DNA of 64,000 nucleotides, from contig NZ_BMMD01000008.1 of NCBI RefSeq assembly GCF_014645655.1, positions 1-64,000 of the forward strand. The letters run 5' to 3'. Under the pieces are notes generated by a model that made no database searches, was not told the origin of the DNA, and saw only the letters and a program-made list of their open reading frames with translations. This DNA is from Agromyces bauzanensis. Its GTDB lineage: Bacteria; Actinomycetota; Actinomycetes; Actinomycetales; Microbacteriaceae. Position 1 is the first letter of the stretch. The number at the start of each line of letters is the position of its first letter. Of this stretch, positions 1-64,000 are shown piece by piece. The position numbers were made by a program, and so were the translations under genes.

Positions 1-627
1 CTCGAGCAGCGGCGGGCACACAAAGTCGAGAGGCTGATCCGGCAGGCGCAGTTCCCGATCCCGGACGCATCGGTCGCGGAAGTCGACTACCGCGAAGGGC
101 GCGGCATCACCCCGGTCCGGATGCGCCGATACGCCGCCCACGACTGGCGCGCAGACCCCATGAACCTGCTCATCAGCTCGCCCACCGGCGGCGGGAAGAC
201 CTACCTCGCCTGCGCGCTCGGGATCAGCGCCTGCCACAACGGCCACGCCGTCACCTACGCCCGGATGGACGACCTCGCCCGCCGCCTCGTCATCGCCCGC
301 AGCGATGGGATCGCACACCAGAAACTGCTCAACGAGCTCTCGGAAACCGATCTCCTCATCATCGACGACTTCCTCACCGTCGGCATCGACAGTGACGCCG
401 CCAGCGACCTGTTCGCCGTCCTCGCGAACCGAGAACACCGGCTCCCGACGATGATCGCCTCCCAGACCGGGCCCGCGCACTGGGTCGCTGAACTCCCCGA
501 CCGGGTCGCCGCGGACTCCATCGTGAACCGGCTCGCGAACCACGCGAGAACGATCAACCTCGGCCAGATCGACATGCGCAGACTCCGCCACGACCACGCC
601 CGCGTCAGCGAGGGCTACTGGGAGTAA
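1..627 (+). CDS. istB: IstB-like IS21-family helper ATPase (5' end outside window)
   Basis: The reading frame is already open at base 1, so the gene starts upstream of the window; an ATG at 121 is internal. IstB is the AAA+ ATPase partner of the IstA transposase in IS21-family elements. The visible 208 residues contain a P-loop (SPTGGGKT), a Walker B segment (LLIIDDF) and the preceding IstB-type basic segment (VERLIRQAQFP). IstA would be expected immediately upstream, outside the window. The gene ends about 10 bp before a zone of short terminal repeats, as expected for the right end of such an element. A phage DnaC-like helicase loader is the main alternative, but the repeat zone favours IS21. 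Confidence 0.85.
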   Translation, partial: LEQRRAHKVERLIRQAQFPIPDASVAEVDYREGRGITPVRMRRYAAHDWRADPMNLLISSPTGGGKTYLACALGISACHNGHAVTYARMDDLARRLVIARSDGIAHQKLLNELSETDLLIIDDFLTVGIDSDAASDLFAVLANREHRLPTMIASQTGPAHWVAELPDRVAADSIVNRLANHARTINLGQIDMRRLRHDHARVSEGYWE

Positions 628-637
628 CCGGCGAACG

Positions 638-726
638 ATGGTGCCGGCTCACCAGCACCACCCCAGAGCCGGTACCATCCCCCCAGAACGCCGGTACCAG
701 ATCGCTGGACCACCAGTACCAACTCA
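638..726 (+). repeat. Right terminal repeat zone of the IS21-like element
   Basis: Three copies of a 9-bp word (ccggtacca, ccggtacca, ccagtacca) start at 669, 691 and 713, spaced exactly 22 bp apart. A fourth degenerate copy lies near 644. IS21-family ends are known to carry several short direct repeats bound by the transposase. The inferred tip is the CA dinucleotide at 725-726, because the helicase reading frame looks genuinely coding from 727 onward. The exact end is an inference. Confidence 0.6.
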
Positions 727-891
727 CGCTACGCGCCACTCCGCTACGCGGACATCCTTTCCCATGCGAGCGATCCGCGTCATCGCGAGCTTGCCTACAC
801 GACGATCGCGCTCCTACGTGAGTACGACGAGCTGATCGGACTCGACGAGGCTCTGAGCGATCGTGCGCTCGCTGTCGCCGAGGCCGTACTC
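727..891 (+). other. Orphaned N-terminal coding segment of the downstream helicase
   Basis: The frame of the helicase is open upstream of its first possible start (GTG 892) all the way back to the IS end. From 727 it reads like real protein (for example RHRELAYTTIALLREYDEL), with helix-like heptads and no start codon. The simplest reading is that the original start codon and N-terminus were removed or displaced by the IS21-like element. Confidence 0.6.
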
Positions 892-3258
892 GTGCAGCTC
901 GGGAACTTCCCGGGTATTCGAACTCTTCAGAAGGGCGTGGGCAGTCGCTACGCGCTGCCAGTTGGGCGCGGCACCTTGCGAATCGCGAAGGAAGTGCTTC
1001 AGCAAACCAGCAGGGGCGACGCAGTGTTGACCGACACGCAGTACGTCATTGCGGAGCAGATGCGCGGCGCCGACTTCTTCAGCTTTTCGGGTCCGACCTC
1101 GCTCGGGAAGTCCTTCATCATCAAGGACGCGTTGTACGACATCGTGCGACGCGACGATCTGAATGATCACTGTGTCGTGGTCCTCGTGCCGACTAAAGCC
1201 CTCATCGGTCAAACCGCTACCGACCTTCGCGAACTCCTCGAGGAGGTTCCCGAGGTCAACGTCGCAACGTATCCCTCACTTCCACGCTTGCTGCGGCGCC
1301 GCTATCGACGCACGATCTTCGTGCTCACCCCTGAACGCCTCCTTCGCTACTTGGCCAACCCTGTCCGTGAGATCGACTACCTCGTCGTCGATGAGGCACA
1401 GAAGATCATCGCCAAGAACGATGCACGCAGCTCGCTCTATTACCACGCGATCGTCGAAGCTACTCGGCGGTTCGCGACGAAGCTCGTATTCGCTTCTCCA
1501 AGCATCGTGAACCCGGAACTGTTCCTCGAGCTCTTCGGGAAGGCAACCAACGGGGCTCTCACCGTGAAGGAGCGCACTGTCGCGCAGCAGCGGTATTTCG
1601 TTGACCTGGTGGCGCGCAAGCAGTACTACTTCTCGGGACTCGACCAAGAACCGGTGGCGATAGATGCGGCAACTGAAACCTCGGACGTCGTGGACCTTGT
1701 GCTCAGCAGGAGTGGCGACCGCAAGGGCATCATCTATGTCAACGGCTCCGAGAAGTCCGCGGCATTTGCACTCCGCCTCGCAGCGAAGCTCCCGGCGATC
1801 AGCGACCCGAAGATTGACGAATTGATCAAGCACGTGCAGGAGTACGTGCACAAGGATTACTTCCTCGCGCAGACGCTGAAGCACGGTGTGGCGTACCACC
1901 ACGGCAAGATGCCTCAAGACGTTCGCGAGCGCGTCGAGCGCGCATTCTCCGATCCCAACTCGCCGGTGCGCTTTGTCGTCTGTACCTCGACTCTGCTTGA
2001 AGGTGTGAACCTGCCGGCCAAGAACATCTTCGTGTTGAGTGACAAACACGGCAACAGCTCGTTTACCAAGATCGACTTCGAGAATCTTGCGGGTCGAGCT
2101 GGGCGCCTGACCTACGACTTCTCGGGCAATGTCATCTGTGTTCGCGAGGAGTCGAAGCGCTGGTCTGCTGCGTCCCAGGCTCTCATCCCAAGGGCGGAGC
2201 CCGCTCGAGCAGAGAGCTTCCTTGTAAAGCCGGCAAACAACCGGAAGAAGGAGTACACCGACATCGCGAGGGTGCTGCGCGGTGAGGCGCTGCCAGGGCC
2301 GGTTTCGACCGACCATCAACGGAGCGTCGAGCAGTACGCATCCATCTTGACCCTCCATCAGATCGATGATCAGCAAACCCCTCTTCGCAGCCACTTCCTC
2401 GACAAGGTCAAGGACGGGCGCGATCTGCTGCGAAAAGCCGCGACGCGAGTCGAGGTGCCAGCCGATGTCCTTCGCCGATCGCCGAACATCCTGCCTGAGT
2501 ACCAGGACAACGTCTGGCGTCAGCTCTCCACTGGCGTCGACGGCGCGCTCATCGCTGACGATGCCGACCTTGAGGATGTCGCGACCTTCCACGGGGCGCT
2601 TCGCAGGCTGAGCGCGCTCTACAGCTGGCGCACCACCGAATCGTCAGGTCGCGATCCACTCCTGCCGAAGAACACGACCGCGGAGGGGGCGGACCGCCGC
2701 CTCTATTACTGGGCACTGCTCATGCGAGGTTGGGTTCGCGGCGACCCGATCAGCCGTGTGATCTCGAGCGCGATCGCGTACTACGCCAACCGAGGTTCGA
2801 TCTCGTACCGCGACTACTCGCGCGAGGAGAGTCTTGTGGTCGAGCCGTTCAGCTCAAGGTCGCCGAAGCACGTCAACCTCGTCATCGAGTGGACCCTCAG
2901 AGACATCGAAGGCGGTCTGCGGTTCCTCATCATCGGTTACCTGCAGAACTTCTACGACATCAGCGTCGCTGCGGTTGGCCGCGAGAAGTCCGGGTTGAAT
3001 GTCGCTACGCTCGTCGAGTACGGCACTGCCGACCCCCGCGCAATCCAGCTACAAGAGGTGGGATTCAGCCGCGCGATCGCTACCGAGTTGCTCGCCGAGC
3101 ACGGATCTGGGCTCAGGTTCAGCACGAGCGGAGAGCTCGAGGACATCGACGAGCAGGCGATCCTCGCCTCGCCAAAGCTCTCGGATGAGGCACGTGAGGA
3201 AGTATCGAGCATCCTTCAGAAGGTGCTGCCGACGAACGCGTCACCAGCATCTCGCTGA
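892..3258 (+). CDS. Ski2-like superfamily 2 DEAD/DEAH-box helicase, 5'-truncated
   Basis: This is an SF2 nucleic-acid helicase of 788 residues from the first available start (GTG). Motif I is GPTSLGKS (residues 67-74), motif II is DEAQ (167-170), and the motif VI region NLAGRAGR (398-405) is of the Ski2/Mtr4/Hel308 type rather than the QRxGRxGR of DEAD proteins. The remaining 380 C-terminal residues match no domain I recognise. Coding sequence continues upstream without a start to the IS end at about 726, so the native protein was longer. Codon use is less G+C-rich than in the core genes, which fits an acquired island. Helicases of this class occur in defence loci (Hachiman HamB is one), but I see no DUF1837/HamA partner. 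It may be non-functional or expressed as an N-truncated form. Confidence 0.75.
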   Translation: MQLGNFPGIRTLQKGVGSRYALPVGRGTLRIAKEVLQQTSRGDAVLTDTQYVIAEQMRGADFFSFSGPTSLGKSFIIKDALYDIVRRDDLNDHCVVVLVPTKALIGQTATDLRELLEEVPEVNVATYPSLPRLLRRRYRRTIFVLTPERLLRYLANPVREIDYLVVDEAQKIIAKNDARSSLYYHAIVEATRRFATKLVFASPSIVNPELFLELFGKATNGALTVKERTVAQQRYFVDLVARKQYYFSGLDQEPVAIDAATETSDVVDLVLSRSGDRKGIIYVNGSEKSAAFALRLAAKLPAISDPKIDELIKHVQEYVHKDYFLAQTLKHGVAYHHGKMPQDVRERVERAFSDPNSPVRFVVCTSTLLEGVNLPAKNIFVLSDKHGNSSFTKIDFENLAGRAGRLTYDFSGNVICVREESKRWSAASQALIPRAEPARAESFLVKPANNRKKEYTDIARVLRGEALPGPVSTDHQRSVEQYASILTLHQIDDQQTPLRSHFLDKVKDGRDLLRKAATRVEVPADVLRRSPNILPEYQDNVWRQLSTGVDGALIADDADLEDVATFHGALRRLSALYSWRTTESSGRDPLLPKNTTAEGADRRLYYWALLMRGWVRGDPISRVISSAIAYYANRGSISYRDYSREESLVVEPFSSRSPKHVNLVIEWTLRDIEGGLRFLIIGYLQNFYDISVAAVGREKSGLNVATLVEYGTADPRAIQLQEVGFSRAIATELLAEHGSGLRFSTSGELEDIDEQAILASPKLSDEAREEVSSILQKVLPTNASPASR

Positions 3259-3604
3259 TCTCCCATGAGCGCCCGCCAATATCGGCGAGGGCTATCTTGA
3301 GCGAATTCGACCACTACGTTTTGTTCACCCACACACCCGGCAAGTACATGGGCATCCGTCGTCTCGGAGACGTTTGTCCCAACAGATGTGATCGACGAGG
3401 TGATCGCGGACGCACTCAACTTCATGGAGATGCTCTCGGCGCTCGAGAACGCCTTAGCCCTCTGCATACAACCCGACCAGTCAACGCCCCGGGACGCTCC
3501 GGCGCGGCTCACAGCGAGCCGGACAAGGATGGTTAGAAGTCACCGCGACACGCCGAGAGTAAAACTGACCGCGCTACCTACTGAGTCTCGTGTACCTTGG
3601 TCAC
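3259..3604. other. Gap with a possible decayed small gene; no intact CDS
   Basis: No intact gene is convincing in these 346 bases. A TTG-initiated frame from 3297 reads MSEFDHYVLFTHTPGKYMG, then loses coding character. The adjacent +1 frame, from about 3350 to 3470, reads plausibly (VIDEVIADALNFMEMLSAL). The pattern would fit a small gene broken by one frameshift. The last 60 bases must hold the promoter and start region of the next operon. Confidence 0.3.
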
Positions 3605-4402
3605 ATGACTGCAGAAGACGACGCACTCTCGAGCCTCCAGGCTTCGGGCCTGCTCAATGTCCTGACCTGGGCGGCGCCCGCGGCATTCGCAGCGACGGAT
3701 CAGCTGTACGACGAGGACCAGGGCCACGATCAGGGTGTCGTCGGGTACCTGAACTTCAAGCACCTCAAGGACCTCATCGACCGGGCGACCTCGAACGGTC
3801 GGTTCGTGCTGGGTCAGGACGTCGACGGCACTGGCGATGATGTCGTCAAGCGCGGCGTCACGCCTGAAGTGTTCAACGCGATGCCGAGTCTCGCTGCCGA
3901 TGCGATTTTCCGCAGCGACTACAAGCAATCTCCAGGCTGGGCTATCGAGGGCTTCCGGGTGCTGCTGCAGTCGTTCCCGTTCGGCAAGATCGACGACATC
4001 AAGTGGGTGCAGCGCAGCGACGCGAAGCGCCGGGTCGCATCTCAGCTGTTCGTCCGCGACTACGCGCTCTTTGACGACGAGGAGTTCGGGCTCGAGTCGA
4101 TAGCGGGCATCCCTGATGACGATGACTTCGCCGGAGTGACTCTGGTCGTGGCGCATGCCTTCAACCCGACGACGAAGCAGTTCGAGCTGTACATCGGGCA
4201 GAGCAAGAATCCCGAGTACCCGGGGGACTCGTGCTGGCACTGGCGGCGACTCCTCCTTTCGGATGGCACGCCGCTCGGCGTTGCGGGCATATCTGTCCCG
4301 CCGACTATGCCCGGCGATGGCGTCACGACCGATGTCGAGGATGTGCCGGTGCGCATCAAGAAGCCGCGCACGGACGAGGGGTTGGGCTCGGCGAATGGCT
4401 GA
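3605..4402 (+). CDS. Uncharacterised 265-aa protein, first gene of candidate defence operon
   Basis: I do not recognise this protein. It has no signal peptide, transmembrane segment or obvious catalytic motif. It is acidic, with a DDDD run and a hydrophilic C-terminal tail. ATG 3605 is preferred over the GTG at 3590 because the extra residues look random. Its stop overlaps the start of the HTH/ImmA gene by 8 bp (ATGGCTGA), so the two are probably translationally coupled. Genes directly upstream of XRE-ImmA/IrrE regulators are often the target or partner of the peptidase. A role as phage sensor, protease substrate or effector is possible, but this rests on position only. Confidence 0.6.
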   Translation: MTAEDDALSSLQASGLLNVLTWAAPAAFAATDQLYDEDQGHDQGVVGYLNFKHLKDLIDRATSNGRFVLGQDVDGTGDDVVKRGVTPEVFNAMPSLAADAIFRSDYKQSPGWAIEGFRVLLQSFPFGKIDDIKWVQRSDAKRRVASQLFVRDYALFDDEEFGLESIAGIPDDDDFAGVTLVVAHAFNPTTKQFELYIGQSKNPEYPGDSCWHWRRLLLSDGTPLGVAGISVPPTMPGDGVTTDVEDVPVRIKKPRTDEGLGSANG

Positions 4403-5501
4403 ACTGCGTCGGCCGTCGCAGACGCTCGCCGCCGCAGCTTCGTTCTTCAACGGTGAGCGCCTCACCATGGCGCGCCAGCTCAAGGGGCTAAAAAAGTCCC
4501 ACCTTGCATCGCTGATCGAGATGTCACCAGCTTCGGTGACCGCGTGGGAGAGCGGCGCCAAGCAACCCAACCGAGCGACGGTAGCGAAGCTCGCGTTGGC
4601 GCTTCGCGTCGAGCCGCAGTTCTTTGGTGGCGGTGCTCCGCCAAAGGTCAACAAGCCGCACTTCCGGTCGCTGCGCTCAACACCACAGATCGCCCAGGAC
4701 GAGGCAGAGGCATACGGCCGGTTTGTCGCTGAGATCGCGGGCATGCTGGAGAACGCGGTCGAGTTCCCGGAGGCGCTGCTGCCCGACCTTCCAGTCGATC
4801 CTGATGAGCGCTCGATGACTCCTGAGGAGGCCGCTCGCGAAGCCCGGGAGTTTTTTCGCGTTCCGCCGGGGCCGGTCCAGCACGTGATACGCCTCGTCGA
4901 GCGCAGGGGTGTCGTCGTGGTGTTCAGCGAGCCCGGTGTGGCGGCGATCGACGCTTACTCTCTGCAGTCCTCGACGAGGCCGATCATCATCCTCAACCCG
5001 GTGAAGGATGACTATTATCGGCAGCGGTTCGATGTCGCGCACGAGCTCGGACACCTGATCATGCATCACGACGCGGAGCCCGGCGGCAAGGTCGCGGAGG
5101 AGCAGGCCAACCGGTTCGCGTCGGAGTTCCTGATGCCGGCCGAAGAGATCGCGCCTTTCCTTCCCGCCTCCACCGCAGGCAAGGCGTGGGCGCAGCTTGC
5201 GGACCTCAAGGAGCACTGGGGTGTGAGCCTCGCAGCACTTCTCTACCGTGCGCGCGCGCTCGGCGTCATGGGTGACGTGTCCTATCGGAACGCGATGATC
5301 CGAATGTCTCAGAACGGGTGGCGCCGCGCTGAGCCTGGGAGGATCTCGTCGCTCGAGATGCCGTCATTGCTTCCGCGCGCGCGTGAGGTACTGAGTGAGG
5401 CAGGCGTCGACGAGGAGACGTTCCTCGCCGGCTCCGGCCTACCCGTCGGGCTCTACGAGATTGCCGCATCACGGGTGCCCACTGCCGGAGTGCAGCTGTG
5501 A
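4395..5501 (+). CDS. XRE-family HTH plus ImmA/IrrE zinc metallopeptidase
   Basis: This 368-aa regulator has two parts. An N-terminal XRE-type helix-turn-helix (about residues 19-77, with SPASVTAWESGAKQPNRATV) precedes an ImmA/IrrE (DUF955) domain with the zinc site HELGH at 216-220 and the downstream glutamate segment EEQANRFASEFLMP (235-248). In this family the peptidase cleaves repressors after a stress or mobile-element signal, as ImmA does for ICEBs1 and IrrE/PprI for DdrO. ATG 4395 was chosen because it overlaps the previous stop and places the HTH at the N-terminus; the longer open frame upstream overlaps the 265-aa gene and is not protein-like. The stop overlaps the next gene's GTG by 4 bp. 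It probably controls the operon. Confidence 0.88.
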   Translation: MAELRRPSQTLAAAASFFNGERLTMARQLKGLKKSHLASLIEMSPASVTAWESGAKQPNRATVAKLALALRVEPQFFGGGAPPKVNKPHFRSLRSTPQIAQDEAEAYGRFVAEIAGMLENAVEFPEALLPDLPVDPDERSMTPEEAAREAREFFRVPPGPVQHVIRLVERRGVVVVFSEPGVAAIDAYSLQSSTRPIIILNPVKDDYYRQRFDVAHELGHLIMHHDAEPGGKVAEEQANRFASEFLMPAEEIAPFLPASTAGKAWAQLADLKEHWGVSLAALLYRARALGVMGDVSYRNAMIRMSQNGWRRAEPGRISSLEMPSLLPRAREVLSEAGVDEETFLAGSGLPVGLYEIAASRVPTAGVQL

Positions 5502-6961
5502 GGTTCACGGAGGCGTTCAATATCGAACGCGCCGCCGCCGACGACTGGTTCGATCCGCACCTGACGGTCGACACCAAGCTGTTCATCGACCCGCTCCTTC
5601 TACTCGAAGCGGGCGGCGCCTGGGCTCAGGCACACCACGAGCTAGTCGCGCATTTCGTGCACTGCTACGGCCTCGTCGCGAAGGCAACAAGCTCGACCTC
5701 GGTGTCTGCGCAGGCCGCGCGTCGACTTCTGACATTTCCGGAGCCGTTCGAGCTGGGACTTGGCTACACCGCTGTCGGGACGCGCGGGTCGGGGGCCGGC
5801 GACCGCTTCGCCGCGCGGATGGCCGACGGTATCGCGGTCGCGATCGCGGCCGGGCTGACCCAGCCGGAGCACATCGAGGAGATCGGCATCCTGAACGAAG
5901 GCATCGGTGCCGACCGGATCTCGGACGCGACCGCGAACGTCATCAAGGCACAGCTCATTTCTTACACGCAGGAAGTTGCCAGGCGGCACAGCGTGCCGTT
6001 GGCGCCGCACAAAGTTCGTCACGCGCGTGTCTCGCTCGACGCTGCGAGGTGGCACGACGACGAGGTTGAGCTCCCGACGAACCCAGTCACGGGGCGTCCC
6101 ATCATCTTGGTGCCGGAATTCATTCTCGGTGGGCTTCCAACACTCAACGCCGACGACTGGTTCGACTCGCACTTCAACGACGACATCCGTCTCTCGCTCA
6201 ACCTCAAGGTCGGACAAGCGGTGTCTAAAGCGAGCATCGTCTCGTTCGCGCGCCAGCACCCCGAGCGGGTTCGCGAGTGGGCGCGTGCTCAAACGAGCCG
6301 CAAGGATCTCATGGGCTACGACTTCGGCGCGGACCCGCTCGGGGTCGTCCAGTGGGATCGTGAGCCCGCACGCTTCGCGGTAGCGCACCCGTTACCGACG
6401 CGTGTTGTAGCAACCACTGAGGACCTGGTCGGACTCGTCGCGGAGGTCGTCGATCGCTTCCGACACTTCGTAGAGGAGCAGCGTGGCTGGAGTCTGCTCT
6501 GGAACGACGACCGAACGGAGAAGCCCGAGGAAGCCATCCAGCTCCTCCTGCTGGGGCTCGCGCAGCCGTACCTTCGACAGTTCGACGTCGAGCTTGACCG
6601 CGAAGTGGAGCTCGGTCGCGGATCCGTCGACTTCAAGGCATCCTCCGGGACGTCCTCGCGGCTGCTCATCGAAGTCAAGAAGCTCCACAACGGCAAGTTC
6701 TGGAACGGCGTGCGCCACCAGCTCCTGAGCTACTTGAAGTCTGACCGAGCCACCGAAGGCTGGTTCATCGCTGTGCAGTACCGCAGCAACCGCGGTGCGG
6801 TCGCGCGGCTGAAGTCCCTTCCGGCGGAGGTAGCGGCGGTGGCGAGCACGGTGGGGGCAGCGTTGCACTACTCGACGGTGGACGCCCGTCGTCCCTTGTC
6901 GGCCTCGAAGATCGAGGACGATAAGTCGACGAAGACGACGGACACGGGAGATCGACCATGA
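5498..6961 (+). CDS. Large protein with C-terminal PD-(D/E)XK nuclease domain
   Basis: The protein has 487 residues and starts with GTG overlapping the previous stop (GTGA). The first 340 or so residues match nothing I know. The C-terminal part carries a restriction-endonuclease-like core: VELGRGSVDF with Asp378, a strand LLIEVKK with Glu392 and Lys394, then a helix HQLLSYLKSD. This D-(E-x-K) spacing is typical of PD-(D/E)XK nucleases. No methyltransferase lies nearby, so it is not an ordinary restriction-modification enzyme. The unknown N-terminal part may be a sensor or regulatory domain. It sits between a metallopeptidase regulator and a HEPN RNase in one transcription unit. Nuclease assignment is by motif; cleavage target is unknown. 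Confidence 0.7.
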   Translation: MRFTEAFNIERAAADDWFDPHLTVDTKLFIDPLLLLEAGGAWAQAHHELVAHFVHCYGLVAKATSSTSVSAQAARRLLTFPEPFELGLGYTAVGTRGSGAGDRFAARMADGIAVAIAAGLTQPEHIEEIGILNEGIGADRISDATANVIKAQLISYTQEVARRHSVPLAPHKVRHARVSLDAARWHDDEVELPTNPVTGRPIILVPEFILGGLPTLNADDWFDSHFNDDIRLSLNLKVGQAVSKASIVSFARQHPERVREWARAQTSRKDLMGYDFGADPLGVVQWDREPARFAVAHPLPTRVVATTEDLVGLVAEVVDRFRHFVEEQRGWSLLWNDDRTEKPEEAIQLLLLGLAQPYLRQFDVELDREVELGRGSVDFKASSGTSSRLLIEVKKLHNGKFWNGVRHQLLSYLKSDRATEGWFIAVQYRSNRGAVARLKSLPAEVAAVASTVGAALHYSTVDARRPLSASKIEDDKSTKTTDTGDRP

Positions 6962-8133
6962 GCAGCCTGAGCGTGGCTGACAAGGTGTTGCTCGAAGCGG
7001 TACTCGGCATGTCTGGCGGCTACGTGCTCGACTTCAGCAACGACTCGTTCGCCGAGTTCTTCCACGATCTGAACATCGACGTCTACGACACCGAGCGGTA
7101 TCCGGGGTTTGGCGATTCGAAGGCCAATCGCCTTCGCGCACTGTGGCGAGGCGGCACCGATGAGGAAGTAGCGACCTCGCTGCGCGCGCTCATCGACTAC
7201 ATCGAGGCGAAGCGGCTGACCGGGTTCCTGAGTTACGAGGTCAACGACGCAAGCATGGAGCGAGTGCGCGCTGTGGCCGAACGCCTGGCGGGCGCGCACC
7301 AAGTAGACGACCAGGTGCCCACGGCGGTGAGCTTCACGACAGAAGCGACCGTCACAGAAAACAAGATCCAGATCGAGATCCACGAGGACATCTACGCCCA
7401 CATCAAGCGTTACCTTGCGACCGAGGACTACTTCCACGCTGTCGAGGAGTCATACAAAGTGGTGCGAGAAGCGCTCCGCGAGAAGACCGGCAGCGAGAAG
7501 GCCACGGACGCATTCAAGCCCGAGAATCAGCCGGCCATCTTCGGGCACGCGCCGGCGAGTCTCGCTGAAAAGGACTTCTTCGAGGGCGTGAAGTACCTGA
7601 ACATGGCCATCCAGTTCCTTCGCAACGAAAAGTCGCACACGCTGGCGACGTCGCTCGAGCGCAATCTCGCGCTTCACTACATCTCGCTTGCGAGTCTTGC
7701 CTACGACCTGATCACCCGGTACGTCAGCGATGAGCTGATCGAGAAGGTCGAGGACCTCATCACCAAGGAACGACAGTCGTACTCCGCTACGCGTTTCTAC
7801 CGCGTGTTCGATGGCGGGCGGTGGATTGCCAGCGTGACGCTTCCCGACGAACTCTCCTCGCCGTCAGTGCGACGAGTCCTCAAGGAGAAGTGGCTCAAGG
7901 AGGCCGACTTCACGCGGAGCTTTGACCAGAGCAACATTGTGCTGATGCGACTCGAACTTGTGGCGGACGCGCTGAGCATGGCCGATATCGATACGTTGCT
8001 CGACCTGCCTACCGTCGACAGCAATGGGTACAGCCAAGAGGCGGGCACGGTCTCCTTCCTCGAGTACATGAAGGACAAGTACCCGGAAACGATCTCTCCC
8101 AAGGCCGAGGAGCGGATCGCAGCCGACCAATAA
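6958..8133 (+). CDS. AbiJ-like protein with HEPN (TIGR02391-type) RNase motif
   Basis: The protein has 391 residues, with ATG overlapping the previous stop (ATGA). Residues 1-85 resemble AbiJ N-terminal domains (SKANRLRALW after a hydrophobic FAEFFHDL stretch). Residues 139-255 resemble the TIGR02391/Ymh HEPN family (IEIHEDIYAHIKRYL, AVEESYKVVREALREKTG) and include the motif RNEKSH, giving Arg222 and His227 in the R-x4-6-H spacing of HEPN ribonucleases. About 130 further residues follow with no recognised domain. AbiJ-type proteins act in abortive infection by cutting RNA. As last gene of the four-gene unit it is the probable toxic effector. Family calls are from recognised motifs, not a search. 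Confidence 0.75.
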   Translation: MSSLSVADKVLLEAVLGMSGGYVLDFSNDSFAEFFHDLNIDVYDTERYPGFGDSKANRLRALWRGGTDEEVATSLRALIDYIEAKRLTGFLSYEVNDASMERVRAVAERLAGAHQVDDQVPTAVSFTTEATVTENKIQIEIHEDIYAHIKRYLATEDYFHAVEESYKVVREALREKTGSEKATDAFKPENQPAIFGHAPASLAEKDFFEGVKYLNMAIQFLRNEKSHTLATSLERNLALHYISLASLAYDLITRYVSDELIEKVEDLITKERQSYSATRFYRVFDGGRWIASVTLPDELSSPSVRRVLKEKWLKEADFTRSFDQSNIVLMRLELVADALSMADIDTLLDLPTVDSNGYSQEAGTVSFLEYMKDKYPETISPKAEERIAADQ

Positions 8134-8204
8134 CGCGCTGCGTCAGTGCCAGACGCCGTGGTCGATCCTGCCGACAACCCCAAGAAGAAGTGTCGATTCG
8201 CTGT

Positions 8205-8693
8205 CTAGGACTTCTTGCGCGGTGCTTTCGCGCGCATCTCAATGCCGAGGCGTTGCATTGCTCGCATGACTGCGCCGTGAGATAGGTCGTACTTCTTCTC
8301 CAACTCTCGAATCGTAAGGCCGGCTATATAGTCGTCTGCCATGCGAAGGGACTCGGCGTCGGTCACGCGACGCTTCGTCACGACGACCTGGTTTTTGCGC
8401 AGAAGGTTGACCACGGCAGACACGGCGACGCCGTGCTTCGTCGCGATGCTGCGGGCACTCTCGCCGGCTTGATATGCCTGGACGATCTGTTCGACCTTCT
8501 GAGGCCCCAGTCGCTTGGATAGTGCGTGTGGTTGGTAGCTCGAACCTTTCGGCGGCTCGGCTTCCGCCGGAACCCCGCTTGCGAGTTCTCGCAGCTGATC
8601 TGGGGTAAAACCGGTTATGCCATGGTTTGAACAGATGTCAATAAGGTCAGCAAGTGTGACACCCTGAAACCCCCGGATTGTCGGGGGTTTCAT
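8205..8693 (-). CDS. Small HTH DNA-binding protein (resolvase-tail-like)
   Basis: This 162-aa protein has two helix-turn-helix-like segments: one near residues 75-105 (KVEQIVQAYQAGESARSIA), as in Hin/resolvase C-termini, and a second near 125-150 (IRELEKKYDLSHGAVMRAM). It has no recombinase catalytic domain. The ATG at 8693 lies at the foot of an 11-bp perfect hairpin, so its first codons (MKPPTIRGFQ) are part of that stem. It runs towards the end of the defence operon and away from the integrase module. It may be a repressor for the element, or a transposase/recombinase fragment. Confidence 0.6.
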   Translation of the reverse strand: MKPPTIRGFQGVTLADLIDICSNHGITGFTPDQLRELASGVPAEAEPPKGSSYQPHALSKRLGPQKVEQIVQAYQAGESARSIATKHGVAVSAVVNLLRKNQVVVTKRRVTDAESLRMADDYIAGLTIRELEKKYDLSHGAVMRAMQRLGIEMRAKAPRKKS

Positions 8694-8853
8694 GCATCTG
8701 GAGCCCTGCGGGAAGCAGAGGCTCCCGGTGGCTCTCCAAGCCCAAAGTCCCGTTTTCAGTCCCGTAAACCCCCTCCGGCGGGGCTTGCCCCAGAGGGTGC
8801 CCGTACCGCCACGGCTGAGCCCGTGCTGGCGGCAGCGACACCGTGCAGCCGTG
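8665..8853. repeat. Structured intergenic region with four inverted repeats and a direct repeat
   Basis: Four stems lie in 189 bases between the divergent HTH and xis genes. They are 8665-8675/8682-8692 (11 bp, loop gattgt), 8700-8709/8715-8725 (10 bp with one bulge), 8771-8775 with 8793-8797 enclosing a GGGGC-tt-GCCCC stem, and 8810-8817/8846-8853 (8 bp). The direct repeat AGTCCCGT occurs at 8746 and 8759. Its place next to xis/int suggests integrase arm sites, an attachment region, an operator or an insulating terminator. The function is inferred. Confidence 0.55.
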
Positions 8854-8868
8854 TCGTACCTGTTGGGT

Positions 8869-9069
8869 ATGAGCGACGGCACCACGGAACTCCTCACCGA
8901 GATCCTGACCCCCGAGCAGGTCGCCGCCATGCTCCAGGTGTCGCCGCGCACGGTGGAGGAATGGCGACGCAGCCGCACCGGCCCGCCGTGGCGTCGGATG
9001 GGTCGGCACGTCCGCTACCTGCGCCGCGAGGTGCTGGTCTGGTTCGAGGACCTCGACAGCGATGACTAG
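8869..9069 (+). CDS. Excisionase-like HTH protein
   Basis: This 66-aa protein has a winged-helix/MerR-type HTH of the helix-turn-helix domain 17 family: LTPEQVAAMLQVSPRTVEEW followed by the wing GPPWRRMGRHVRYLRREV. It overlaps the integrase start by 8 bp, a layout typical of xis-int pairs in actinobacterial integrative elements. ATG 8869 is chosen because everything upstream in the open frame runs through the structured region. It probably steers the integrase toward excision and may also repress its promoter. Confidence 0.8.
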   Translation: MSDGTTELLTEILTPEQVAAMLQVSPRTVEEWRRSRTGPPWRRMGRHVRYLRREVLVWFEDLDSDD

Positions 9070-10246
9070 GCCGAAGCTGCGCGCCGGACAACTCGGCGCG
9101 ATTCAGACCATCGAACTGCCCAGCGGCCGGTTCCAGGCCCGCGCACTCCTGGCCGACGAACTCGGCAAGACGCAGCGGGTGAAGGCCAGCGGCGAGACCG
9201 AGGACGAGGCCACGGCTGCGTTGCGCGCGAAGGCGGAGGCGATCCGCACCGCGACGGGCGGGCCGACGATCAGCCCGGACTCGACCATCGCCCAGGCGTG
9301 CATCGTGTTCCTGCACGACAAGACGCACTCCGGCACCGTCGAGGACTCCACGCTCGACGTCTACGAGGCGACCATCCGCAACGTCATCGTGCCGACCTGC
9401 GGAGAGTTGATGCTGCGCGACTTCACCGTGCGGCGCTGCAACCGCATCCTCGCGGACATCCTGGAAAGCCGCTCCCTGTCGGCTGCGCGCAAGGCGCGGT
9501 CGGTGCTGTCGCAGGTGTGCCTGACGGGCATCGAGTACGACGTGCTCGTCTCGAATCCGGTGCGGGACGCTCGGCGGCTGCCTCTACCCGAGAAGAAGAC
9601 CTCGGTGCTCACCCCGGAGCAGCTCCTCGTCGTGCAGCGCCTCATCCACGCCTGGCGGCTCGAAGACAGGCGCGGGCCGCGGCCCAACGTCACGGCGCTG
9701 GAGAACGGGATGTGGATCATGGTCGGCACCAGCCAGCGCATCGGCGAAGTGCTCGCGCTGCGCCGCTGCGACGTGGACATCACCGCGAACCCGCCGACGG
9801 CACTCGTGGACTCGACGATCCAGTACAGCAAAATGGGGGGCAGCAAGCGCAAGCCCGCCCCCAAGCGCACGAGGCAGAAGCGCCGCATCGCCCTGCCGAG
9901 CTTCGCCGCCGCCGCGATTCGCAGCCAGCTCGCTCATGCCGGCACCGAGGCGGAGGCATCCCTGTTCGCCACGAAGACCGGCAAGCCGATGACCGTCAGC
10001 AACTTCGAGCGGCTGCTGCGCACCTTCGTGGACGACAACGAGCAGGCGTTGCGCGCAGCGGGGATCGACACGGACGAGTTCTCGACGCACATCTTCCGCC
10101 GCACCGCCTCGACCATCTTGGAAGCCGCCGCGGGCATCACCATCGCCTCCCGGCTGCTCGGCCACGCCAGCGAGCAGGTCACCCGCAACAGCTACGTCGT
10201 CACCGCCGAGATGGTCGACCCCATCACGGCCGACATCATTGGATGA
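9062..10246 (+). CDS. int: Tyrosine-type site-specific integrase
   Basis: This 394-aa phage/ICE integrase has an N-terminal arm-binding part, a core-binding SAM-like domain (about 75-165) and a C-terminal catalytic domain. Visible catalytic elements are the first arginine in GTSQRIGEVLALR, the HxxR box in THIFRRTAS, LLGHAS, and the nucleophilic tyrosine in SYVVTAEM. It would catalyse integration and excision of the island through a covalent DNA-phosphotyrosine intermediate. It follows xis with an 8-bp overlap. The right island junction lies about 1.7 kb downstream, within the broken regulator gene. Confidence 0.93.
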   Translation: MTRPKLRAGQLGAIQTIELPSGRFQARALLADELGKTQRVKASGETEDEATAALRAKAEAIRTATGGPTISPDSTIAQACIVFLHDKTHSGTVEDSTLDVYEATIRNVIVPTCGELMLRDFTVRRCNRILADILESRSLSAARKARSVLSQVCLTGIEYDVLVSNPVRDARRLPLPEKKTSVLTPEQLLVVQRLIHAWRLEDRRGPRPNVTALENGMWIMVGTSQRIGEVLALRRCDVDITANPPTALVDSTIQYSKMGGSKRKPAPKRTRQKRRIALPSFAAAAIRSQLAHAGTEAEASLFATKTGKPMTVSNFERLLRTFVDDNEQALRAAGIDTDEFSTHIFRRTASTILEAAAGITIASRLLGHASEQVTRNSYVVTAEMVDPITADIIG

Positions 10247-10302
10247 CGCCTTCGCAGGCCTGTTCTGGAGGAAGTGGAGGCGATACGCTATGAACACTTG
10301 TA

Positions 10303-10332
10303 TTGTCCAGACTGTGCATTTGGCGGTACGAT
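10303..10332 (+). promoter_or_regulatory. Candidate leaderless promoter for the toxin-antitoxin pair
   Basis: A TTGTCC (10303-10308) and a TACGAT (10327-10332) are separated by 18 bp. The antitoxin ATG at 10339 lies where transcription would start, so the mRNA would be leaderless, which is common in actinobacteria. No Shine-Dalgarno sequence is visible. Confidence 0.4.
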
Positions 10333-10338
10333 GGAGTC

Positions 10339-10695
10339 ATGACGATGACGAGCTTGACGATCAACCCGGAGGACGTGCGTGCCAGCGCCGGGGCGCGCCC
10401 GGCGTGGCTGGAGCAGGTGGCCGCGTATGTGCAGCGGGCCGCGGCCGACGGGGAGGCGGTGACCCTCACGGCGAAGCGTCGCATGATGACGCCCGAGCAG
10501 GTCGCCGATGCGATGGGCGTATCGCGCCCGACTATCTCGCGGAAGATCAAGGCCGGGGAGATTCGCGCGGTCAAGGTCGGCAACCGCAACCGCATTCCCT
10601 ACGAGGAGTTCGAGCGGTACTGGCGCAAGACGATGGGCGACCTGGTGGAGCTGACGCGCGATGAGCTCCGCGACGACCTTTTCGGCGAGCAGTGA
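10339..10695 (+). CDS. HTH antitoxin (excisionase-type DNA-binding domain)
   Basis: This 118-aa protein has an N-terminal helical region and a winged-helix DNA-binding domain (TPEQVADAMGVSRPTISRKI, wing VGNRNRIPYEEFERYW), ending in an acidic tail. This architecture is the usual antitoxin partner of PIN toxins in actinobacteria. The stop is one base before the preferred toxin start, so the two genes are co-transcribed and probably coupled. The antitoxin should bind the toxin and repress their shared promoter. Confidence 0.78.
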   Translation: MTMTSLTINPEDVRASAGARPAWLEQVAAYVQRAAADGEAVTLTAKRRMMTPEQVADAMGVSRPTISRKIKAGEIRAVKVGNRNRIPYEEFERYWRKTMGDLVELTRDELRDDLFGEQ

Positions 10696-10696
10696 G

Positions 10697-11341
10697 GTGA
10701 CGCGCGTCTTCCTGGACGCGAACATCATCGCCAAGCCCGTCACCCGCACCCTCCTGGTCGTCGGGGGAGTGCCGAGCGGGTTCCGTGCGTTGTGGAGTCA
10801 GGCTGCGGAGCAGGAAGCCACGGTTCATATGCGCCCGAGGGCGCTGCCGCCGTCGACTGTCCGGGAGCGCTTCGGCGTGCTGCTCGCGCCATCGGGCCAG
10901 GGTGAGGAACGCTTTGGCGGAACGAAGGGCGCGGATCGGCAGATCCTCGCGGACGCCGCAGCCGCGGGCGCGCACTTCCTCATCACCGAGGACGTGGACG
11001 ACTCCGGACTGGACGACCTCGCCAGCGTCGGCATCTCGGCGGTGAACCCGGACCTGTTCCTTGCCGAGCGACTCACGCGCGATGCTTATTCGACGGTGAT
11101 CGACCTGTTCGTCGAGCGTCAGCTCAACCCGCCGACCACGCCCGCGCAGTTCCATGCCGCCATCGCCAAGCAGCACCCGCGCCTGTTCGCCGCGCACGCC
11201 GATCTCTACGGCATACCGCCCGAGCGGGGTGCGCATTCCGAGCCCGCGGTCATCTTCCGCGGCACGTGCTGCCTGCGCTGCGAGCGGATCGTCGCCGACC
11301 CGACTGCGATCATCGACGGGCTCGGCCCGGAGTGCCGCTGA
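10697..11341 (+). CDS. PIN-domain toxin with C-terminal zinc-ribbon-like tail
   Basis: The N-terminal 130 residues form a PIN-type ribonuclease fold: the first acidic residue is in MTRVFLDANIIAKP, and later acidic positions are in GADRQILADAAAAG and FLITEDVDD. GTG 10697 is preferred because it places the first PIN strand at the N-terminus; an upstream ATG at 10661 overlaps the antitoxin. The last 25 residues hold a CCLRC...GLGPEC pattern like the DUF6011 zinc ribbon, an addition not usual in PIN toxins. Cleavage targets are likely RNA; specificity is unknown. Confidence 0.75.
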   Translation: MTRVFLDANIIAKPVTRTLLVVGGVPSGFRALWSQAAEQEATVHMRPRALPPSTVRERFGVLLAPSGQGEERFGGTKGADRQILADAAAAGAHFLITEDVDDSGLDDLASVGISAVNPDLFLAERLTRDAYSTVIDLFVERQLNPPTTPAQFHAAIAKQHPRLFAAHADLYGIPPERGAHSEPAVIFRGTCCLRCERIVADPTAIIDGLGPECR

Positions 11342-11342
11342 G

Positions 11343-11903
11343 CTACAGCCTCGGCGCGTTGCTCGGCGGCGTGTGCGCGGGCGTTTCGGGGATGAACGGA
11401 GCTGTGGGCGCTCGCCCCGCGGTCTCCCGCGATCCCAGGTGGGGCTCGTAGGCGCGCACGGCGTCGATGGTCAGCTCGACCCGCTCTGACTCGGGCGCGG
11501 CGGGCTCGGGGCGGGGTTCGTCCTGCATCGCGGTGAGCTGGGATTCGACGCGGGCGAGGTCTTCCTCTGCGTCGGCGAGTGCCTGGGCGTGGCGGAAGGG
11601 CTGGCCGAGGCGCTGCTGGGTGTCGGTGACAGTCTGCTCGGCTTCCTCGAGGTCGGCGCGGGCCTGGTGGAGGAGCGACGGGATACCCGAGACGCGGTTC
11701 TCGATGCGCTGGACGAGCCCGAGCCCGGCTTCCAGGAATGACTCCTTGGGCATCGTGAACCCTGAGCGGGGCACCTCTGGGAGCGAGACGGTCACGTCGA
11801 GGGAGGTGAGCCCGGAGCGGGCTTCGATGTGGATGTCGAAGCCGGAGATGCGGCCGATGATCCCGAAGTCCTTGTTCCCGGACTGCCAACGCGCCGGACC
11901 AAC
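11343..11903 (-). pseudogene. 3' remnant of an ICE-type helicase/methylase gene
   Basis: The minus-strand frame is open from a stop at 11904-11906 down to 11343 but has no proper start. The text resembles the extreme C-terminus of the large SNF2-type helicase/DNA-methylase proteins of actinobacterial integrative elements: a short beta-rich part (DFGIIGRISGFDIHIEA), a conserved LVQRIENRVSGIPSLL segment, a coiled coil and a Pro-rich tail. The rest of the gene is missing at the island's right edge. The family assignment is from memory of such tails and is tentative. Confidence 0.45.
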
Positions 11904-11937
11904 CTAACCAAGTACTACTAGGCGGGTTCAGCGCCGG

Positions 11938-12075
11938 CTCGGCGGCCGTGTAGCCCTCGTCGGGCGAGCCGACGAGGGCCATCATGACACGGCTCGGCAT
12001 GCGGGCCATGCCCGCCGCGGTGAGCATCGCGGCGGCCTGCTCGGCGGCCTCGGCTCCCGGGTACGTGTCGCTCAC
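11938..12075 (-). pseudogene. MarR/GbsR-type regulator, truncated by the island
   Basis: A GTG start at 12075 lies 4 bp after the ABC permease stop and begins 46 plausible residues (AAAMLTAAGMARMPSRVMMALV, then SPDEGYTAAE). They match the N-terminus of MarR/GbsR-like repressors that often accompany ABC exporters. The next residues should continue the helix (L-A-x-x-L), but homology stops at 11937 and unrelated sequence follows. The remaining two thirds of the gene should lie at the far end of the island. The transporter may therefore have lost its repressor. Confidence 0.6.
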
Positions 12076-12079
12076 GGCA

Positions 12080-13699
12080 CTACCCCTCTGGTGCGAGCTC
12101 GCGACGCCGCATGAGGACGAGGGATGCCGCGCCGCCTGCCGCGACGGCTAGCACGAGCCACCACAGCCCCCGGAGATCGACGCCGTCACCGTCGATCTGC
12201 GGCGTGACGGCGAACGGCGAGAGGTTGACGAGCGCGTCGGGGAAGTCGAACAGCGGCCCGAACAGGCCGAGCACGATCGCGACCGAGACGAGCGTCCAGC
12301 CGAGCGGGATCGTCAGATGCGGCGCGACGGCGAACACGAGCGCCGTCAGGACGAGGAACACGGAGGCCGCGACCACCTGGCCTGCCGCCGCGACGACGGC
12401 GGCGCGGAGCAGCTCCGGCCCGGCGTCGTCGCCGGTCGCGCCGAGGGCTGCGCCGCCGACAGCGGCCGCGCACGTCAGGAGGATCGCGATGAACCCGACG
12501 ACGAGGAAGTTGGCGAGCCAGCGCACGCGCTGGACGGGTGTCGCGAGGACCGCTTCCGCCGTGCCGTGCGCCTCCTCCTGACGGGCCCGGGCGACCGTCT
12601 GGACGGCGGCGCACGCCGCGAACAGGCCCACCATCGTGAAGAACACGACGACGACGGCCTGCTCCAGGTCGCCCGAGGCGGCGAGCGACCTCAGCACGTC
12701 GGCGATCGTGGGGTTCTCGCCCGCGACCTGGTCGAGGACTTTGCCGAGAGTTGTGGAGAGGGCGCCCGTCAGCAGGCCGCCCACCATCCAGCCGACCGTC
12801 GAGGGCGCCGACAGGCGTGAGACCAGAACGGTCGTCGACGAGAGGGCGCCTCTTGCCGCCGCGCGTCCGGCCCGCTCGGGGACGATGCCGCCGCCGACGT
12901 CGCGCACCGCCTGCAGCGCGAACGCGGCGGCCATCAGCACGACGAAGGCGGCGAGGCACGGCAGCAGCGGCCACCACTGGTTCTCGTCGAAGGCGCGCGT
13001 GTTCTCGCCCCAGCCGAAGGGCGACGCCCACGTGAGCCACGAGCTCTCCATGCGGGTGAGGTCGTCGCTCGGCGTGCCCATGGCGTTCCCGATCCCGCGC
13101 AGCACGAACGTCGCGATCAGGATCCACACGGCGAGCGAATTCGCGCCTCGAGACGTGCGCATGAGCTGTGCCGACAGCATCCCGACCGCGAGGAAGACGA
13201 GCGTCACGGCTGCGACCGAGGCGCCCACGAGCAGCGCGCCCTCCGTCGCGGCCCCGCCCGCGAGGAAGGAGGCGGCGACCAGGATGCCGAGCGCGAGTGC
13301 GGCGAGCGTCCCGTGCACCAGGGTCGCGACTGTGGGCGCCCACCGGCCCGCGGGCGTCGCGTCGACCAGCTCGAGGCGCCCGATCTCCTCGTCGCCTCGC
13401 GTGTGGCGAACGGCGAGGAACGTGCTCATGAACGAGCCCATGACCGCGAGCCAGGGTAACAGGAGGAAGACGAGGAGCGCCGACTCGTCCGCACCCGACG
13501 GAAGCCCGCGGAACAGGAGGATGACGGGATTGGCCATGACGGCGGCGAGGGTGCCGATGCGGTCCTGTTCCGTGCCGTAGGTGTCGGCGACGCCCCCGTA
13601 GCCCGCGAACGCGAGGCCGACCGTCCCGGCGATCCACAGCGTCAGCTGCAGCCAGTCCCGGCGCAGCCGCTGTGCGAGGAGCACTCTGAGCTGGGTCAT
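12080..13699 (-). CDS. ABC-2-type transporter permease, 12-TM-like (539 aa)
   Basis: This integral membrane protein has roughly a dozen hydrophobic segments in two repeated six-segment halves (starting about residues 20 and 310), typical of the fused exporter permeases paired with single ATPases in actinobacteria. ATG 13699 overlaps the ATPase stop (ATGA). It forms the membrane channel of the exporter encoded with the next gene upstream. The substrate is unknown; such systems usually export drugs or antimicrobial peptides. It is followed by the broken MarR-type regulator. Confidence 0.85.
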   Translation of the reverse strand: MTQLRVLLAQRLRRDWLQLTLWIAGTVGLAFAGYGGVADTYGTEQDRIGTLAAVMANPVILLFRGLPSGADESALLVFLLLPWLAVMGSFMSTFLAVRHTRGDEEIGRLELVDATPAGRWAPTVATLVHGTLAALALGILVAASFLAGGAATEGALLVGASVAAVTLVFLAVGMLSAQLMRTSRGANSLAVWILIATFVLRGIGNAMGTPSDDLTRMESSWLTWASPFGWGENTRAFDENQWWPLLPCLAAFVVLMAAAFALQAVRDVGGGIVPERAGRAAARGALSSTTVLVSRLSAPSTVGWMVGGLLTGALSTTLGKVLDQVAGENPTIADVLRSLAASGDLEQAVVVVFFTMVGLFAACAAVQTVARARQEEAHGTAEAVLATPVQRVRWLANFLVVGFIAILLTCAAAVGGAALGATGDDAGPELLRAAVVAAAGQVVAASVFLVLTALVFAVAPHLTIPLGWTLVSVAIVLGLFGPLFDFPDALVNLSPFAVTPQIDGDGVDLRGLWWLVLAVAAGGAASLVLMRRRELAPEG

Positions 13700-14619
13700 C
13701 GTCCGTTTCCTTCGAGGGCCGCGAGGTCGTCGCCGTAATGGCGAAGGAACAGCTCTTCGAGCGAGGGCGGGTTGACGCGCAGGCCCACGACCTGCAGGAG
13801 GGCGAGCTCGGGGAGGGCGGCGGCGACCTGGTCGCTGTCGAGCGTGAAGCTCACGCGCCCGTCCTCGGCCACGACGTCGTGGGCGCCCGCGATCACCGCG
13901 GCGGCGGAGGCATCCGTGCCCTCGAACGACACCTCCGTGCGCGTGAGGTGACGGAGGTCGGCGAGCGTGCCCGATTCGACGATCCGGCCCGCGCGGATGA
14001 TCGACACCCGATCGCACAGCCGCTCGACCTCGGAGAGGATGTGGCTCGACAGGAGCACGGTCGCGCCGGCGGCCTTCACGCGCGCGATCTCGCGGCGGAA
14101 CATGACCTCCATGAGCGGGTCGAGGCCGCTCGTGGGCTCGTCGAAGAGGTAGAGCTCGGCGGGCACCGCGAGCGCAGCGATGAGCGCGACCTTCTGGCGG
14201 TTGCCCTTCGAGTAGGCGCGGCCCTTCTTGCGCGGGTCGAACTGGAACGCCTCCATGAGCCGCTCCTTCTCGGCGGTGTATCCCCGGTCGTGGCGCTTCG
14301 CGCCGCGCAGGCGCGCGAGCAGGTCGATCGCCTCGCCGCCCGAGAGGTTGGGCCAGATACTCACGTCGCCGGGGATGTACGCCACGCGGCGGTGGATCGC
14401 GACGGCGTCGCGCCAGGGGTCGGCGCCGAAGACCGTGGCTTCACCGGACGTCGCTCGCGCTAGGCCGAGGAGCACCCGGATGGTGGTGGTTTTGCCGGCG
14501 CCGTTCGGGCCCAGGAAGCCGTGGATCTGCCCGGCCTCGACGTCGAGGTCGAGGCCGTCCAGGGCACGGACCTTTCCGTAGCGCTTGACGAGACCCTGGG
14601 TGTGGATGACTGCAGCCAT
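13696..14619 (-). CDS. ABC transporter ATP-binding protein (307 aa)
   Basis: The nucleotide-binding domain has Walker A GPNGAGKTT, Walker B LYLFDEPTSGLD and the H-loop LLSSH. The signature region reads YSKGNRQKV rather than LSGGQ, a variant found in some drug-export ATPases of this class. A C-terminal extension of about 75 residues follows. ATG 14619 gives the standard N-terminus (IHTQGLVKRYGKVRALDGL); the longer frame starting at 14676 adds nothing domain-like. It is the first gene of a three-gene unit: ATPase, permease, truncated regulator. Confidence 0.9.
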   Translation of the reverse strand: MAAVIHTQGLVKRYGKVRALDGLDLDVEAGQIHGFLGPNGAGKTTTIRVLLGLARATSGEATVFGADPWRDAVAIHRRVAYIPGDVSIWPNLSGGEAIDLLARLRGAKRHDRGYTAEKERLMEAFQFDPRKKGRAYSKGNRQKVALIAALAVPAELYLFDEPTSGLDPLMEVMFRREIARVKAAGATVLLSSHILSEVERLCDRVSIIRAGRIVESGTLADLRHLTRTEVSFEGTDASAAAVIAGAHDVVAEDGRVSFTLDSDQVAAALPELALLQVVGLRVNPPSLEELFLRHYGDDLAALEGNGR

Positions 14620-14750
14620 GCGTGTGAGCGTACGCAGGTTCCACGAGTTTCTGAGTATTCCGCACGCCTTCCTCACGGTCCCGAGCGGTGCGCGTGCGGC
14701 ATCTCGGTCGGTCCGGCGACGCGTGGCGCGGGCACTGGTAGCGTCACGCC

Positions 14751-15012
14751 ATGGCCGCCGGCATTCTCACCACCGACTCCACCCACTTCCGCGAGACCCT
14801 CGAGGGCCGCTCCGATGCCGTGCGCGAGATCGCGCTCGCCATCCGGCGGCGGATCTTCGAGGTGCTGCCGCAGACTGTCGAGGTGGTGTGGCCGGCGCAG
14901 CGCAGCTCGGGCTACGGAACCGGGCCGAAGAAGAACTCCGAGCAGTTCCGTGGATCCTCGTCCACGCCGCGCATGTGACCCTCTCCTTCCCGTACGGCGC
15001 CGAGCTCGACGA
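14751..15012 (+). pseudogene. Frameshifted and truncated DUF1801-family gene
   Basis: The first frame from ATG 14751 reads as a DUF1801 N-terminus (FRETLEGRSDAVREIALAIRRRIFEVLPQ), up to KKNSEQF near 14945. The family continues in another frame (WILVHAAHVTLSFPYGAELDDP, to about 15010), so one base has been gained or lost near 14947. After that the expected C-terminal segment is absent. This is a decayed gene unless the indel is a sequencing error. Confidence 0.6.
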
Positions 15013-15349
15013 CCCAGCTGTAGGAGGCGCAGGATTCCGCGGCAAAGGTCGCGGTCGTACGCGCGGAGAACCCGCATCGCACCCTGCCCCCCACTATCGC
15101 GGTTCTCGATATCGGCATCACCGGCTGATCCTCGCGGCGCGTGTTCTCGTCCGACCTCATCAGCCGCGAACACGAGCGACGGTATTCCGTCGTCGACGGA
15201 CAACCGCAGATGCACGCCCGAAATGCGCGAGCGGGCGTTGCGGATGCCCGGGCACGATCGACGGATGCCGCGGGGCCACTTCATTACGATCCCGTGACAG
15301 GCGCGCCGGTCGTTGGCCCGCGGTACCAGCGTGTGCCAGTCTCTTGCGC
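15013..15349. other. Intergenic stretch without a supported gene
   Basis: I find no convincing gene here. One + frame reads AAKVAVVRAENPHRTLPPTI before stopping near 15127, which might be a relic C-terminus, but it has no start. The last 50 bases should contain the promoter of the membrane protein gene. Confidence 0.4.
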
Positions 15350-16711
15350 ATGGAGCAGCACGAGCAGGCGGCCAGGCCCGTGGACGCGGTTGCCAGGTCG
15401 CATTCGACGCTGCCGCTGTGGATCGGCACCTCGGTCGCGCTCGCGCTGATCGCCGCCGCGATCCTCGTGCCGGTGATCACCGGCATCGACCCGTACGTGA
15501 ACTCCTTTCCGCCGCTGCATGCGGAGTGGATGCCCCGGATCGGCTGGGGCACGGTGCCAGCCATCGCCGTCGCGGTGCTCGCAGCACGGAGCGCGGTCGG
15601 CCTCGCCGCCCGCCTCCAATGGGACGCACTGCTCGGGGCGGCGTTCATCGGCGGCCTCGTATGGATGCTCTCGCTCGCCTTCGTCGACGGCGGTTCGGGG
15701 ATCGGCGCGATCCTCGCGTCGAAATACGAATACCTGCCGACGGCCGAGCGCATCGACGATGTCGGTGCCTTCCTCGACGACTTCATCGCGCGCATCCCGA
15801 TCGGCTCCGACGGCAACTGGGCCACCCACGTCGCCGGGCACCCGCCGGGAGCCACGCTCTTCTTCTGGCTGCTGTTCCGTCTCGGCCTTGGATCATGGGT
15901 GAGCGCCGGCCTCCTCATCATCCTGCTCGCCGCGACCGCACCGCTCGCAGTGCTGACCGCGCTGCGGCGGCTCGGCGCCGAGGATGCAGCGCGCCGTGCC
16001 GCGCCGTTCCTCGTGATGGGGCCTGCTGCGATCTGGATGGCGACCTCCGCCGACGCGATGTTCACCATGGCCTCGGCGTGGGGACTGGCGCTGCTCGCGA
16101 TCGCGGCGACCGCGACCCGCACCCGCGCGATGGTGGCCTGGAGCGCTGCGGCCGGCGCGGTGCTGGGCCTGTGCGTCTTCCTGTCGTACGGGCTGCCACT
16201 GCTCGGCGTGCTCGCCGTCGCGGTGCTGTTCCTCGCCCGGTCCTGGTGGCCGCTGCCGATCGCGACGGGCGCGGCCCTCCTGGTGGCGCTCGCATTCGGA
16301 CTCGGCGGGTTCTGGTGGTGGGAGGCGTTCCCCGTCCTGGTCGAACGCTACTATGTCGGCGCCGGCGGCATCCGCCCGCCCGAGTACTGGATCTGGGCGA
16401 ACCTCGCCGTGCTCGCCGTCAGCGCGGGGCCGCTCGTGGGCGCATCGATCGCGGCCGCCGCGACCCGCGCCCGACCGTTCGATGGATGGCGCCGGGTGGC
16501 CGTCGTGCTCACCCTGGTCGCCGCCGTCGTGATCATGCTCGCGGACCTGTCGGGGATGAGCCGGGCCGAGGTCGAGCGGATCTGGCTGCCGTTCGTGCCC
16601 TGGCTGCTCGTGGGCACCGCGCTGCTGCCCGAGCCGTGGCGCCGCTGGGGCTTCGCGGGGCAACTCGGGTTCGCCCTCGTGGTGCAGCACCTGCTCTTCA
16701 CCGGGTGGTGA
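15350..16711 (+). CDS. Multi-pass membrane protein, possible GT-C-type glycosyltransferase
   Basis: This 453-aa protein has about ten hydrophobic helices and an early extracytoplasmic loop. Its features recall GT-C mannosyl/arabinosyltransferases: aromatic- and proline-rich loops (YVNSFPPLHAEWMPRIGWG, VAGHPPGATLFFWLLF) and a charged IWMATSADAMFTM segment. No Pfam-level signature is certain, so the function is an inference. ATG 15350 gives a short cytoplasmic N-terminus before the first helix. A perfect hairpin lies 34 bp after the stop. Confidence 0.65.
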   Translation: MEQHEQAARPVDAVARSHSTLPLWIGTSVALALIAAAILVPVITGIDPYVNSFPPLHAEWMPRIGWGTVPAIAVAVLAARSAVGLAARLQWDALLGAAFIGGLVWMLSLAFVDGGSGIGAILASKYEYLPTAERIDDVGAFLDDFIARIPIGSDGNWATHVAGHPPGATLFFWLLFRLGLGSWVSAGLLIILLAATAPLAVLTALRRLGAEDAARRAAPFLVMGPAAIWMATSADAMFTMASAWGLALLAIAATATRTRAMVAWSAAAGAVLGLCVFLSYGLPLLGVLAVAVLFLARSWWPLPIATGAALLVALAFGLGGFWWWEAFPVLVERYYVGAGGIRPPEYWIWANLAVLAVSAGPLVGASIAAAATRARPFDGWRRVAVVLTLVAAVVIMLADLSGMSRAEVERIWLPFVPWLLVGTALLPEPWRRWGFAGQLGFALVVQHLLFTGW

Positions 16712-16744
16712 GCCGGAGGAGCGCCGTGAACGACAGCATGGAGC

Positions 16745-16780
16745 GAGGGGTGCCGTCCCGGAGAATGGACGGCACCCCTC
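16745..16780 (+). terminator. Perfect 14-bp hairpin downstream of the membrane protein
   Basis: The arms 16745-16758 (gaggggtgccgtcc) and 16767-16780 are perfectly complementary around an 8-base loop. No T-run follows, as is common for high-G+C intrinsic terminators. The rest of the gap (16781-17040) shows no supported gene. Confidence 0.6.
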
Positions 16781-17053
16781 GTCCCCTTGGGTGGCGGGCC
16801 TGCGTGCCGCGGGAGTCCGATCGCCGCGGCGATCTGCTCAGCGTACGCCGACGACGCTTTCGCCTGAAGCCCCCAGAACTCGGGTCGCCGCTGTGCCGGC
16901 CATCTCGACACGGGGTGTGACTCAGCCGCGACTCACCCGCGACTCACCCCCGCGGTCACTTTACAGGGGGGACCCGCTGAGGTTGCATGGGGAGGAGGAC
17001 CGGGACTCGACTCGAAGTCCGTACGCTGTTGACGACAGGTGGAGGTGGGGACC

Positions 17054-19399
17054 GTGGACGCTCGGAACAAGCGCAACCGCGACTTCGCCGAGACCCGTAC
17101 GCCGCTCGGCGTCCTCGGCGGATTCGTCGGCCTCGTCGTCACGAGCGCGGCCGCGGCCACGCTCGTGACGGTGGGCATCACGCCGGCGATCGCGACCGTC
17201 GGGATCGCGGCATCCGGAACCATCGGCATGTTCGAGAACCTCCCCAGCTACCTCGAGATCGGCGAGTTGTCGGAGAAGAGCGACATCTATGCGACGCGCT
17301 CCGACGGGTCGACCGCACTACTCGCCTCCTTCTACGACCAGAACCGGGTCGAGGTCGGCTGGGACCAGATCAGCCAGTACGTGAAGGATGCCGCGGTGGC
17401 CGGTGAGGACCCGCGCTTCTACGAGCATGGGGGCATCGACCTGCAGGGCACCGTGCGAGCGGCCGTGACGACGGCGACCGGCCGCGAGACGCAGGGCGGC
17501 TCGTCGATCGCGCAGCAGTATGTCAAGAACGTGCGCGTGCAGGAGTGCGAGCGCGAAGCGGCCACCGTGGCGCTCGAGGACCTGACCGACGAGCAGCGGA
17601 CGGCACTGACCGGCGACGAGCGGTTCGCCCTCATCGAGGATGAGCGGCTCGGCTGCTACGACTCGGTCACCGAGACCACGATCGACCGCAAGCTCAAGGA
17701 GATGCGCCTGGCGATCGGCGTCGAGAAGCGGTACAGCAAGAGCGAGATCCTGCTCGGCTACCTGAACATCGCCGGCTTCGGCGGCACCGTGTACGGCATC
17801 GAGGCCGCAGCGAACTACTACTATTCGACCACCGCGGCGAACGTGACGCTCGCGCAGGCGGCCTCCCTCATGGCCATCGTCAACAATCCGGCGAAGTTCA
17901 AGATCGACGGTCCCGACGACGAGGCGAACGGCGCGGCCAACGGCTACGCCGACAACCTCGGGCGACGCGACTACATCCTGCGGCAGATGCTCGATGAGCG
18001 GAAGATCACGCGGGCGGAGTTCGACGAGGCGATCGCCACCCCCGTGCAGCCTGCCATCAAGGAGCCGAGCACCGGTTGTCAGACCGCCGGCGGCAGCGCG
18101 TACTTCTGCGACTACGTGAAGAACATCCTGCAGACCGATCCGATCTTCGGTGAGGACGCCGAGACGCGCATGCTCAACTTCCGCCGGGGTGGGTACCAGA
18201 TCTACACGACCCTCGACCTCGACCTGCAGAACGCGGCCGAGACTGCGATCGGCAACAACGTGCCGCAGGCTTACCCGGGGTGGGACCTCGGTGCGGTGAT
18301 CTCGAGCGTGCAGGTCGGCACTGGGCGGGTCCTCGCCATGGCGCAGAACAAGACCTACAGCCAGGATCCGTTGGTGCTGCAGCAGGGACCGCAATTCACG
18401 AGCATCAACTACAACACCGACTACGACTACGGCGGGTCGCGCGGCTTCCAGCCGGGCTCATCCTACAAGGTCTTCACGCTGGCGCAGTGGCTCAACGAGG
18501 GCCACAGCCTCGCTGAGCGCGTCGACTCCCGCCGGAAGAGCAACTGGGGGGTCTTCCAGGACAGCTGCCTGGGGCCGCAGTTCGCTGGCGACTGGAACCC
18601 GAGGAACGACGCCAACGAGTCGGGCGGCAACTACAGCGCCCTGGAGTCGACCATCGGCTCGATCAACACGGGCTTCGTCGGCATGGCGAAGCGGCTCGAC
18701 CTGTGCGGCATCCGCAAGACCGCCGAGGCGTTCGGGATGCACCGCGCCGACGGCGACCCGCTCCAGCAGGGGCCGGCGTCGGTCATCGGCACCAACGAGG
18801 TCGCCCCGCTCAGCATGGCCGTCGCGTTCGCGGGCATCGCGAACAACGGGGTCACCTGCACGCCCGTGGCGATCGACCGCATCGTGGGCCGCGACGGTGA
18901 GGAGATCCCGCCGCCGCAGTCGACCTGCACGCAGTCGGTGACACCGGAGGTCGCGTCCGCGATGTACTACGCGCTGGGGCGAGTGATGACGGGTGGCACG
19001 GCCACGGCCTCGTACGGCGCCACCCAGCCCAGGGTGCCGCTCATCGGCAAGACCGGCACGACCGACGGAGCCAAGGACACGTGGATGGTCGGCGCGAGCA
19101 CGAAGGTGGCGATCGCAGCGGCGGTGGTGAGCGTGAACGGCGAGGCGAACCAGCGCGGCATCCGGTTCGACAGCGGGGAGGCCGCCACCGCCCGGCACCG
19201 GATGTGGCCGCACGTGATGTCGGTCGCCGCGGCGAAGTACGGCGGCGACGCCTTCCCCGAATCGTTCGGGCCCGCCGGTCCGCCGCCGTCCGGCTCGAAC
19301 AACTCCGACGACGGAGGCGCGCCCGACGAGGGCGGGCCCGGGAACAGCGACGGCGGCGGGGGCAATGGGAACGGCGGCGGGAACGGCGGAGACGACTGA
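17054..19399 (+). CDS. Bifunctional class A penicillin-binding protein (PBP1-type)
   Basis: This 781-aa membrane-anchored protein polymerises and cross-links peptidoglycan. One transmembrane helix near residues 18-50 precedes a GT51 glycosyltransferase domain (catalytic Glu in AGEDPRFYEHGG near 115; GGSSIAQQYVKN). The transpeptidase domain follows with SSYK near 468, SIN near 536 and KTGTT near 664. The tail is a Gly/Asp/Asn-rich low-complexity segment. GTG 17054 is preferred to GTG 17039 because a ggaggtgggg ribosome-binding site sits just upstream. It is flanked by strong intergenic DNA and appears monocistronic. Confidence 0.93.
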   Translation: MDARNKRNRDFAETRTPLGVLGGFVGLVVTSAAAATLVTVGITPAIATVGIAASGTIGMFENLPSYLEIGELSEKSDIYATRSDGSTALLASFYDQNRVEVGWDQISQYVKDAAVAGEDPRFYEHGGIDLQGTVRAAVTTATGRETQGGSSIAQQYVKNVRVQECEREAATVALEDLTDEQRTALTGDERFALIEDERLGCYDSVTETTIDRKLKEMRLAIGVEKRYSKSEILLGYLNIAGFGGTVYGIEAAANYYYSTTAANVTLAQAASLMAIVNNPAKFKIDGPDDEANGAANGYADNLGRRDYILRQMLDERKITRAEFDEAIATPVQPAIKEPSTGCQTAGGSAYFCDYVKNILQTDPIFGEDAETRMLNFRRGGYQIYTTLDLDLQNAAETAIGNNVPQAYPGWDLGAVISSVQVGTGRVLAMAQNKTYSQDPLVLQQGPQFTSINYNTDYDYGGSRGFQPGSSYKVFTLAQWLNEGHSLAERVDSRRKSNWGVFQDSCLGPQFAGDWNPRNDANESGGNYSALESTIGSINTGFVGMAKRLDLCGIRKTAEAFGMHRADGDPLQQGPASVIGTNEVAPLSMAVAFAGIANNGVTCTPVAIDRIVGRDGEEIPPPQSTCTQSVTPEVASAMYYALGRVMTGGTATASYGATQPRVPLIGKTGTTDGAKDTWMVGASTKVAIAAAVVSVNGEANQRGIRFDSGEAATARHRMWPHVMSVAAAKYGGDAFPESFGPAGPPPSGSNNSDDGGAPDEGGPGNSDGGGGNGNGGGNGGDD

Positions 19400-19425
19400 C
19401 CGCGCTCACATCTGACGGGCCCTCG

Positions 19426-20355
19426 TCAGCGTGCGGCCCAGGCGGCCGCGGTGCGGTCGATCACCTCGGCCCACGGGGTGGGGCGGATCCCGAACGCCTC
19501 GGTGGTCTCCGCGGCGTCGATGACGAACGGCCGGTCGAACTGATACCGCAGCTCGCGGACGTGCCCGAGGAGCGGGACGAACGGCGCCAGCGCCGTGAGT
19601 GGGGCCCGCGGCATCCGACGCACCACCGGCGAGGCGACGCCCGCCGCCGTGGAGAGCTGCTCGAGGAGCGCCCGGATCGCGACCGGTGGGTTCGTCGGCA
19701 CGTGCCAGGCGCGGCCCCACGCGCGTTCGTCGCGCCCGAGCACCTCGAGCGTGTGGCCGATGTCGGGCACGTACGTCCAGCTGTGCGGCGCATCGGGGTC
19801 GCCGACCACGCTCGCTGCGCGGCCGGCGAGCACTGAGGCGCCGTATCGCGCGATCAGGCCGTGCTCGGCCCTCACGGTCGGGCCGAGGTAGTCCGACGCG
19901 CGCACCTCGGTGGTGCGCACGCGTCCGGCTTCGTGCGCGGCGAGCGCGTCGAGCCAGAGGCGCGCGCGGAGCCGGCCGGTGCGGGAGGTCGCGGCAAGGG
20001 GGAGTGCCGGGGTCATGGGCTGGTCGACCGGGCCGTAGCCGTACAGGTTGCCCATCGTCACGAGCACGGCGCCCGTGCGCTCGGCGGCCGAGAGCGCCGC
20101 TGCGGCGAGCGGCGGCCACCCCGTCTCCCAGCGCGGGTACGGTCCGGGATTCGCGCAGTCGTACATCACGTCGACGCCGTCGGCGGCGCGAGCGAGTGCC
20201 TCGGGGTCCGTCGCGTCCAGTGCGACGGACTCCGCGCCGGCGGTGGACATCCGCCCGGAACGCGTGACCACGCGCACGGTCTGGCCCGAGGCGACGAGAT
20301 GCTCGGCGAGGGAGGACCCCGTGGGTCCGGCGCCGATGACGAGGTGTCGTGACAT
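19426..20355 (-). CDS. NAD(P)-dependent epimerase/dehydratase (atypical SDR)
   Basis: This 309-aa Rossmann-fold protein has the dinucleotide motif GAGPTGSSLAEHL at the N-terminus, as in extended/atypical short-chain dehydrogenases. A catalytic Tyr-x3-Lys is not clearly present, so it may be an NmrA-like or reductase-type member. It would act on a sugar-nucleotide or small metabolite in the cytosol. It is convergent with the penicillin-binding protein gene. The MBL-fold gene lies 11 bp upstream on the same strand, so both are probably one transcript. Confidence 0.8.
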   Translation of the reverse strand: MSRHLVIGAGPTGSSLAEHLVASGQTVRVVTRSGRMSTAGAESVALDATDPEALARAADGVDVMYDCANPGPYPRWETGWPPLAAAALSAAERTGAVLVTMGNLYGYGPVDQPMTPALPLAATSRTGRLRARLWLDALAAHEAGRVRTTEVRASDYLGPTVRAEHGLIARYGASVLAGRAASVVGDPDAPHSWTYVPDIGHTLEVLGRDERAWGRAWHVPTNPPVAIRALLEQLSTAAGVASPVVRRMPRAPLTALAPFVPLLGHVRELRYQFDRPFVIDAAETTEAFGIRPTPWAEVIDRTAAAWAAR

Positions 20356-20366
20356 CCGTCGCCTCC

Positions 20367-21005
20367 TCAGAAGTCGAGCGTGTCGCCGGGCTCGAGCGGC
20401 ACGTACTCGCCGCCGCCCTGCTCGGTCGCCCAGCCGAGCCGCGCGTTCGACAGGGCCTTGCCGGCCTGCGAGAGCACCATCTCGTGCGTCGGGAACGCGC
20501 GGCGCGGCGTCACGGCCATGACGTAGTCCATCGACTCGGCGATCTTCATCCAGGGCGCGCCCGCGGGCGCCGCCAGCACCTCGACGTCGACGCCCTCGGG
20601 CACCGTGAACGAATCGCCCGCGTAGTACAGCCGGTCGTTCACGAGCACGCCGAGGTTGTCGACGATGGGGATGGAGGAGTGGATCAGGGCGTGCCGTCCG
20701 CCGAAGAACCGCAGGCGGAACGGCCCCACCGTGACCTCGTCACCGGCCGCGATCGTCTCGATCGGAAAGCCGGATGCCGCCGTCGCGACGCCGGCGGGAC
20801 CGAAGATGCGCACCTCCGGGTTCGCCTCGACGATGCGACCGAGCTGTTCGGGCGTCCAGTGGTCGTCGTGCTGGTGCGTGATGACGACGGCGACGGCGCC
20901 CGCCGATTCCGTGATGGGCGTCGTGAACTTGCCGGGATCGATGAATAGCTTGTTTCCGGAGTCCTCGATGACGAGCGCGGCATGTTCGAGCTTCGTGAGT
21001 CGCAT
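20367..21005 (-). CDS. Metallo-beta-lactamase-fold hydrolase (UlaG-like)
   Basis: This 212-aa protein has the metal-binding THQHDDH motif (HxHxDH) and later acidic/His ligands in YYAGDSF and FPTHEM. It belongs to the UlaG-like branch of the metallo-beta-lactamase superfamily, likely a lactonase or other hydrolase with unknown substrate. ATG 21005 is preferred since the 12 residues from the upstream ATG look random. It is transcribed before the epimerase gene and divergently from the lipid kinase gene. Confidence 0.85.
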   Translation of the reverse strand: MRLTKLEHAALVIEDSGNKLFIDPGKFTTPITESAGAVAVVITHQHDDHWTPEQLGRIVEANPEVRIFGPAGVATAASGFPIETIAAGDEVTVGPFRLRFFGGRHALIHSSIPIVDNLGVLVNDRLYYAGDSFTVPEGVDVEVLAAPAGAPWMKIAESMDYVMAVTPRRAFPTHEMVLSQAGKALSNARLGWATEQGGGEYVPLEPGDTLDF

Positions 21006-21067
21006 GCGTCGAGCCAACACCGCCGGTCGGTTGCCGCGCAAGTCCGGCGGCCTGCCAGAATCGCTCC

Positions 21068-21970
21068 ATGGATCGTGCCCCTCGGCGCCTCATCGTCGCC
21101 GTCAACCCGGCCGCCTCGTTCGGTCGCAACCGCGCCGTCGGGCCGGTCGTCGCCGAACGCCTCATCGTGGAGGGTTACGACGTCTCCATGCTGCGCGAGC
21201 CGAACTTCGAGCTGCTCCGGCGAGAGACCGAGCAGGCTTTCGCGCAGGGCGCCGGCGGGCTCATCGTGGTCGGCGGCGACGGCATGGTCTCCCTCGCCGT
21301 GAACCTCGTCGCGGGCACGGGCGTGCCGGTCGGCATCGTCCCCACCGGAACGGGCAACGACCTGGCGCGCGGCCTCGGCCTGCCGTTCGACGACCCCGCG
21401 GCGGCCACCGAGGAGCTCGTCGCCGCACTCGAGCGGCCCCCGCGACGCATCGACGCGGGCATCATCCGCCACGGCGGGCTCTCGACGTACTTCGCGTGCG
21501 TCGTGTCGACCGGCTTCGACGCCGTCGTGAACGAGCGGGCGAACCGGATGTCCCGCCCGCGCGGACCGAGCCGCTACACGCTCGCCCTCATCCGCGAGCT
21601 GGCGACATTCCGGCCTCGGATGTACACGATCACGATCGACGGCGTACGCCGGGAGCAGCGAGCCATGCTCGTGTCGGTGGCCAACAACCCCTTGCTCGGC
21701 GGCGGCATGCGCATCGTGCCGCACGCCGACCTCGCCGACGGGATGCTCGACGTCTTCATGGTGCATCCGTTGTCGCGCATGGGGTTCATCAGGGTGTTCC
21801 CGAAGGTGTTCGCGGGCGAGCACACCGACCACCCGGCAGTCGAGTTCGTGCGCGGCCGGAGGATCACCATCGAGGCCGACGACATCATCGCCTACGCCGA
21901 CGGTGAGCGCATCGGCGCGCTGCCGATCGAGGTCGAGGTGGCGCCGGGAGCCGTCTCGGTGTTCGCCTGA
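21068..21970 (+). CDS. Diacylglycerol-kinase-family lipid kinase
   Basis: This 300-aa cytosolic enzyme is of the DAGK_cat/YegS type, which phosphorylates diacylglycerol or related lipids with ATP. The N-terminus has LIVAVNPAASFG, followed by the GGDGM nucleotide-binding motif (GGLIVVGGDGMVSLAVN) and PTGTGNDLARGLGLPF. The C-terminal part (GGGMRIVPHADLADGMLDV) is characteristic of the family. It may recycle diacylglycerol into phospholipid synthesis. It stands alone, with tRNA-Glu 77 bp downstream. Confidence 0.92.
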   Translation: MDRAPRRLIVAVNPAASFGRNRAVGPVVAERLIVEGYDVSMLREPNFELLRRETEQAFAQGAGGLIVVGGDGMVSLAVNLVAGTGVPVGIVPTGTGNDLARGLGLPFDDPAAATEELVAALERPPRRIDAGIIRHGGLSTYFACVVSTGFDAVVNERANRMSRPRGPSRYTLALIRELATFRPRMYTITIDGVRREQRAMLVSVANNPLLGGGMRIVPHADLADGMLDVFMVHPLSRMGFIRVFPKVFAGEHTDHPAVEFVRGRRITIEADDIIAYADGERIGALPIEVEVAPGAVSVFA

Positions 21971-22000
21971 GCGGCCGCGGTCGGCGAGGCGGCCTCGATT

Positions 22001-22029
22001 TTGCGGCTCGTCCGCGCCTGTGTCATACT
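22001..22029 (+). promoter_or_regulatory. Promoter of tRNA-Glu
   Basis: A -35 element TTGCGG (22001-22006) and a -10 element CATACT (22024-22029) are 17 bp apart. Transcription would begin about 10 bases before the tRNA. Spacing and position are good for a vegetative sigma-70-type promoter. Confidence 0.6.
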
Positions 22030-22047
22030 CTTCCAGTTGTCGATTTC

Positions 22048-22120
22048 GGCCCCATCGTTTAGCGGCCTAGGACGCCGCCCTCTCACGGCGGTAGCGCGGG
22101 TTCAAATCCCGCTGGGGTCA
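22048..22120 (+). tRNA. tRNA-Glu (anticodon CTC)
   Basis: A complete 73-nt cloverleaf is visible. The acceptor stem ggcccca pairs with tggggtc, the anticodon stem ccgcc/ggcgg encloses the loop ctctcac, and the T arm is gcggg-ttcaaat-cccgc. The anticodon CTC occupies 22082-22084. The discriminator is A and CCA is not encoded, as is usual in actinobacteria. Confidence 0.97.
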
Positions 22121-22150
22121 CGCATGCGACATGCGACATCCGACGACTGA

Positions 22151-22184
22151 CGAATGCCCTCGCTCCGCGGGGGCATTCGGCGTT
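22151..22184 (+). terminator. Terminator after tRNA-Glu
   Basis: A 9-bp perfect stem (cgaatgccc at 22151-22159, gggcattcg at 22171-22179) is followed by cgttt. It lies 30 bp after the tRNA and before the terC leader. Confidence 0.6.
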
Positions 22185-22227
22185 TCCCGGGGGTCCAGCC
22201 CGGGGCATCCGTCGACGAACCATCGGC

Positions 22228-22362
22228 TAGACTCGTGCGAGCGAAGGGGAGTATCCCGCGGGGCGAGTCCGCCTCGGGCCACGATCGTCAGTACGAGCGC
22301 CGAAGACGCCGCTCCGGGCGTGGCGGCGCGCCGATGGCGCGGTCGGGAGAGACTTTCGGGTT
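22228..22362 (+). ncRNA. yybP-ykoY-type manganese riboswitch
   Basis: The terC leader contains the conserved 5' element ggggagtat (22247-22255) and the distant 3' element gggagagacttt (22345-22356), which flank variable hairpins as in the yybP-ykoY family. This RNA senses Mn2+ and commonly controls TerC/Alx and other manganese exporters, so the downstream gene fits. Boundaries are approximate. A covariance-model search would settle it. Confidence 0.72.
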
Positions 22363-22390
22363 CACCTGACCCCGCACCGGAAGGCCACTT

Positions 22391-23434
22391 GTGCTCGAAC
22401 TCCCCGCTTGGTTCGAAATCGGATCCCTCGTCGTCCTGACGCTCGTCCTCATCGGCGACCTGCTGCTCGTCGTGAAGCGCCCGCACGTCCCCTCGTTCCG
22501 CGAGTCGACACTCTGGGTGGTATTCTACGTCGCGCTCGCCCTCATCTTCGCGCTGCTGATGTTCCTGCTCGGCGATGCGGAGCACGCGGGCCAGTTCATC
22601 GCGGGCTGGCTCACCGAGTACAGCCTGTCGATCGACAACCTGTTCGTCTTCGTCATCATCATGGCGCGGTTCGCCGTGCCGAAGAAGATGCAGCAGGAGG
22701 TGCTCATGGTGGGCATCATCCTCGCCCTGATCTTCCGCGGAATCTTCATCCTGCTCGGCGCGCAACTGATCGAGAACTTCAGCTGGGTCTTCTACATCTT
22801 CGGCGCGTGGCTCGTGTGGACGGCGATCCAGCAGGCGTTCCTGCACCGCGAGGAGAGCGCCGAGGAGAACGAGGGCCGGCTCATCCGGATGCTCCGCAAG
22901 CGCGTGCGCATCTCGGACGACTACGACGGCATCAAGCTGCGCACCACGGTGGACGGCACGCGAATGTTCACGCCGATCATCATCGTGTTCATCGCGATCG
23001 GCACGACCGACCTGCTGTTCGCGCTCGACTCGATTCCGGCGATCTTCGGCATCACGCAGAGCGCCTTCATCGTGTTCACGGCGAACGTGTTCGCGCTCAT
23101 GGGGCTGCGCCAGCTGTACTTCCTCCTGGGCGGACTCCTCGAACGACTCGAGTACCTGAAGTACGGCATCGCCTTCATCCTCGCCTTCATCGGGGTGAAG
23201 CTCGTGCTGCACGCCCTGCACGTGAATGAGCTCCCGTTCCTCAACGGCGGCGAGCCCGTCGAGTGGGCGCCCGAGATCTCGACGTGGATGTCGCTCGGCG
23301 TGATCATCGCGTCGATGGCCGTCGCGACGATCGCGAGCCTCGTCAAGGCGCGGGTCGATTCGCAGCGTCGTGGCGCCACGCTGCTCGACGAGGTGCCGCG
23401 TTTCACCGAGGAGAGCCGCGGTTCCGAGCACTGA
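22391..23434 (+). CDS. TerC/Alx-family integral membrane protein
   Basis: This 347-aa inner-membrane protein has about nine transmembrane helices. Two membrane acidic motifs, SIDNLFVFVIIM and FALDSIPAIFG, mark the TerC family and probably coordinate the metal. TerC/Alx proteins export manganese or load it onto secreted enzymes, which fits the riboswitch-like leader upstream. GTG 22391 has a ggaagg ribosome-binding site at 22379-22384. An insert of charged residues (REESAEENEGRLIRMLRKRV) lies in the central cytoplasmic loop. Confidence 0.93.
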   Translation: MLELPAWFEIGSLVVLTLVLIGDLLLVVKRPHVPSFRESTLWVVFYVALALIFALLMFLLGDAEHAGQFIAGWLTEYSLSIDNLFVFVIIMARFAVPKKMQQEVLMVGIILALIFRGIFILLGAQLIENFSWVFYIFGAWLVWTAIQQAFLHREESAEENEGRLIRMLRKRVRISDDYDGIKLRTTVDGTRMFTPIIIVFIAIGTTDLLFALDSIPAIFGITQSAFIVFTANVFALMGLRQLYFLLGGLLERLEYLKYGIAFILAFIGVKLVLHALHVNELPFLNGGEPVEWAPEISTWMSLGVIIASMAVATIASLVKARVDSQRRGATLLDEVPRFTEESRGSEH

Positions 23435-23583
23435 GGGTCGTTGCCCGGCCGGGCCCCGGTCGTGACGTGGGTCTCTCCACAACGGTCGGCGCGCCCGGCC
23501 GTGACTTGCTAGCGTGGTGAGGCGGCGCCTGGGTGGGGCGCCCGGGTCGGCGGGCCCGGTGGCGAGCTGCGGCGAGGAGAATC

Positions 23584-24468
23584 GTGTCGGATGATGGCGA
23601 GGACGTCGTCGCACTTCCGCGCGGTTCGGCCGTGATCGCGCACAGCGCCCGGAGCGACGTGGGGCTTGCCCGCAGCGTCAACGAGGACTCCTACCTGGCC
23701 GAGGCGCCCGTGTACCTCGTGGCCGACGGCATGGGCGGCCACGCGCGGGGCGACGCCGCGAGCCGCACGGTGGTCGAGACCTTCCGCCGCCACCTCGAAG
23801 CGGGGCGGCCCTCGACGCCCGAGCAGGTGCTGGATGCGATCCACAGCTCGAACGACGCCGTGCGGGCGCTCACCGAGGAGGGCGAGGAGGGCACCGCCGT
23901 CGCGGGCACCACACTCACGGGGGTCGCGCTCGTCGACGCGGGCGACGGCGCCGGATTCCACTGGATGGTCTTCAACATCGGCGACTCCCGCGTGTACGCG
24001 TGGGACGGGCGTACGCTCGAACAGCTCAGCGTCGATCACTCCGCGGTGCAGGAGCTCGTCGACGCCGGGCTGCTCCGCGCGGATGAGGCCGATCGGCATC
24101 CCGAGCGGAACGTCATCACTCGGGCGATCGGAGCCGATGCCGTCGTCGAACCCGACATCTGGCTCATTCCCGCGACGGGCCGACAGGTCTTCCTGATCTG
24201 CTCCGACGGTCTCTCGAAGGAGGTCGACGACGAGCGCCTCGCGCACATCCTCGCGGGCGACACCGGACACGCCGCGGGCCTCGCCGGCGAACTCGTCGAC
24301 GCCGCGCTGGAACACGGCGGCCGCGACAACGTGACCGTGATCGTCGTAGAGTCCGAGCTCGGTGCCGGCGACGACGACGAGGCGACCCGGGATCGCCCCG
24401 ACGCCCGGCCCGACGAGGACACGACGCCGCGTGGCGTGGGAGGTGGGAACGGCGACGTACCGTCCTGA
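23584..24468 (+). CDS. PP2C-family serine/threonine protein phosphatase
   Basis: This 294-aa soluble phosphatase depends on Mg2+ or Mn2+. Metal-ligand motifs are present: RSVNEDSYL, VADGMGGH, NIGDSRVY, ICSDGLSKEV and GGRDNVTVIVV. The C-terminal 35 residues are acidic and disordered. GTG 23584 follows a ggcgaggaga ribosome-binding site; the longer frame upstream is not protein-like. It would reverse Ser/Thr kinase signalling. Its usual downstream neighbour in related genomes, an FHA-domain protein, is here a wreck. Confidence 0.92.
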   Translation: MSDDGEDVVALPRGSAVIAHSARSDVGLARSVNEDSYLAEAPVYLVADGMGGHARGDAASRTVVETFRRHLEAGRPSTPEQVLDAIHSSNDAVRALTEEGEEGTAVAGTTLTGVALVDAGDGAGFHWMVFNIGDSRVYAWDGRTLEQLSVDHSAVQELVDAGLLRADEADRHPERNVITRAIGADAVVEPDIWLIPATGRQVFLICSDGLSKEVDDERLAHILAGDTGHAAGLAGELVDAALEHGGRDNVTVIVVESELGAGDDDEATRDRPDARPDEDTTPRGVGGGNGDVPS

Positions 24469-25009
24469 CTCGGCGGCCTCATGGTTCGCCGCAGTGCGTG
24501 GCGGAGTCGTCGCGAACCGAGGGTGCGTGACGGCGACAGCGAGGTCTCGGGCGCGGGGATCGCGACGTGGGCCGAACGGGTGCTCTCGGGCGACGCCGTC
24601 GAGGTCGTCGTGACGGACGTCGCTTCCGACGGCGTCGGATGCCGCGGTACGCGCCGTGTCGCGGCCGGCCGGGCCGCCTCCGGCGCCTCGTGAGCCGCTA
24701 CCGCGTGCGTCGGCGTCGGTCGTGCTCGGCCGCGACCCGGCGCCCGACCCGACCCGGCCGGCGGCGGCGGCGATCCGGTTGGAGGACCCGGCGAGATCCG
24801 GTCCGAGACGCACGCGCGCATCGAGGTCGTCGACGGCCGCGTCGAGGTCACCGACCTCTTCCTCGACGAACGGCACGCGCGTGCTCACGCCCGAGGGCGA
24901 ATCGCGCGAACTCGAGCCCGGACGGCCCGTGGAGGCGCCGAGCGGGGCGACCGTGCTGCTCGGCGAGTTCGCCGTGCTGCTGGATCGGGTGCCGCTCGAC
25001 ACGGTGTAG
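24440..25009 (+). pseudogene. FHA-domain protein gene with several frameshifts
   Basis: Fragments of one protein appear in successive frames: TYRPDSAASWFAAVRGGVV (near 24450), EVSGAGIATWAERVLSGDA (near 24540), ASASVVLGRDPAPDPTRPAA (near 24710), EIRSETHARIEVVDGRVEV (near 24790), then NGTRVLTPEGESRELEPG to the stop at 25007. The last pieces are an FHA phosphothreonine-binding fold (S-x-T-H and N-G-T elements). At least three or four frame changes are needed to join them. This is either a true pseudogene or an error-rich stretch of assembly. Confidence 0.65.
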
Positions 25010-25126
25010 CCTGATGTGGTGCGCGCTCCACGACTCCTTCTTCTGTGCCGCGGCGGGGCCTCGTCCTAGGCCGATCCCGTCGCGGAGTCCGCCGTCGGCT
25101 GACCACAGATTCTGAGGAAGCGAACG

Positions 25127-26575
25127 TTGAACGCAGTACCAGCGGCTGAACCGCGACCCCGCACCCTGGCCGAGAAGGTCTGGGACGCCCACCTCGTGAA
25201 GAAGGGCGAGGACGGCACCCCCGACCTCATCTACATCGACCTGCACCTCGTGCACGAGGTCACGAGCCCGCAGGCCTTCGACGGCCTGCGCATGGCCGGC
25301 CGGCCGGTGCGCCGGCCCGATCTCACGATCGCGACGGAGGACCACAACACGCCGACCCTCGCGATCGACCGGCCCATCGCCGACCCGACGAGCCGCACGC
25401 AGATCGAGACGCTGCGCCGCAACGCGGCGGAGTTCGGCATCCGACTGCACTCGCTCGGCGACGTCGAGCAGGGCATCGTGCACGTCGTGGGCCCGCAGCT
25501 GGGCCTCACGCAGCCCGGCATCACCGTGGTCTGCGGCGACTCGCACACGTCGACGCACGGCGCATTCGGCGCGATGGCGTTCGGCATCGGCACGAGCGAG
25601 GTCGAGCACGTGCTCGCCACGCAGACGCTGCCGCTGAAGCCCTTCAAGACCATGGCGGTCAACGTCGAGGGCACCCTGCGTCCCGGCGTCACCGCGAAGG
25701 ACATCATCCTCGCCGTCATCGCGAGGATCGGCACGGGCGGTGGGCAGGGCTACGTGCTCGAGTATCGCGGCAGTGCCATCCGCTCGCTGTCGATGGACGG
25801 CCGCATGACGATCTGCAACATGTCGATCGAGGCCGGCGCCCGCGCGGGCATGGTCGCGCCCGACGAGACGACGTACGCGTACCTGCACGGCCGTGCGCAC
25901 GCGCCGCAGGGCGCCGACTGGGACGCCGCGGTCGAGTACTGGCGCACGCTGCCCACCGAAGAGGGCGCCGTCTTCGACGCCGAGGTGTTCATCGACGCCG
26001 ACATGCTCGAGCCGTTCGTGACGTGGGGCACCAATCCCGGGCAGGGCGTCTCGCTCTCCGATGCCGTGCCCGACCCCGCGTCGATCGACGACCAGCACGA
26101 GCGCGCCGCCGCCGAGCGCGCCCTCGAGTACATGGCGCTCGAGCCCGGCACGAAGCTCAAGGACGTCCGTGTCGACGCGGTCTTCATGGGCTCGTGCACG
26201 AACAGCCGCATCGAGGACCTGCGCGCGTTCGCGTCGATCATCAAGGGCAAGCGCAAGGCCGACGGCGTGCGCGTCATGGTCGTCCCGGGCTCGGCCCGGG
26301 TGCGGCTCGAGGCCGAGGCCGAGGGCCTCGACAAGGTGTTCGAGGAGTTCGGCGCCGAGTGGCGCTTCGCGGGCTGCTCGATGTGCCTCGGCATGAATCC
26401 CGACCAGCTGGCGCCCGGCGAACGGTGCGCCTCGACCTCGAACCGCAACTTCGAGGGCCGCCAGGGCAAGGGCGGCCGCACGCACCTCGTGTCGCCGCTC
26501 GTCGCGGCGGCCACCGCGATCCGGGGCACGCTCTCGAGCCCGTGGGATCTGCAGGGCGAAGGGGAGGGACGCTGA
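25127..26575 (+). CDS. leuC: 3-isopropylmalate dehydratase large subunit
   Basis: LeuC (482 aa) with LeuD forms the 4Fe-4S isopropylmalate isomerase, the second step of leucine synthesis. Family motifs are present: [15 protein letters not shown], and the cluster cysteines in [13 protein letters not shown] and [12 protein letters not shown]. The start is TTG 25127 with a gaggaag ribosome-binding site. It heads the operon leuC-leuD-murA-plsC-gpsA-ddl and is followed one base later by leuD. Confidence 0.98.
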
Positions 26576-26576
26576 C

Positions 26577-27197
26577 GTGCAGAAGTTCAGCACCGTGACC
26601 GGCGTGGCGGTTCCGCTGCGCCGGTCGAACGTCGACACCGACCAGATCATCCCTGCGGTGTTCCTGAAGCGGGTCACGAAGACCGGCTTCGAGGACGCGC
26701 TTTTTCACGCGTGGCGCGAGGACGCCGAGTTCATCCTGAACCGGCCCGAATACCGGGGCGGGCGCATCCTCATCGCCGGCCCCGACTTCGGCACCGGTTC
26801 GAGCCGTGAGCACGCCGTGTGGGCGTTGCGCGACTACGGGTTCGACGTCGTGATCAGCTCCCGCTTCGGCGACATCTTCCGCGGGAACTCGGGCAAGCAG
26901 GGCCTGCTCGCCGCCCAGGTCGCCTACGAGGACGTCGAACGGCTCTGGGAGGTCGTCGAGGCCCACCCGGGAATACCCGTCACCGTCGATCTGGTTGGGC
27001 GTACGGTGAGCGCGGGTGCGCTCACGGTGTCGTTCGACATCGACGACTACACTCGGTGGAGGCTTCTCGAAGGGCTCGACGACATCGGGCTCACCCTGCG
27101 GGACGAGGAGTCGATCGCCGAGTTCGAGTCGCATCGAGCGTCTTGGCGGCCGAAGACGCTCCCCATCAGGGAGCCGGCAGAATCAGGGAGTCTGTGA
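26577..27197 (+). CDS. leuD: 3-isopropylmalate dehydratase small subunit
   Basis: This 206-aa partner of LeuC contributes the substrate-binding swivelling domain. The characteristic segments [31 protein letters not shown] and [19 protein letters not shown] are visible. GTG 26577 follows the leuC stop by one base. Its own stop overlaps the murA GTG, so amino-acid synthesis and cell-wall synthesis are translationally linked here, an order common in Micrococcales. Confidence 0.97.
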
Positions 27198-28564
27198 ACA
27201 CACTCGGGCAGGATGCCAGGCACCACGGAACGGCGGTCGGACTGAACGTCGACCGGATCACGATCAACGGCGGCAAGCCGCTGCGCGGCAGGATCGAGCT
27301 CAAGGGCGCCAAGAACCTCGTGACCAAGGCGATGGTCGCAGCGATCCTCGGCGACACCCCGAGCGTCCTGAAGGACGTGCCGAACATCAGCGACGTCCGC
27401 ATCGTGCGCGGCCTCCTCGAGGTGCACGGCGTGACGGTCACCCATGGTGTCGACGAGGGCGAGCTCATCCTCGATCCCTCGGCGGTCGAGTCGGCGCACA
27501 TGGCCGACATCGATGCGCACGCGGGCTCCAGCCGCATCCCGATCCTGTTCTGCGGTCCGCTGCTGCACCGGCTCGGCGAGGCCTTCATCCCCGACCTCGG
27601 CGGCTGCCGCATCGGCGACCGTCCCATCGACTACCACCTCGAGGTGCTGCGCAACTTCGGCGCCATCGTCGAGAAGCTCCCGACCGGCATCCGGATGTCG
27701 GCGCCCAACGGGCTGCACGGCGCGAAGGTCTCGCTGCCCTACCCGAGCGTCGGTGCGACCGAGCAGGTGCTCCTCACCGCGGTGCTCGCCGACGGCATCA
27801 CCGAGCTGTCGGGTGCGGCGATCGAGCCCGAGATCATGGACCTCGTCAACATCCTGCAGAAGATGGGCGCCATCATCACGGTCGACACCGACCGCGTCAT
27901 CCGCATCGAGGGCGTCGAGAAGCTCAGCGGGTACACGCACCGGGCGATCTCCGACCGCAACGAGGCCGCGAGCTGGGCTGCGGCGGCGCTCGCGACCGAG
28001 GGTGACATCTTCGTCGGCGGCGCCAAGCAGGCCGACCTGTTGACGTTCCTCAACGTGTTCCGCAAGGTCGGCGGCGCGTTCGAGATCCACGACGACGGCA
28101 TCCGCTTCTACCACCCCGGTGGAGAGCTGAAGCCCGTCATCATCGAGACCGACGTGCACCCGGGGTTCATGACCGACTGGCAGCAGCCGCTCGTGGTGGC
28201 CCTGACGAAGGCGAAGGGCGTCTCGATCGTGCACGAGACCGTGTACGAGCAGCGATTCGGCTTCGTGGACGCGCTCATCGAGATGGGCGCGTCCATCGAG
28301 GTGCACAAGGAATGCCTCGGCGGGCGGCCATGCCGCTTCGGCCAGCGCAACTTCAAGCACTCCGCCGTCATCTCGGGCCCGTCGCAGCTCCACGGCGCCG
28401 ACATCGAGGTGCCCGACCTCCGCGGCGGCTTCAGCCACCTCATCGCGGCGCTCACGGCCGAGGGCCGGTCGACCGTGTCGAACGTGGGCATCATCGCGCG
28501 CGGCTATGAGGACTTCATCACGAAGCTGGAGCTCCTCGGGGCGGACTTCGAACTCGAAGGATAA
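27194..28564 (+). CDS. murA: UDP-N-acetylglucosamine 1-carboxyvinyltransferase
   Basis: MurA (456 aa) transfers enolpyruvate from PEP to UDP-GlcNAc, the first committed step of peptidoglycan synthesis and the fosfomycin target. The N-terminal [13 protein letters not shown] corresponds to the conserved GAKN motif. The catalytic loop [10 protein letters not shown] retains the cysteine, so the enzyme should be fosfomycin-sensitive. GTG 27194 overlaps the leuD stop (GTGA); the much longer open frame upstream belongs to the leuD region and is ignored. Confidence 0.96.
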
Positions 28565-28571
28565 TGGGGGA

Positions 28572-29348
28572 GTGCCACTCGAGAACTCCTCGTCCGACGC
28601 TGCCGCGAAGCCGCGCTCGGAGACCCGCCGCCCCTCGTTCTTCTGGGTCCTCGCCGTCATCATCCTTCCGGTGATGAACCTCGCGGTCCGCTTCCGGTTC
28701 CACCACGCCGAGCGGATGCCCCGGAGCGGCGCGTTCGTGCTCGCTCCGAACCACTACAGCGAGATCGACCCCGTCGTGATCGGCGTGGCGAGTTGGAAGC
28801 TCGGCCGGGCGCCCAGGTTCCTCACCAAGGCCTCGCTCTTCAAGAACCCCGTGCTCGCGTGGTTCCTGCGCACCTCCGGCCAGATCCCGGTCGAACGTGC
28901 GGGCAGCAGAAGCCACGCCGCGCTCCGAGCGGCGGAGGAGCTCGTCGAGAAGGGCCGCATGGTCGTCGTCTATCCCGAGGGTTCGCTCACGCGCGACCCC
29001 GACCTGTGGCCGATGCGCGGCAAGACCGGCGCCGTGCGCATCGCGCTCGAGCGCGGCATCCCCATCGTGCCCGTCGCGCACTGGGGCACGCAGGCGTTGC
29101 TGCCGCGCTACGGCAAGAAGCTCAGCTTCTTCCCGCGCAAGACGATCCAGGTCTCGATCGGCGAGCCGCTCGACCTCAGCGCCTACCGCGGCAAGCCGCT
29201 CGCCCAGGCCACGCTGCTGAAGGCGACGGGCGAGTTGATGAATGCGATCGCGGCGCTCCTCGCCGAGCTCCGCGGCGAACCCGCGCCGGCCGAGCGCTGG
29301 GATCCCGCGGCGCACGGGCAGAAGGAGACCGGTCGCCTTGAACCGTAG
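28572..29348 (+). CDS. plsC: 1-acyl-sn-glycerol-3-phosphate acyltransferase
   Basis: This 258-aa membrane-associated acyltransferase adds the second acyl chain to make phosphatidic acid. A hydrophobic segment (FFWVLAVIILPVMNLAV) is followed by the NHYSEID catalytic box (NHx4D) and YPEGSLTRD. GTG 28572 has a gaagga ribosome-binding site at 28556-28561. Its end overlaps the gpsA start, joining two successive phospholipid-synthesis activities. Confidence 0.93.
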   Translation: MPLENSSSDAAAKPRSETRRPSFFWVLAVIILPVMNLAVRFRFHHAERMPRSGAFVLAPNHYSEIDPVVIGVASWKLGRAPRFLTKASLFKNPVLAWFLRTSGQIPVERAGSRSHAALRAAEELVEKGRMVVVYPEGSLTRDPDLWPMRGKTGAVRIALERGIPIVPVAHWGTQALLPRYGKKLSFFPRKTIQVSIGEPLDLSAYRGKPLAQATLLKATGELMNAIAALLAELRGEPAPAERWDPAAHGQKETGRLEP

Positions 29349-30477
29349 GAGCCAGGCCCGAAGGCCCCACGGCAAGCGCGTGGCAGTGCTCGGCGCCGGC
29401 AGCTGGGGCACCACCTTCGCGAAGATCCTCGCCGACGGCGGCGCCGACGTCGTCGTCTGGGCGCGCCGGCCGGAGCTCGCCCGCGAGATCCAGGAGGCCA
29501 AGCGCAACAGCGACTACCTCGCCGGCGTGAACCTGCCGCTCAACCTGCGGGCCACGAGCCGGCTCGACCTCGCGCTCGCGGGCGCCGAACAGGTCTACGT
29601 GTCGGTGCCGAGCCAGGCGCTGCGCGAGCACCTCAAGATCGCAGCCCCCCACCTGCGCGCCTCCCCGACGGTGGTCTCCCTCATGAAGGGCGTCGAGAAG
29701 TCGACCGGCCTGCGCATGAGCGAGGTCATGGCCGACGTGCTGCGCGTCGACGCGTCGCAGATCGCGGTCATCTCCGGGCCGAACCTCGCGCTCGAGATCG
29801 CGAAGGAGCAGCCCACCGCGGCGGTCGTCTCGTCGACGAGCCTCGAGACCGCGCAGTCCGTGGCATCCGTCGCCCGCAACCGCTACTTCCACTCGTTCGT
29901 GAACACCGACGTCATCGGCACCGAGTTCGGCGGCGTGCTGAAGAACCTCATCGCCGTCGCGATCGGCATCGTCGACGGCGCCGGCTACGGCGAGAACACC
30001 AAGGCGTCGATCATCACCAGGGGACTGGTCGAGATGACCGACTTCGCCGTCGCCTTCGGCGCGCATCCCGAGACGCTCTCAGGGCTCGCGGGCCTCGGCG
30101 ACCTCATCGCGACGTGCCAGTCGCCGCTGTCGCGCAACAACACCGCCGGGCGACTCCTCGGCCAGGGCTACCACCTGAGCGATGTCGTGAACCAGATGCA
30201 GCAGACCACCGAGGGACTGGCGTCCGTGGGGCCCATCCTCGAGCTCGCCCGGGCGAAGGGCGTGGAGATGCCCATCATCGAGCAGGTCCGCCAGGTGCTG
30301 GCGGGCACGCTGGCGCCGAAGGACATCGCACCGCACCTCACGACCGACGACGAGCCCCAGGGCGAAAGGACGAAGGATGGACAAGCTCAGGGTGGTTCTG
30401 CTGTTCGGCGGGCGCTCCAGCGAGCATTCGATCAGCTGCGCGACGGCGGGCGGGGTGCTCGGCGCGATCGACCGTGA
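29338..30477 (+). CDS. gpsA: NAD(P)H-dependent glycerol-3-phosphate dehydrogenase
   Basis: GpsA (379 aa) reduces dihydroxyacetone phosphate to glycerol-3-phosphate for phospholipids. The Rossmann motif GAGSWGTTFAKIL, the catalytic-lysine region GVLKNLIAVAIGIVDG and GYGENTKASIITRGL are present. TTG 29338 overlaps the plsC end. The last 34 residues (Arg/Gly/Gln-rich) run 101 bp into the ddl gene and are not part of the family fold, so the natural stop may have been lost by a small indel near 30370. Confidence 0.93.
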   Translation: MNRRSQARRPHGKRVAVLGAGSWGTTFAKILADGGADVVVWARRPELAREIQEAKRNSDYLAGVNLPLNLRATSRLDLALAGAEQVYVSVPSQALREHLKIAAPHLRASPTVVSLMKGVEKSTGLRMSEVMADVLRVDASQIAVISGPNLALEIAKEQPTAAVVSSTSLETAQSVASVARNRYFHSFVNTDVIGTEFGGVLKNLIAVAIGIVDGAGYGENTKASIITRGLVEMTDFAVAFGAHPETLSGLAGLGDLIATCQSPLSRNNTAGRLLGQGYHLSDVVNQMQQTTEGLASVGPILELARAKGVEMPIIEQVRQVLAGTLAPKDIAPHLTTDDEPQGERTKDGQAQGGSAVRRALQRAFDQLRDGGRGARRDRP

Positions 30478-31468
30478 CCGCTTCGAGGTGATCCCGGTCG
30501 GGATCACCCGCGACGGCGCCTACGTGCTCGAGTCCGACGACCCCGACCGGTTCGCGCTCGATCCGCAGCACCTGCCCGAGGTCGTCGACAACGGCTCGCG
30601 CGTACGCTGGCCCGAGAGCGCTGCCTCACGAGCGCTGACGGTGACGGATGCCTCGGGCGAGCGTTCGCTCGGCGATGTCGATGTCGTCTTCCCCATCCTG
30701 CACGGCCGGTTCGGCGAGGACGGCACCATCCAGGGCCTGCTCGAGCTCGTCGGCCTGCCCTACGTCGGCAACGGCGTGCTGGCCTCGGCGATGGGCATGG
30801 ACAAGCACGTCACGAAGACCGTGCTCGAGGGCGCGGGCATCGCCGTGGCCCCCTGGGTCACGGTGACGCGGGAGTCATGGGAGCACGACCGGGAGCTGTG
30901 GGAGCGCCGCGGGCGCGGCCTCGGGCTGCCGGTGTTCGTGAAGCCCGCCCGTGCGGGTTCGTCGATGGGCGTCACGAAGGTCGCCGACTGGGCCGAGCTC
31001 GATGCCGCCCTCGACGTCGCGTTCGCCGAGGACCGCACGGCGCTCATCGAGTCGGCGATCCACGGCCGCGAGATCGAGTGTGCGGTGCTCGAGGGCCGCG
31101 CCGACGCCCCCGTGCGCGTGAGCGTCGCGGGCGAGGTCATCGTGACGGGCCGCGAGTTCTACGACTTCGAGGCGAAGTACCTCGACGCCCCGGGCGTCGA
31201 GCTCATCTGCCCGGCCGACCTCGGCGACGGCGAGCTCTTCGAACTGCAGCGCGTCGCGCGGCACGCGTTCGAGGCCATCGGCGCCGAGGGCCTCGCGCGC
31301 GTCGACGTGTTCCTCGGCGAAGAGGGCTTCGTGGTCAACGAGATCAACACGATGCCGGGCTTCACGCCGATCTCGATGTTCCCCACCTGCTGGCTGAACT
31401 CGGGCCTGAGCTATCCCGAGCTGATCACCGAGCTCATCGAGGTCGGGCACGCGAGGGGGGTGCGCTAG
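30377..31468 (+). CDS. ddl: D-alanine--D-alanine ligase
   Basis: This 363-aa ATP-grasp enzyme makes the D-Ala-D-Ala dipeptide for peptidoglycan. Recognisable parts are the N-terminus LFGGRSSEHSISCATAGG, the segment FPILHGRFGEDGTIQG, VKPARAGSSMGVTKV, and the Mg-binding NEINTMPGFTPISMFP near the C-terminus. ATG 30377 is certain from the N-terminal motif, even though it lies 101 bp inside the gpsA frame. It ends the leu-mur-pls-gps-ddl unit. Confidence 0.97.
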   Translation: MDKLRVVLLFGGRSSEHSISCATAGGVLGAIDRDRFEVIPVGITRDGAYVLESDDPDRFALDPQHLPEVVDNGSRVRWPESAASRALTVTDASGERSLGDVDVVFPILHGRFGEDGTIQGLLELVGLPYVGNGVLASAMGMDKHVTKTVLEGAGIAVAPWVTVTRESWEHDRELWERRGRGLGLPVFVKPARAGSSMGVTKVADWAELDAALDVAFAEDRTALIESAIHGREIECAVLEGRADAPVRVSVAGEVIVTGREFYDFEAKYLDAPGVELICPADLGDGELFELQRVARHAFEAIGAEGLARVDVFLGEEGFVVNEINTMPGFTPISMFPTCWLNSGLSYPELITELIEVGHARGVR

Positions 31469-31479
31469 CGCGGCGTGCG

Positions 31480-31995
31480 CTACTCGGGCGACTCCGTCGG
31501 CACGGCGTCGTCGAGCCCGACGCAACCGCCCTCCGCGGGGATCGCGGCGACGGCCGGCGAGAGGTCGGCGATCGCCGTCGACCCCGACACGACGTCGTTG
31601 TCGACGAGCACCTCGACGGCGGGTGTGCGGCCGTAGGTCGTGAACAGGAACCTCGGGGCATCCGACTCGTCGATGATCCAGTCGACGCCGTCGACGGTCA
31701 CGCAACGGTCGGTCGTGGGCCCCGGCGGCTCGACGCCGCAGCGCAGCAGGACGGCGGCCGGCGTGCCCCAGGCTCCTGTTCCCTGGGCGTTCGTCTCACG
31801 CTCGGCGAGGCCGGCCACGGCGTCGGGCAGGCGCACCACGACCGCGGCGCAGTCGGGGTCGGTCGCGTACGGGGCCGCATCGAAGGTCACAGCCTGCGCG
31901 CAGCCCGCCATCATCACGGCGCCGGCCAGCGAGACCGCGGCCGCGAACACGGATCGAGGAAGCCCGCGGGGGCGGCGGGCGGCTGGGTGGGGCAT
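31480..31995 (-). CDS. DUF3515-family lipoprotein
   Basis: This 171-aa predicted exported protein has a basic N-terminus, a hydrophobic stretch and a lipobox-like MAGC, so it should be lipid-anchored outside the membrane. The mature part, with CAAVVVRLPDAVAGL and CVTVDGVDWIID, matches the DUF3515 family of actinobacteria, whose role is unknown. The gene is convergent with ddl and divergent from thiL; ddl, DUF3515 and thiL are commonly neighbours in this group. Confidence 0.82.
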   Translation of the reverse strand: MPHPAARRPRGLPRSVFAAAVSLAGAVMMAGCAQAVTFDAAPYATDPDCAAVVVRLPDAVAGLAERETNAQGTGAWGTPAAVLLRCGVEPPGPTTDRCVTVDGVDWIIDESDAPRFLFTTYGRTPAVEVLVDNDVVSGSTAIADLSPAVAAIPAEGGCVGLDDAVPTESPE

Positions 31996-32019
31996 CGATC
32001 TCAGGCTACCGTGAGTGGC

Positions 32020-33018
32020 ATGGAACGAGCTGCGCGCCCGGGCGGACCCACGATCGCGGAGCTCGGCGAGAGCGCGGTGCTCGCCCGCATCCTGCCGCGG
32101 CTCGCCCCGGGCGACACCACGCTGCTCGGCGCCGGCGACGACGCCGCGGTGGTCGCCGCCACCGACGGCCGCTTCGTCGTGACGACGGACATGCTCGTGC
32201 ACGGTCCCGACTTCCGGCTGGCGTGGTCGACGCCGTTCGAACTCGGCTGGAAGGCGGCGGCCACCAACCTGACGGATGTCGCCGCCATGGGCGCCCGGCC
32301 GACCGGGCTCGTCGTGGCGGTCGCGGCGCCGCCGGCGACGCCCGTCGCCGTGCTCGAGGGCTTCGCCGACGGGCTCCGCGAGGGCCTCGCCGTGCTCGCC
32401 CCCGGCGCGGGCGTCGTGGGGGGCGACCTGTCGGCGTCGTCGGTGCTCACCATCGCGGTGACCGCGTTCGGCGATCTCGAGGGCCGCGAGCCCGTGCTGC
32501 GCTCGGGCGCCCGGGTCGGCGACGTCGTCGCGCACGCGGGTGAACGCGGCACGGCGGCACGCGGACTCGCCCTGCTCTTCGCGGAGGGCACGGATCCCGC
32601 GGGCATGCCCGACGCCGAGGCGGCGCGTGAGGTGCGGGCGCGGCATCCGGAGCTCGTGCGGGCGCAGGTCGCCCCAGAGCCGCCCGTCGCGGCCGGCGTC
32701 GTCGCGGCGGTGGCGGGCGCCACGGCAATGCTCGACGTCTCCGACGGGCTCGCCCGCGACGCGCGCCGCATCGCCGAGGCGAGCGGCGTCGGCATCGACT
32801 TCGATGCGAGGGCGCTCGGTCCCGACCTGCGCGTCGCGCTCGCCGGCGCCGAGGACCACGGCCTACTCGCCACGTTCCAGGCCGGCACGCGCGTGCCCGA
32901 GCCGTTCCAGGTCGTCGGCCGCGTCGTGGACGACCCCGGGCAGGTGCTCGTCGACGGCGAGCGGGCGGGCGCCGACGGCTGGGATCCCTACGCCGGCTGG
33001 GACGGCAGCTCGGGCTGA
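32020..33018 (+). CDS. thiL: Thiamine-monophosphate kinase
   Basis: ThiL (332 aa) phosphorylates thiamine monophosphate to the active cofactor. It is an AIR-synthase-fold protein with GAGDDAAVV, TDMLVHGPDFRL, ATNLTDVAAMGARP and GGDLSAS. ATG 32020 was chosen; an in-frame GTG at 32011 is possible. The 3' end overlaps the convergent rsmD by 31 bp. No TPP riboswitch is visible in the short upstream gap. Confidence 0.93.
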   Translation: MERAARPGGPTIAELGESAVLARILPRLAPGDTTLLGAGDDAAVVAATDGRFVVTTDMLVHGPDFRLAWSTPFELGWKAAATNLTDVAAMGARPTGLVVAVAAPPATPVAVLEGFADGLREGLAVLAPGAGVVGGDLSASSVLTIAVTAFGDLEGREPVLRSGARVGDVVAHAGERGTAARGLALLFAEGTDPAGMPDAEAAREVRARHPELVRAQVAPEPPVAAGVVAAVAGATAMLDVSDGLARDARRIAEASGVGIDFDARALGPDLRVALAGAEDHGLLATFQAGTRVPEPFQVVGRVVDDPGQVLVDGERAGADGWDPYAGWDGSSG

Positions 33019-33578
33019 GTCCGGGCCGCCCACCAGAGCGTCGTCTCGCCGTGGTCGCGGCGCCGGTCGGCCACGATGCCCTCGGGCCAGTCGGGCTCGG
33101 GCGACCGGGAACTGCGCTCGACGACCACGACCGCGTCAGGGGAGAGGAGCGGTGCGAGCAGTGCGAGGTCGTGCGCGAGCGCACGTTCGCCGAGCTCGTA
33201 CGGCGGGTCGATGAGGACGAGGTCGAACGTGCCGGCGGCCGACTCGAGGTAGCTCGCGACCGCCCGTGGGACGACCCGCACGCGCGCTGGACGGCCGCGC
33301 AGGGCACGGCCGACGGCGTCGGCGTTGCGGCGGCACACGTCGGCAGCGCCCTTCGCGCGCTCGACGAGCACCACCTCGGCTGCGCCCCGGCTCGCGGCCT
33401 CTAGGCCGAGCGCCCCTGAGCCCGCGTACAGGTCGAGCACGGCCGCGCCCTCGATGGCGTCGCGCGCCGCGAGCGCCGAGAAGATCGCCTCGCGCACGCG
33501 GTCGCTCGTGGGACGCGTTCCCGAGCGGGGCACGGCGAGGGTGAGCGAGCCGGCGGCGCCGGCGATGATGCGGGTCAT
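32988..33578 (-). CDS. rsmD: 16S rRNA (guanine966-N2)-methyltransferase
   Basis: This 196-aa RsmD-family enzyme methylates G966 of 16S rRNA. It begins with MTRIIAGAAGSLTLAVP and TRPTSDRVREAIFSAL. The SAM-binding motif is VLDLYAGSGALGLEAASRG and the catalytic motif is DPPY (LVLIDPPYELG). In many bacteria it pairs with coaD; here it lies convergent with thiL and a few kilobases from coaD. Confidence 0.94.
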   Translation of the reverse strand: MTRIIAGAAGSLTLAVPRSGTRPTSDRVREAIFSALAARDAIEGAAVLDLYAGSGALGLEAASRGAAEVVLVERAKGAADVCRRNADAVGRALRGRPARVRVVPRAVASYLESAAGTFDLVLIDPPYELGERALAHDLALLAPLLSPDAVVVVERSSRSPEPDWPEGIVADRRRDHGETTLWWAARTQPELPSQPA

Positions 33579-33656
33579 GTCCCCGGCAGCCTAGCGACGA
33601 CGCCGCGGGCTGTCATGCTCCCGCGAGGCGGTCGCATCCGCTGCAATGATGGAGGG

Positions 33657-34469
33657 GTGGATGACTCGACCGACCAGGTGCCCGCCGAACCTGTTCGTCA
33701 CCGGGGTGACGAACAGCAGATGATCGACCGCCTCTGGGATTTCCGCGATCCCGGTGCGAGCGAGGAGCGGTTCCGCGAGGCCGCAGACGACGACACGCAC
33801 ACCGCGCACTTCCGCGCCGTGATGTCGACTCAGCGCGCGCGCGCGCTCGGCATCCAGGGCCGAGCCGCCGAGGCGTTCGAGGTGCTCGACTCCATCGCGT
33901 CGGGCGGCATCCCCTCCGACGACCCCGAGCGCGACGCGGCCGAGGTGCGCGCGCGCATCGCCATCGAGCGCGGGCGCATCCTCGCCGCCGACGCGGAGCG
34001 GCGGCAGGAGGCCGTTCCCGTGCTCACCCGCGCGGCGCGCGAGGCCGCGCTCGCCGGTTCGCCGTTCCTCGTGCTCGACGCCCTGCACATGCTCGCCCTG
34101 AACGATGCGGGTCACGAGGAGGAGTGGGCCGCAGAGGGCTTCGACGTGCTCGCGGGCTCCCGCGACCCGCGCGTGCTGCGCTGGGGCGTCGCGCTCCACA
34201 ACAACCTCGGCTGGACCAAGCACGACGCGGGCGATGCGCTCGCCGCGCTGCATCACTTCGAGCAGGCCGTCGAGGTCGCCGACCGGTACGGCACGGCCGA
34301 GCAACAGCATGTGGCACGCTGGTCCGTCGCGCGGTGCCTGCGCACGATCGGCCGCACCGACGAGGCGCTCGACCTGCAGCGCGAGCTCGCGCGCGCCCGC
34401 CCCGACGACCCCTACGTGCAGGCCGAGCTCGCCGCCCTGACCGAGGCGGAGCCTACGATCGAGGCATGA
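33657..34469 (+). CDS. Tetratricopeptide-repeat protein
   Basis: This 270-aa soluble protein consists largely of alpha-helical TPR-like repeats, for example residues about 170-260 (LHNNLGWTKHDAGDALAALHHFEQAVEVA). It has no enzyme domain. GTG 33657 has a ggagggg ribosome-binding site overlapping it closely. The stop overlaps the recG start (ATGA). TPR proteins next to recG occur in this bacterial group, but the function is unknown; protein-protein interaction is the likely mode. Confidence 0.8.
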   Translation: MDDSTDQVPAEPVRHRGDEQQMIDRLWDFRDPGASEERFREAADDDTHTAHFRAVMSTQRARALGIQGRAAEAFEVLDSIASGGIPSDDPERDAAEVRARIAIERGRILAADAERRQEAVPVLTRAAREAALAGSPFLVLDALHMLALNDAGHEEEWAAEGFDVLAGSRDPRVLRWGVALHNNLGWTKHDAGDALAALHHFEQAVEVADRYGTAEQQHVARWSVARCLRTIGRTDEALDLQRELARARPDDPYVQAELAALTEAEPTIEA

Positions 34470-36673
34470 CGGCCGAAGGAGCGGATGCCGCGGGCGCCGG
34501 TCGGTTCACGCTCGACACGCGCCTGACGGGCGCGCTCGGCGGACGCACCACGCAGGCCGTCGAGCGCGCGTTCGGATACCGCACGGTCGGCGACCTGCTC
34601 GGTCACTACCCGCGGCGCTACGCGCTGCGCGGCGAGCTCACGGCGCTCGCGAGCCTGCCGCTCGACGAGAACGTCACGATCGTGGCGGAGGTGCTCGAGG
34701 TGCGCGTGCGCGAGATGCGACACCGCCGCGGGTCGATCGTCGAGGCGAAGATCTCCGACGGCACCGGCATCCTGACGCTCACCTTCTTCAACCAGAAGTG
34801 GCGCGAGAACGACCTGCGCCCCGGTCGCCGCGGCATCTTCGCGGGCAAGGTCGGCGACTACAAGGGCAATCGCCAGCTCGCCCACCCCGACTACGAGCTG
34901 TTCGACGACGACGTGCCGCGTTCGGCGGGCGACGCGGCAGCGAAGCGGTGGGCGGAGGCGCCGATCCCGATCTATCCCGCCACGAGCACGCTCGCGAGCT
35001 GGCAGCTGGCCAAGGCGATCGCGCTGCTCCTCGACGGCCTGGGCCCGCTCGACGACCCCATCCCCGACGCCGTTCGGGAGGCGCGATCCCTCCTCGACCA
35101 GCGTGCCGCCCTCGAGGCGGCGCACCGGCCCGAAACCGAGGCCGACTGGAAGGCGGCGCGTCGCACGCTCCGGTTCACCGAGGCGTTCGTGCTGCAGACG
35201 GCGCTGCTGCTGCGTCGTGCCGAGCTCCGGGCGCACACGACGACGGCGCGGCATCCGTCGCCCGGGGGCCTGCTCGAGCGGTTCGACGCGTCGCTGCCGT
35301 TCTCGCTCACCGCCGACCAGCGCGCTGTGGGGGCCGAGATCGCCGCCGACCTCGAGCAGCCGGTGCCCATGAACCGGCTCGTGCAGGGCGAGGTGGGCTC
35401 GGGCAAGACGGTCGTGGCCCTCCGGGCCATGCTCGCGGTGGCCGACTCGGGCGGTCAGTCTGCGCTCCTCGCACCCACCGAGGTGCTCGCCGCGCAGCAC
35501 CTCCGTTCGATCGCGCGCATGCTCGGTCCCGACCTGTCGGCTGCGCTCGTGCCCACGCTGCTCACGGGGCAGCTGCCGGCCGCCGAGCGCCGGAAGGCGC
35601 TTCTGCGGGCCGCCGCGGGGCAGGCGCGCATCGTCGTCGGCACGCACGCCCTCATCGGAGAGGCGGTGTCGTTCGCCGACCTCGGGCTCGTGGTGGTCGA
35701 CGAGCAGCACCGGTTCGGCGTCGAGCAGCGCGAGGCGCTGCGGCTGAAGGGCGAGCACCCCCCGCACGTGCTCGTGCTCACCGCGACGCCGATCCCTCGC
35801 ACCGTCGCGATGACGGTGTTCGGCGACCTGGACGTGTCGACCATCCGGGAGCTGCCCGCCGGGCGCGCGGGCATCGAGACGTACGTCGTGCCGCTCGCCG
35901 AGCGTCCGGGCTGGCGTGCGCGAGTGTGGGAGCGGCTCGCGGAGGAGGTCGAGCTGGGTCGCCAGGGCTTCGTCGTGTGCCCCGCGATCGATTCCAAGGT
36001 CGTCGAGGACGACCCCGACGCGCTGGAGCCCGACGCCGCAGACGGCCGAAGCGGCGGGCAGGCGGCATCCGTGGCATCGGTCCTTGCGGAACTCGAGTCG
36101 CATCCGCGCTTCGCCGACAAGCGCGTCGCACCCCTGCACGGGCGCATGGGCTCCGACGAGAAGGACGCCGTGATGCGCGCCTTCGCGGCCGGGGAACTCG
36201 ACGTGCTCGTCGCCACGACCGTCATCGAGGTCGGCGTCGACGTCCCGAATGCGAGCGCGATGGTGGTGGTCGATGCCGACCGGTTCGGCGTGTCGCAGCT
36301 GCACCAGCTGCGCGGACGCGTCGGCCGCGGCGCGGTGCCGGGCCTGTGCCTGCTCGTGACGGCCGCCGAGCCCGGCTCGCTCGCGCTGCAGCGCGTCGAG
36401 GCCGTGGCGGCGACGCTCGATGGGTTCGAGCTCGCCCGCGTGGACCTCGAGCTGAGGCAGGAGGGCGACGTGCTCGGCGCCACCCAATCGGGCGGGCGCT
36501 CATCGCTGAAGCTGCTGCGCGTCTCACGCGATGGCGACCTCATCGCCGACGCGCGAGAGCTCGCGGCGGAGGTGCTCGACGCCGACCCCGGGCTCGAGCG
36601 GCACCGGGCACTCGCCGCCGAGGTCAGACGCCGTCTCGACGCCGAGACGAGCGGATTCCTGAGCAAGGGCTGA
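34466..36673 (+). CDS. recG: ATP-dependent DNA helicase RecG
   Basis: RecG (735 aa) remodels stalled replication forks and Holliday junctions. The N-terminal OB/wedge domain includes GDLLGHYPRRY and ISDGTGILTLTFFNQKW. Helicase motifs follow: GEVGSGKT near 309, DEQHRFG near 411, TATPIPRT, and QLRGRVGRG near 613. ATG 34466 overlaps the TPR gene stop. The gene is intact and of normal length. Confidence 0.97.
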   Translation: MTAEGADAAGAGRFTLDTRLTGALGGRTTQAVERAFGYRTVGDLLGHYPRRYALRGELTALASLPLDENVTIVAEVLEVRVREMRHRRGSIVEAKISDGTGILTLTFFNQKWRENDLRPGRRGIFAGKVGDYKGNRQLAHPDYELFDDDVPRSAGDAAAKRWAEAPIPIYPATSTLASWQLAKAIALLLDGLGPLDDPIPDAVREARSLLDQRAALEAAHRPETEADWKAARRTLRFTEAFVLQTALLLRRAELRAHTTTARHPSPGGLLERFDASLPFSLTADQRAVGAEIAADLEQPVPMNRLVQGEVGSGKTVVALRAMLAVADSGGQSALLAPTEVLAAQHLRSIARMLGPDLSAALVPTLLTGQLPAAERRKALLRAAAGQARIVVGTHALIGEAVSFADLGLVVVDEQHRFGVEQREALRLKGEHPPHVLVLTATPIPRTVAMTVFGDLDVSTIRELPAGRAGIETYVVPLAERPGWRARVWERLAEEVELGRQGFVVCPAIDSKVVEDDPDALEPDAADGRSGGQAASVASVLAELESHPRFADKRVAPLHGRMGSDEKDAVMRAFAAGELDVLVATTVIEVGVDVPNASAMVVVDADRFGVSQLHQLRGRVGRGAVPGLCLLVTAAEPGSLALQRVEAVAATLDGFELARVDLELRQEGDVLGATQSGGRSSLKLLRVSRDGDLIADARELAAEVLDADPGLERHRALAAEVRRRLDAETSGFLSKG

Positions 36674-36724
36674 GACTCTGGAGCAGCGCCTCCCGTGCCG
36701 TGCTCGGGCACTACGCTGGGGGAT

Positions 36725-37212
36725 ATGCAGCGGATCGCCGTCGTCCCAGGATCGTTCGACCCCGTCACGCTCGGCCATCTCGACGTCATCGGCAGGGCCG
36801 CCGGTCTCTACGACGAGGTGCACGTCGTCGTGGTGCACAATCCCGACAAGTCCGCGCTGCTGCCCATCGCCGAGCGCGTGGCGCTCATCGAGCGATCGAT
36901 CGCCGACGCCGGCCTCGACGGGCGGATCGTCGTCGCGTCATGGAGCATGGGCCTCCTCGTCGACTACTGCACCGACGTCGGCGCGTCCGTGCTCGTGAAG
37001 GGCATCCGGTCGCAGGTGGACGTCGCCTACGAGACGCCCATGGCCATCGTGAACCGGCACCTCGCCGGCGTCGAGACGATGTTCATGCTGACCGATCCCG
37101 CCAATGCGCACGTGTCCAGCTCGCTCGTGCGACAGGTGTCCGCGCTCGGCGGCGACGTCTCGCCGTACGTGCCGCAGGTGGTGTCCGAGTTCCTGCAGGC
37201 GGCGATGACCCC

Positions 37213-37216
<4 letters not shown>
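36725..37216 (+). CDS. coaD: Phosphopantetheine adenylyltransferase
   Basis: CoaD (163 aa) converts 4'-phosphopantetheine and ATP to dephospho-CoA. The nucleotidyltransferase motif is [11 protein letters not shown], and the [12 protein letters not shown] and [10 protein letters not shown] segments are conserved. ATG 36725 has a ctggggga ribosome-binding site. The stop overlaps the MoxR ATG (ATGA). Confidence 0.97.
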
Positions 37217-38247
<1,031 letters not shown>

Positions 38248-38250
38248 CCC

Positions 38251-39585
38251 ATGTTCCGCCCGCGTCCCGTTCGCGTCTCCGCCTGGCCGCGACTGACACG
38301 GCGCGGCGGCTCGCTCATGATCGTGGGCGTGCTGCTCCTGGCCGTCTCGCTGTGGTTCGACCTGCGCGACGTGGTGCTCCTCGCATTCGTCGGCATCGCG
38401 ACGCCGCTCGCGGCGGCGGTGTTCGTCGTGGTGCGCAACCCGAGGCTCGCCGTCACCCGTGGGTTCGCCCCGGCGGTCGTCGCAGCAGGCGGATGGACGC
38501 GCGTCGCGATCGTCGTGAAGAACCGCGCGCGACGCACGTTCGACGGCGCGCACTGGCGCGACACGGTGCCCGAGGGACTGATGGGTCCGGCCGAGTCGAT
38601 CCTGCCGGCGATCGGGCCGTACGAGGGCGTGCTCCCCTCGGGCGACGACACCGTACGGCTCGAGTACCGGCTCCGGATGCCGCGGCGCGGCGTCTACTCG
38701 ATCGGCCCGCTCCGCATCGGCGTCGCGGACCCGTTCGGCCTCGCCCGCATCGACCGCGAGGTCGGCACGGGTCACGAGGTCGTCGTCACGCCGAGGGTCA
38801 CCCCGCTGGACGCGGCGCTCGGCAGCGCCGCTTCGATCGACGGCGTGGTGCACGGGCTCCGGCGGCGGACGCACCCGAACTCCGACGAGCTCATCGCCCG
38901 TGAGTATCGCTACGGCGACCCCCTCCGCCGGGTGAACTGGGCCGCGACGGCCAGGCGCGGCGAGCTCATGGTGCGGGAGGAGGAGCAGCGCGGCGATCCC
39001 GAGGCGCGCATCCTCCTGGACACCACGCTCTCCGGCCGGTCCGAGGCCTCGCTGCGCCGGGACGACGACGAGGGGGCGCATTTCGGGTTCGAACTCGGCA
39101 TCGAGATCGCCGCATCGATCGGGATGCACCTGCTCGAGCGCGGGTTCCGCGTGCGCTGCACGCAGGTCGCCGATCCCGAGCGCGGCGTGATCCCCGGCGC
39201 CGCGTTCGGCGGTGCCTACCGGACGCCGGGCGGCGACCGGATGCTCCTCGAGGACCTCGCGAGGCTCGACCGGCCGGGCCGTGCGGCGTGGCACGGAACG
39301 GGGGCGGCGCAGTCCGACGCACATCCCCGTGCCCGCGAGGCGCGCTCGCCCGGGTTCGCCGTCCTCGTGGATCCCGACGAGCAGGACGCTCGCGCGCTCG
39401 TCGCGCTCCGTCCGTCGTTCGAGCCCGCGGTCGCCTTCGCCACGGACGGCGTCTCGCGTCTCGTCCTCGACCTCATCGAGGACGCGGACTGGCGTGTCGT
39501 GCGCGTTCGCCGGCCGGCCGAGATCGGCGAGGCGTGGTCGGGCATCGCGACGACGCCTCGCGAGAGGCCGGCGCATGCGCCCTGA
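38251..39585 (+). CDS. DUF58 (vWA-like) membrane protein
   Basis: This 444-aa protein has two N-terminal transmembrane helices (about residues 18-60), a beta-rich region, then the DUF58 signature around REYRYGDPLRRVNWAATARR. A von Willebrand A-like domain follows. It is the usual partner of the MoxR ATPase three bases upstream and of the transglutaminase gene overlapping its end by 11 bp. Confidence 0.9.
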   Translation: MFRPRPVRVSAWPRLTRRGGSLMIVGVLLLAVSLWFDLRDVVLLAFVGIATPLAAAVFVVVRNPRLAVTRGFAPAVVAAGGWTRVAIVVKNRARRTFDGAHWRDTVPEGLMGPAESILPAIGPYEGVLPSGDDTVRLEYRLRMPRRGVYSIGPLRIGVADPFGLARIDREVGTGHEVVVTPRVTPLDAALGSAASIDGVVHGLRRRTHPNSDELIAREYRYGDPLRRVNWAATARRGELMVREEEQRGDPEARILLDTTLSGRSEASLRRDDDEGAHFGFELGIEIAASIGMHLLERGFRVRCTQVADPERGVIPGAAFGGAYRTPGGDRMLLEDLARLDRPGRAAWHGTGAAQSDAHPRAREARSPGFAVLVDPDEQDARALVALRPSFEPAVAFATDGVSRLVLDLIEDADWRVVRVRRPAEIGEAWSGIATTPRERPAHAP

Positions 39586-41911
39586 CCTCATGCCGCTCTC
39601 GCGCGCGCAGCGCCTCGCGCTGACCGCCACGTCGTTCCTGTTCCTCGTCATCGCGACGATGGCACTCGGTCCGCTCATCGCGGGCAGCGGGTGGTGGTGG
39701 CTGTGCGCCTTCATCGCCGCGGGCACGCTGTTCTCCGGCTTCGGGCTGCGCTCGATCCGAACGCCGCCCTCCCTCGTGCCGGTGCTGGAGCTCGTGGTGC
39801 TGCTCCTCCTGCTCACGCTGCTGTTCGGCGGCGGCACGAGCGTCGCGCTCATCGTGCCCACGGCGGAGACCTTCGAGACGTTCGGCGAGTTGATGGCGGG
39901 CGCGCAACGCACGATCGAGCAGCAATCCGTGCCCGCGATCCCGGTGCCGCCGCTGACGTTCGCGCTCGCCGTGGGCATCGGCCTGCTGGCGGTCGTCGTC
40001 GACATCCTCGTGCAGACGGCCCGCATGCCGGCGCTCGCAGCGGCACCCGCACTTGTGCCGATCCTCATCCCCGGCTTCATCATCGAGGCCGGTGCCGAGT
40101 TGCCGACGCTCGTGCTCACCGCCGCCGCCTACCTCCTTCTGCTGCGCGTGGACGTCCGGGTGCGACGGCGTGCCCGGCTCGCCGCCGGCGAGGAGGGCGA
40201 TCAGGCGGCAACCGTGATCGCGCCGAAGCGCGTGCCCATCGTGTCGACGCTCGGCGCGTCGCTCGGGCTCGCCGCCGTCGGCCTGCTCGCGGCCTCCGTG
40301 CTCGCGGCGTCGACGCCGAGCGTCTCGACGAGCCTCCTGCTCGGGAGTCCGTCGCAGGGCACCCTCTTCGCGCGCGGCGTGAGCCCGTTCATCGACCTGG
40401 GGCGCGACCTCCGGCGGCCCGAGCCGCTGCCGGCCTTCCACTACCTCGCGCGCGACGGCGACCGCCCGTACTTCACGCTGCTCACGCTCGACCGGTTCGA
40501 GGGCGAGGTCTGGTCGCCCACCCAAACCGCGGTCGACGGCGACAACACGGTCGACCAGATGCCGCGGCCCGACGGGCTCTCGAGCGCGGTCGAGACCTCG
40601 CAGCATCCGATCGACGTCGTCGTCGACGAGGTGCGCACGACCTGGCTGCCGGTGCCGTATCCGACGGCACGCATCGAGGGGCTCGAGGGCTCGTGGTTCT
40701 GGGACGACGGCGCCCTCACCGTGCGCAGCGTCGACACGAACACGGGCGGCCAGAGCTATCGGGTGACGCGTCTGGACGTCGAACCCACGCCGCAGCAGCT
40801 CCGCAACGCCGATCGCGACCTCGACGACGAGTTGGCGTCGTTCCTCGCGCTGCCCGAGGAGATGCCCGCGATCATCGCCGAGACGGCCGTCGCCCTCACG
40901 GCCTCGGCGTCGCCGTACGACGCGGCGGTCGCGATCCAGGCGTACCTGCGCGGCGCCGAGTTCGACTACTCCACCGAGGCGCCCGTGGAAGACGGCTACG
41001 ACGGCGGCGGATTCGACGTGATCGCGAGGTTCCTCGAGACGAAGGCCGGCTACTGCGTGCACTTCGCCTCGACCATGGCGGTGCTCGCGCGGGAGTCGGG
41101 CATCCCGTCGCGCATCTCGATCGGCTATACGCAGGGGTCCCCGACCGACCAGCGCGTGGACGGCGTGCAGCGCATCGAGGTCGACTCGCACGACCTGCAC
41201 GCGTGGCCCGAGCTCTACTTCGAGGGCGTCGGCTGGGTGCCGTTCGAGCCGACCCCGGGCCGCGGCACGGTTCCCGGCTATTCGCGTCCCGGCGCGGGCG
41301 AGGAGGGCGCGCCGCCGCTGGCGAGCGCACCGCCCACCGGGCCCGGCTCGACCGGCCGTCCCGACGTCGACCCCGACGGAGGACTCGCGGGCCAGGTGGC
41401 CGACCCGGTCGCCACGGCGACGCAGCTGTGGATCCGCAGCGGTGTCGTCGCCCTCGCCGTCGCCGTGCTGCTGCTGCTGCCGGCGCTGTTCCGGTTGAGC
41501 CAGCGTCGGGCGCGCATCCGGCGCATCCGCCGCGATGAACGACCGGCGGATGCCGCGTGGGACGAGCTCGCCGCGACGGCGCTCGACCTCGGCGCGGGCG
41601 GCAACGGCGGCGAGACGCCGCGCGAGTTCGCGGCCCGGCTGGCCGAGCGGGAGGCGTTCGACGATGCCCGCGCCCGGGCCGCGATCGTGCGCCTGCGCGA
41701 CGCCGTGGAGCGGGAGCGCTACGGCCCCGCGGGCGGGGGCACGGCGGGTGCTGCGGCATCCGGGTCGCTCGTCGACGATCTCGCCACCGCACGTGCTGCG
41801 CTCCTCGCGGACGCGGTGGGCGCCGAGCGGGCACGCGCGCTCCTCATGCCGCACTCGCTCGTCGACGGCGTGCGCCGGGTGCTCGGCGGTCGCGCCCGCG
41901 CCGGGGCGTAG
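39575..41911 (+). CDS. Transglutaminase-domain membrane protein (DUF3488/DUF4129 type)
   Basis: This 778-aa protein starts with six or so transmembrane helices (residues about 13-260), followed by an extracytoplasmic region. The transglutaminase-like core has Cys in KAGYCVHFASTMAVLAR near 493 and His in HDLHAWPELYFEGVGWVPF near 541. One helix near 622-640 and a C-terminal cytoplasmic domain come last. Such proteins are the third member of MoxR-DUF58 operons, with possible peptidase or cross-linking activity at the cell envelope. Its TAG stop also forms part of a -10-like hexamer for the next gene. Confidence 0.9.
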   Translation: MRPDLMPLSRAQRLALTATSFLFLVIATMALGPLIAGSGWWWLCAFIAAGTLFSGFGLRSIRTPPSLVPVLELVVLLLLLTLLFGGGTSVALIVPTAETFETFGELMAGAQRTIEQQSVPAIPVPPLTFALAVGIGLLAVVVDILVQTARMPALAAAPALVPILIPGFIIEAGAELPTLVLTAAAYLLLLRVDVRVRRRARLAAGEEGDQAATVIAPKRVPIVSTLGASLGLAAVGLLAASVLAASTPSVSTSLLLGSPSQGTLFARGVSPFIDLGRDLRRPEPLPAFHYLARDGDRPYFTLLTLDRFEGEVWSPTQTAVDGDNTVDQMPRPDGLSSAVETSQHPIDVVVDEVRTTWLPVPYPTARIEGLEGSWFWDDGALTVRSVDTNTGGQSYRVTRLDVEPTPQQLRNADRDLDDELASFLALPEEMPAIIAETAVALTASASPYDAAVAIQAYLRGAEFDYSTEAPVEDGYDGGGFDVIARFLETKAGYCVHFASTMAVLARESGIPSRISIGYTQGSPTDQRVDGVQRIEVDSHDLHAWPELYFEGVGWVPFEPTPGRGTVPGYSRPGAGEEGAPPLASAPPTGPGSTGRPDVDPDGGLAGQVADPVATATQLWIRSGVVALAVAVLLLLPALFRLSQRRARIRRIRRDERPADAAWDELAATALDLGAGGNGGETPREFAARLAEREAFDDARARAAIVRLRDAVERERYGPAGGGTAGAAASGSLVDDLATARAALLADAVGAERARALLMPHSLVDGVRRVLGGRARAGA

Positions 41912-41914
41912 AAT
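41909..41914 (+). promoter_or_regulatory. Candidate -10 element of the DUF177-rpmF-rnc unit
   Basis: The hexamer TAGAAT lies 9 bp before the GTG start and includes the stop codon of the preceding gene. The mRNA would be leaderless or nearly so. No clear -35 is visible. Confidence 0.4.
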
Positions 41915-41922
41915 CGTCGATC

Positions 41923-42486
41923 GTGGCCACTCAGCATTCGCCGTTCCGCGTGAACGTGCGCGACCTCGTGAACCGCCCTGGAGAGATGCGCGAAGCGCAC
42001 CTCTCGGTCCCCGTCGCCGCGCAGATGGGGGAGGGACTCGTGGCGGTCCGCGAGGGCGCGGAGCTCGATCTCGACCTCCGGTTCGAGTCGGTGCACGAGG
42101 GGATCCTCGTCTCGGCCGACGTCGACGCGGTCGCCGAGGGCGAGTGCGGGCGGTGCCTCATCGACATCGCCCTGCCCGTCCGAGTCGAGTTCCAGGAGCT
42201 TTTCGCGTATCATTCTGGAGAAGCTTTCGAGGTTGAGGTTCAAGACGACCACGTGGATCTTGAACCGCTCATACGAGATGCGGTAGTGCTGTCACTGCCG
42301 TTCCAGCCGGTGTGCCGGCCGGACTGCCCGGGTCTCGATCCTATGACCGGGGTCCGACTGGCCGATCATCCCGAACTCGTCACCCATGAGCACCGTGACC
42401 CGCGATGGGCCGCGCTCGCCGGGTTCCAGGCTTCCGAAGACCAGGGCACGGATGTCGCATCCGAGGCCGACCAGCAGAGAGATTGA
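41923..42486 (+). CDS. DUF177 (YceD-like) protein
   Basis: This 187-aa member of the YceD/DUF177 family is required for 23S rRNA accumulation in some organisms. It has the metal-binding-like cysteines in EGECGRCLIDI and CRPDCPGLDP. It lies 9 bp before rpmF, the conserved neighbour across bacteria. GTG 41923 is chosen as the first start after a TAGAAT element; the longer frame upstream overlaps the transglutaminase gene. Confidence 0.92.
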   Translation: MATQHSPFRVNVRDLVNRPGEMREAHLSVPVAAQMGEGLVAVREGAELDLDLRFESVHEGILVSADVDAVAEGECGRCLIDIALPVRVEFQELFAYHSGEAFEVEVQDDHVDLEPLIRDAVVLSLPFQPVCRPDCPGLDPMTGVRLADHPELVTHEHRDPRWAALAGFQASEDQGTDVASEADQQRD

Positions 42487-42495
42487 GAGAGAGTC

Positions 42496-42699
42496 ATGGC
42501 TGTTCCCAAGCGGAAGAAGTCACGCGCCAACACCCACGCGCGCCGTTCGCAGTGGAAGGCGGAGGTCCCCACGCTCGTCAAGACCGTCGAGAACGGCAAG
42601 GTCACCTACAGCCTCCCGCACCGTGCGAAGGTCGTCGAGGACTCCGCGGGCACACCGCTCTTCCTCGAGTACAAGGGCCGCAAGGTCGCCGACGTCTAG
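42496..42699 (+). CDS. rpmF: 50S ribosomal protein L32
   Basis: This 67-aa L32 starts [20 protein letters not shown], the standard basic N-terminus. It contains no cysteine, so it is the zinc-independent type. A gagagagag ribosome-binding site precedes ATG 42496. It is followed 28 bp later by rnc. Confidence 0.97.
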
Positions 42700-42727
42700 T
42701 CGGCCGACAGCATCATCCGACCCGGTC

Positions 42728-43438
42728 GTGACGCGAACGGGGCAGACGGGACACGCTGAGCACACGCTCGACGACCTGCAGCGGACGCTGCAGGTCGAGG
42801 TGGATCCCGACCTGCTGCTGCTCGCGCTCACGCACCGGTCGTTCGCGTACGAGAACGGCGGCATCCCCACCAACGAGCGCCTCGAGTTCCTCGGCGACTC
42901 GATCCTGGGGCAGGCCGTCACCGTCAAGCTGTTCCGGGACCATCCCGAGCTCGACGAGGGCGAACTCGCGAAGCGGCGGGCGAGCCTCGTCTCGAGCGTG
43001 GCCCTCGCCGAGGTCGGCCGCGCCATCGGGCTCGGGCCGTACATCCGCCTCGGCCGCGGCGAGACCATGACGGGCGGCGCCGACAAGCCGTCGATCCTCG
43101 CCGACACCGTCGAGGCGATCATCGGGGCCGTCTACCTTGACGCGGGCGGTGACGCGGCAACCGGACTCGTACTGCGGCTCATCACGCCGCTGCTCAGCGA
43201 CCCCGAGCGCTTCGGCGCGGCCATGGATCCGAAGACGAGCCTGCAGGAGATCGCGGCGCGACGCGGCGCCCCGCCGCCCGTCTACACGATCGTCGAGTCC
43301 GGGCCCGACCACAACAAGCACTTCGTGGCGACCGTCATGGTCGGCGAGCTCGTGCAGGCCTCCGGCGAGGGCTCCAGCAAGAAGCAGGCCGAGATGTCCG
43401 CCGCGCTCGAGGCCTGGACCAGGCTGAACTCGCACTGA
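42728..43438 (+). CDS. rnc: Ribonuclease III
   Basis: RNase III (236 aa) cleaves double-stranded RNA during rRNA maturation. The catalytic signature [13 protein letters not shown] and the second acidic region [16 protein letters not shown] are present, followed by a C-terminal double-stranded RNA-binding domain ([17 protein letters not shown]). GTG 42728 gives the standard N-terminus. It sits immediately before mutM in the usual actinobacterial order. Confidence 0.97.
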
Positions 43439-43439
43439 C

Positions 43440-44411
43440 GTGCCCGAGCTGCCAGAGGTCGAGGTCGTGCGCGCCGGACTCGCGCAGGCGGTCACCGGAG
43501 CTCGGGTCGCCGCGGTCGACGTGCTCGATCGCCGTGCCCTGACCCGGCACGACGCGGCATCCGGCGACTTCGAATCGCTCGTCACCGGTGCGCGCATCGA
43601 GGCGGCGGTGCGTCGCGGCAAGTTCCTGTGGCTGCCGATCGGCGACGACCGCGCCGTCGTCGGCCACCTCGGCATGAGCGGACAGCTGCTGCTCCGCACG
43701 CCCGACCACCCGGGCGACGACCGTCACGCGCGCATCCGCCTGCACCTCGACCACCCCGAGCACGGAGAGCTCCGCATCGACTTCGTCGACCAGCGCACGT
43801 TCGGCTCACTGGCCGTCGACCGCCTCGTGCCGACCGCCGACGGCGAGGTGGCCGGCTTCTCACCCGGGGTCTCCGGGCCCTGGGCGCGCAGCATCCCGGC
43901 CCAGGTGTCCCACATCGCGCGCGATCCGCTCGACCCGGCCTTCGACGACCGCCGATTCCTCGACGCCCTCGCGCGCCGGGCGTCGGGGGTGAAGCGCGTG
44001 CTGCTCGACCAGGGCCTCGTGAGCGGTGTCGGCAACATCTACGCCGACGAGGCGCTGTGGGCGGTGCGCCTGCACGGCGAGCAGCCGGCCTCGTCGCTGA
44101 CGCGCCGCAGGGGCGGCGAGCTGCTCACCGCGGTGCGCGACGTGCTCGGCAAGGCCCTCGCCGAGGGCGGCACGAGCTTCGACGCGCAGTACGTCAACGT
44201 CAACGGGGCATCCGGGTACTTCGCGCACTCGCTGAACGCCTACGGTCGCGCGGGCCTGCCCTGTCCGCGCTGCGGCACGCCCATGGTGCGCGAGTCGTTC
44301 ATGAACCGCTCGTCGCACCGGTGCCCGCGCTGCCAGCGGCTCCGGATGCCGCGGGCGGGCGCTGCCACGTCGACTCCAGTGCGAACGGACGGAAGCCCAG
44401 CGCGACGTTGA
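43440..44411 (+). CDS. mutM: Formamidopyrimidine-DNA glycosylase
   Basis: Fpg/MutM (323 aa) removes 8-oxoguanine from DNA and nicks the abasic site. The N-terminus [11 protein letters not shown] provides the catalytic Pro and Glu. The helix-two-turn-helix [14 protein letters not shown] and the C-terminal zinc finger [12 protein letters not shown]...CPRCQ follow. The last 25 residues after the zinc finger are unusual, and its 3' end overlaps the convergent acetyltransferase gene by 113 bp. The frame may simply have lost its native stop. Confidence 0.95.
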
Positions 44412-45429
44412 TCGCGAGCATGTGCTGGTTCTCGTCGGCATTCCACGTGTAGATGCGCTCCCGGGTGGGGTCGAGCTCGTCGAGGGCGACCAGGTTCGCG
44501 AGCTTCAGCCGCATGCCCAGCCGGTGTCCGCGGTGGGGAGCGAGCACGATCGTGTCCCACTGCTCGACCGCTGGCGAGTCGGGCAGGAGCGACAGTTCGG
44601 TGAACCCGGCGACCTCGCCGTCGGGGGCCACCGCGACGACGTTGAGGTGCGTGCGGCCCGCCTGGCGCGCGCGGCGCTCGCCGTCGCGGATGCGCGCGGC
44701 GTCCCACTGCTCGAGCCCCCACGCGATGGCGCCCGTCGGCGGGTCGGTCGACATCCGCTCGTGGGCGACCGCGAGCGAGTCGATGAGCTCGTCGGGGGCC
44801 TCGTTCTGCCAGCCCACGAGGCGGTAGCGGTCGGAAGCCTGCTCCAGCGATGTGCTGAGGAGTCGTCGGAACGCGTCGCCCCTCCCCGCGACGTCCATGG
44901 CGCTCACCCGGTACAGCTGGCCGAGGGCGAAGCCGTGCGCGAGCGCGAATCGTGCTGGCGGCGCGTCGGCCGCGATGTCGGCGTCGCCCTGCGGCGGGTG
45001 GAGCCGTGGCCTGATCGCATCCTGCGCACCGATCAGGTGGTCGGCCGAGAGCACGATGGCGGGGCGCCCGGCCGCATGCGCAGCCTCCTCCGCGCTGGCG
45101 AGCAACCCCGAGCCGATGCCCTCACGCCGTCGATCGGGCTCGACACCCAGGACTTCGATGTACGCCGTGGCGGCGTCGGCGTCGAGCTCCCACTGCACCT
45201 CGACCAGGCCGACCAGCCGGTCGGCGTCGAACGCGCCGATCGCGGTGTACCGCGTGAACTCGGCCCGGCGCAGGTCCTGCAGCACCTCTTGGGGCCGGCG
45301 GGTCAGGTCGGAGGTGCCGAGCGCCTCGACGTCGAGGCGTCGCAGGAGCGTCTCGTAGGCGGCCAGCTCGGCGTCATCGGTTGCGCCGACGTGGCGGGGA
45401 AGGCGGATCGGACGGATGTCGACGGTCAT
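44299..45429 (-). CDS. Tandem GNAT-family N-acetyltransferase
   Basis: This 376-aa protein has two GNAT-like halves. The first has the acetyl-CoA loop [18 protein letters not shown] (about residues 92-110), the second [19 protein letters not shown] (about 290-308) with [20 protein letters not shown]. This doubled architecture occurs in actinobacterial mycothiol synthase-like enzymes, but the substrate is unclear. Its C-terminus is Ala/Gly-rich and overlaps the convergent mutM 3' end. Confidence 0.85.
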
Positions 45430-45593
45430 GATCGCTCCTTACAGGCCGCGCGGGCAGCCGCCCAGACTATCGGGACGCGCACCGGGCGGCAATGACCGAT
45501 CCTCACTTCTGCGGCGAGGGCGGACCGGAACAGGCCGCTCGCTCGGGTACGCTCGTGCGAGGCATCCGCACCGCCAGCCGTACCCGGGGGACC

Positions 45594-48500
45594 ATGTACC
45601 TGAAGAGCCTGACGTTGAAGGGATTCAAGTCCTTCGCGCAGCCCACGACGTTCGCCTTCGAACCGGGCGTCACGTGCATCGTCGGCCCGAACGGCTCCGG
45701 CAAGTCCAACGTCGTGGACGCCCTGGCCTGGGTGATGGGCGAGCAGGGCGCCAAGACGCTGCGCGGCGGCAAGATGGAGGACGTCATCTTCGCGGGCACC
45801 GCGACGCGGGGTCCGCTCGGCCGCGCCGAGGTCAGCCTCACGATCGACAACGCCGACGGCGCGCTGCCGATCGAGTACAGCGAGGTGACGATCTCGCGCA
45901 CGCTGTTCCGCAACGGCACGAGCGAGTACGCCATCAACGGCGAGACCTGCCGGCTGCTCGACGTGCAGGAACTGCTGAGCGACTCGGGCCTGGGCCGCGA
46001 GATGCACGTCATCGTCGGCCAGGGGCAGCTCGACGCCGTCCTGCACGCGAGCGCCGAGGACCGGCGCGGCTTCATCGAGGAGGCCGCGGGGATCCTGAAG
46101 CACCGCCGCCGCAAGGAGAAGACCCTCCGCAAGCTCGACGCCATGCAGGCGAACCTGACGCGCCTGTCCGACCTGGCGGGCGAGATCCGGCGCCAGTTGA
46201 AGCCGCTCGGCCGCCAGGCGGAGGTGGCGCGGGAGGCGGCGACGATCGCGGCCGTCGTCCGCGACGCGCGGGCCCGCCTGCTCGCCGACGAGGTCGTGGC
46301 GCTGCGCTTCGCGCTCGAGGAGCACGGCCGCAGCGAGCACGAACGTCACAGCGAACGCCTCGTGCTTCAGGACGAGCTCGAGCAGCACCAGGCGCGCGTC
46401 GCGCGCCTCGAGTCGGCCTACCTCGGCGACGACGTCGACGCCGCGCGGTCGACGAGCCACGCGCTCGAGTCCGCGCGGGAACGGCTGCGCGCCCTCGACG
46501 CCCTCGCCCGCCAGCGCATCGCCCTGCTGAGCGCCGAGGCACAGCCGGCCGACACCGCGCCGGCCGTCTCACGAGCGATGATCGACGAGGCGACCGCGGG
46601 GCTCGACGCGTTCACCGCAGCGGTCGACGACGCGGCATCCGGTCTCGAGGTCGCGGTCGCGGCCACGCGCACCGCGCGCGGCGAGCTCGACGCCGTCGAC
46701 GAGCGGATCGCCGCGCAGAGCGCGCGCGTCACCGCGTACGACCTCGAGCTCTCGAAGCTCGCCGGTCGAGCCGACACCGCTGCATCCGGGCTTGCGACCG
46801 TACGGGGTGAGGTGCTCCGGCACGCGAACGCCCTCGAGGCCGCCGCCGGTCGGCGCGCCGCCGCCGACGCAGAGCTCGCGCGTGCCGAGGCCGAGGCCGA
46901 GGCGGGCGACAGCGCCGAGACCGACCTCGACGAGGCGTACGAGCTCGCCCAGGCCGCCGTCTTCGGGGCCGAGGCCGAGATCGAGCGGATCCGCGAGGAG
47001 CTGCACGGCCGGGAGCGCGAGCAGGGCGCCCTCGCCGCCCGCACGGCCGCCCTCTCGCTCGCGCTCGACCAGAGGGACGGCTCGGCCGCGCTCGTCGCGG
47101 CGAGCATCGACGGCGTGCGGGGCCTCCTCGCCGAATCGCTGCAGGTCGAGCCCGGGTACGAGCCCGCCATCGCCGCCGCGCTCGGGTCGGTCGCCGACGC
47201 CGTTCTCGTCGACGACCGCGCCGCCGCATTCCGCGCGCTCGAGCACGCCGAGCGCGGCGAACTGGGCCGGGTCGCGCTTGCGCTCGCCGACCCGGGTCGT
47301 CCCCGGCGCGCGCCGCACGTCGTCGAGGGCCTCGTGCCCGCGGGCGACGTCGTCACGGCGCCTGACGGCGTCCTGTCGCTCCTCGCGGAGGTGTTCGTGG
47401 CCGACGACCTTGCGGCCGCCCGGGCCGCGGAGCTCGCGCTCGCGAGCCTCGACCGCCCCATCACCGTCATCACCAAGGACGGCACGGTCGTCGGGCGTTA
47501 TGTGATCCGCGGCGGCACGGGCCGTGAGCAGGGCCGCATCGAGCTCATCGCCGAGCGCGACCGGGCAGGCGCCCGGCTCGAGGAGGTGCGCACGCTCATC
47601 GAGCGTTCCCGCTTCGACCTCGCCGAGCAGCGCACGATCCTCGAGCGGTCGAAGGAGCAGGCCAGGGCGGCGCTCGCCACACTGCGCGAGTTCGATGCCA
47701 AGCTCGCCCAGCGCACCGAGCAGCTGAACCGCGCGCGCGTGCAGGCCGAGGCGGCCGACGCCGAGACCGAGCGCCTCCGGCAGGCTGCGGCCAATGCCGA
47801 GGAACGCGTCGCCGACGCAGAGCGGGCGGACGAGGAGGCCGGAGCCGCCCTCGACGCCGCGAGGTCCGTCGCGCGCCCCGTGCTCGACGCGTCCGAGCGT
47901 GACGGCGCGCTCGCCGCACTCGAGCGGGCGCGCGAGCGAGAGGTCGAGGCACGGCTCCGGCTCGAGACTGCGAAGGAGCGCGTGCGGGCCGAGGAGGCAC
48001 GCGTGCGGGCCATGGAGCGCCAGTTCGAGGCAGAGCAGCAGGCCGCAGCGGATTCCGCGCGCCGCGCCGTCGTCCGCCGGGCCCAGCTCGAGGCCGCGTC
48101 CCGCGTCGCCGCGTCGCTGCCTGCGGCCCTCGCGTCCGTCGACGCGTCGGTCGCCGAGGCGCGCGTCGCCCTCGGACGCGCCGAGGCGGAGCGGGCGAGC
48201 CACAGCGAGGAGTTGCAGCGCGTGCGCCGACAGGAGACCGTCGTGCGCGAGCGCCTGCATGCGGTGACCGAGGACGTGCACGGCCTGGAGCTTCGGATCT
48301 ATGAGAAGAAGCTGCACGCCGCCGGCCTCGTCGAGCGTGCGGAGTCGGAGCTCGGGCTCACCGAGGACGTGCTCATCGTCGAGTACGGACCCGAGATCCC
48401 GGTGCCGGCCGAGCAGGACGACGGCGAGACTCGCCCCTTCCTCCGCGAGGAGCAGCAGCGCCGCCTGGCCGGCGCCGAACGCAAGCTCGCACAGCTCGGC

Positions 48501-49112
48501 CGCGTCAACCCGCTCGCCCTCGAGGAGTTCGCCGCCCTCGAGCAGCGCCACCAGTTCCTCACCGAGCAGCTCACCGACCTCGCGAACACGCGCAGGGACC
48601 TGCTCACGATCATCGAGGAGATCGACGGCAAGATGGAGGCCATCTTCCGCGGCGCCTTCGAGGACACACGCGAGGCGTTCGCCGAGGTGTTCCCCGTCCT
48701 TTTCCCCGGCGGCACCGGCAGCATCTCGCTCAGCGACCCCGAGAACCTGCTGACCACCGGCATCGAGGTGAGCGTGAAGCCCGCGGGCAAGAAGATCGAG
48801 CGCCTGTCACTGCTCTCGGGAGGCGAGCGCTCGCTCGCGGCGGTGGCCCTGCTCATCGCGATCTTCAAGGCGAGGCCCAGCCCGTTCTACATCCTGGACG
48901 AGGTCGAGGCCGCGCTCGACGACGCGAACCTGGGCCGGCTCCTCACGACGCTCGAGGACCTGCGCGACTCCAGCCAGCTCATCGTCATCACGCACCAGAA
49001 GCGCACCATGGAGATCGCGGATGCGCTCTACGGCGTGTCCATGCGCCAGGACGGCGTGTCTGCCGTGGTCGGGCAGCGCGTGCGCGAGGAGCGCGAGGCG
49101 CGCGCGAGCTGA
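45594..49112 (+). CDS. smc: Chromosome segregation protein SMC
   Basis: This 1172-aa condensin-like ATPase organises and separates the chromosome with ScpA/B. Its parts are Walker A GPNGSGKSNV (near 33), long coiled coils, a hinge around residues 500-640 and a second coiled coil. The ABC signature LLSGGERSLAAVALL lies near 1072 and Walker B YILDEVEAALDDAN near 1099. ATG 45594 has a gggggacc ribosome-binding site; the earlier in-frame start at 45492 is rejected. The coiled-coil regions are very Ala/Glu/Arg-rich. Confidence 0.98.
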   Translation: MYLKSLTLKGFKSFAQPTTFAFEPGVTCIVGPNGSGKSNVVDALAWVMGEQGAKTLRGGKMEDVIFAGTATRGPLGRAEVSLTIDNADGALPIEYSEVTISRTLFRNGTSEYAINGETCRLLDVQELLSDSGLGREMHVIVGQGQLDAVLHASAEDRRGFIEEAAGILKHRRRKEKTLRKLDAMQANLTRLSDLAGEIRRQLKPLGRQAEVAREAATIAAVVRDARARLLADEVVALRFALEEHGRSEHERHSERLVLQDELEQHQARVARLESAYLGDDVDAARSTSHALESARERLRALDALARQRIALLSAEAQPADTAPAVSRAMIDEATAGLDAFTAAVDDAASGLEVAVAATRTARGELDAVDERIAAQSARVTAYDLELSKLAGRADTAASGLATVRGEVLRHANALEAAAGRRAAADAELARAEAEAEAGDSAETDLDEAYELAQAAVFGAEAEIERIREELHGREREQGALAARTAALSLALDQRDGSAALVAASIDGVRGLLAESLQVEPGYEPAIAAALGSVADAVLVDDRAAAFRALEHAERGELGRVALALADPGRPRRAPHVVEGLVPAGDVVTAPDGVLSLLAEVFVADDLAAARAAELALASLDRPITVITKDGTVVGRYVIRGGTGREQGRIELIAERDRAGARLEEVRTLIERSRFDLAEQRTILERSKEQARAALATLREFDAKLAQRTEQLNRARVQAEAADAETERLRQAAANAEERVADAERADEEAGAALDAARSVARPVLDASERDGALAALERAREREVEARLRLETAKERVRAEEARVRAMERQFEAEQQAAADSARRAVVRRAQLEAASRVAASLPAALASVDASVAEARVALGRAEAERASHSEELQRVRRQETVVRERLHAVTEDVHGLELRIYEKKLHAAGLVERAESELGLTEDVLIVEYGPEIPVPAEQDDGETRPFLREEQQRRLAGAERKLAQLGRVNPLALEEFAALEQRHQFLTEQLTDLANTRRDLLTIIEEIDGKMEAIFRGAFEDTREAFAEVFPVLFPGGTGSISLSDPENLLTTGIEVSVKPAGKKIERLSLLSGGERSLAAVALLIAIFKARPSPFYILDEVEAALDDANLGRLLTTLEDLRDSSQLIVITHQKRTMEIADALYGVSMRQDGVSAVVGQRVREEREARAS

Positions 49113-49124
49113 GGGCTGCGGCGA

Positions 49125-49156
49125 CGGATGCCGCAGGGTGCGCCCCGCGGCATCCG
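49125..49156. terminator. Hairpin between convergent smc and GH13 genes
   Basis: The arms cggatgccgc (49125-49134) and gcggcatccg (49147-49156) are perfectly complementary. The position between two convergent genes suits a bidirectional terminator. The arms also contain the genome-wide word GCATCCG. Confidence 0.55.
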
Positions 49157-49203
49157 CCCCGTCAGTCGACCCGCGGCACCGATCGCGGCGACCGGCACCG
49201 ACC

Positions 49204-50868
49204 TCAGGTCAGCCGGCGGTCGTCGGGCTCGACGATACGGAACCACCGGTAGCCGTATGCGTCGAGGTGCACGTCGATGCGGCCCGTCTCGTCGAGCGGG
49301 AAGGTGTCGATCGCGAACAGGTCCGAGAACACGGTGTCGGATGCCACGGCACCGAGCTCGAGCGACACGACCGTCGGTCTCGGCGCGAAGTTGTGCACGG
49401 CGACGAACCGTCCGACATCTGCCGTGATGCGGTGCGCCAGCACCGCGGCCTGGCCGGTCTCGAGCACCTCGAGCTCGCCCCAGCCGATCTCGGGGGAGCT
49501 GCGGTAGCGTACGGCGAGCTCGCGGATGAATGCGAGCAGCGAGTCGACGTCGTGCATCTGCGCCTCGACATTGACGTGCTCGGGTGCGTAGCCGTCGGTC
49601 GGCGGGCTCGCCGTGAGCTTGCGCGGCGTCGCCCGCGAGAATCCGCCGTTCACCTTGCCGGTCCACTGCATGGGCGTGCGTACCGCCTGACGCCCCGGTT
49701 GCCCGCCGTTCTCGCCCATGCCGATCTCCTCGCCGTAGAACAGCACGGGCGTGCCCGGCAGAGAGAACAGCAGGCTGTAGACCATGCGGATCCGGCGTGG
49801 GTCGCCGTCGAGCATCGGCGGCAGGCGACGCACGATGCCGCGTCCGTAGACGCGCATCCACTCCTCGGGCGCGAACGCTTCGAACACCTCCTCGCGTTCG
49901 GACTCGGAGAGCTTGTCGAGCGTGAGCTCGTCATGATTGCGGACGAAGTTTGCCCACTGCGCTTCGGGCTCGAGCCGCGGACGCTTCGCGAGCGACTCGG
50001 CGAGCGGTCGGGCGTCCTCCCTGGCCAGCGAGAGGTACAGCGCCTGCATGCCCAGGAAGTCGAACTGCATGGTGAGCTCGGGCGGATTTCCCGGACGGCC
50101 GAAGTAGTCGAGCTGCTGGTCGAACGGCAGGTTCACCTCGCCAAGCAGCACGGCTTCGCTCGAACGCCGCTGTAGGAAACGGCGCAGGTCGCGCAGGAAC
50201 TCGTGCGGGTCGCCGATGTCGACGCCGTGCGGCGGTTCGATGAGAAACGGCACGGCATCGACCCGGAAGCCGGAGATCCCGAGCTCGAGCCAGAAGCCGA
50301 CGGTCTTGGCGATCTCGTCGCGCACCGCGGGGTTGGCGATGTTGAGGTCGGGCTGGTGCCGGTAGAAGCTGTGCAGGTAGTACTGCCCGGTGCGCTCGTC
50401 GAGCTCCCACACGCTGTCCTCCTCGCCGGGGAAGACGGTCTGCGCCTGCTGCTTCGGCGGCTCGTCGACCCACACGTAGAAGTCGCGGAACGGTGCGGTC
50501 CGGCTGCGCCGGGCGGACTTGAACCACGGATGCCTGTCGGACGTGTGGTTCATCACGAAATCGATGATCACGCGCATGCCGCGGTCGCGGGCGGAGCGGG
50601 TGAGCTCGGCCACGTCGCCCAGCGAGCCGAGGCGGGGGTCGACGCCGAAGAAGTCGGTGATGTCGTACCCGTCGTCGCGATCGGGCGTCGGCTGGAACGG
50701 CATCAGCCAGATGCACGTGACACCGAGCTCGGCGAGGTGGTCGAGGCGGTGCGCAAGCCCCTCGAAGTCGCCGTAGCCGTCGTCGTTCCAGTCCATGAAG
50801 GTCTCGAGATCGAGGCAGTAGACCACCGCGGTCTTCCACCAGAGGTCGCTCCGATCCGTGATCTTCAT
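49204..50868 (-). CDS. GH13 alpha-amylase-family enzyme, trehalose-synthase-like
   Basis: This 554-aa (beta/alpha)8-barrel enzyme has the GH13 catalytic set: the nucleophile Asp in GISGFRVDAVPF, the acid Glu in AVLLGEVN and the stabilising Asp in FVRNHDE. DFVMNHTSDRHPWF and the N-terminal layout recall the trehalose synthase (TreS) group that interconverts maltose and trehalose. A glucosidase role is possible. It overlaps the oxidoreductase gene upstream (ATGA), so both are translated together. Confidence 0.85.
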   Translation of the reverse strand: MKITDRSDLWWKTAVVYCLDLETFMDWNDDGYGDFEGLAHRLDHLAELGVTCIWLMPFQPTPDRDDGYDITDFFGVDPRLGSLGDVAELTRSARDRGMRVIIDFVMNHTSDRHPWFKSARRSRTAPFRDFYVWVDEPPKQQAQTVFPGEEDSVWELDERTGQYYLHSFYRHQPDLNIANPAVRDEIAKTVGFWLELGISGFRVDAVPFLIEPPHGVDIGDPHEFLRDLRRFLQRRSSEAVLLGEVNLPFDQQLDYFGRPGNPPELTMQFDFLGMQALYLSLAREDARPLAESLAKRPRLEPEAQWANFVRNHDELTLDKLSESEREEVFEAFAPEEWMRVYGRGIVRRLPPMLDGDPRRIRMVYSLLFSLPGTPVLFYGEEIGMGENGGQPGRQAVRTPMQWTGKVNGGFSRATPRKLTASPPTDGYAPEHVNVEAQMHDVDSLLAFIRELAVRYRSSPEIGWGELEVLETGQAAVLAHRITADVGRFVAVHNFAPRPTVVSLELGAVASDTVFSDLFAIDTFPLDETGRIDVHLDAYGYRWFRIVEPDDRRLT

Positions 50869-51839
50869 CGGCCCGCCTCCTCGAGCCCTGGCAGCACGCG
50901 CTCGCCGAAGGCGTGGATGAACGCGTGCTGCTCGGTGCCGACGTGGTGCAGGTAGATGCGATCTACGCCCAGCGCGGCGATGCCGGCCAGGTGGTCGAGG
51001 TGACGTGCCGTGTCGGCGGATGCGATCAGCGTCTCGGCCACCTGCTGGGGCGTGACGTCGGCGGTGCGTTCGTCGAACTCCTCGGGACGCGCGAGCTCCC
51101 ACGCGAGGTGCGCGGGAACGAGGCTCTGCCGCCACTGGTCGTGCGCGATCGCGAGCGCCTCCTCGTCCGTGTGCGCCCAGCTGAGGTGCACCTGCACGGC
51201 GACCGGCCCATCGCCGCCGGCCTCGCGGTAGGCGTCCATGACCTCCCGGAGCACGTCGGGGGACTGGTCGATCGTGATGATGCCGTCGGCCCACGCGGCG
51301 GCGTCGCCGGCCGTCTCGGTGCTCACCGCGGCGGCGAAGAGCGGCGGAGGCACCTCAGGACGGCTCCAGATGCGACCCCGGTCGACGCGGACCAGGCCAT
51401 CGGCCGTGACCTCCTCGCCGGCGAGGAGGCGTCGCATGACGTCGACGGTCTCGGCGAGCCGCGCGTCGCGTTCCTCCTTCCCGGGCCATGGGTCGCCGGT
51501 CACGTGCTCGTTCACGGCCTCGCCGCTGCCGATGGCGGCCCAGAACCGTCCCGGGTACATCTCGCCGAGCGTCGCTATCTTCTGCGCGGCGATGGCCGGG
51601 TGATAGCGCTGCCCCGGCGCGGTCACGACGCCGAGTGAGAACCGGGTGGCCTCCAGCGCGGCGCCGAGCCAGCTCCACGCGTACCCGGAGTGGCCCTGGC
51701 GGACGCTCCACGGCTCGAGGTGGTCGCTGCACATCGCGGCATCGAAGCCCGCCTCCTCGGCGAGCTTCACCGCGTCGAGCAGGGCACTGGGCGGGAGTTG
51801 TTCGTGCGAGGCGTGGAATCCCACGATCGTCATGCGCAC
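50865..51839 (-). CDS. LLM-class flavin-dependent oxidoreductase (TIGR03885-like)
   Basis: This 324-aa luciferase-like TIM-barrel protein contains SDHLEPWSVRQGHSGYAWSWLGA, the segment common to F420-dependent glucose-6-phosphate dehydrogenase relatives and the TIGR03885 group. It uses FMN or F420. An ATG at 51833 is an alternative start. It is directly coupled to the GH13 gene, which hints at a linked carbohydrate function. Substrate is unknown. Confidence 0.82.
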   Translation of the reverse strand: MRMTIVGFHASHEQLPPSALLDAVKLAEEAGFDAAMCSDHLEPWSVRQGHSGYAWSWLGAALEATRFSLGVVTAPGQRYHPAIAAQKIATLGEMYPGRFWAAIGSGEAVNEHVTGDPWPGKEERDARLAETVDVMRRLLAGEEVTADGLVRVDRGRIWSRPEVPPPLFAAAVSTETAGDAAAWADGIITIDQSPDVLREVMDAYREAGGDGPVAVQVHLSWAHTDEEALAIAHDQWRQSLVPAHLAWELARPEEFDERTADVTPQQVAETLIASADTARHLDHLAGIAALGVDRIYLHHVGTEQHAFIHAFGERVLPGLEEAGR

Positions 51840-51878
51840 TCCTTCCGTTCGGTTCGAGGGTCGCGCGGCGCCGGCCGG

Positions 51879-51930
51879 CCGGCAACCCCTTGCCGGTCAG
51901 GCATCGGCGGTGTACCGGGCGCAATAGGCT
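51879..51930 (+). promoter_or_regulatory. Hairpin and -10 element upstream of ftsY
   Basis: A perfect 7-bp stem (ccggcaa 51879-51885, ttgccgg 51890-51896) is followed by TAGGCT at 51925-51930. ATG 51937 lies where transcription would start, suggesting a leaderless ftsY message. No clear -35 is seen. Confidence 0.35.
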
Positions 51931-51936
51931 GGACGC

Positions 51937-52812
51937 ATGGCAGAACACGCGTCCTGGTCGCTCGGTGCAGCGCTTCGCGGGGTATTCGGGGCGAAGACGA
52001 TCGGCGAGGACACGTGGGAGGACCTCGAGTCGGCGCTCATCCGGGCCGATTTCGGCCCCGCCGTCACGGAGGAGGTCATCGAGGACCTGACCGCGAAGGT
52101 GGACCGGTACCGCACCACCGACCCTCGGGACGTCCAGCGGATGCTGCGTGAGCTCATCGAGGAGCGCCTCGCGAAGTACGACCCCACGCTGAAGCTCACC
52201 GAACGCCCCGCCGTCGTGCTCGTCGTGGGCGTGAACGGCGTCGGCAAGACCACGACGATCGGCAAGTTCGCGCGATTCCTGCGCAACTACGACCGCACCG
52301 TGCTGGTCGGGGCCGCCGACACGTTCCGCGCCGCCGCGGTCGACCAGCTCGCGACGTGGGCCGAGCGCGCGGACGCGGGCATCGTGCGTCCCGAGCGCGA
52401 GGGCCAGGATCCGGCATCCGTCGCCTTCCAGACCGTCGAACAGGCCAAGCGCGACGGCATCGAGATCGTGATCATCGACACCGCCGGGCGGCTGCACACG
52501 AAGGGCGGGCTGATGGACGAGCTGTCGAAGATCAAGCGCGTCCTCGAGAAGCAGGCGCCGATCAGCGAGGTGCTGCTCGTGCTCGATGCGACCACCGGGC
52601 AGAACGGCCTCGCGCAGGCCGAGGCGTTCATCGAGCACGGCGGCGTCACGGGGCTCGTGCTCACGAAGCTCGACGGCAGCGCCAAGGGCGGCTTCGTGCT
52701 GGCCGTGCAGGAGAAGACCGGACTGCCGATCAAGCTCATCGGACAGGGCGAGGGCATCGGCGACCTCACGGGGTTCACGCCGCACGTCTTCGCACAGCAG
52801 CTCGTCGGCTGA
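51937..52812 (+). CDS. ftsY: Signal recognition particle receptor FtsY
   Basis: FtsY (291 aa) is the membrane-associated GTPase that receives ribosome-SRP complexes. The helical N domain (EDLESALIRADFG) is followed by the G domain with VNGVGKTTTIGKFA, DTFRAAAVDQL, IDTAGRLHT and TKLDGSAKGG. The acidic membrane-binding A domain of E. coli FtsY is absent, giving a short NG-type protein typical of this group. It precedes ffh by one small gene. Confidence 0.97.
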   Translation: MAEHASWSLGAALRGVFGAKTIGEDTWEDLESALIRADFGPAVTEEVIEDLTAKVDRYRTTDPRDVQRMLRELIEERLAKYDPTLKLTERPAVVLVVGVNGVGKTTTIGKFARFLRNYDRTVLVGAADTFRAAAVDQLATWAERADAGIVRPEREGQDPASVAFQTVEQAKRDGIEIVIIDTAGRLHTKGGLMDELSKIKRVLEKQAPISEVLLVLDATTGQNGLAQAEAFIEHGGVTGLVLTKLDGSAKGGFVLAVQEKTGLPIKLIGQGEGIGDLTGFTPHVFAQQLVG

Positions 52813-52829
52813 CCACGAGGAGGGGAACC

Positions 52830-53318
52830 ATGGCGACCGAGCACGACTACTTCGGGATCGTCGGCGACTACTGGTCGGAGATGATCGAGTACGGCGACCA
52901 ACGGGTCGAGGTCGTGCTCGAGGCCGGGGACGAGATGGTGTCGAACGCGTCGCTGGATGCCTCGGCGGTGCTCGTCGGCGAGCTGGAGCTCGTCGACGAC
53001 GAGCTGCGGTCGGCGTTCGTCAGCCAGCTCGACTCCGGCGGCACGCCCGTGATGCGGTTCCTCGACGTGCTGCTCGACCCCGAGCTCGAGCAGGCCGAGG
53101 AGATCGATGCGGCGATCGGCCGTGATTCGGGCGACCGGCAGGTGGACGCGCTGCGTTCGCTGTCGCTGCTGCGCGTCGACCTGCGGCCCGAGGCCGACGA
53201 CCAGGGGGAGCCGTTCGCGGAGTTCGAGTACGCGCTCGCGCCCGAGGACACCGACGAGCGGCTCATCGCCGCGATCGACATCGGGCGCGAGATCGTCGAC
53301 GTTCGCTTCGACGGCTGA
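52830..53318 (+). CDS. DUF2004-like small acidic protein
   Basis: This 162-aa very acidic cytosolic protein (about a third Asp/Glu) has no transmembrane segment. It resembles DUF2004-type proteins of actinobacteria. ATG 52830 has a gaggagggga ribosome-binding site. It lies between the SRP receptor and the SRP GTPase genes, 17 bp after ftsY; whether it aids that pathway is not known. Confidence 0.7.
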   Translation: MATEHDYFGIVGDYWSEMIEYGDQRVEVVLEAGDEMVSNASLDASAVLVGELELVDDELRSAFVSQLDSGGTPVMRFLDVLLDPELEQAEEIDAAIGRDSGDRQVDALRSLSLLRVDLRPEADDQGEPFAEFEYALAPEDTDERLIAAIDIGREIVDVRFDG

Positions 53319-53355
53319 CCCCGCCCCGCTCAGCGGGGACGCATCTGCTCTCGCC

Positions 53356-53361
53356 TAGAAT
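53356..53361 (+). promoter_or_regulatory. Candidate -10 element of ffh
   Basis: TAGAAT lies 9 bp before ATG 53371. It matches the hexamer in front of the DUF177 gene, and the leader would be only a few bases. No good -35 is visible. Confidence 0.4.
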
Positions 53362-53370
53362 CGAACAACC

Positions 53371-54951
53371 ATGGCTACCTTCGGAAACCTGTCTGACCGC
53401 CTCGCCGAGACCTTCAAGAACCTCCGCACCAAGGGCAAGCTGTCGGCCGCCGACGTCGACGGCACCGTTCGCGAGATCCGCCGCGCGCTGCTCGACGCCG
53501 ACGTCGCGCTCGACGTGGTCAAGCAGTTCACCGCCCACGTGCGCGAGCGCGCCCTCGGCGACGAGGTCAACCGCGCCCTGAACCCGGCACAGCAGGTCGT
53601 GCAGATCGTGAACGAGGAACTCGTCGCGATCCTCGGCGGCGAGCAGCGCCGACTGCAGTTCGCGAAGAATCCGCCGACCGTCATCATGCTCGCGGGCCTC
53701 CAGGGCGCGGGCAAGACGACCCTCGCCGGCAAGCTCGCGAAGTGGCTGGTGAAGGACGGCCACACGCCCGTCCTCGTCGCGGCCGACCTCCAGCGTCCGA
53801 ACGCCGTCAACCAGCTGCAGGTCGTGGGCGGCCAGGCCGGAGTCCCCGTGTTCGCGCCCGAGCCCGGCAACGGGGTCGGTGACCCCGTGAAGGTGGCGAA
53901 GGACGCCCTGAAGCAGGCCGAGCGGGCACAGCACGACGTCGTCATCATCGACACCGCGGGTCGGCTCGGCGTGGACGCCGAGATGATGAGGCAGGCCGCC
54001 GACATCCGCAAGGCGACGAACCCCGACGAGGTGCTGTTCGTCATCGACGCGATGATCGGCCAGGACGCCGTCACGACGGCGAAGGCGTTCCAGGACGGCG
54101 TCGACTTCACGGGCGTCGTGCTCTCCAAGCTCGACGGCGACGCCCGAGGCGGCGCTGCGCTCAGCGTGGCATCCGTCACCGGACGTCCCATCATCTTCGC
54201 GTCCACCGGCGAGGGACTCGACGACTTCGAGCCGTTCCACCCCGACCGCATGGCGAGCCGCATCCTCGACCTCGGCGACATCCTCACGCTCATCGAGCAG
54301 GCCCAGCAGGCCTTCGACGAGGAGGAGGCGCTCAAGGTCGCCGAGAAGCTCGCGACCGAGCAGTTCACGCTCGAGGACTTCCTCGCGCAGATGCAGCAGC
54401 TGCGCGGCGCCGGCTCGATCAAGAAGATGCTCGGCATGCTGCCGGGTGCGGGCGGCATGAAGCAGCAGCTCGAGAACTTCGACGAGCGCGAGATCGTGCG
54501 CACCGAGGCGATCATCCAGTCGATGACCCCCGCCGAGCGGCGCAATCCCAAGCTCCTGAACGGCTCGCGGCGCCTGCGCATCGCGAGAGGCTCGGGCATG
54601 ACCGTGACCGACGTGAACCAGCTCGTGCAGCGCTTCGAGCAGGCCGCGAAGATGATGAAGACCGTCGCCCGCGGGGGCATGCCGCAGGTTCCGGGCATGG
54701 GGCCGATCCCCGGCTCCGGCGTCGGCGGCGGCAAGCGACAGGCCACGAAGGGCAGCAAGAAGAAGTCGGGTTCGCGCTCGGGCAACCCCGCGAAGCGCGC
54801 CGCCGAGAACGCCGCGATCGCGTCGGGCGGGTCGCCGGTCGGCCAGCGTCCGGCTCCAGCCGGATCGGGCTTCGGCCTGGGTGGCGGCGCGGCGAAGGGC
54901 GCCCCGAACGAGGAGGAGCTCGCCGCCCTGCAGAAGTTCCTCGGCCGCTGA
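53371..54951 (+). CDS. ffh: Signal recognition particle protein Ffh
   Basis: Ffh (526 aa) binds signal peptides and 4.5S RNA and docks with FtsY. The N domain is followed by the G domain (GLQGAGKTTLAGKLA near 109, DTAGRLGVD, SKLDGDARGG) and a Met-rich M domain with MLGMLPGAGGMKQQL and RGSGMTVTDVNQL. The C-terminal 80 residues are a Gly/Ala/Lys-rich extension seen in actinobacterial Ffh. The gene is complete. Confidence 0.98.
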   Translation: MATFGNLSDRLAETFKNLRTKGKLSAADVDGTVREIRRALLDADVALDVVKQFTAHVRERALGDEVNRALNPAQQVVQIVNEELVAILGGEQRRLQFAKNPPTVIMLAGLQGAGKTTLAGKLAKWLVKDGHTPVLVAADLQRPNAVNQLQVVGGQAGVPVFAPEPGNGVGDPVKVAKDALKQAERAQHDVVIIDTAGRLGVDAEMMRQAADIRKATNPDEVLFVIDAMIGQDAVTTAKAFQDGVDFTGVVLSKLDGDARGGAALSVASVTGRPIIFASTGEGLDDFEPFHPDRMASRILDLGDILTLIEQAQQAFDEEEALKVAEKLATEQFTLEDFLAQMQQLRGAGSIKKMLGMLPGAGGMKQQLENFDEREIVRTEAIIQSMTPAERRNPKLLNGSRRLRIARGSGMTVTDVNQLVQRFEQAAKMMKTVARGGMPQVPGMGPIPGSGVGGGKRQATKGSKKKSGSRSGNPAKRAAENAAIASGGSPVGQRPAPAGSGFGLGGGAAKGAPNEEELAALQKFLGR

Positions 54952-54974
54952 ACGTCTCGAGCCTCGGCCACCAG

Positions 54975-55667
54975 CTAGCTTCCCGAGTCGGAGAGGCGTG
55001 CCTTGATATCGAGCATGCGGTCGATCTCGAGTGCCTGCGCCGTCGCGATGGCGCGAGCCCACCGGGCGAGGGCAGGGTCGCCCGCCTCGGCGAGCCGCGC
55101 CTCGGCCATCTCGACGGCGCCCCTGTGGTGCGCCACCATCACGGCGAGGAACAACTCGTCGAACGCGGGCCCGTCGAGCTCGGCCGCCCGGTCGAGCGTC
55201 GACCGGCTGATCTCGCCGCGCATCGTCACGTCGTGATCGTGATCGGCGGAACCCCCGTCGCGGATGCGCCGTTCCAGCCACGACTGCATCGACGCCGCCT
55301 CGGCGGCCTGTGTGACGTGCATGCGGTTCGCGAGGTCGGCCAGCTCGACGTCGGCCGCGCGCGCTGCGGCGAGCCCGGCCAGCTCGACGGCCTGCTCGTG
55401 GTGCGCGACCATCGCCTCGAGGAACGCGACGTCGGCGGCTGTGGCGTCCTCGTCGGGCGCGGGTGCGGCGTCGCCGCCGTCGGCCGAGGACGACGACCCA
55501 CCGGGGGGAGACGGCGTGACGAACGCGGTCCCCGCCGGCTCGTCGGGCGCGGTCGTGCAGGCCGACAGCGTGAGCGCGGTGAGCACCGCGAAGCCGGTGA
55601 GTGCTGCGAGCCCGGCGAGGCCGGCGCCGTCCGCCGGGCGGCGCGGCCGGGGCATCCGCTCGCTCAC
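54975..55667 (-). CDS. DUF305 lipoprotein
   Basis: This 230-aa secreted lipoprotein has a hydrophobic signal segment ending in a lipobox (LTLSAC). A Ser/Ala/Asp linker leads into a DUF305 ferritin-like helical domain with two repeated MVAHHEQAVELA and MVAHHRGAVEMAEARL motifs. The paired histidines suggest metal binding, possibly copper. GTG 55667 overlaps the stop of the LVIVD gene (GTGA), so the two are coupled; ATG 55655 is the alternative. Confidence 0.9.
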   Translation of the reverse strand: MSERMPRPRRPADGAGLAGLAALTGFAVLTALTLSACTTAPDEPAGTAFVTPSPPGGSSSSADGGDAAPAPDEDATAADVAFLEAMVAHHEQAVELAGLAAARAADVELADLANRMHVTQAAEAASMQSWLERRIRDGGSADHDHDVTMRGEISRSTLDRAAELDGPAFDELFLAVMVAHHRGAVEMAEARLAEAGDPALARWARAIATAQALEIDRMLDIKARLSDSGS

Positions 55668-57544
55668 GACGACGCCCGACGGCGGGCGAGCACGGCGAAG
55701 GCGCCGGCGCCCACGAGGAGGAGCACGAGGGCCGCGAGGAACGGCCACCGCGGCAGGCCGTCGTCGTCGGTCGCCTCGTCGGCGCGGGCGCGCTGGTCGG
55801 TCACCACGTCGACGATCCCGATCGCGAGCCGCGGCGCCGACGCGTCGCCGCGCACGACGAGGTCGTACCGCCCGACCTCGAGGGGGCCCGGAAGCGTCAC
55901 CTCGGTCGCAGCCAGGGAACCGTCGGCCGCGGCCGTGACCGTCGCGAGCACCGCCTGCGTCGGCATCCACCAGACGTCGGCGGTCTCGCCGGGCTGGAGC
56001 GACCCGGGCGGGAGCGACACGGACACGGTCGCCGTGGTGGAGGGCTCCATCGTGGCCGGGTCGACCACCAGGGTCTCGAGCGACGCGCGTTCGGCGTCGG
56101 AGGCCGGTACGACCGGCGCGTCGCGCCACACCCACGCGAACTCGGGCTGCGTCTGCGGGTTCAGGCCCGAGTCGTCGTACCGTGCCGCGTCGGCGAACAG
56201 CGGATCGGTGAGGCGCAGCACCTCGAGCCCTTCGTACATGTCGCTCGCGTAGAGGTACCCGCGGTACGGGTACACCGACCAGATGCCCGCCGTGTAGTCC
56301 ATCGAGTACCCGTAGTCGGGCCGGTCGAACCAGGTGAGCTCGACCGGTGCCGCAGGATCGGTGAAGTCGATCACCGAGACGCCGCCCTCGAGCCACGCCT
56401 GCGCCACGATGAAGCGGCCGGGAACGGGCACGAGGCCGCCCGAGTGCGCGACGCACTTCTCGAGCTCGGACTGCGTGCGCGGCAGCTTATAGGTGCCGGC
56501 CTTCGCGAGACCGTCGGGCTGGACGAGCCACACCGCGTCGGCGCCGCGGTCGGCGCCGAACGCCGGCGAACAGGTGTTGATGAACCCGTCGCCGAGCTCG
56601 TCCTGGAACACGATGCGCGTCGCCTCGTTGTCGAAGATCCCCGAGTGCCAGAACGCCACCGCAGGATCCCGCACACGCTGCAGCACCACGGGCGCCAGCG
56701 GGTCGGCGATCGAGAGCAGCAGGCCGTCGCCGCGGCATGCCGCCACCGCGAGGCCCTTGGCCGGGAAGGCGGTGATGTCGTGGCATCCGGTCGTCGATCG
56801 CGTCTCGGCGCCGCCGGCGACGCGGTCGTCAGGCCCGAAGGCGGTCGCGTCCTCGAACAGGTCGAGCTCGCTCTCCACTGCCGCGTCCTCGGGGGCATCG
56901 AGCGGCACCTCGACGACCTGCAGCGGGTTTCGGCCCGTGCAGTTGCGGGATGCCCCGCGGCTGTACGCGTTGACGTAGACGAACACGCGCTCGGCGCTCG
57001 CAGGGTCGGGCACGATGGTGTGCGTGTGCGACCCGCAGCGCGTGCGCACGGCGGCGGCGAAGCGCGGTTGCCGCGGATCGCTGATGTCGAAGATCCGGAT
57101 GCCCTCCCAGTTGTCCTCCGTCTCGGGCACGCGCCCCGCCTCGCAGGAGTCGTCGGACATGGTCTCGTCGACCGACACGATCACGAGGTTCCCTACGGCG
57201 CTGATGTCGCCCTGGCCGCCCGGGCACGACACCGCGCTCACGAGCTCGGGCGCCGTCGGATCGGCGATGTCCCAGATGGAGAATCCGGCGTAGTTGCCCT
57301 GCACCAGGTGGTCGCCCGTGAAGGCGAGATCGGAATTGATGAAGTCGGGGTCGTCGCCCTGCCGGAACGGGTTGTCGCGATGCGCCACCCATTCGAGACC
57401 CGGTCCGATCGAGGGCTCGCGGTCGGCAGGTTGCGCCGCTGAGGGCGTGGACACGGCGGGCGGGGCGAGGAGCACGGCGGCGCCGAGCACGGCGAACGTC
57501 GCCGCGGCGGCCGGCCACGTTCGAAGCCTGCCGCGATCGCGCAT
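55664..57544 (-). CDS. Secreted LVIVD-repeat beta-propeller protein with C-terminal anchor
   Basis: This 626-aa exported protein has a signal peptide (residues about 10-38), repeated segments of the LVIVD type such as AGFSIWDIADPTAPELVSAV and IRIFDISDPRQPRF, and a final transmembrane helix before RRRASS. Similar proteins are annotated as choice-of-anchor or LVIVD repeat proteins; in related genomes they sit next to DUF305 genes. Function is unknown, possibly extracellular metal-linked. The gene is complete. Confidence 0.85.
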   Translation of the reverse strand: MRDRGRLRTWPAAAATFAVLGAAVLLAPPAVSTPSAAQPADREPSIGPGLEWVAHRDNPFRQGDDPDFINSDLAFTGDHLVQGNYAGFSIWDIADPTAPELVSAVSCPGGQGDISAVGNLVIVSVDETMSDDSCEAGRVPETEDNWEGIRIFDISDPRQPRFAAAVRTRCGSHTHTIVPDPASAERVFVYVNAYSRGASRNCTGRNPLQVVEVPLDAPEDAAVESELDLFEDATAFGPDDRVAGGAETRSTTGCHDITAFPAKGLAVAACRGDGLLLSIADPLAPVVLQRVRDPAVAFWHSGIFDNEATRIVFQDELGDGFINTCSPAFGADRGADAVWLVQPDGLAKAGTYKLPRTQSELEKCVAHSGGLVPVPGRFIVAQAWLEGGVSVIDFTDPAAPVELTWFDRPDYGYSMDYTAGIWSVYPYRGYLYASDMYEGLEVLRLTDPLFADAARYDDSGLNPQTQPEFAWVWRDAPVVPASDAERASLETLVVDPATMEPSTTATVSVSLPPGSLQPGETADVWWMPTQAVLATVTAAADGSLAATEVTLPGPLEVGRYDLVVRGDASAPRLAIGIVDVVTDQRARADEATDDDGLPRWPFLAALVLLLVGAGAFAVLARRRASS

Positions 57545-57548
57545 GGCG

Positions 57549-58361
57549 TCAGGCGGCGGCGTCGCCGTCGCGGCGGACCGATGCGCCCTCGACGAAGTCG
57601 TCGTACGTCGGACCGCGGAGCAGGTCGATGGGCCGCTGGCCGTCGTTCGCGCGTCGCATGAAGCCGTCGCCGTCGAGCGGGGCGTCGGATGCCGCGAACA
57701 CGACGTTGCCGAGGCTCTCGCCCGCGACGACCGCGCGCGCGGCGAGCGCGACGACCTCGAGTTGCAGGGACGCGAGCGTCGCACCGACCTCGCGGCTCAT
57801 CGAGAGCGCCCGGGTCGCGAGGGTGTTGACGACGATGACGCCGCCGGGAGCGAGGAGCCCGCCGAGCGCGGTGAAGAACTCGGCCGTCGACATGTGCCGC
57901 GGCGAGATGCTGCCCGAGAACACGTCGACGACGGCCACGTCGTAGCCGTCCCCCGTGCGCGTCGCGCGCTCCACCGCGGCGCGACCGTCGTCGTACTGGA
58001 TCGTGAGGTCGACGTCGTCGCCGAGGGGTAGCGCGCCGAGCACGAACTCGAGCAGCACCCGGTGCAGCTCGACGACGTGCTGGACCGAGCCGGGCCGCGT
58101 CGCGCCGACGTAGCGCGGGATCGTGAGTCCGCCGGCGCCGAGGTGCAGCGCCCGGATCGGCCCAGCAGGCTCGCGGCATCCGTCGATCACCGACGCGACC
58201 ATGCGCGTGTACTCGAGCTGCAGGTCGCGGGGGTCCCTCGGATTCACGTGCGACTGGGTGACGCCGTCGACGACGAGGGTGTACCCGCCCTTCGTTCCGT
58301 GCCCAGGCAGCAGCCGCGCGCTCACGTGCTCGCCGTCGAGTTCGAGTCGCCGATCGCCCAT
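57549..58361 (-). CDS. Spermidine-synthase-like SAM-dependent protein
   Basis: This 270-aa Rossmann methyltransferase-fold protein resembles spermidine synthase (ALHLGAGGLTIPRYV, VELHRVLLEFV, VAVVDVFSG). The typical polyamine-synthase acid residues are not all evident, so aminopropyltransferase activity is doubtful and it may be a relative of unknown function. An ATG at 58373 is an alternative start. It lies 4 bp upstream of the LVIVD gene on the same strand. Confidence 0.75.
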   Translation of the reverse strand: MGDRRLELDGEHVSARLLPGHGTKGGYTLVVDGVTQSHVNPRDPRDLQLEYTRMVASVIDGCREPAGPIRALHLGAGGLTIPRYVGATRPGSVQHVVELHRVLLEFVLGALPLGDDVDLTIQYDDGRAAVERATRTGDGYDVAVVDVFSGSISPRHMSTAEFFTALGGLLAPGGVIVVNTLATRALSMSREVGATLASLQLEVVALAARAVVAGESLGNVVFAASDAPLDGDGFMRRANDGQRPIDLLRGPTYDDFVEGASVRRDGDAAA

Positions 58362-58477
58362 GCGTCCCACCATAGGTCGGCGGCACGCGACAGGCCAGAC
58401 GGCGCGTCGAGATTGGATGCCACGGGCGGAAATGCCCTGATCGGACCCCGAGTACGCCTATGATGTGCGCCAAGAGC

Positions 58478-58513
58478 GGAATCCGACGGCGGAGGGCGGC
58501 GCTGGGGATTCCG
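58478..58513 (+). repeat. Inverted repeat in the FemAB-like gene leader
   Basis: Perfect 8-bp arms cggaatcc (58478-58485) and ggattccg (58506-58513) lie 16 bp before the GTG start. They might be an operator or a leader hairpin. The -10-like tatgat is at 58459-58464. Confidence 0.35.
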
Positions 58514-58529
58514 GAGGGATTGAGGCGCA

Positions 58530-59558
58530 GTGCAGACGGTGCAGTCGGCGCACACGGATGTCACGATCGGATGGGACGATCGCATCCTCAGCACGCACAC
58601 GCTGCCGCACTTCATGCAATCCAGCACGTGGGAGCGCATCCGGTCGGACGGCCCGTGGCAGGTGAAGCGATGTGTGCTCGGCGCCGACCCGGACTTCCCC
58701 GTGCTCGTGTTCGAACGGAACGCGGAGGGATTCGGCACGCTGCAGCACCTTCCGCGCGTGAGCGGGCTCGCGCCGGCCGACATCCCCGCACTCACGGAAT
58801 GCATCCGCGCGGAGCGGGGCAACGCGTTCGCCACGAAGATCGAGGTGCACCAGCCCCGTGACGACGCGCTCGTCGCGGCGTTCGAATCGAGCGTATGGCT
58901 TCCCACGCGCGCCTCCCAGTACCGGCACGCGGTCGTCGTCGAGACGGGCTCGGGCGAGGACGAGGTCCTCGCGGCCATGAAGAAGCGCGCGCGCGCCGAG
59001 ATCCGCGTCGCGGAGCGCAACGGCGTCACCGCAGGCCGCGTTGAGCTCACCGAGGAGAACCGCCGGCGCATGCTCCACCTCGTGCGCAAGACCGAGGAAC
59101 GCACGGGCGCGTTCTTCCGCGGCGCGTGCTACCTCGAACGCGTGTGGACGGCGTTCAGCGAGCACGAGCGCGGTCAGCTCTACTTCGCGTGGCACGACGG
59201 CCGCGTCGTGGCGGGCGCGTTCGTCGCCCGGTACGGCCGCAACGCCTGGTACAAGGACGGCGGTTCGCTGCGCGATCGGCCCCAGCTCATGGCGTCGCGC
59301 CTGCTGCAGTGGGAGATCATCCGCGACCTCGCGGCATCGGGGATCGAACGCTACGACCTCGGTCACGTGCCGCCGCCCGCCGAGCCCGACGCCCCCGGCC
59401 AGGGCGTGCTCACGTTCAAGAGCGCGTTCGCGCGCGACGTGCTCGAGTACATGCCCGCGTTCCTCCTCCCGCACGAGGAGCGCGCCGAGGCGTGGCGCCG
59501 CGGCGAAAGCGAGTTCATCGCCGCACACCGCGCGCGTATGGGCGACTACTGGTACTGA
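58530..59558 (+). CDS. FemAB/GNAT-type peptidyltransferase-like protein
   Basis: This 342-aa protein has the doubled acetyltransferase fold of Fem-type enzymes that add amino acids to peptidoglycan stem peptides using aminoacyl-tRNA. The key region is HAVVVETGSGEDEVLAAMKK followed by RARAEIRVAERNGV, and later YKDGGSLRDRPQLMASRLLQW and SAFARDVLEYMPAFLLP, which match the FemX/DUF2156-like pattern. Other roles are possible. GTG 58530 was taken as start. It seems to be a single-gene unit. Confidence 0.78.
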   Translation: MQTVQSAHTDVTIGWDDRILSTHTLPHFMQSSTWERIRSDGPWQVKRCVLGADPDFPVLVFERNAEGFGTLQHLPRVSGLAPADIPALTECIRAERGNAFATKIEVHQPRDDALVAAFESSVWLPTRASQYRHAVVVETGSGEDEVLAAMKKRARAEIRVAERNGVTAGRVELTEENRRRMLHLVRKTEERTGAFFRGACYLERVWTAFSEHERGQLYFAWHDGRVVAGAFVARYGRNAWYKDGGSLRDRPQLMASRLLQWEIIRDLAASGIERYDLGHVPPPAEPDAPGQGVLTFKSAFARDVLEYMPAFLLPHEERAEAWRRGESEFIAAHRARMGDYWY

Positions 59559-59666
59559 GCGGCGTCATCGTGCGACGCCGATCGTGGCACCGTCGGCCGA
59601 GCGCGTTACAGTGATGCGGATGCGGATGCGGCAGCGGATGCCGCGACCGACGACTGGAGCACCACG

Positions 59667-61100
59667 ATGACGACCGGCAACGCCGACTACCGCGACGCGG
59701 GCCTGGCCTTTCCCGACGACTTCCTGTTCGGCTCGGCGACCGCCTCGTACCAGATCGAGGGCGCCGCGAACGAGGACGGGCGCGGCCCGTCGATCTGGGA
59801 CACGTTCAGCCACACGCCCGGCAAGGTGTGGAACGACGACAACGGCGACACCGCGTGCGACCACTACCACCGGTTGGAGTCCGACCTCGACCTCATGGTG
59901 AGCCTCGGCCTGGAGGCCTACCGCTTCTCGATCGCCTGGCCGCGCATCCAGCCGACCGGCCGGGGGCCGGCGAACGAGCCCGGGCTCGCGTTCTACGAGC
60001 GCCTCGTCGACGGACTCATCGCACGAGGCATCCGGCCAATCGCGACGCTCTACCACTGGGACCTCCCGCAGGCTCTCGAGGACGAGGGCGGGTGGGCGAA
60101 CCGCGCGACCGCCGAGGCGTTCGCCGACTACGCCCGTATCGTGGGGGAGCGGCTCGGCGACCGCGTTGCCGTCTGGACGACGCTCAACGAGCCGTGGTGC
60201 AGCGCGTACCTCGGGTACGGCTCCGGCGCGCACGCGCCCGGCCTCACCGACGGCGCCGCCGCGCTCGCCGCGGTGCACCACCTGAACCTCGCGCACGGAC
60301 TGGCCGTCGCGGCGCTCAGGGAGGTGGTCACGAACGATCCCGGGTACTCGATCACCCTCAACCTGCACGTCATCCGCCAGTCCGGGCCGACCGGCGCCGA
60401 GGCGGCCCGGCGCATCGACGGCCTCGCGAACCGCGTCTTCCTCGGCCCGCTCCTCGAGGGGGAGTACCCGGCCGACGTCATCGCCGACACGGCCGGCATC
60501 ACCGACTGGTCGTTCGTGAAGCCGGGCGACGCCGACCTCATCGCCCAGCCGATCGACCTGCTCGGCGTGAACTACTACTCGACCGTCACGGTGGAGATGT
60601 GGGACGGCGTCTCGCCGCGCGTGCGCGCCGACGGGCACAAGGACATGGGCGGCACGCCGTGGCCGGGGTCGGAGCACGTCGAGTTCCTCCTGCAGCCGGG
60701 TCCGTACACCGCGATGGGCTGGAACATCGACCCGTCCGGCCTCGAGGACCTCCTCGTCGCCCTCCACGAGGCCTACCCGTCGCTGCCGCTCATGGTCACC
60801 GAGAACGGCGCCGCGTTCGACGACGTCGTCACCGAGGAGGCCGACGGACCGGCCGTGCACGACCTCGATCGCCTCGACTACCTGCGGAGGCACTTCACGG
60901 CGGCGCATCGGGCGATGGCGCGGGGCGTCGACCTGCGCGGCTACCAGGTCTGGTCGCTCCTCGACAACTTCGAGTGGGGCTACGGCTACTCGAAGCGCTT
61001 CGGCATCGTGCGGGTCGACTACGACACGTTCGAGCGGCTGCCGAAGGACAGCGCGAAGTGGTACGCGGAGCTCATCCACACGCGCGCTATACCGCGCTGA
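59667..61100 (+). CDS. GH1 family beta-glucosidase
   Basis: This 477-aa intracellular glycoside hydrolase of family 1 has the N-terminal signature [15 protein letters not shown], the acid/base TTLNEPW and the nucleophile region [27 protein letters not shown] is the classic C-terminal motif. It would cleave beta-glucosides such as cellobiose. A LacI-type regulator or sugar transporter is not adjacent. The ATG start is certain from the conserved fold. It overlaps the convergent GCS2 gene by 14 bp. Confidence 0.96.
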
Positions 61101-62229
61101 GCCCGCGGAGCTCGCGCGCGAGATGCGCGACCACCGCGGTGAGGTCGCCCCCTGCGGCCTCGGCGATCCGCAGCTGCCGCTGGTAGCTCGCACCGCCGTC
61201 GAGCATGGTGCGCACCTGCTGCAGCTCGGCGGCGCAGCCGAGCCGCAGGGACACGGGCACGAGCGTCGTGATGAGGTCGTGCAGGTCGTCGGTGACGAGG
61301 CGCTCGGTGCCCGCGACATCCGTGATGATCTCGGCCTCCATGCCGTACCGCGCGGCGCGCCACTTGTTCTCGCGCACGTACCAGGGCTGTAGCACGGTGA
61401 GCGTGCCGCCCTCGTCGAGCCGCGTCGACATCCACTCGACGAGGCACTGTACGAGCGCGCCGATCGCGGCGATCTCGGCGGCCGTCGAGACGCCGTCGCA
61501 CACGCGGACCTCCACGGTGCCCCACCGTGGCGACGGGCGGATGTCCCAGCGCACCTCGGTGTGGTCCTCGATGACGCCCGTGCGCACGAGGTCGTCGACG
61601 AAGCGCTCGTGGGCGGCCCAGTCGGGAAGCGCGTAGGGCAGTCCCGCCGTGGGCAGCTGCTGGAACATCAGCGCGCGATTCGAGGCGTAGCCCGTCTCGA
61701 CCCCCGCCCAGAACGGGCTGGACGCCGAGAGGGCCTGCAGGTGGGGAAGGTAGGCGAGCAACCCGTCGAGGATGGGCAGCGCCTTCTCGCGCTCCTCGAT
61801 GCCGACGTGCACGTGGACGCCCCAGATCATCATGTTGCGCCCCCACCAGCGCGTGCGATCGATGAGCTTGTGGTAGCGCGGCTTGTCGGTGAGGTGCTGG
61901 TCGTACCACTGGCTGAACGGGTGCGATCCGCTGCAGACGAGCTCGTACTCGCCGAGCTCGTCGATCACGGCGCGCACCTCGGCGAGCTGGTGCTCGAGGT
62001 CGGAGACGGCGCCGGCGACGGTGCGGTGCACGTCGCTCACGAGCTCCACGGTGTTCGTGAGCAGCTCCGAGGTGATCCACGGATGCCGCCCGCCCTCGCT
62101 GCGCGCATCGAGCACCTCGAGCACGCGGTCGCCGATCGAGGCCAGCTCGCCGGTGGGGCGGTCGACGATCGCGATCTCCCACTCGAGGCCCACCGTGGAC
62201 CGGGCGGATCGGGCGAACTCGATCTCCAT
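61087..62229 (-). CDS. GCS2-type carboxylate-amine ligase (YbdK-like)
   Basis: This 380-aa member of the GCS2 family resembles glutamate-cysteine ligase. It carries [17 protein letters not shown] at the N-terminus, and [20 protein letters not shown] and [15 protein letters not shown] further on. ATG 62229 has a ggaggggg ribosome-binding site. As actinobacteria use mycothiol, its amide product is unclear. The upstream 221 bp hold the rpsP leader on the other strand. Confidence 0.88.
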
Positions 62230-62273
62230 GCGAACCCCCTCCGGACGGGCGGATGCACCGATGTCGGCCCATC

Positions 62274-62300
62274 TTGGCACGCGAGCCCGGCGATTATCCT
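62274..62300 (+). promoter_or_regulatory. Candidate promoter of the rpsP operon
   Basis: TTGGCA (62274-62279) and TATCCT (62295-62300) form a plausible promoter, although the spacing of 15 bp is short. The transcript would carry a leader of about 145 nt before rpsP. Confidence 0.4.
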
Positions 62301-62450
62301 TACGACGCGAAATCTGCAAGAATGGTCAGTCGAGTTCTGTACCGCCCGACCCTCTATCCGGCGCGCAGGACCCCAGAGAGCTTCCGCCGAGTGTGCACCC
62401 CACGCTCACGGCTGTCAGTTCGCCAACCTCATCACATCATCAGGAGAATT

Positions 62451-62873
62451 GTGGCTGTCAAGATCCGTCTCAAGCGCCTCGGCAAGATCCGTGCGCCGTA
62501 CTACCGCATCGTCGTCGCCGACTCGCGCACCAAGCGCGACGGTCGCGTGATCGAGGAGATCGGCAAGTATCACCCCACCCAGAACCCCTCGTTCATCGAG
62601 GTCGACTCCGACCGCGCCCAGTACTGGCTCTCGGTCGGCGCGCAGCCGACCGAGCAGGTCGCGGCGATCCTCAGGCTCACGGGCGACTGGGGCAAGTTCA
62701 AGGGCGACGAGAACGCGGTCTCCCGCGTTCAGGTCGCCGAGCCCAAGGCCGCTTTCGTCGCCGACGAGGCCAAGAAGCCGGTGCTGAAGCCCAAGGCCGA
62801 GAAGCCGGCGAAGGCCGACGCGACCCCCGCCGAGGAGGCGCCCGCCGACGAGGCCGCCACGGACGAGGCCTAG
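62451..62873 (+). CDS. rpsP: 30S ribosomal protein S16
   Basis: This 140-aa S16 has the standard core ([49 protein letters not shown]) in the first 85 residues. An Ala/Lys/Glu-rich extension of about 50 residues follows, as in other Micrococcales. GTG 62451 has an aggaga ribosome-binding site. It begins the rpsP-khpA-rimM-trmD operon. Confidence 0.98.
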
Positions 62874-62876
62874 GCC

Positions 62877-63113
62877 TTGCTCCAGTCCGCGCTCGAACAC
62901 CTCGTCAAGGGGATCGTCGATCACCCTGACGACGTCAGGGTCGTCGCCGCCTCGAGCGGACGCGGCGAGGTCCTCGAGGTTCACGTGAACCCCGAGGACC
63001 TCGGTCGCGTGATCGGACGCGCCGGCCGCACCGCGAAGGCGCTCCGCACCCTCGTGACCGCACTCGCCGACGGCCGCCGCGTTCGCGTCGACGTCGTCGA
63101 CACCGACGACTGA
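62877..63113 (+). CDS. khpA: KH-domain RNA-binding protein (KhpA-type)
   Basis: This 78-aa single-KH-domain protein has the loop VIGRAGRTAKALRTLV (GxxG-type motif GRAG). TTG 62877 lies 3 bp after the rpsP stop. Its place between rpsP and rimM is conserved in Gram-positive bacteria, and it likely acts on RNA in translation or division control. Confidence 0.93.
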   Translation: MLQSALEHLVKGIVDHPDDVRVVAASSGRGEVLEVHVNPEDLGRVIGRAGRTAKALRTLVTALADGRRVRVDVVDTDD

Positions 63114-63114
63114 C

Positions 63115-63699
63115 GTGAGCGCCGCAGCCCGAACGCAGCTCCGGGTCGGCCGCCTCACGAAGGCGCACGGCCTGAAGGGCGCCCTCAAGCTCGAGCTCTA
63201 CACCGACGACCCCGAGCGCCGCTTCGTGCCCGGGGCCGAGTTCTCGCTGCAGGTGCCCGCCGACTCGCCGTGGCACGGCAAGCACCTGAGGCTGCGCGAG
63301 CTCCGGTGGTACAACGGGCATCCCGTGGGGTTCTTCGAGGGCGTCGACGACCGCACCGCCGCCGAGAGCCTCGTGAAGGCCATCCTCTGGGTCGACCACG
63401 TCGACCAGGAGGCGCCCGAGCCCGACGCGTGGTACGACCACCAGCTCGTGGGGCTCACCGTGCTCCGTGACGGCGAGAAGGTCGGCGAGATCACGCACGT
63501 CGACCATCTCCCCGCGCAGGACCTCCTGATCGTGAAGACGCCCGGCGGCGAGGTCATGGTGCCGTTCGTCTCCGCGATCGTGCCCGAGGTCGACCTCGAG
63601 GCCGGCGCCGTCACCGTCACGCCGCCGTCGGGGCTCTTCGAGGAGCTCCCCGAGGCGGCGGGCGACGCATCCGCGGAGCCCGACGAGCGCAGCGAGTAG
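63115..63699 (+). CDS. rimM: 16S rRNA processing protein RimM
   Basis: RimM (194 aa) assists maturation of the 30S head near S19. The N-terminal domain has VGRLTKAHGLKGALKLEL, and the C-terminal PRC-barrel has WYDHQLVGLTV and DLLIVKTPGGEVMVPFV. GTG 63115 starts one base after the KH gene stop. The tail is acidic. Confidence 0.96.
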   Translation: MSAAARTQLRVGRLTKAHGLKGALKLELYTDDPERRFVPGAEFSLQVPADSPWHGKHLRLRELRWYNGHPVGFFEGVDDRTAAESLVKAILWVDHVDQEAPEPDAWYDHQLVGLTVLRDGEKVGEITHVDHLPAQDLLIVKTPGGEVMVPFVSAIVPEVDLEAGAVTVTPPSGLFEELPEAAGDASAEPDERSE

Positions 63700-63708
63700 G
63701 CGGGCGCG

Positions 63709-64000
63709 ATGCGGATCGACATCGTCACGATCTTCCCCGGGTTCTTCTCGGTGCTCGACATCTCGCTGCTGGGCAGGGCCCGGCAGGCGGGGCTCATCGA
63801 GGTGGTCACGCACGACCTGCGCGAGTTCACGCACGACCGGCACCGCACCGTCGACGACACGCCCTACGGGGGCGGCGCCGGCATGGTCATGAAGCCCGAG
63901 CCGTGGGGCGAGGCCCTCGACGCGATCGTCGGCGACGGCGCATCCGACGCGCTGCTCGTGGTTCCGTCGCCCGCCGGCGAGCCGTTCACGCAGGCCATCG
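63709..64000 (+). CDS. trmD: tRNA (guanine37-N1)-methyltransferase, 3' end outside window
   Basis: The first 97 residues of TrmD are visible, starting [13 protein letters not shown] and containing the signature [17 protein letters not shown]. The enzyme methylates G37 of several tRNAs. The gene is cut by the window end. It lies 9 bp after rimM, the standard order. Confidence 0.97.

Follow-up and report, generated by a model that had tools for sequence, protein, structure and literature searches.

What kind of site packs four inverted repeats and a duplicated motif into 189 bp between two divergent genes? The question is raised by positions 8665-8853 of a 64,000-nt stretch of DNA (hereafter the window), which forms the opening 64 kb of contig C8 in the genome of Agromyces bauzanensis (3.7 Mb, 93 contigs). 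An earlier note had placed this array between an HTH gene and a xis gene, and the features it listed are all present where it had put them. They comprise a perfect 11-bp inverted repeat (8665-8675/8682-8692), three less perfect ones (8695-8705/8720-8730, 82% match; 8796-8811/8827-8842, 75%; 8807-8817/8846-8856, 91%), and two copies of AGTCCCGT, at 8746 and 8758, with a spacing of 12 bp.

The answer that we favor, and hold to be quite likely, is that the array lies at the seam of two mobile islands stacked at one tRNA gene, one of which has its attP inside its own large serine recombinase (LSR) gene and splits that gene on integration. The right part of the seam (8652-8868) reads as the arm region of a tyrosine-integrase element, called here element B, and the left part (8620-8651) as the putative attR of a second, defense-carrying island, called island A. 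A single regulatory switch, which had been offered as one possibility, gives way to this interpretation: 8665-8853 would not be one regulatory unit, and the 189 bp would instead be a place where two att regions abut.

Some of the folding potential of the array is clearly in excess of expectation. With DNA parameters, 8665-8853 folds to -47.8 kcal/mol, against -36.3 ± 3.5 kcal/mol for 200 shuffled versions (z -3.26; none of the 200 is as good). With RNA parameters the folding z is only -1.91. Perfect inverted repeats of at least 7 bp with loops of 3-40 number four in the 189 bp, against a shuffle mean of 0.70, and none of 200 shuffles reaches four. Among single hairpins, 8661-8697 (z -3.9) and 8695-8735 (z -3.2) stand above their shuffles; scored in the same way, 8766-8800 (z -0.2) and 8803-8860 (z -1.0) show no folding excess. 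The excess of the whole region is carried by two hairpins, 8665-8692 and 8700-8725. The first, with its 11-bp stem, is terminator-like, and comparable hairpins occupy the same place in three relatives of the downstream integrase (L117-L119) and are found beside relatives of the HTH frame; it presumably stood next to the 3' end of a tRNA-Gln before island A was inserted. The second is assigned to the left end of element B from its folding and a likeness, by eye, to L116. Among RNA families at gathering score, the sole match is a tRNA at 22048. One DNA match on contig C12 has a dissimilar context and was taken as chance, and a wider DNA search of the bacterium's own genome gave only weak matches (E of at least 0.28).

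The right part of the seam was compared among relatives of the integrase gene (int). The genus search covered 60 genomes, A. bauzanensis included. The 15 relatives considered here are two from the genus, L034 and L035 (the latter frameshifted), plus 13 non-self matches at E ≤ 1e-80 among 398 genomes of the family; many weaker matches were excluded from the counts. A tRNA-Gln(CTG) lies directly upstream of these genes, called by ARAGORN in 13 cases and retained only as its 3' part in the other two (L122, L125), and in all 15 int begins 370-388 bp past its 3' end. The corresponding distance in the window, counted from a core-like CAGC (8648-8651), is 410 bp, and the sequence preceding this core is not a tRNA. 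Viral contigs yielded no relatives of int, and genome_contigs yielded none of either int or the HTH frame.

A 12-bp direct repeat is found in 10 of the 15 relatives, 66-75 bp past the tRNA end and 298-316 bp before int, mostly with a sequence different from that in the window. The window's first copy, AGTCCCGTTTTC (8746-8757, plus strand), lies 316 bp ahead of int, and is followed by the second, AGTCCCGTAAAC (8758-8769, plus strand), and then by CCCC. Across the relatives and the window together, a lag of 12 has the highest mean repeat score among lags 9-30 (9.38 vs 6.25-8.00). These repeats are what arm-type sites that co-vary with their own integrase would look like. The repeat is missing from its expected place in five relatives, of which L125 has one elsewhere and L035, L123, L124, and L126 score at chance. 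The proposal that the array holds integrase arm sites or an attachment region is favored by the position and 12-bp period of the repeat in 10 of the 15 relatives and by the tRNA-Gln 3' end upstream of every one of the 15.

The stems fare less well than the repeat. Their conservation among relatives with the same int gene had been set beforehand as the test, and the result goes largely against it: a strong hairpin within the first 60 nt after the tRNA occurs only in L117-L119 (z -2.8 to -3.8), and no stem common to the 15 was seen. Structure as such is common at this place, the 189-nt region having an RNA z of -2.2 or lower in eight of the 15. It could be argued from the missing common stem and the modest RNA score that chance alone, in GC-rich intergenic DNA beside an integrase, produced the AGTCCCGT repeat and the stems, and the window's 12-bp repeat, on its own, is indeed within chance (p 0.076); it is convincing only because relatives show it. 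We nevertheless consider chance a poor explanation, given that the position and 12-bp period recur in those ten relatives and that the DNA fold beats every one of the shuffles.

Element B continues downstream from the putative arm sites with xis (8869-9069, plus strand, 66 aa; PHROG phrog_66, excisionase and transcriptional regulator, E 7e-11) and int (9062-10246, plus strand; Pfam Phage_integrase, 7.8e-14; phrog_1, 1e-45), such that a Phage_integrase domain occurs together with an excisionase gene. In its xis-int order, its 12-bp arm-like repeats, and the tRNA-Gln core of its relatives, the element is like other tyrosine integrase elements that target tRNA genes, but the tRNA core is no longer beside the arm region in the window. 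Next comes a probable toxin-antitoxin pair (10303-11341, plus strand), an HTH_17 gene and a probable PIN-like toxin; the latter is our own reading, and Pfam gives no match. A larger element gene follows, of which only the truncated 3' tail is present (11343-11886, minus strand). The chromosomes of three other genomes (G032, G033, G042) are homologous to the window from 11937 onward, and element B ends at about 11886. The interval 11886-11937 is a deletion junction between element remnant and chromosome, and a regulator gene that is longer in G032 and G033 seems, by eye, to lose its start there.

As the earlier note had advised, the two ends of the int element were searched for a duplicated att core, and none was found. 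The tRNA core is missing here, no tRNA-Gln core exists on C8 at up to two mismatches, and the far end is truncated at about 11886. One 14-base match on C8, at 108500, was taken as chance. Because C8 lacks the tRNA-Gln core and the far end is truncated, element B is a remnant.

Parts of this element have close copies elsewhere. Window positions 10310-11846 are 81% identical to C8:158522-160067, where a toxin-antitoxin-like pair and gene tail likewise come after an integrase, though a different one. The two copies sit at opposite ends of the same 160-kb contig, and the integrase of the second is located at a tRNA-Pro(TGG). The gene tail by itself (11335-11886) is 86% identical in G016.

On the other side of the array, the HTH gene (8205-8693, minus strand) looks like the cut-off C-terminus of an LSR. 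The severed part with its HTH domains would span 8205-8651, an assignment drawn from frame continuity with LSR genes, an unsplit open reading frame (ORF) in G515, dN/dS values, and Pfam HTH matches. The ORF extends past 8651 to an ATG at 8693 inside the first hairpin. The observation that a hairpin includes this ATG is correct to the extent that two of the three bases of the CAT at 8691-8693 are in the stem, but the ATG is probably not the native start. Relatives of the frame occur in 18 of the 398 family genomes at E ≤ 1e-8, A. bauzanensis included. When ten sequences including the window were checked, five of the nine relatives had no in-frame ATG, GTG, or TTG in the interval from the preceding stop to the conserved motif. 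The flanks suggest a reason for these missing start codons, since the C-terminal part of an LSR lies beyond, after a tRNA.

Should the frame instead be an independent island regulator, translated from the hairpin ATG under the control of the hairpin, then the in-frame ATG, the strength of the hairpin, the conservation of the frame, and the annotation of a homologue on a Microbacterium plasmid as a gene would all find an explanation. We regard this as improbable, because more than half of the relatives checked lack a start codon upstream of the motif, the frame is continuous with an LSR and joined to it in one unsplit ORF, and the ATG of the window is on the far side of the att core. The suggestion that folding controls translation of the HTH gene was likewise rejected, because the frame resembles the 3' portion of a gene that has been split. 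Another candidate, the HTH gene as the right end of a tyrosine-integrase element, was dropped, as HTH frames fit LSR frames and no such integrase was found in the stretches searched from eight relatives.

Several additional features characterize the orphan HTH frame. A terminator-like hairpin is visible by eye right at its 5' end in 12 of 14 loci, the window included (L141 and L142 are without), and in 4 of 12 more distant loci (L146, L148, L152, L069). For six homologue pairs with 57-71% protein identity, dN/dS is 0.10-0.38, from simple Nei-Gojobori estimates at high divergence (pS 0.51-0.75), which suggests purifying selection on the HTH part across the relatives. The G035 representative matches the resolvase domain HTH_7 (E 8.6e-12). 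The frame lies 5-16 kb downstream of tRNA-Gln(CTG) in G279, G042, G374, G067, and G108 and downstream of tRNA-Pro in G012; the first flanks taken for G035 and G030 contain no tRNA. Six weak phage matches, including Pseudomonas phages, and two plasmid matches (Microbacterium, Streptomyces) were found for the HTH part, the Microbacterium plasmid being the one inspected, and viral contigs gave no match to either the HTH or the LSR queries.

The integrases of phiC31 and A118 are large serine integrases, and the LSRs of island A relatives share with this class the Resolvase, Recombinase, and Zn-ribbon domains, but the island A LSR differs in its tRNA 3'-end target and in an attP predicted to lie inside the gene. 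In relatives, the LSR gene is at the other island end, antisense to tRNA-Gln or tRNA-Pro, one of which adjoins the left ends; ARAGORN did not call the tRNA at those of G244, G363, and G079. Just past tRNA-Gln, the C-terminal part of the LSR is on the minus strand and reads into the tRNA. No stop interrupts the frame across the att core at any of the 12 left ends read (A. bauzanensis, G279, G108, G042, G374, G067, G035, G428, G244, G363, G079, and G745). The N-part is intact at tRNA-Pro in G035 and G745, with Resolvase, Recombinase, and Zn ribbon, and the relatives L175 and L245 carry the same three (Zn_ribbon_recom). The LSR is reduced to a tail in G374, G067, and A. bauzanensis, and G067 retains only the last recognizable stretch. 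In the A. bauzanensis genome the zinc-ribbon region was not found, only the tail and the HTH part being matched.

The two parts fit together. In all nine genomes with a core at both ends, the HTH frame continues the LSR frame in the same phase to the core, with no stop between, where the right-end cores were chosen by eye and the cases, being homologous (the G279 and G108 ends are identical), are not nine independent trials. G244 and G067 carry both parts but have an HTH end without a core, and were left out of the nine; the LSR of G428 may not be the partner of its HTH part. From these comparisons, we conclude that two att regions very probably abut in the window and that island A has its recombinase gene divided into two pieces that share one frame. 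LSR frames of other subfamilies also run antisense into tRNA-Met, -Arg, -Pro, and -Ala (L178, L180, L181, L182, L184, L186); among these six, the opposite end was read for L181, which is in G428. Together with tRNA-Gln, this orientation holds at 8 of 8 loci with a tRNA, and an attP inside the recombinase gene may be common.

A query joining the G035 LSR tail and HTH part was searched against 396 genomes of the order for an unsplit form of the gene. In A. bauzanensis it gave two matches, the LSR tail at C1:301340-301597, beside tRNA-Gln, and the HTH part at C8:8217-8675; in G035 and G745 the halves are ~40 kb apart. Of five unsplit candidates checked, those in G729, G557, G553, and G604 did not hold up, leaving G515, in which LSR tail and HTH are in one 404-residue ORF. 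This ORF matches the PHROG integrase family phrog_95 at residues 79-222 (E 6e-10), at about residues 299-403 DNA-binding PHROGs that the window HTH also matches (for the ORF with modest E of 4e-6 to 6e-3), and Pfam HTH_58 (344-399) and HTH_38. The ORF lacks the catalytic half, and its LSR part shares 21% identity with the G035 one. A gene uniting catalytic domain and HTH was found in nothing that we searched, which is the chief gap in the case. As far as sequence can establish them, the island ends, the common frame, the unsplit LSR-tail/HTH ORF, and the arm-repeat architecture are firm.

The attR half-site assigned to island A, CCATGGTTTGAACAGATGTCAATAAGGTCAGC (8620-8651, with core CAGC at 8648-8651), is like the right ends of relatives' islands, and its partner half-site is beside tRNA-Gln on C1. 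The ungapped symmetry between the two is weak (13/25, p 0.085). Across nine genomes, half-site symmetry gives p 0.001-0.085 in six, below 0.05 in four of them, and 0.38-0.57 in G035, G079, and G428. To the left of the HTH frame, PADLOC and Pfam identify plus-strand defense genes: a HamB-like helicase of Hachiman (892-3258; E 2e-203), an RmrT/RmrA-like pair (3590-4402, 9e-8, and 4155-5501, 3.5e-104), a PDC-M36A-like gene (5498-6961; 2.9e-28), and Hypoth_Ymh (6958-8133). From their place, these genes at 892-8133 would belong to island A, which seems to run off the contig start. The island at tRNA-Gln in G374 has a Tmn-like gene (L166), and the islands of other relatives, by a look at the sequence, have type I restriction genes.

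The order in which the two islands arrived can be proposed from their arrangement. In relatives, tRNA-Gln, arm region, xis, and int are contiguous, and in the window the HTH end of island A replaces the tRNA. Because island A takes the place of the tRNA, the simplest history is that element B came first and that island A was then inserted between the tRNA and element B, and we presume this order. The ends on C1 and C8 are likely those of one island copy. The two halves are on separate scaffolds, with N gaps in C1 at 301680, 308184, and 308719. The stretch G000:C1:301680-308719 holds scaffold gaps and a duplicated insertion-sequence end right after tRNA-Gln; these gaps and the insertion-sequence end suggest that the assembly breaks inside island A. 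Synteny of the window's chromosomal part with tRNA-Gln was not supported when ten proteins were compared with 42 loci, mostly around tRNA-Gln or tRNA-Pro and with short flanks, the sole match being a generic ABC ATPase (32-37%; L203, L162).

Similar neighborhoods are seen by eye elsewhere. In G012 and G079, an HTH end and hairpin are followed by arm-like DNA of a tRNA-Pro integrase, although in G012 no integrase was found in the stretch examined. Plasmid A of Microbacterium sp. No. 7 has an HTH end, a hairpin, and arm-like DNA, plus xis and int. On this plasmid (L212; NZ_CP012698.1, 36404-38436), int, xis, and a tRNA-Pro-type HTH part are arranged as in the window; this HTH part is 68% identical to that of G030, and the 12.4-kb stretch is without a tRNA.

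These observations can be assembled into a proposed mechanism. Element B would integrate at tRNA-Gln(CTG), so that the tRNA is followed in turn by terminator-like hairpins, two 12-bp arm sites, xis, and int. The LSR-carried defense island A would then insert between the tRNA and element B, directly at the 3' end of the former. Within the recombinase gene, the attP of island A would come immediately before the part coding for the C-terminal HTH domains, and the intact LSR gene would work on the circle. After integration the catalytic N-part would be at attL, reading antisense into the tRNA, and attR would keep the HTH part as an orphan frame, the window's "HTH gene". The cut LSR could not excise the island, and integration would be one-way unless a full copy were supplied in trans. 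We think it fairly safe to say that integration splits the recombinase gene of island A. It may also be that the HTH part is required for recombination and that splitting thus locks the island until a complete copy arrives in trans, although for the claim that splitting abolishes LSR activity we see the chances as even.

Recombinases disrupted by their own integration have been described before. In the accessible part of a review (PMC8371274), the archaeal suicidal integrases of the SSV type (SSV1, pTN3, pT26-2) have an att site in the integrase gene, often within a tRNA, and integration yields N and C parts. That text calls self-disrupting recombinases exclusively archaeal and describes the SSV type as tyrosine recombinases (Phage_integr_3). 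Island A is similar in having an att site that appears to be inside the recombinase gene (nine of nine frames and one unsplit junction) and a tRNA target. However, the archaeal enzymes are tyrosine recombinases with a catalytic C part, whereas that of island A is a bacterial serine recombinase whose catalytic part would stay whole while the HTH is lost. Given the Resolvase, Recombinase, and Zn_ribbon_recom domains of the left-end gene in relatives, island A is no member of the SSV type and is only alike in its way of working.

A bacterial precedent, at least a partial one as far as the accessible text goes, is myxophage Mx8, whose attP is within the int coding sequence and whose integration gives int a new 3' end (PMC6070905). 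The likeness to island A is in being bacterial and in the position of attP, and the same partial text mentions no orphan domain at the other end. There, Int stays active after integration with its specificity modified (PMC6070905). By analogy, the attP of island A could be inside the gene while the C-terminal HTH is dispensable, with integration altering the C-terminus and perhaps the activity but not inactivating the enzyme. This is a possibility that we take seriously but rate as rather unlikely. Apart from the Mx8 case, it draws on the tRNA-antisense tail, which leaves the LSR frame open after integration, and on the finding that the LSR domains detected by Pfam are all in the N-part. The apparent purifying selection and the resolvase-type HTH argue instead for a role in the whole protein.

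In its accessible part, PMC12884075 describes integrase mining and does not mention split genes. Our literature search, which covered titles and the openings of abstracts in sources that were partly accessible, found no account of a serine recombinase whose gene is divided when its own element integrates, which is weak evidence of absence. Whether there are "suicidal" bacterial LSRs, with attP in the gene, in which loss of the HTH makes integration self-limiting and permits excision only in trans, and which are widespread in Microbacteriaceae and perhaps in related families, is a proposition that we judge to be evenly balanced.

The arrangement in the window illustrates how islands can pile up at one tRNA gene, insertion at the tRNA 3' end stranding the core and arm sites of the older element. 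If the proposed mechanism is true, it would explain orphan HTH frames at island ends, reveal a simple route to one-way island integration, and offer naturally split serine integrases for engineering. Self-splitting integrases would then be neither an archaeal specialty nor limited to tyrosine recombinases.
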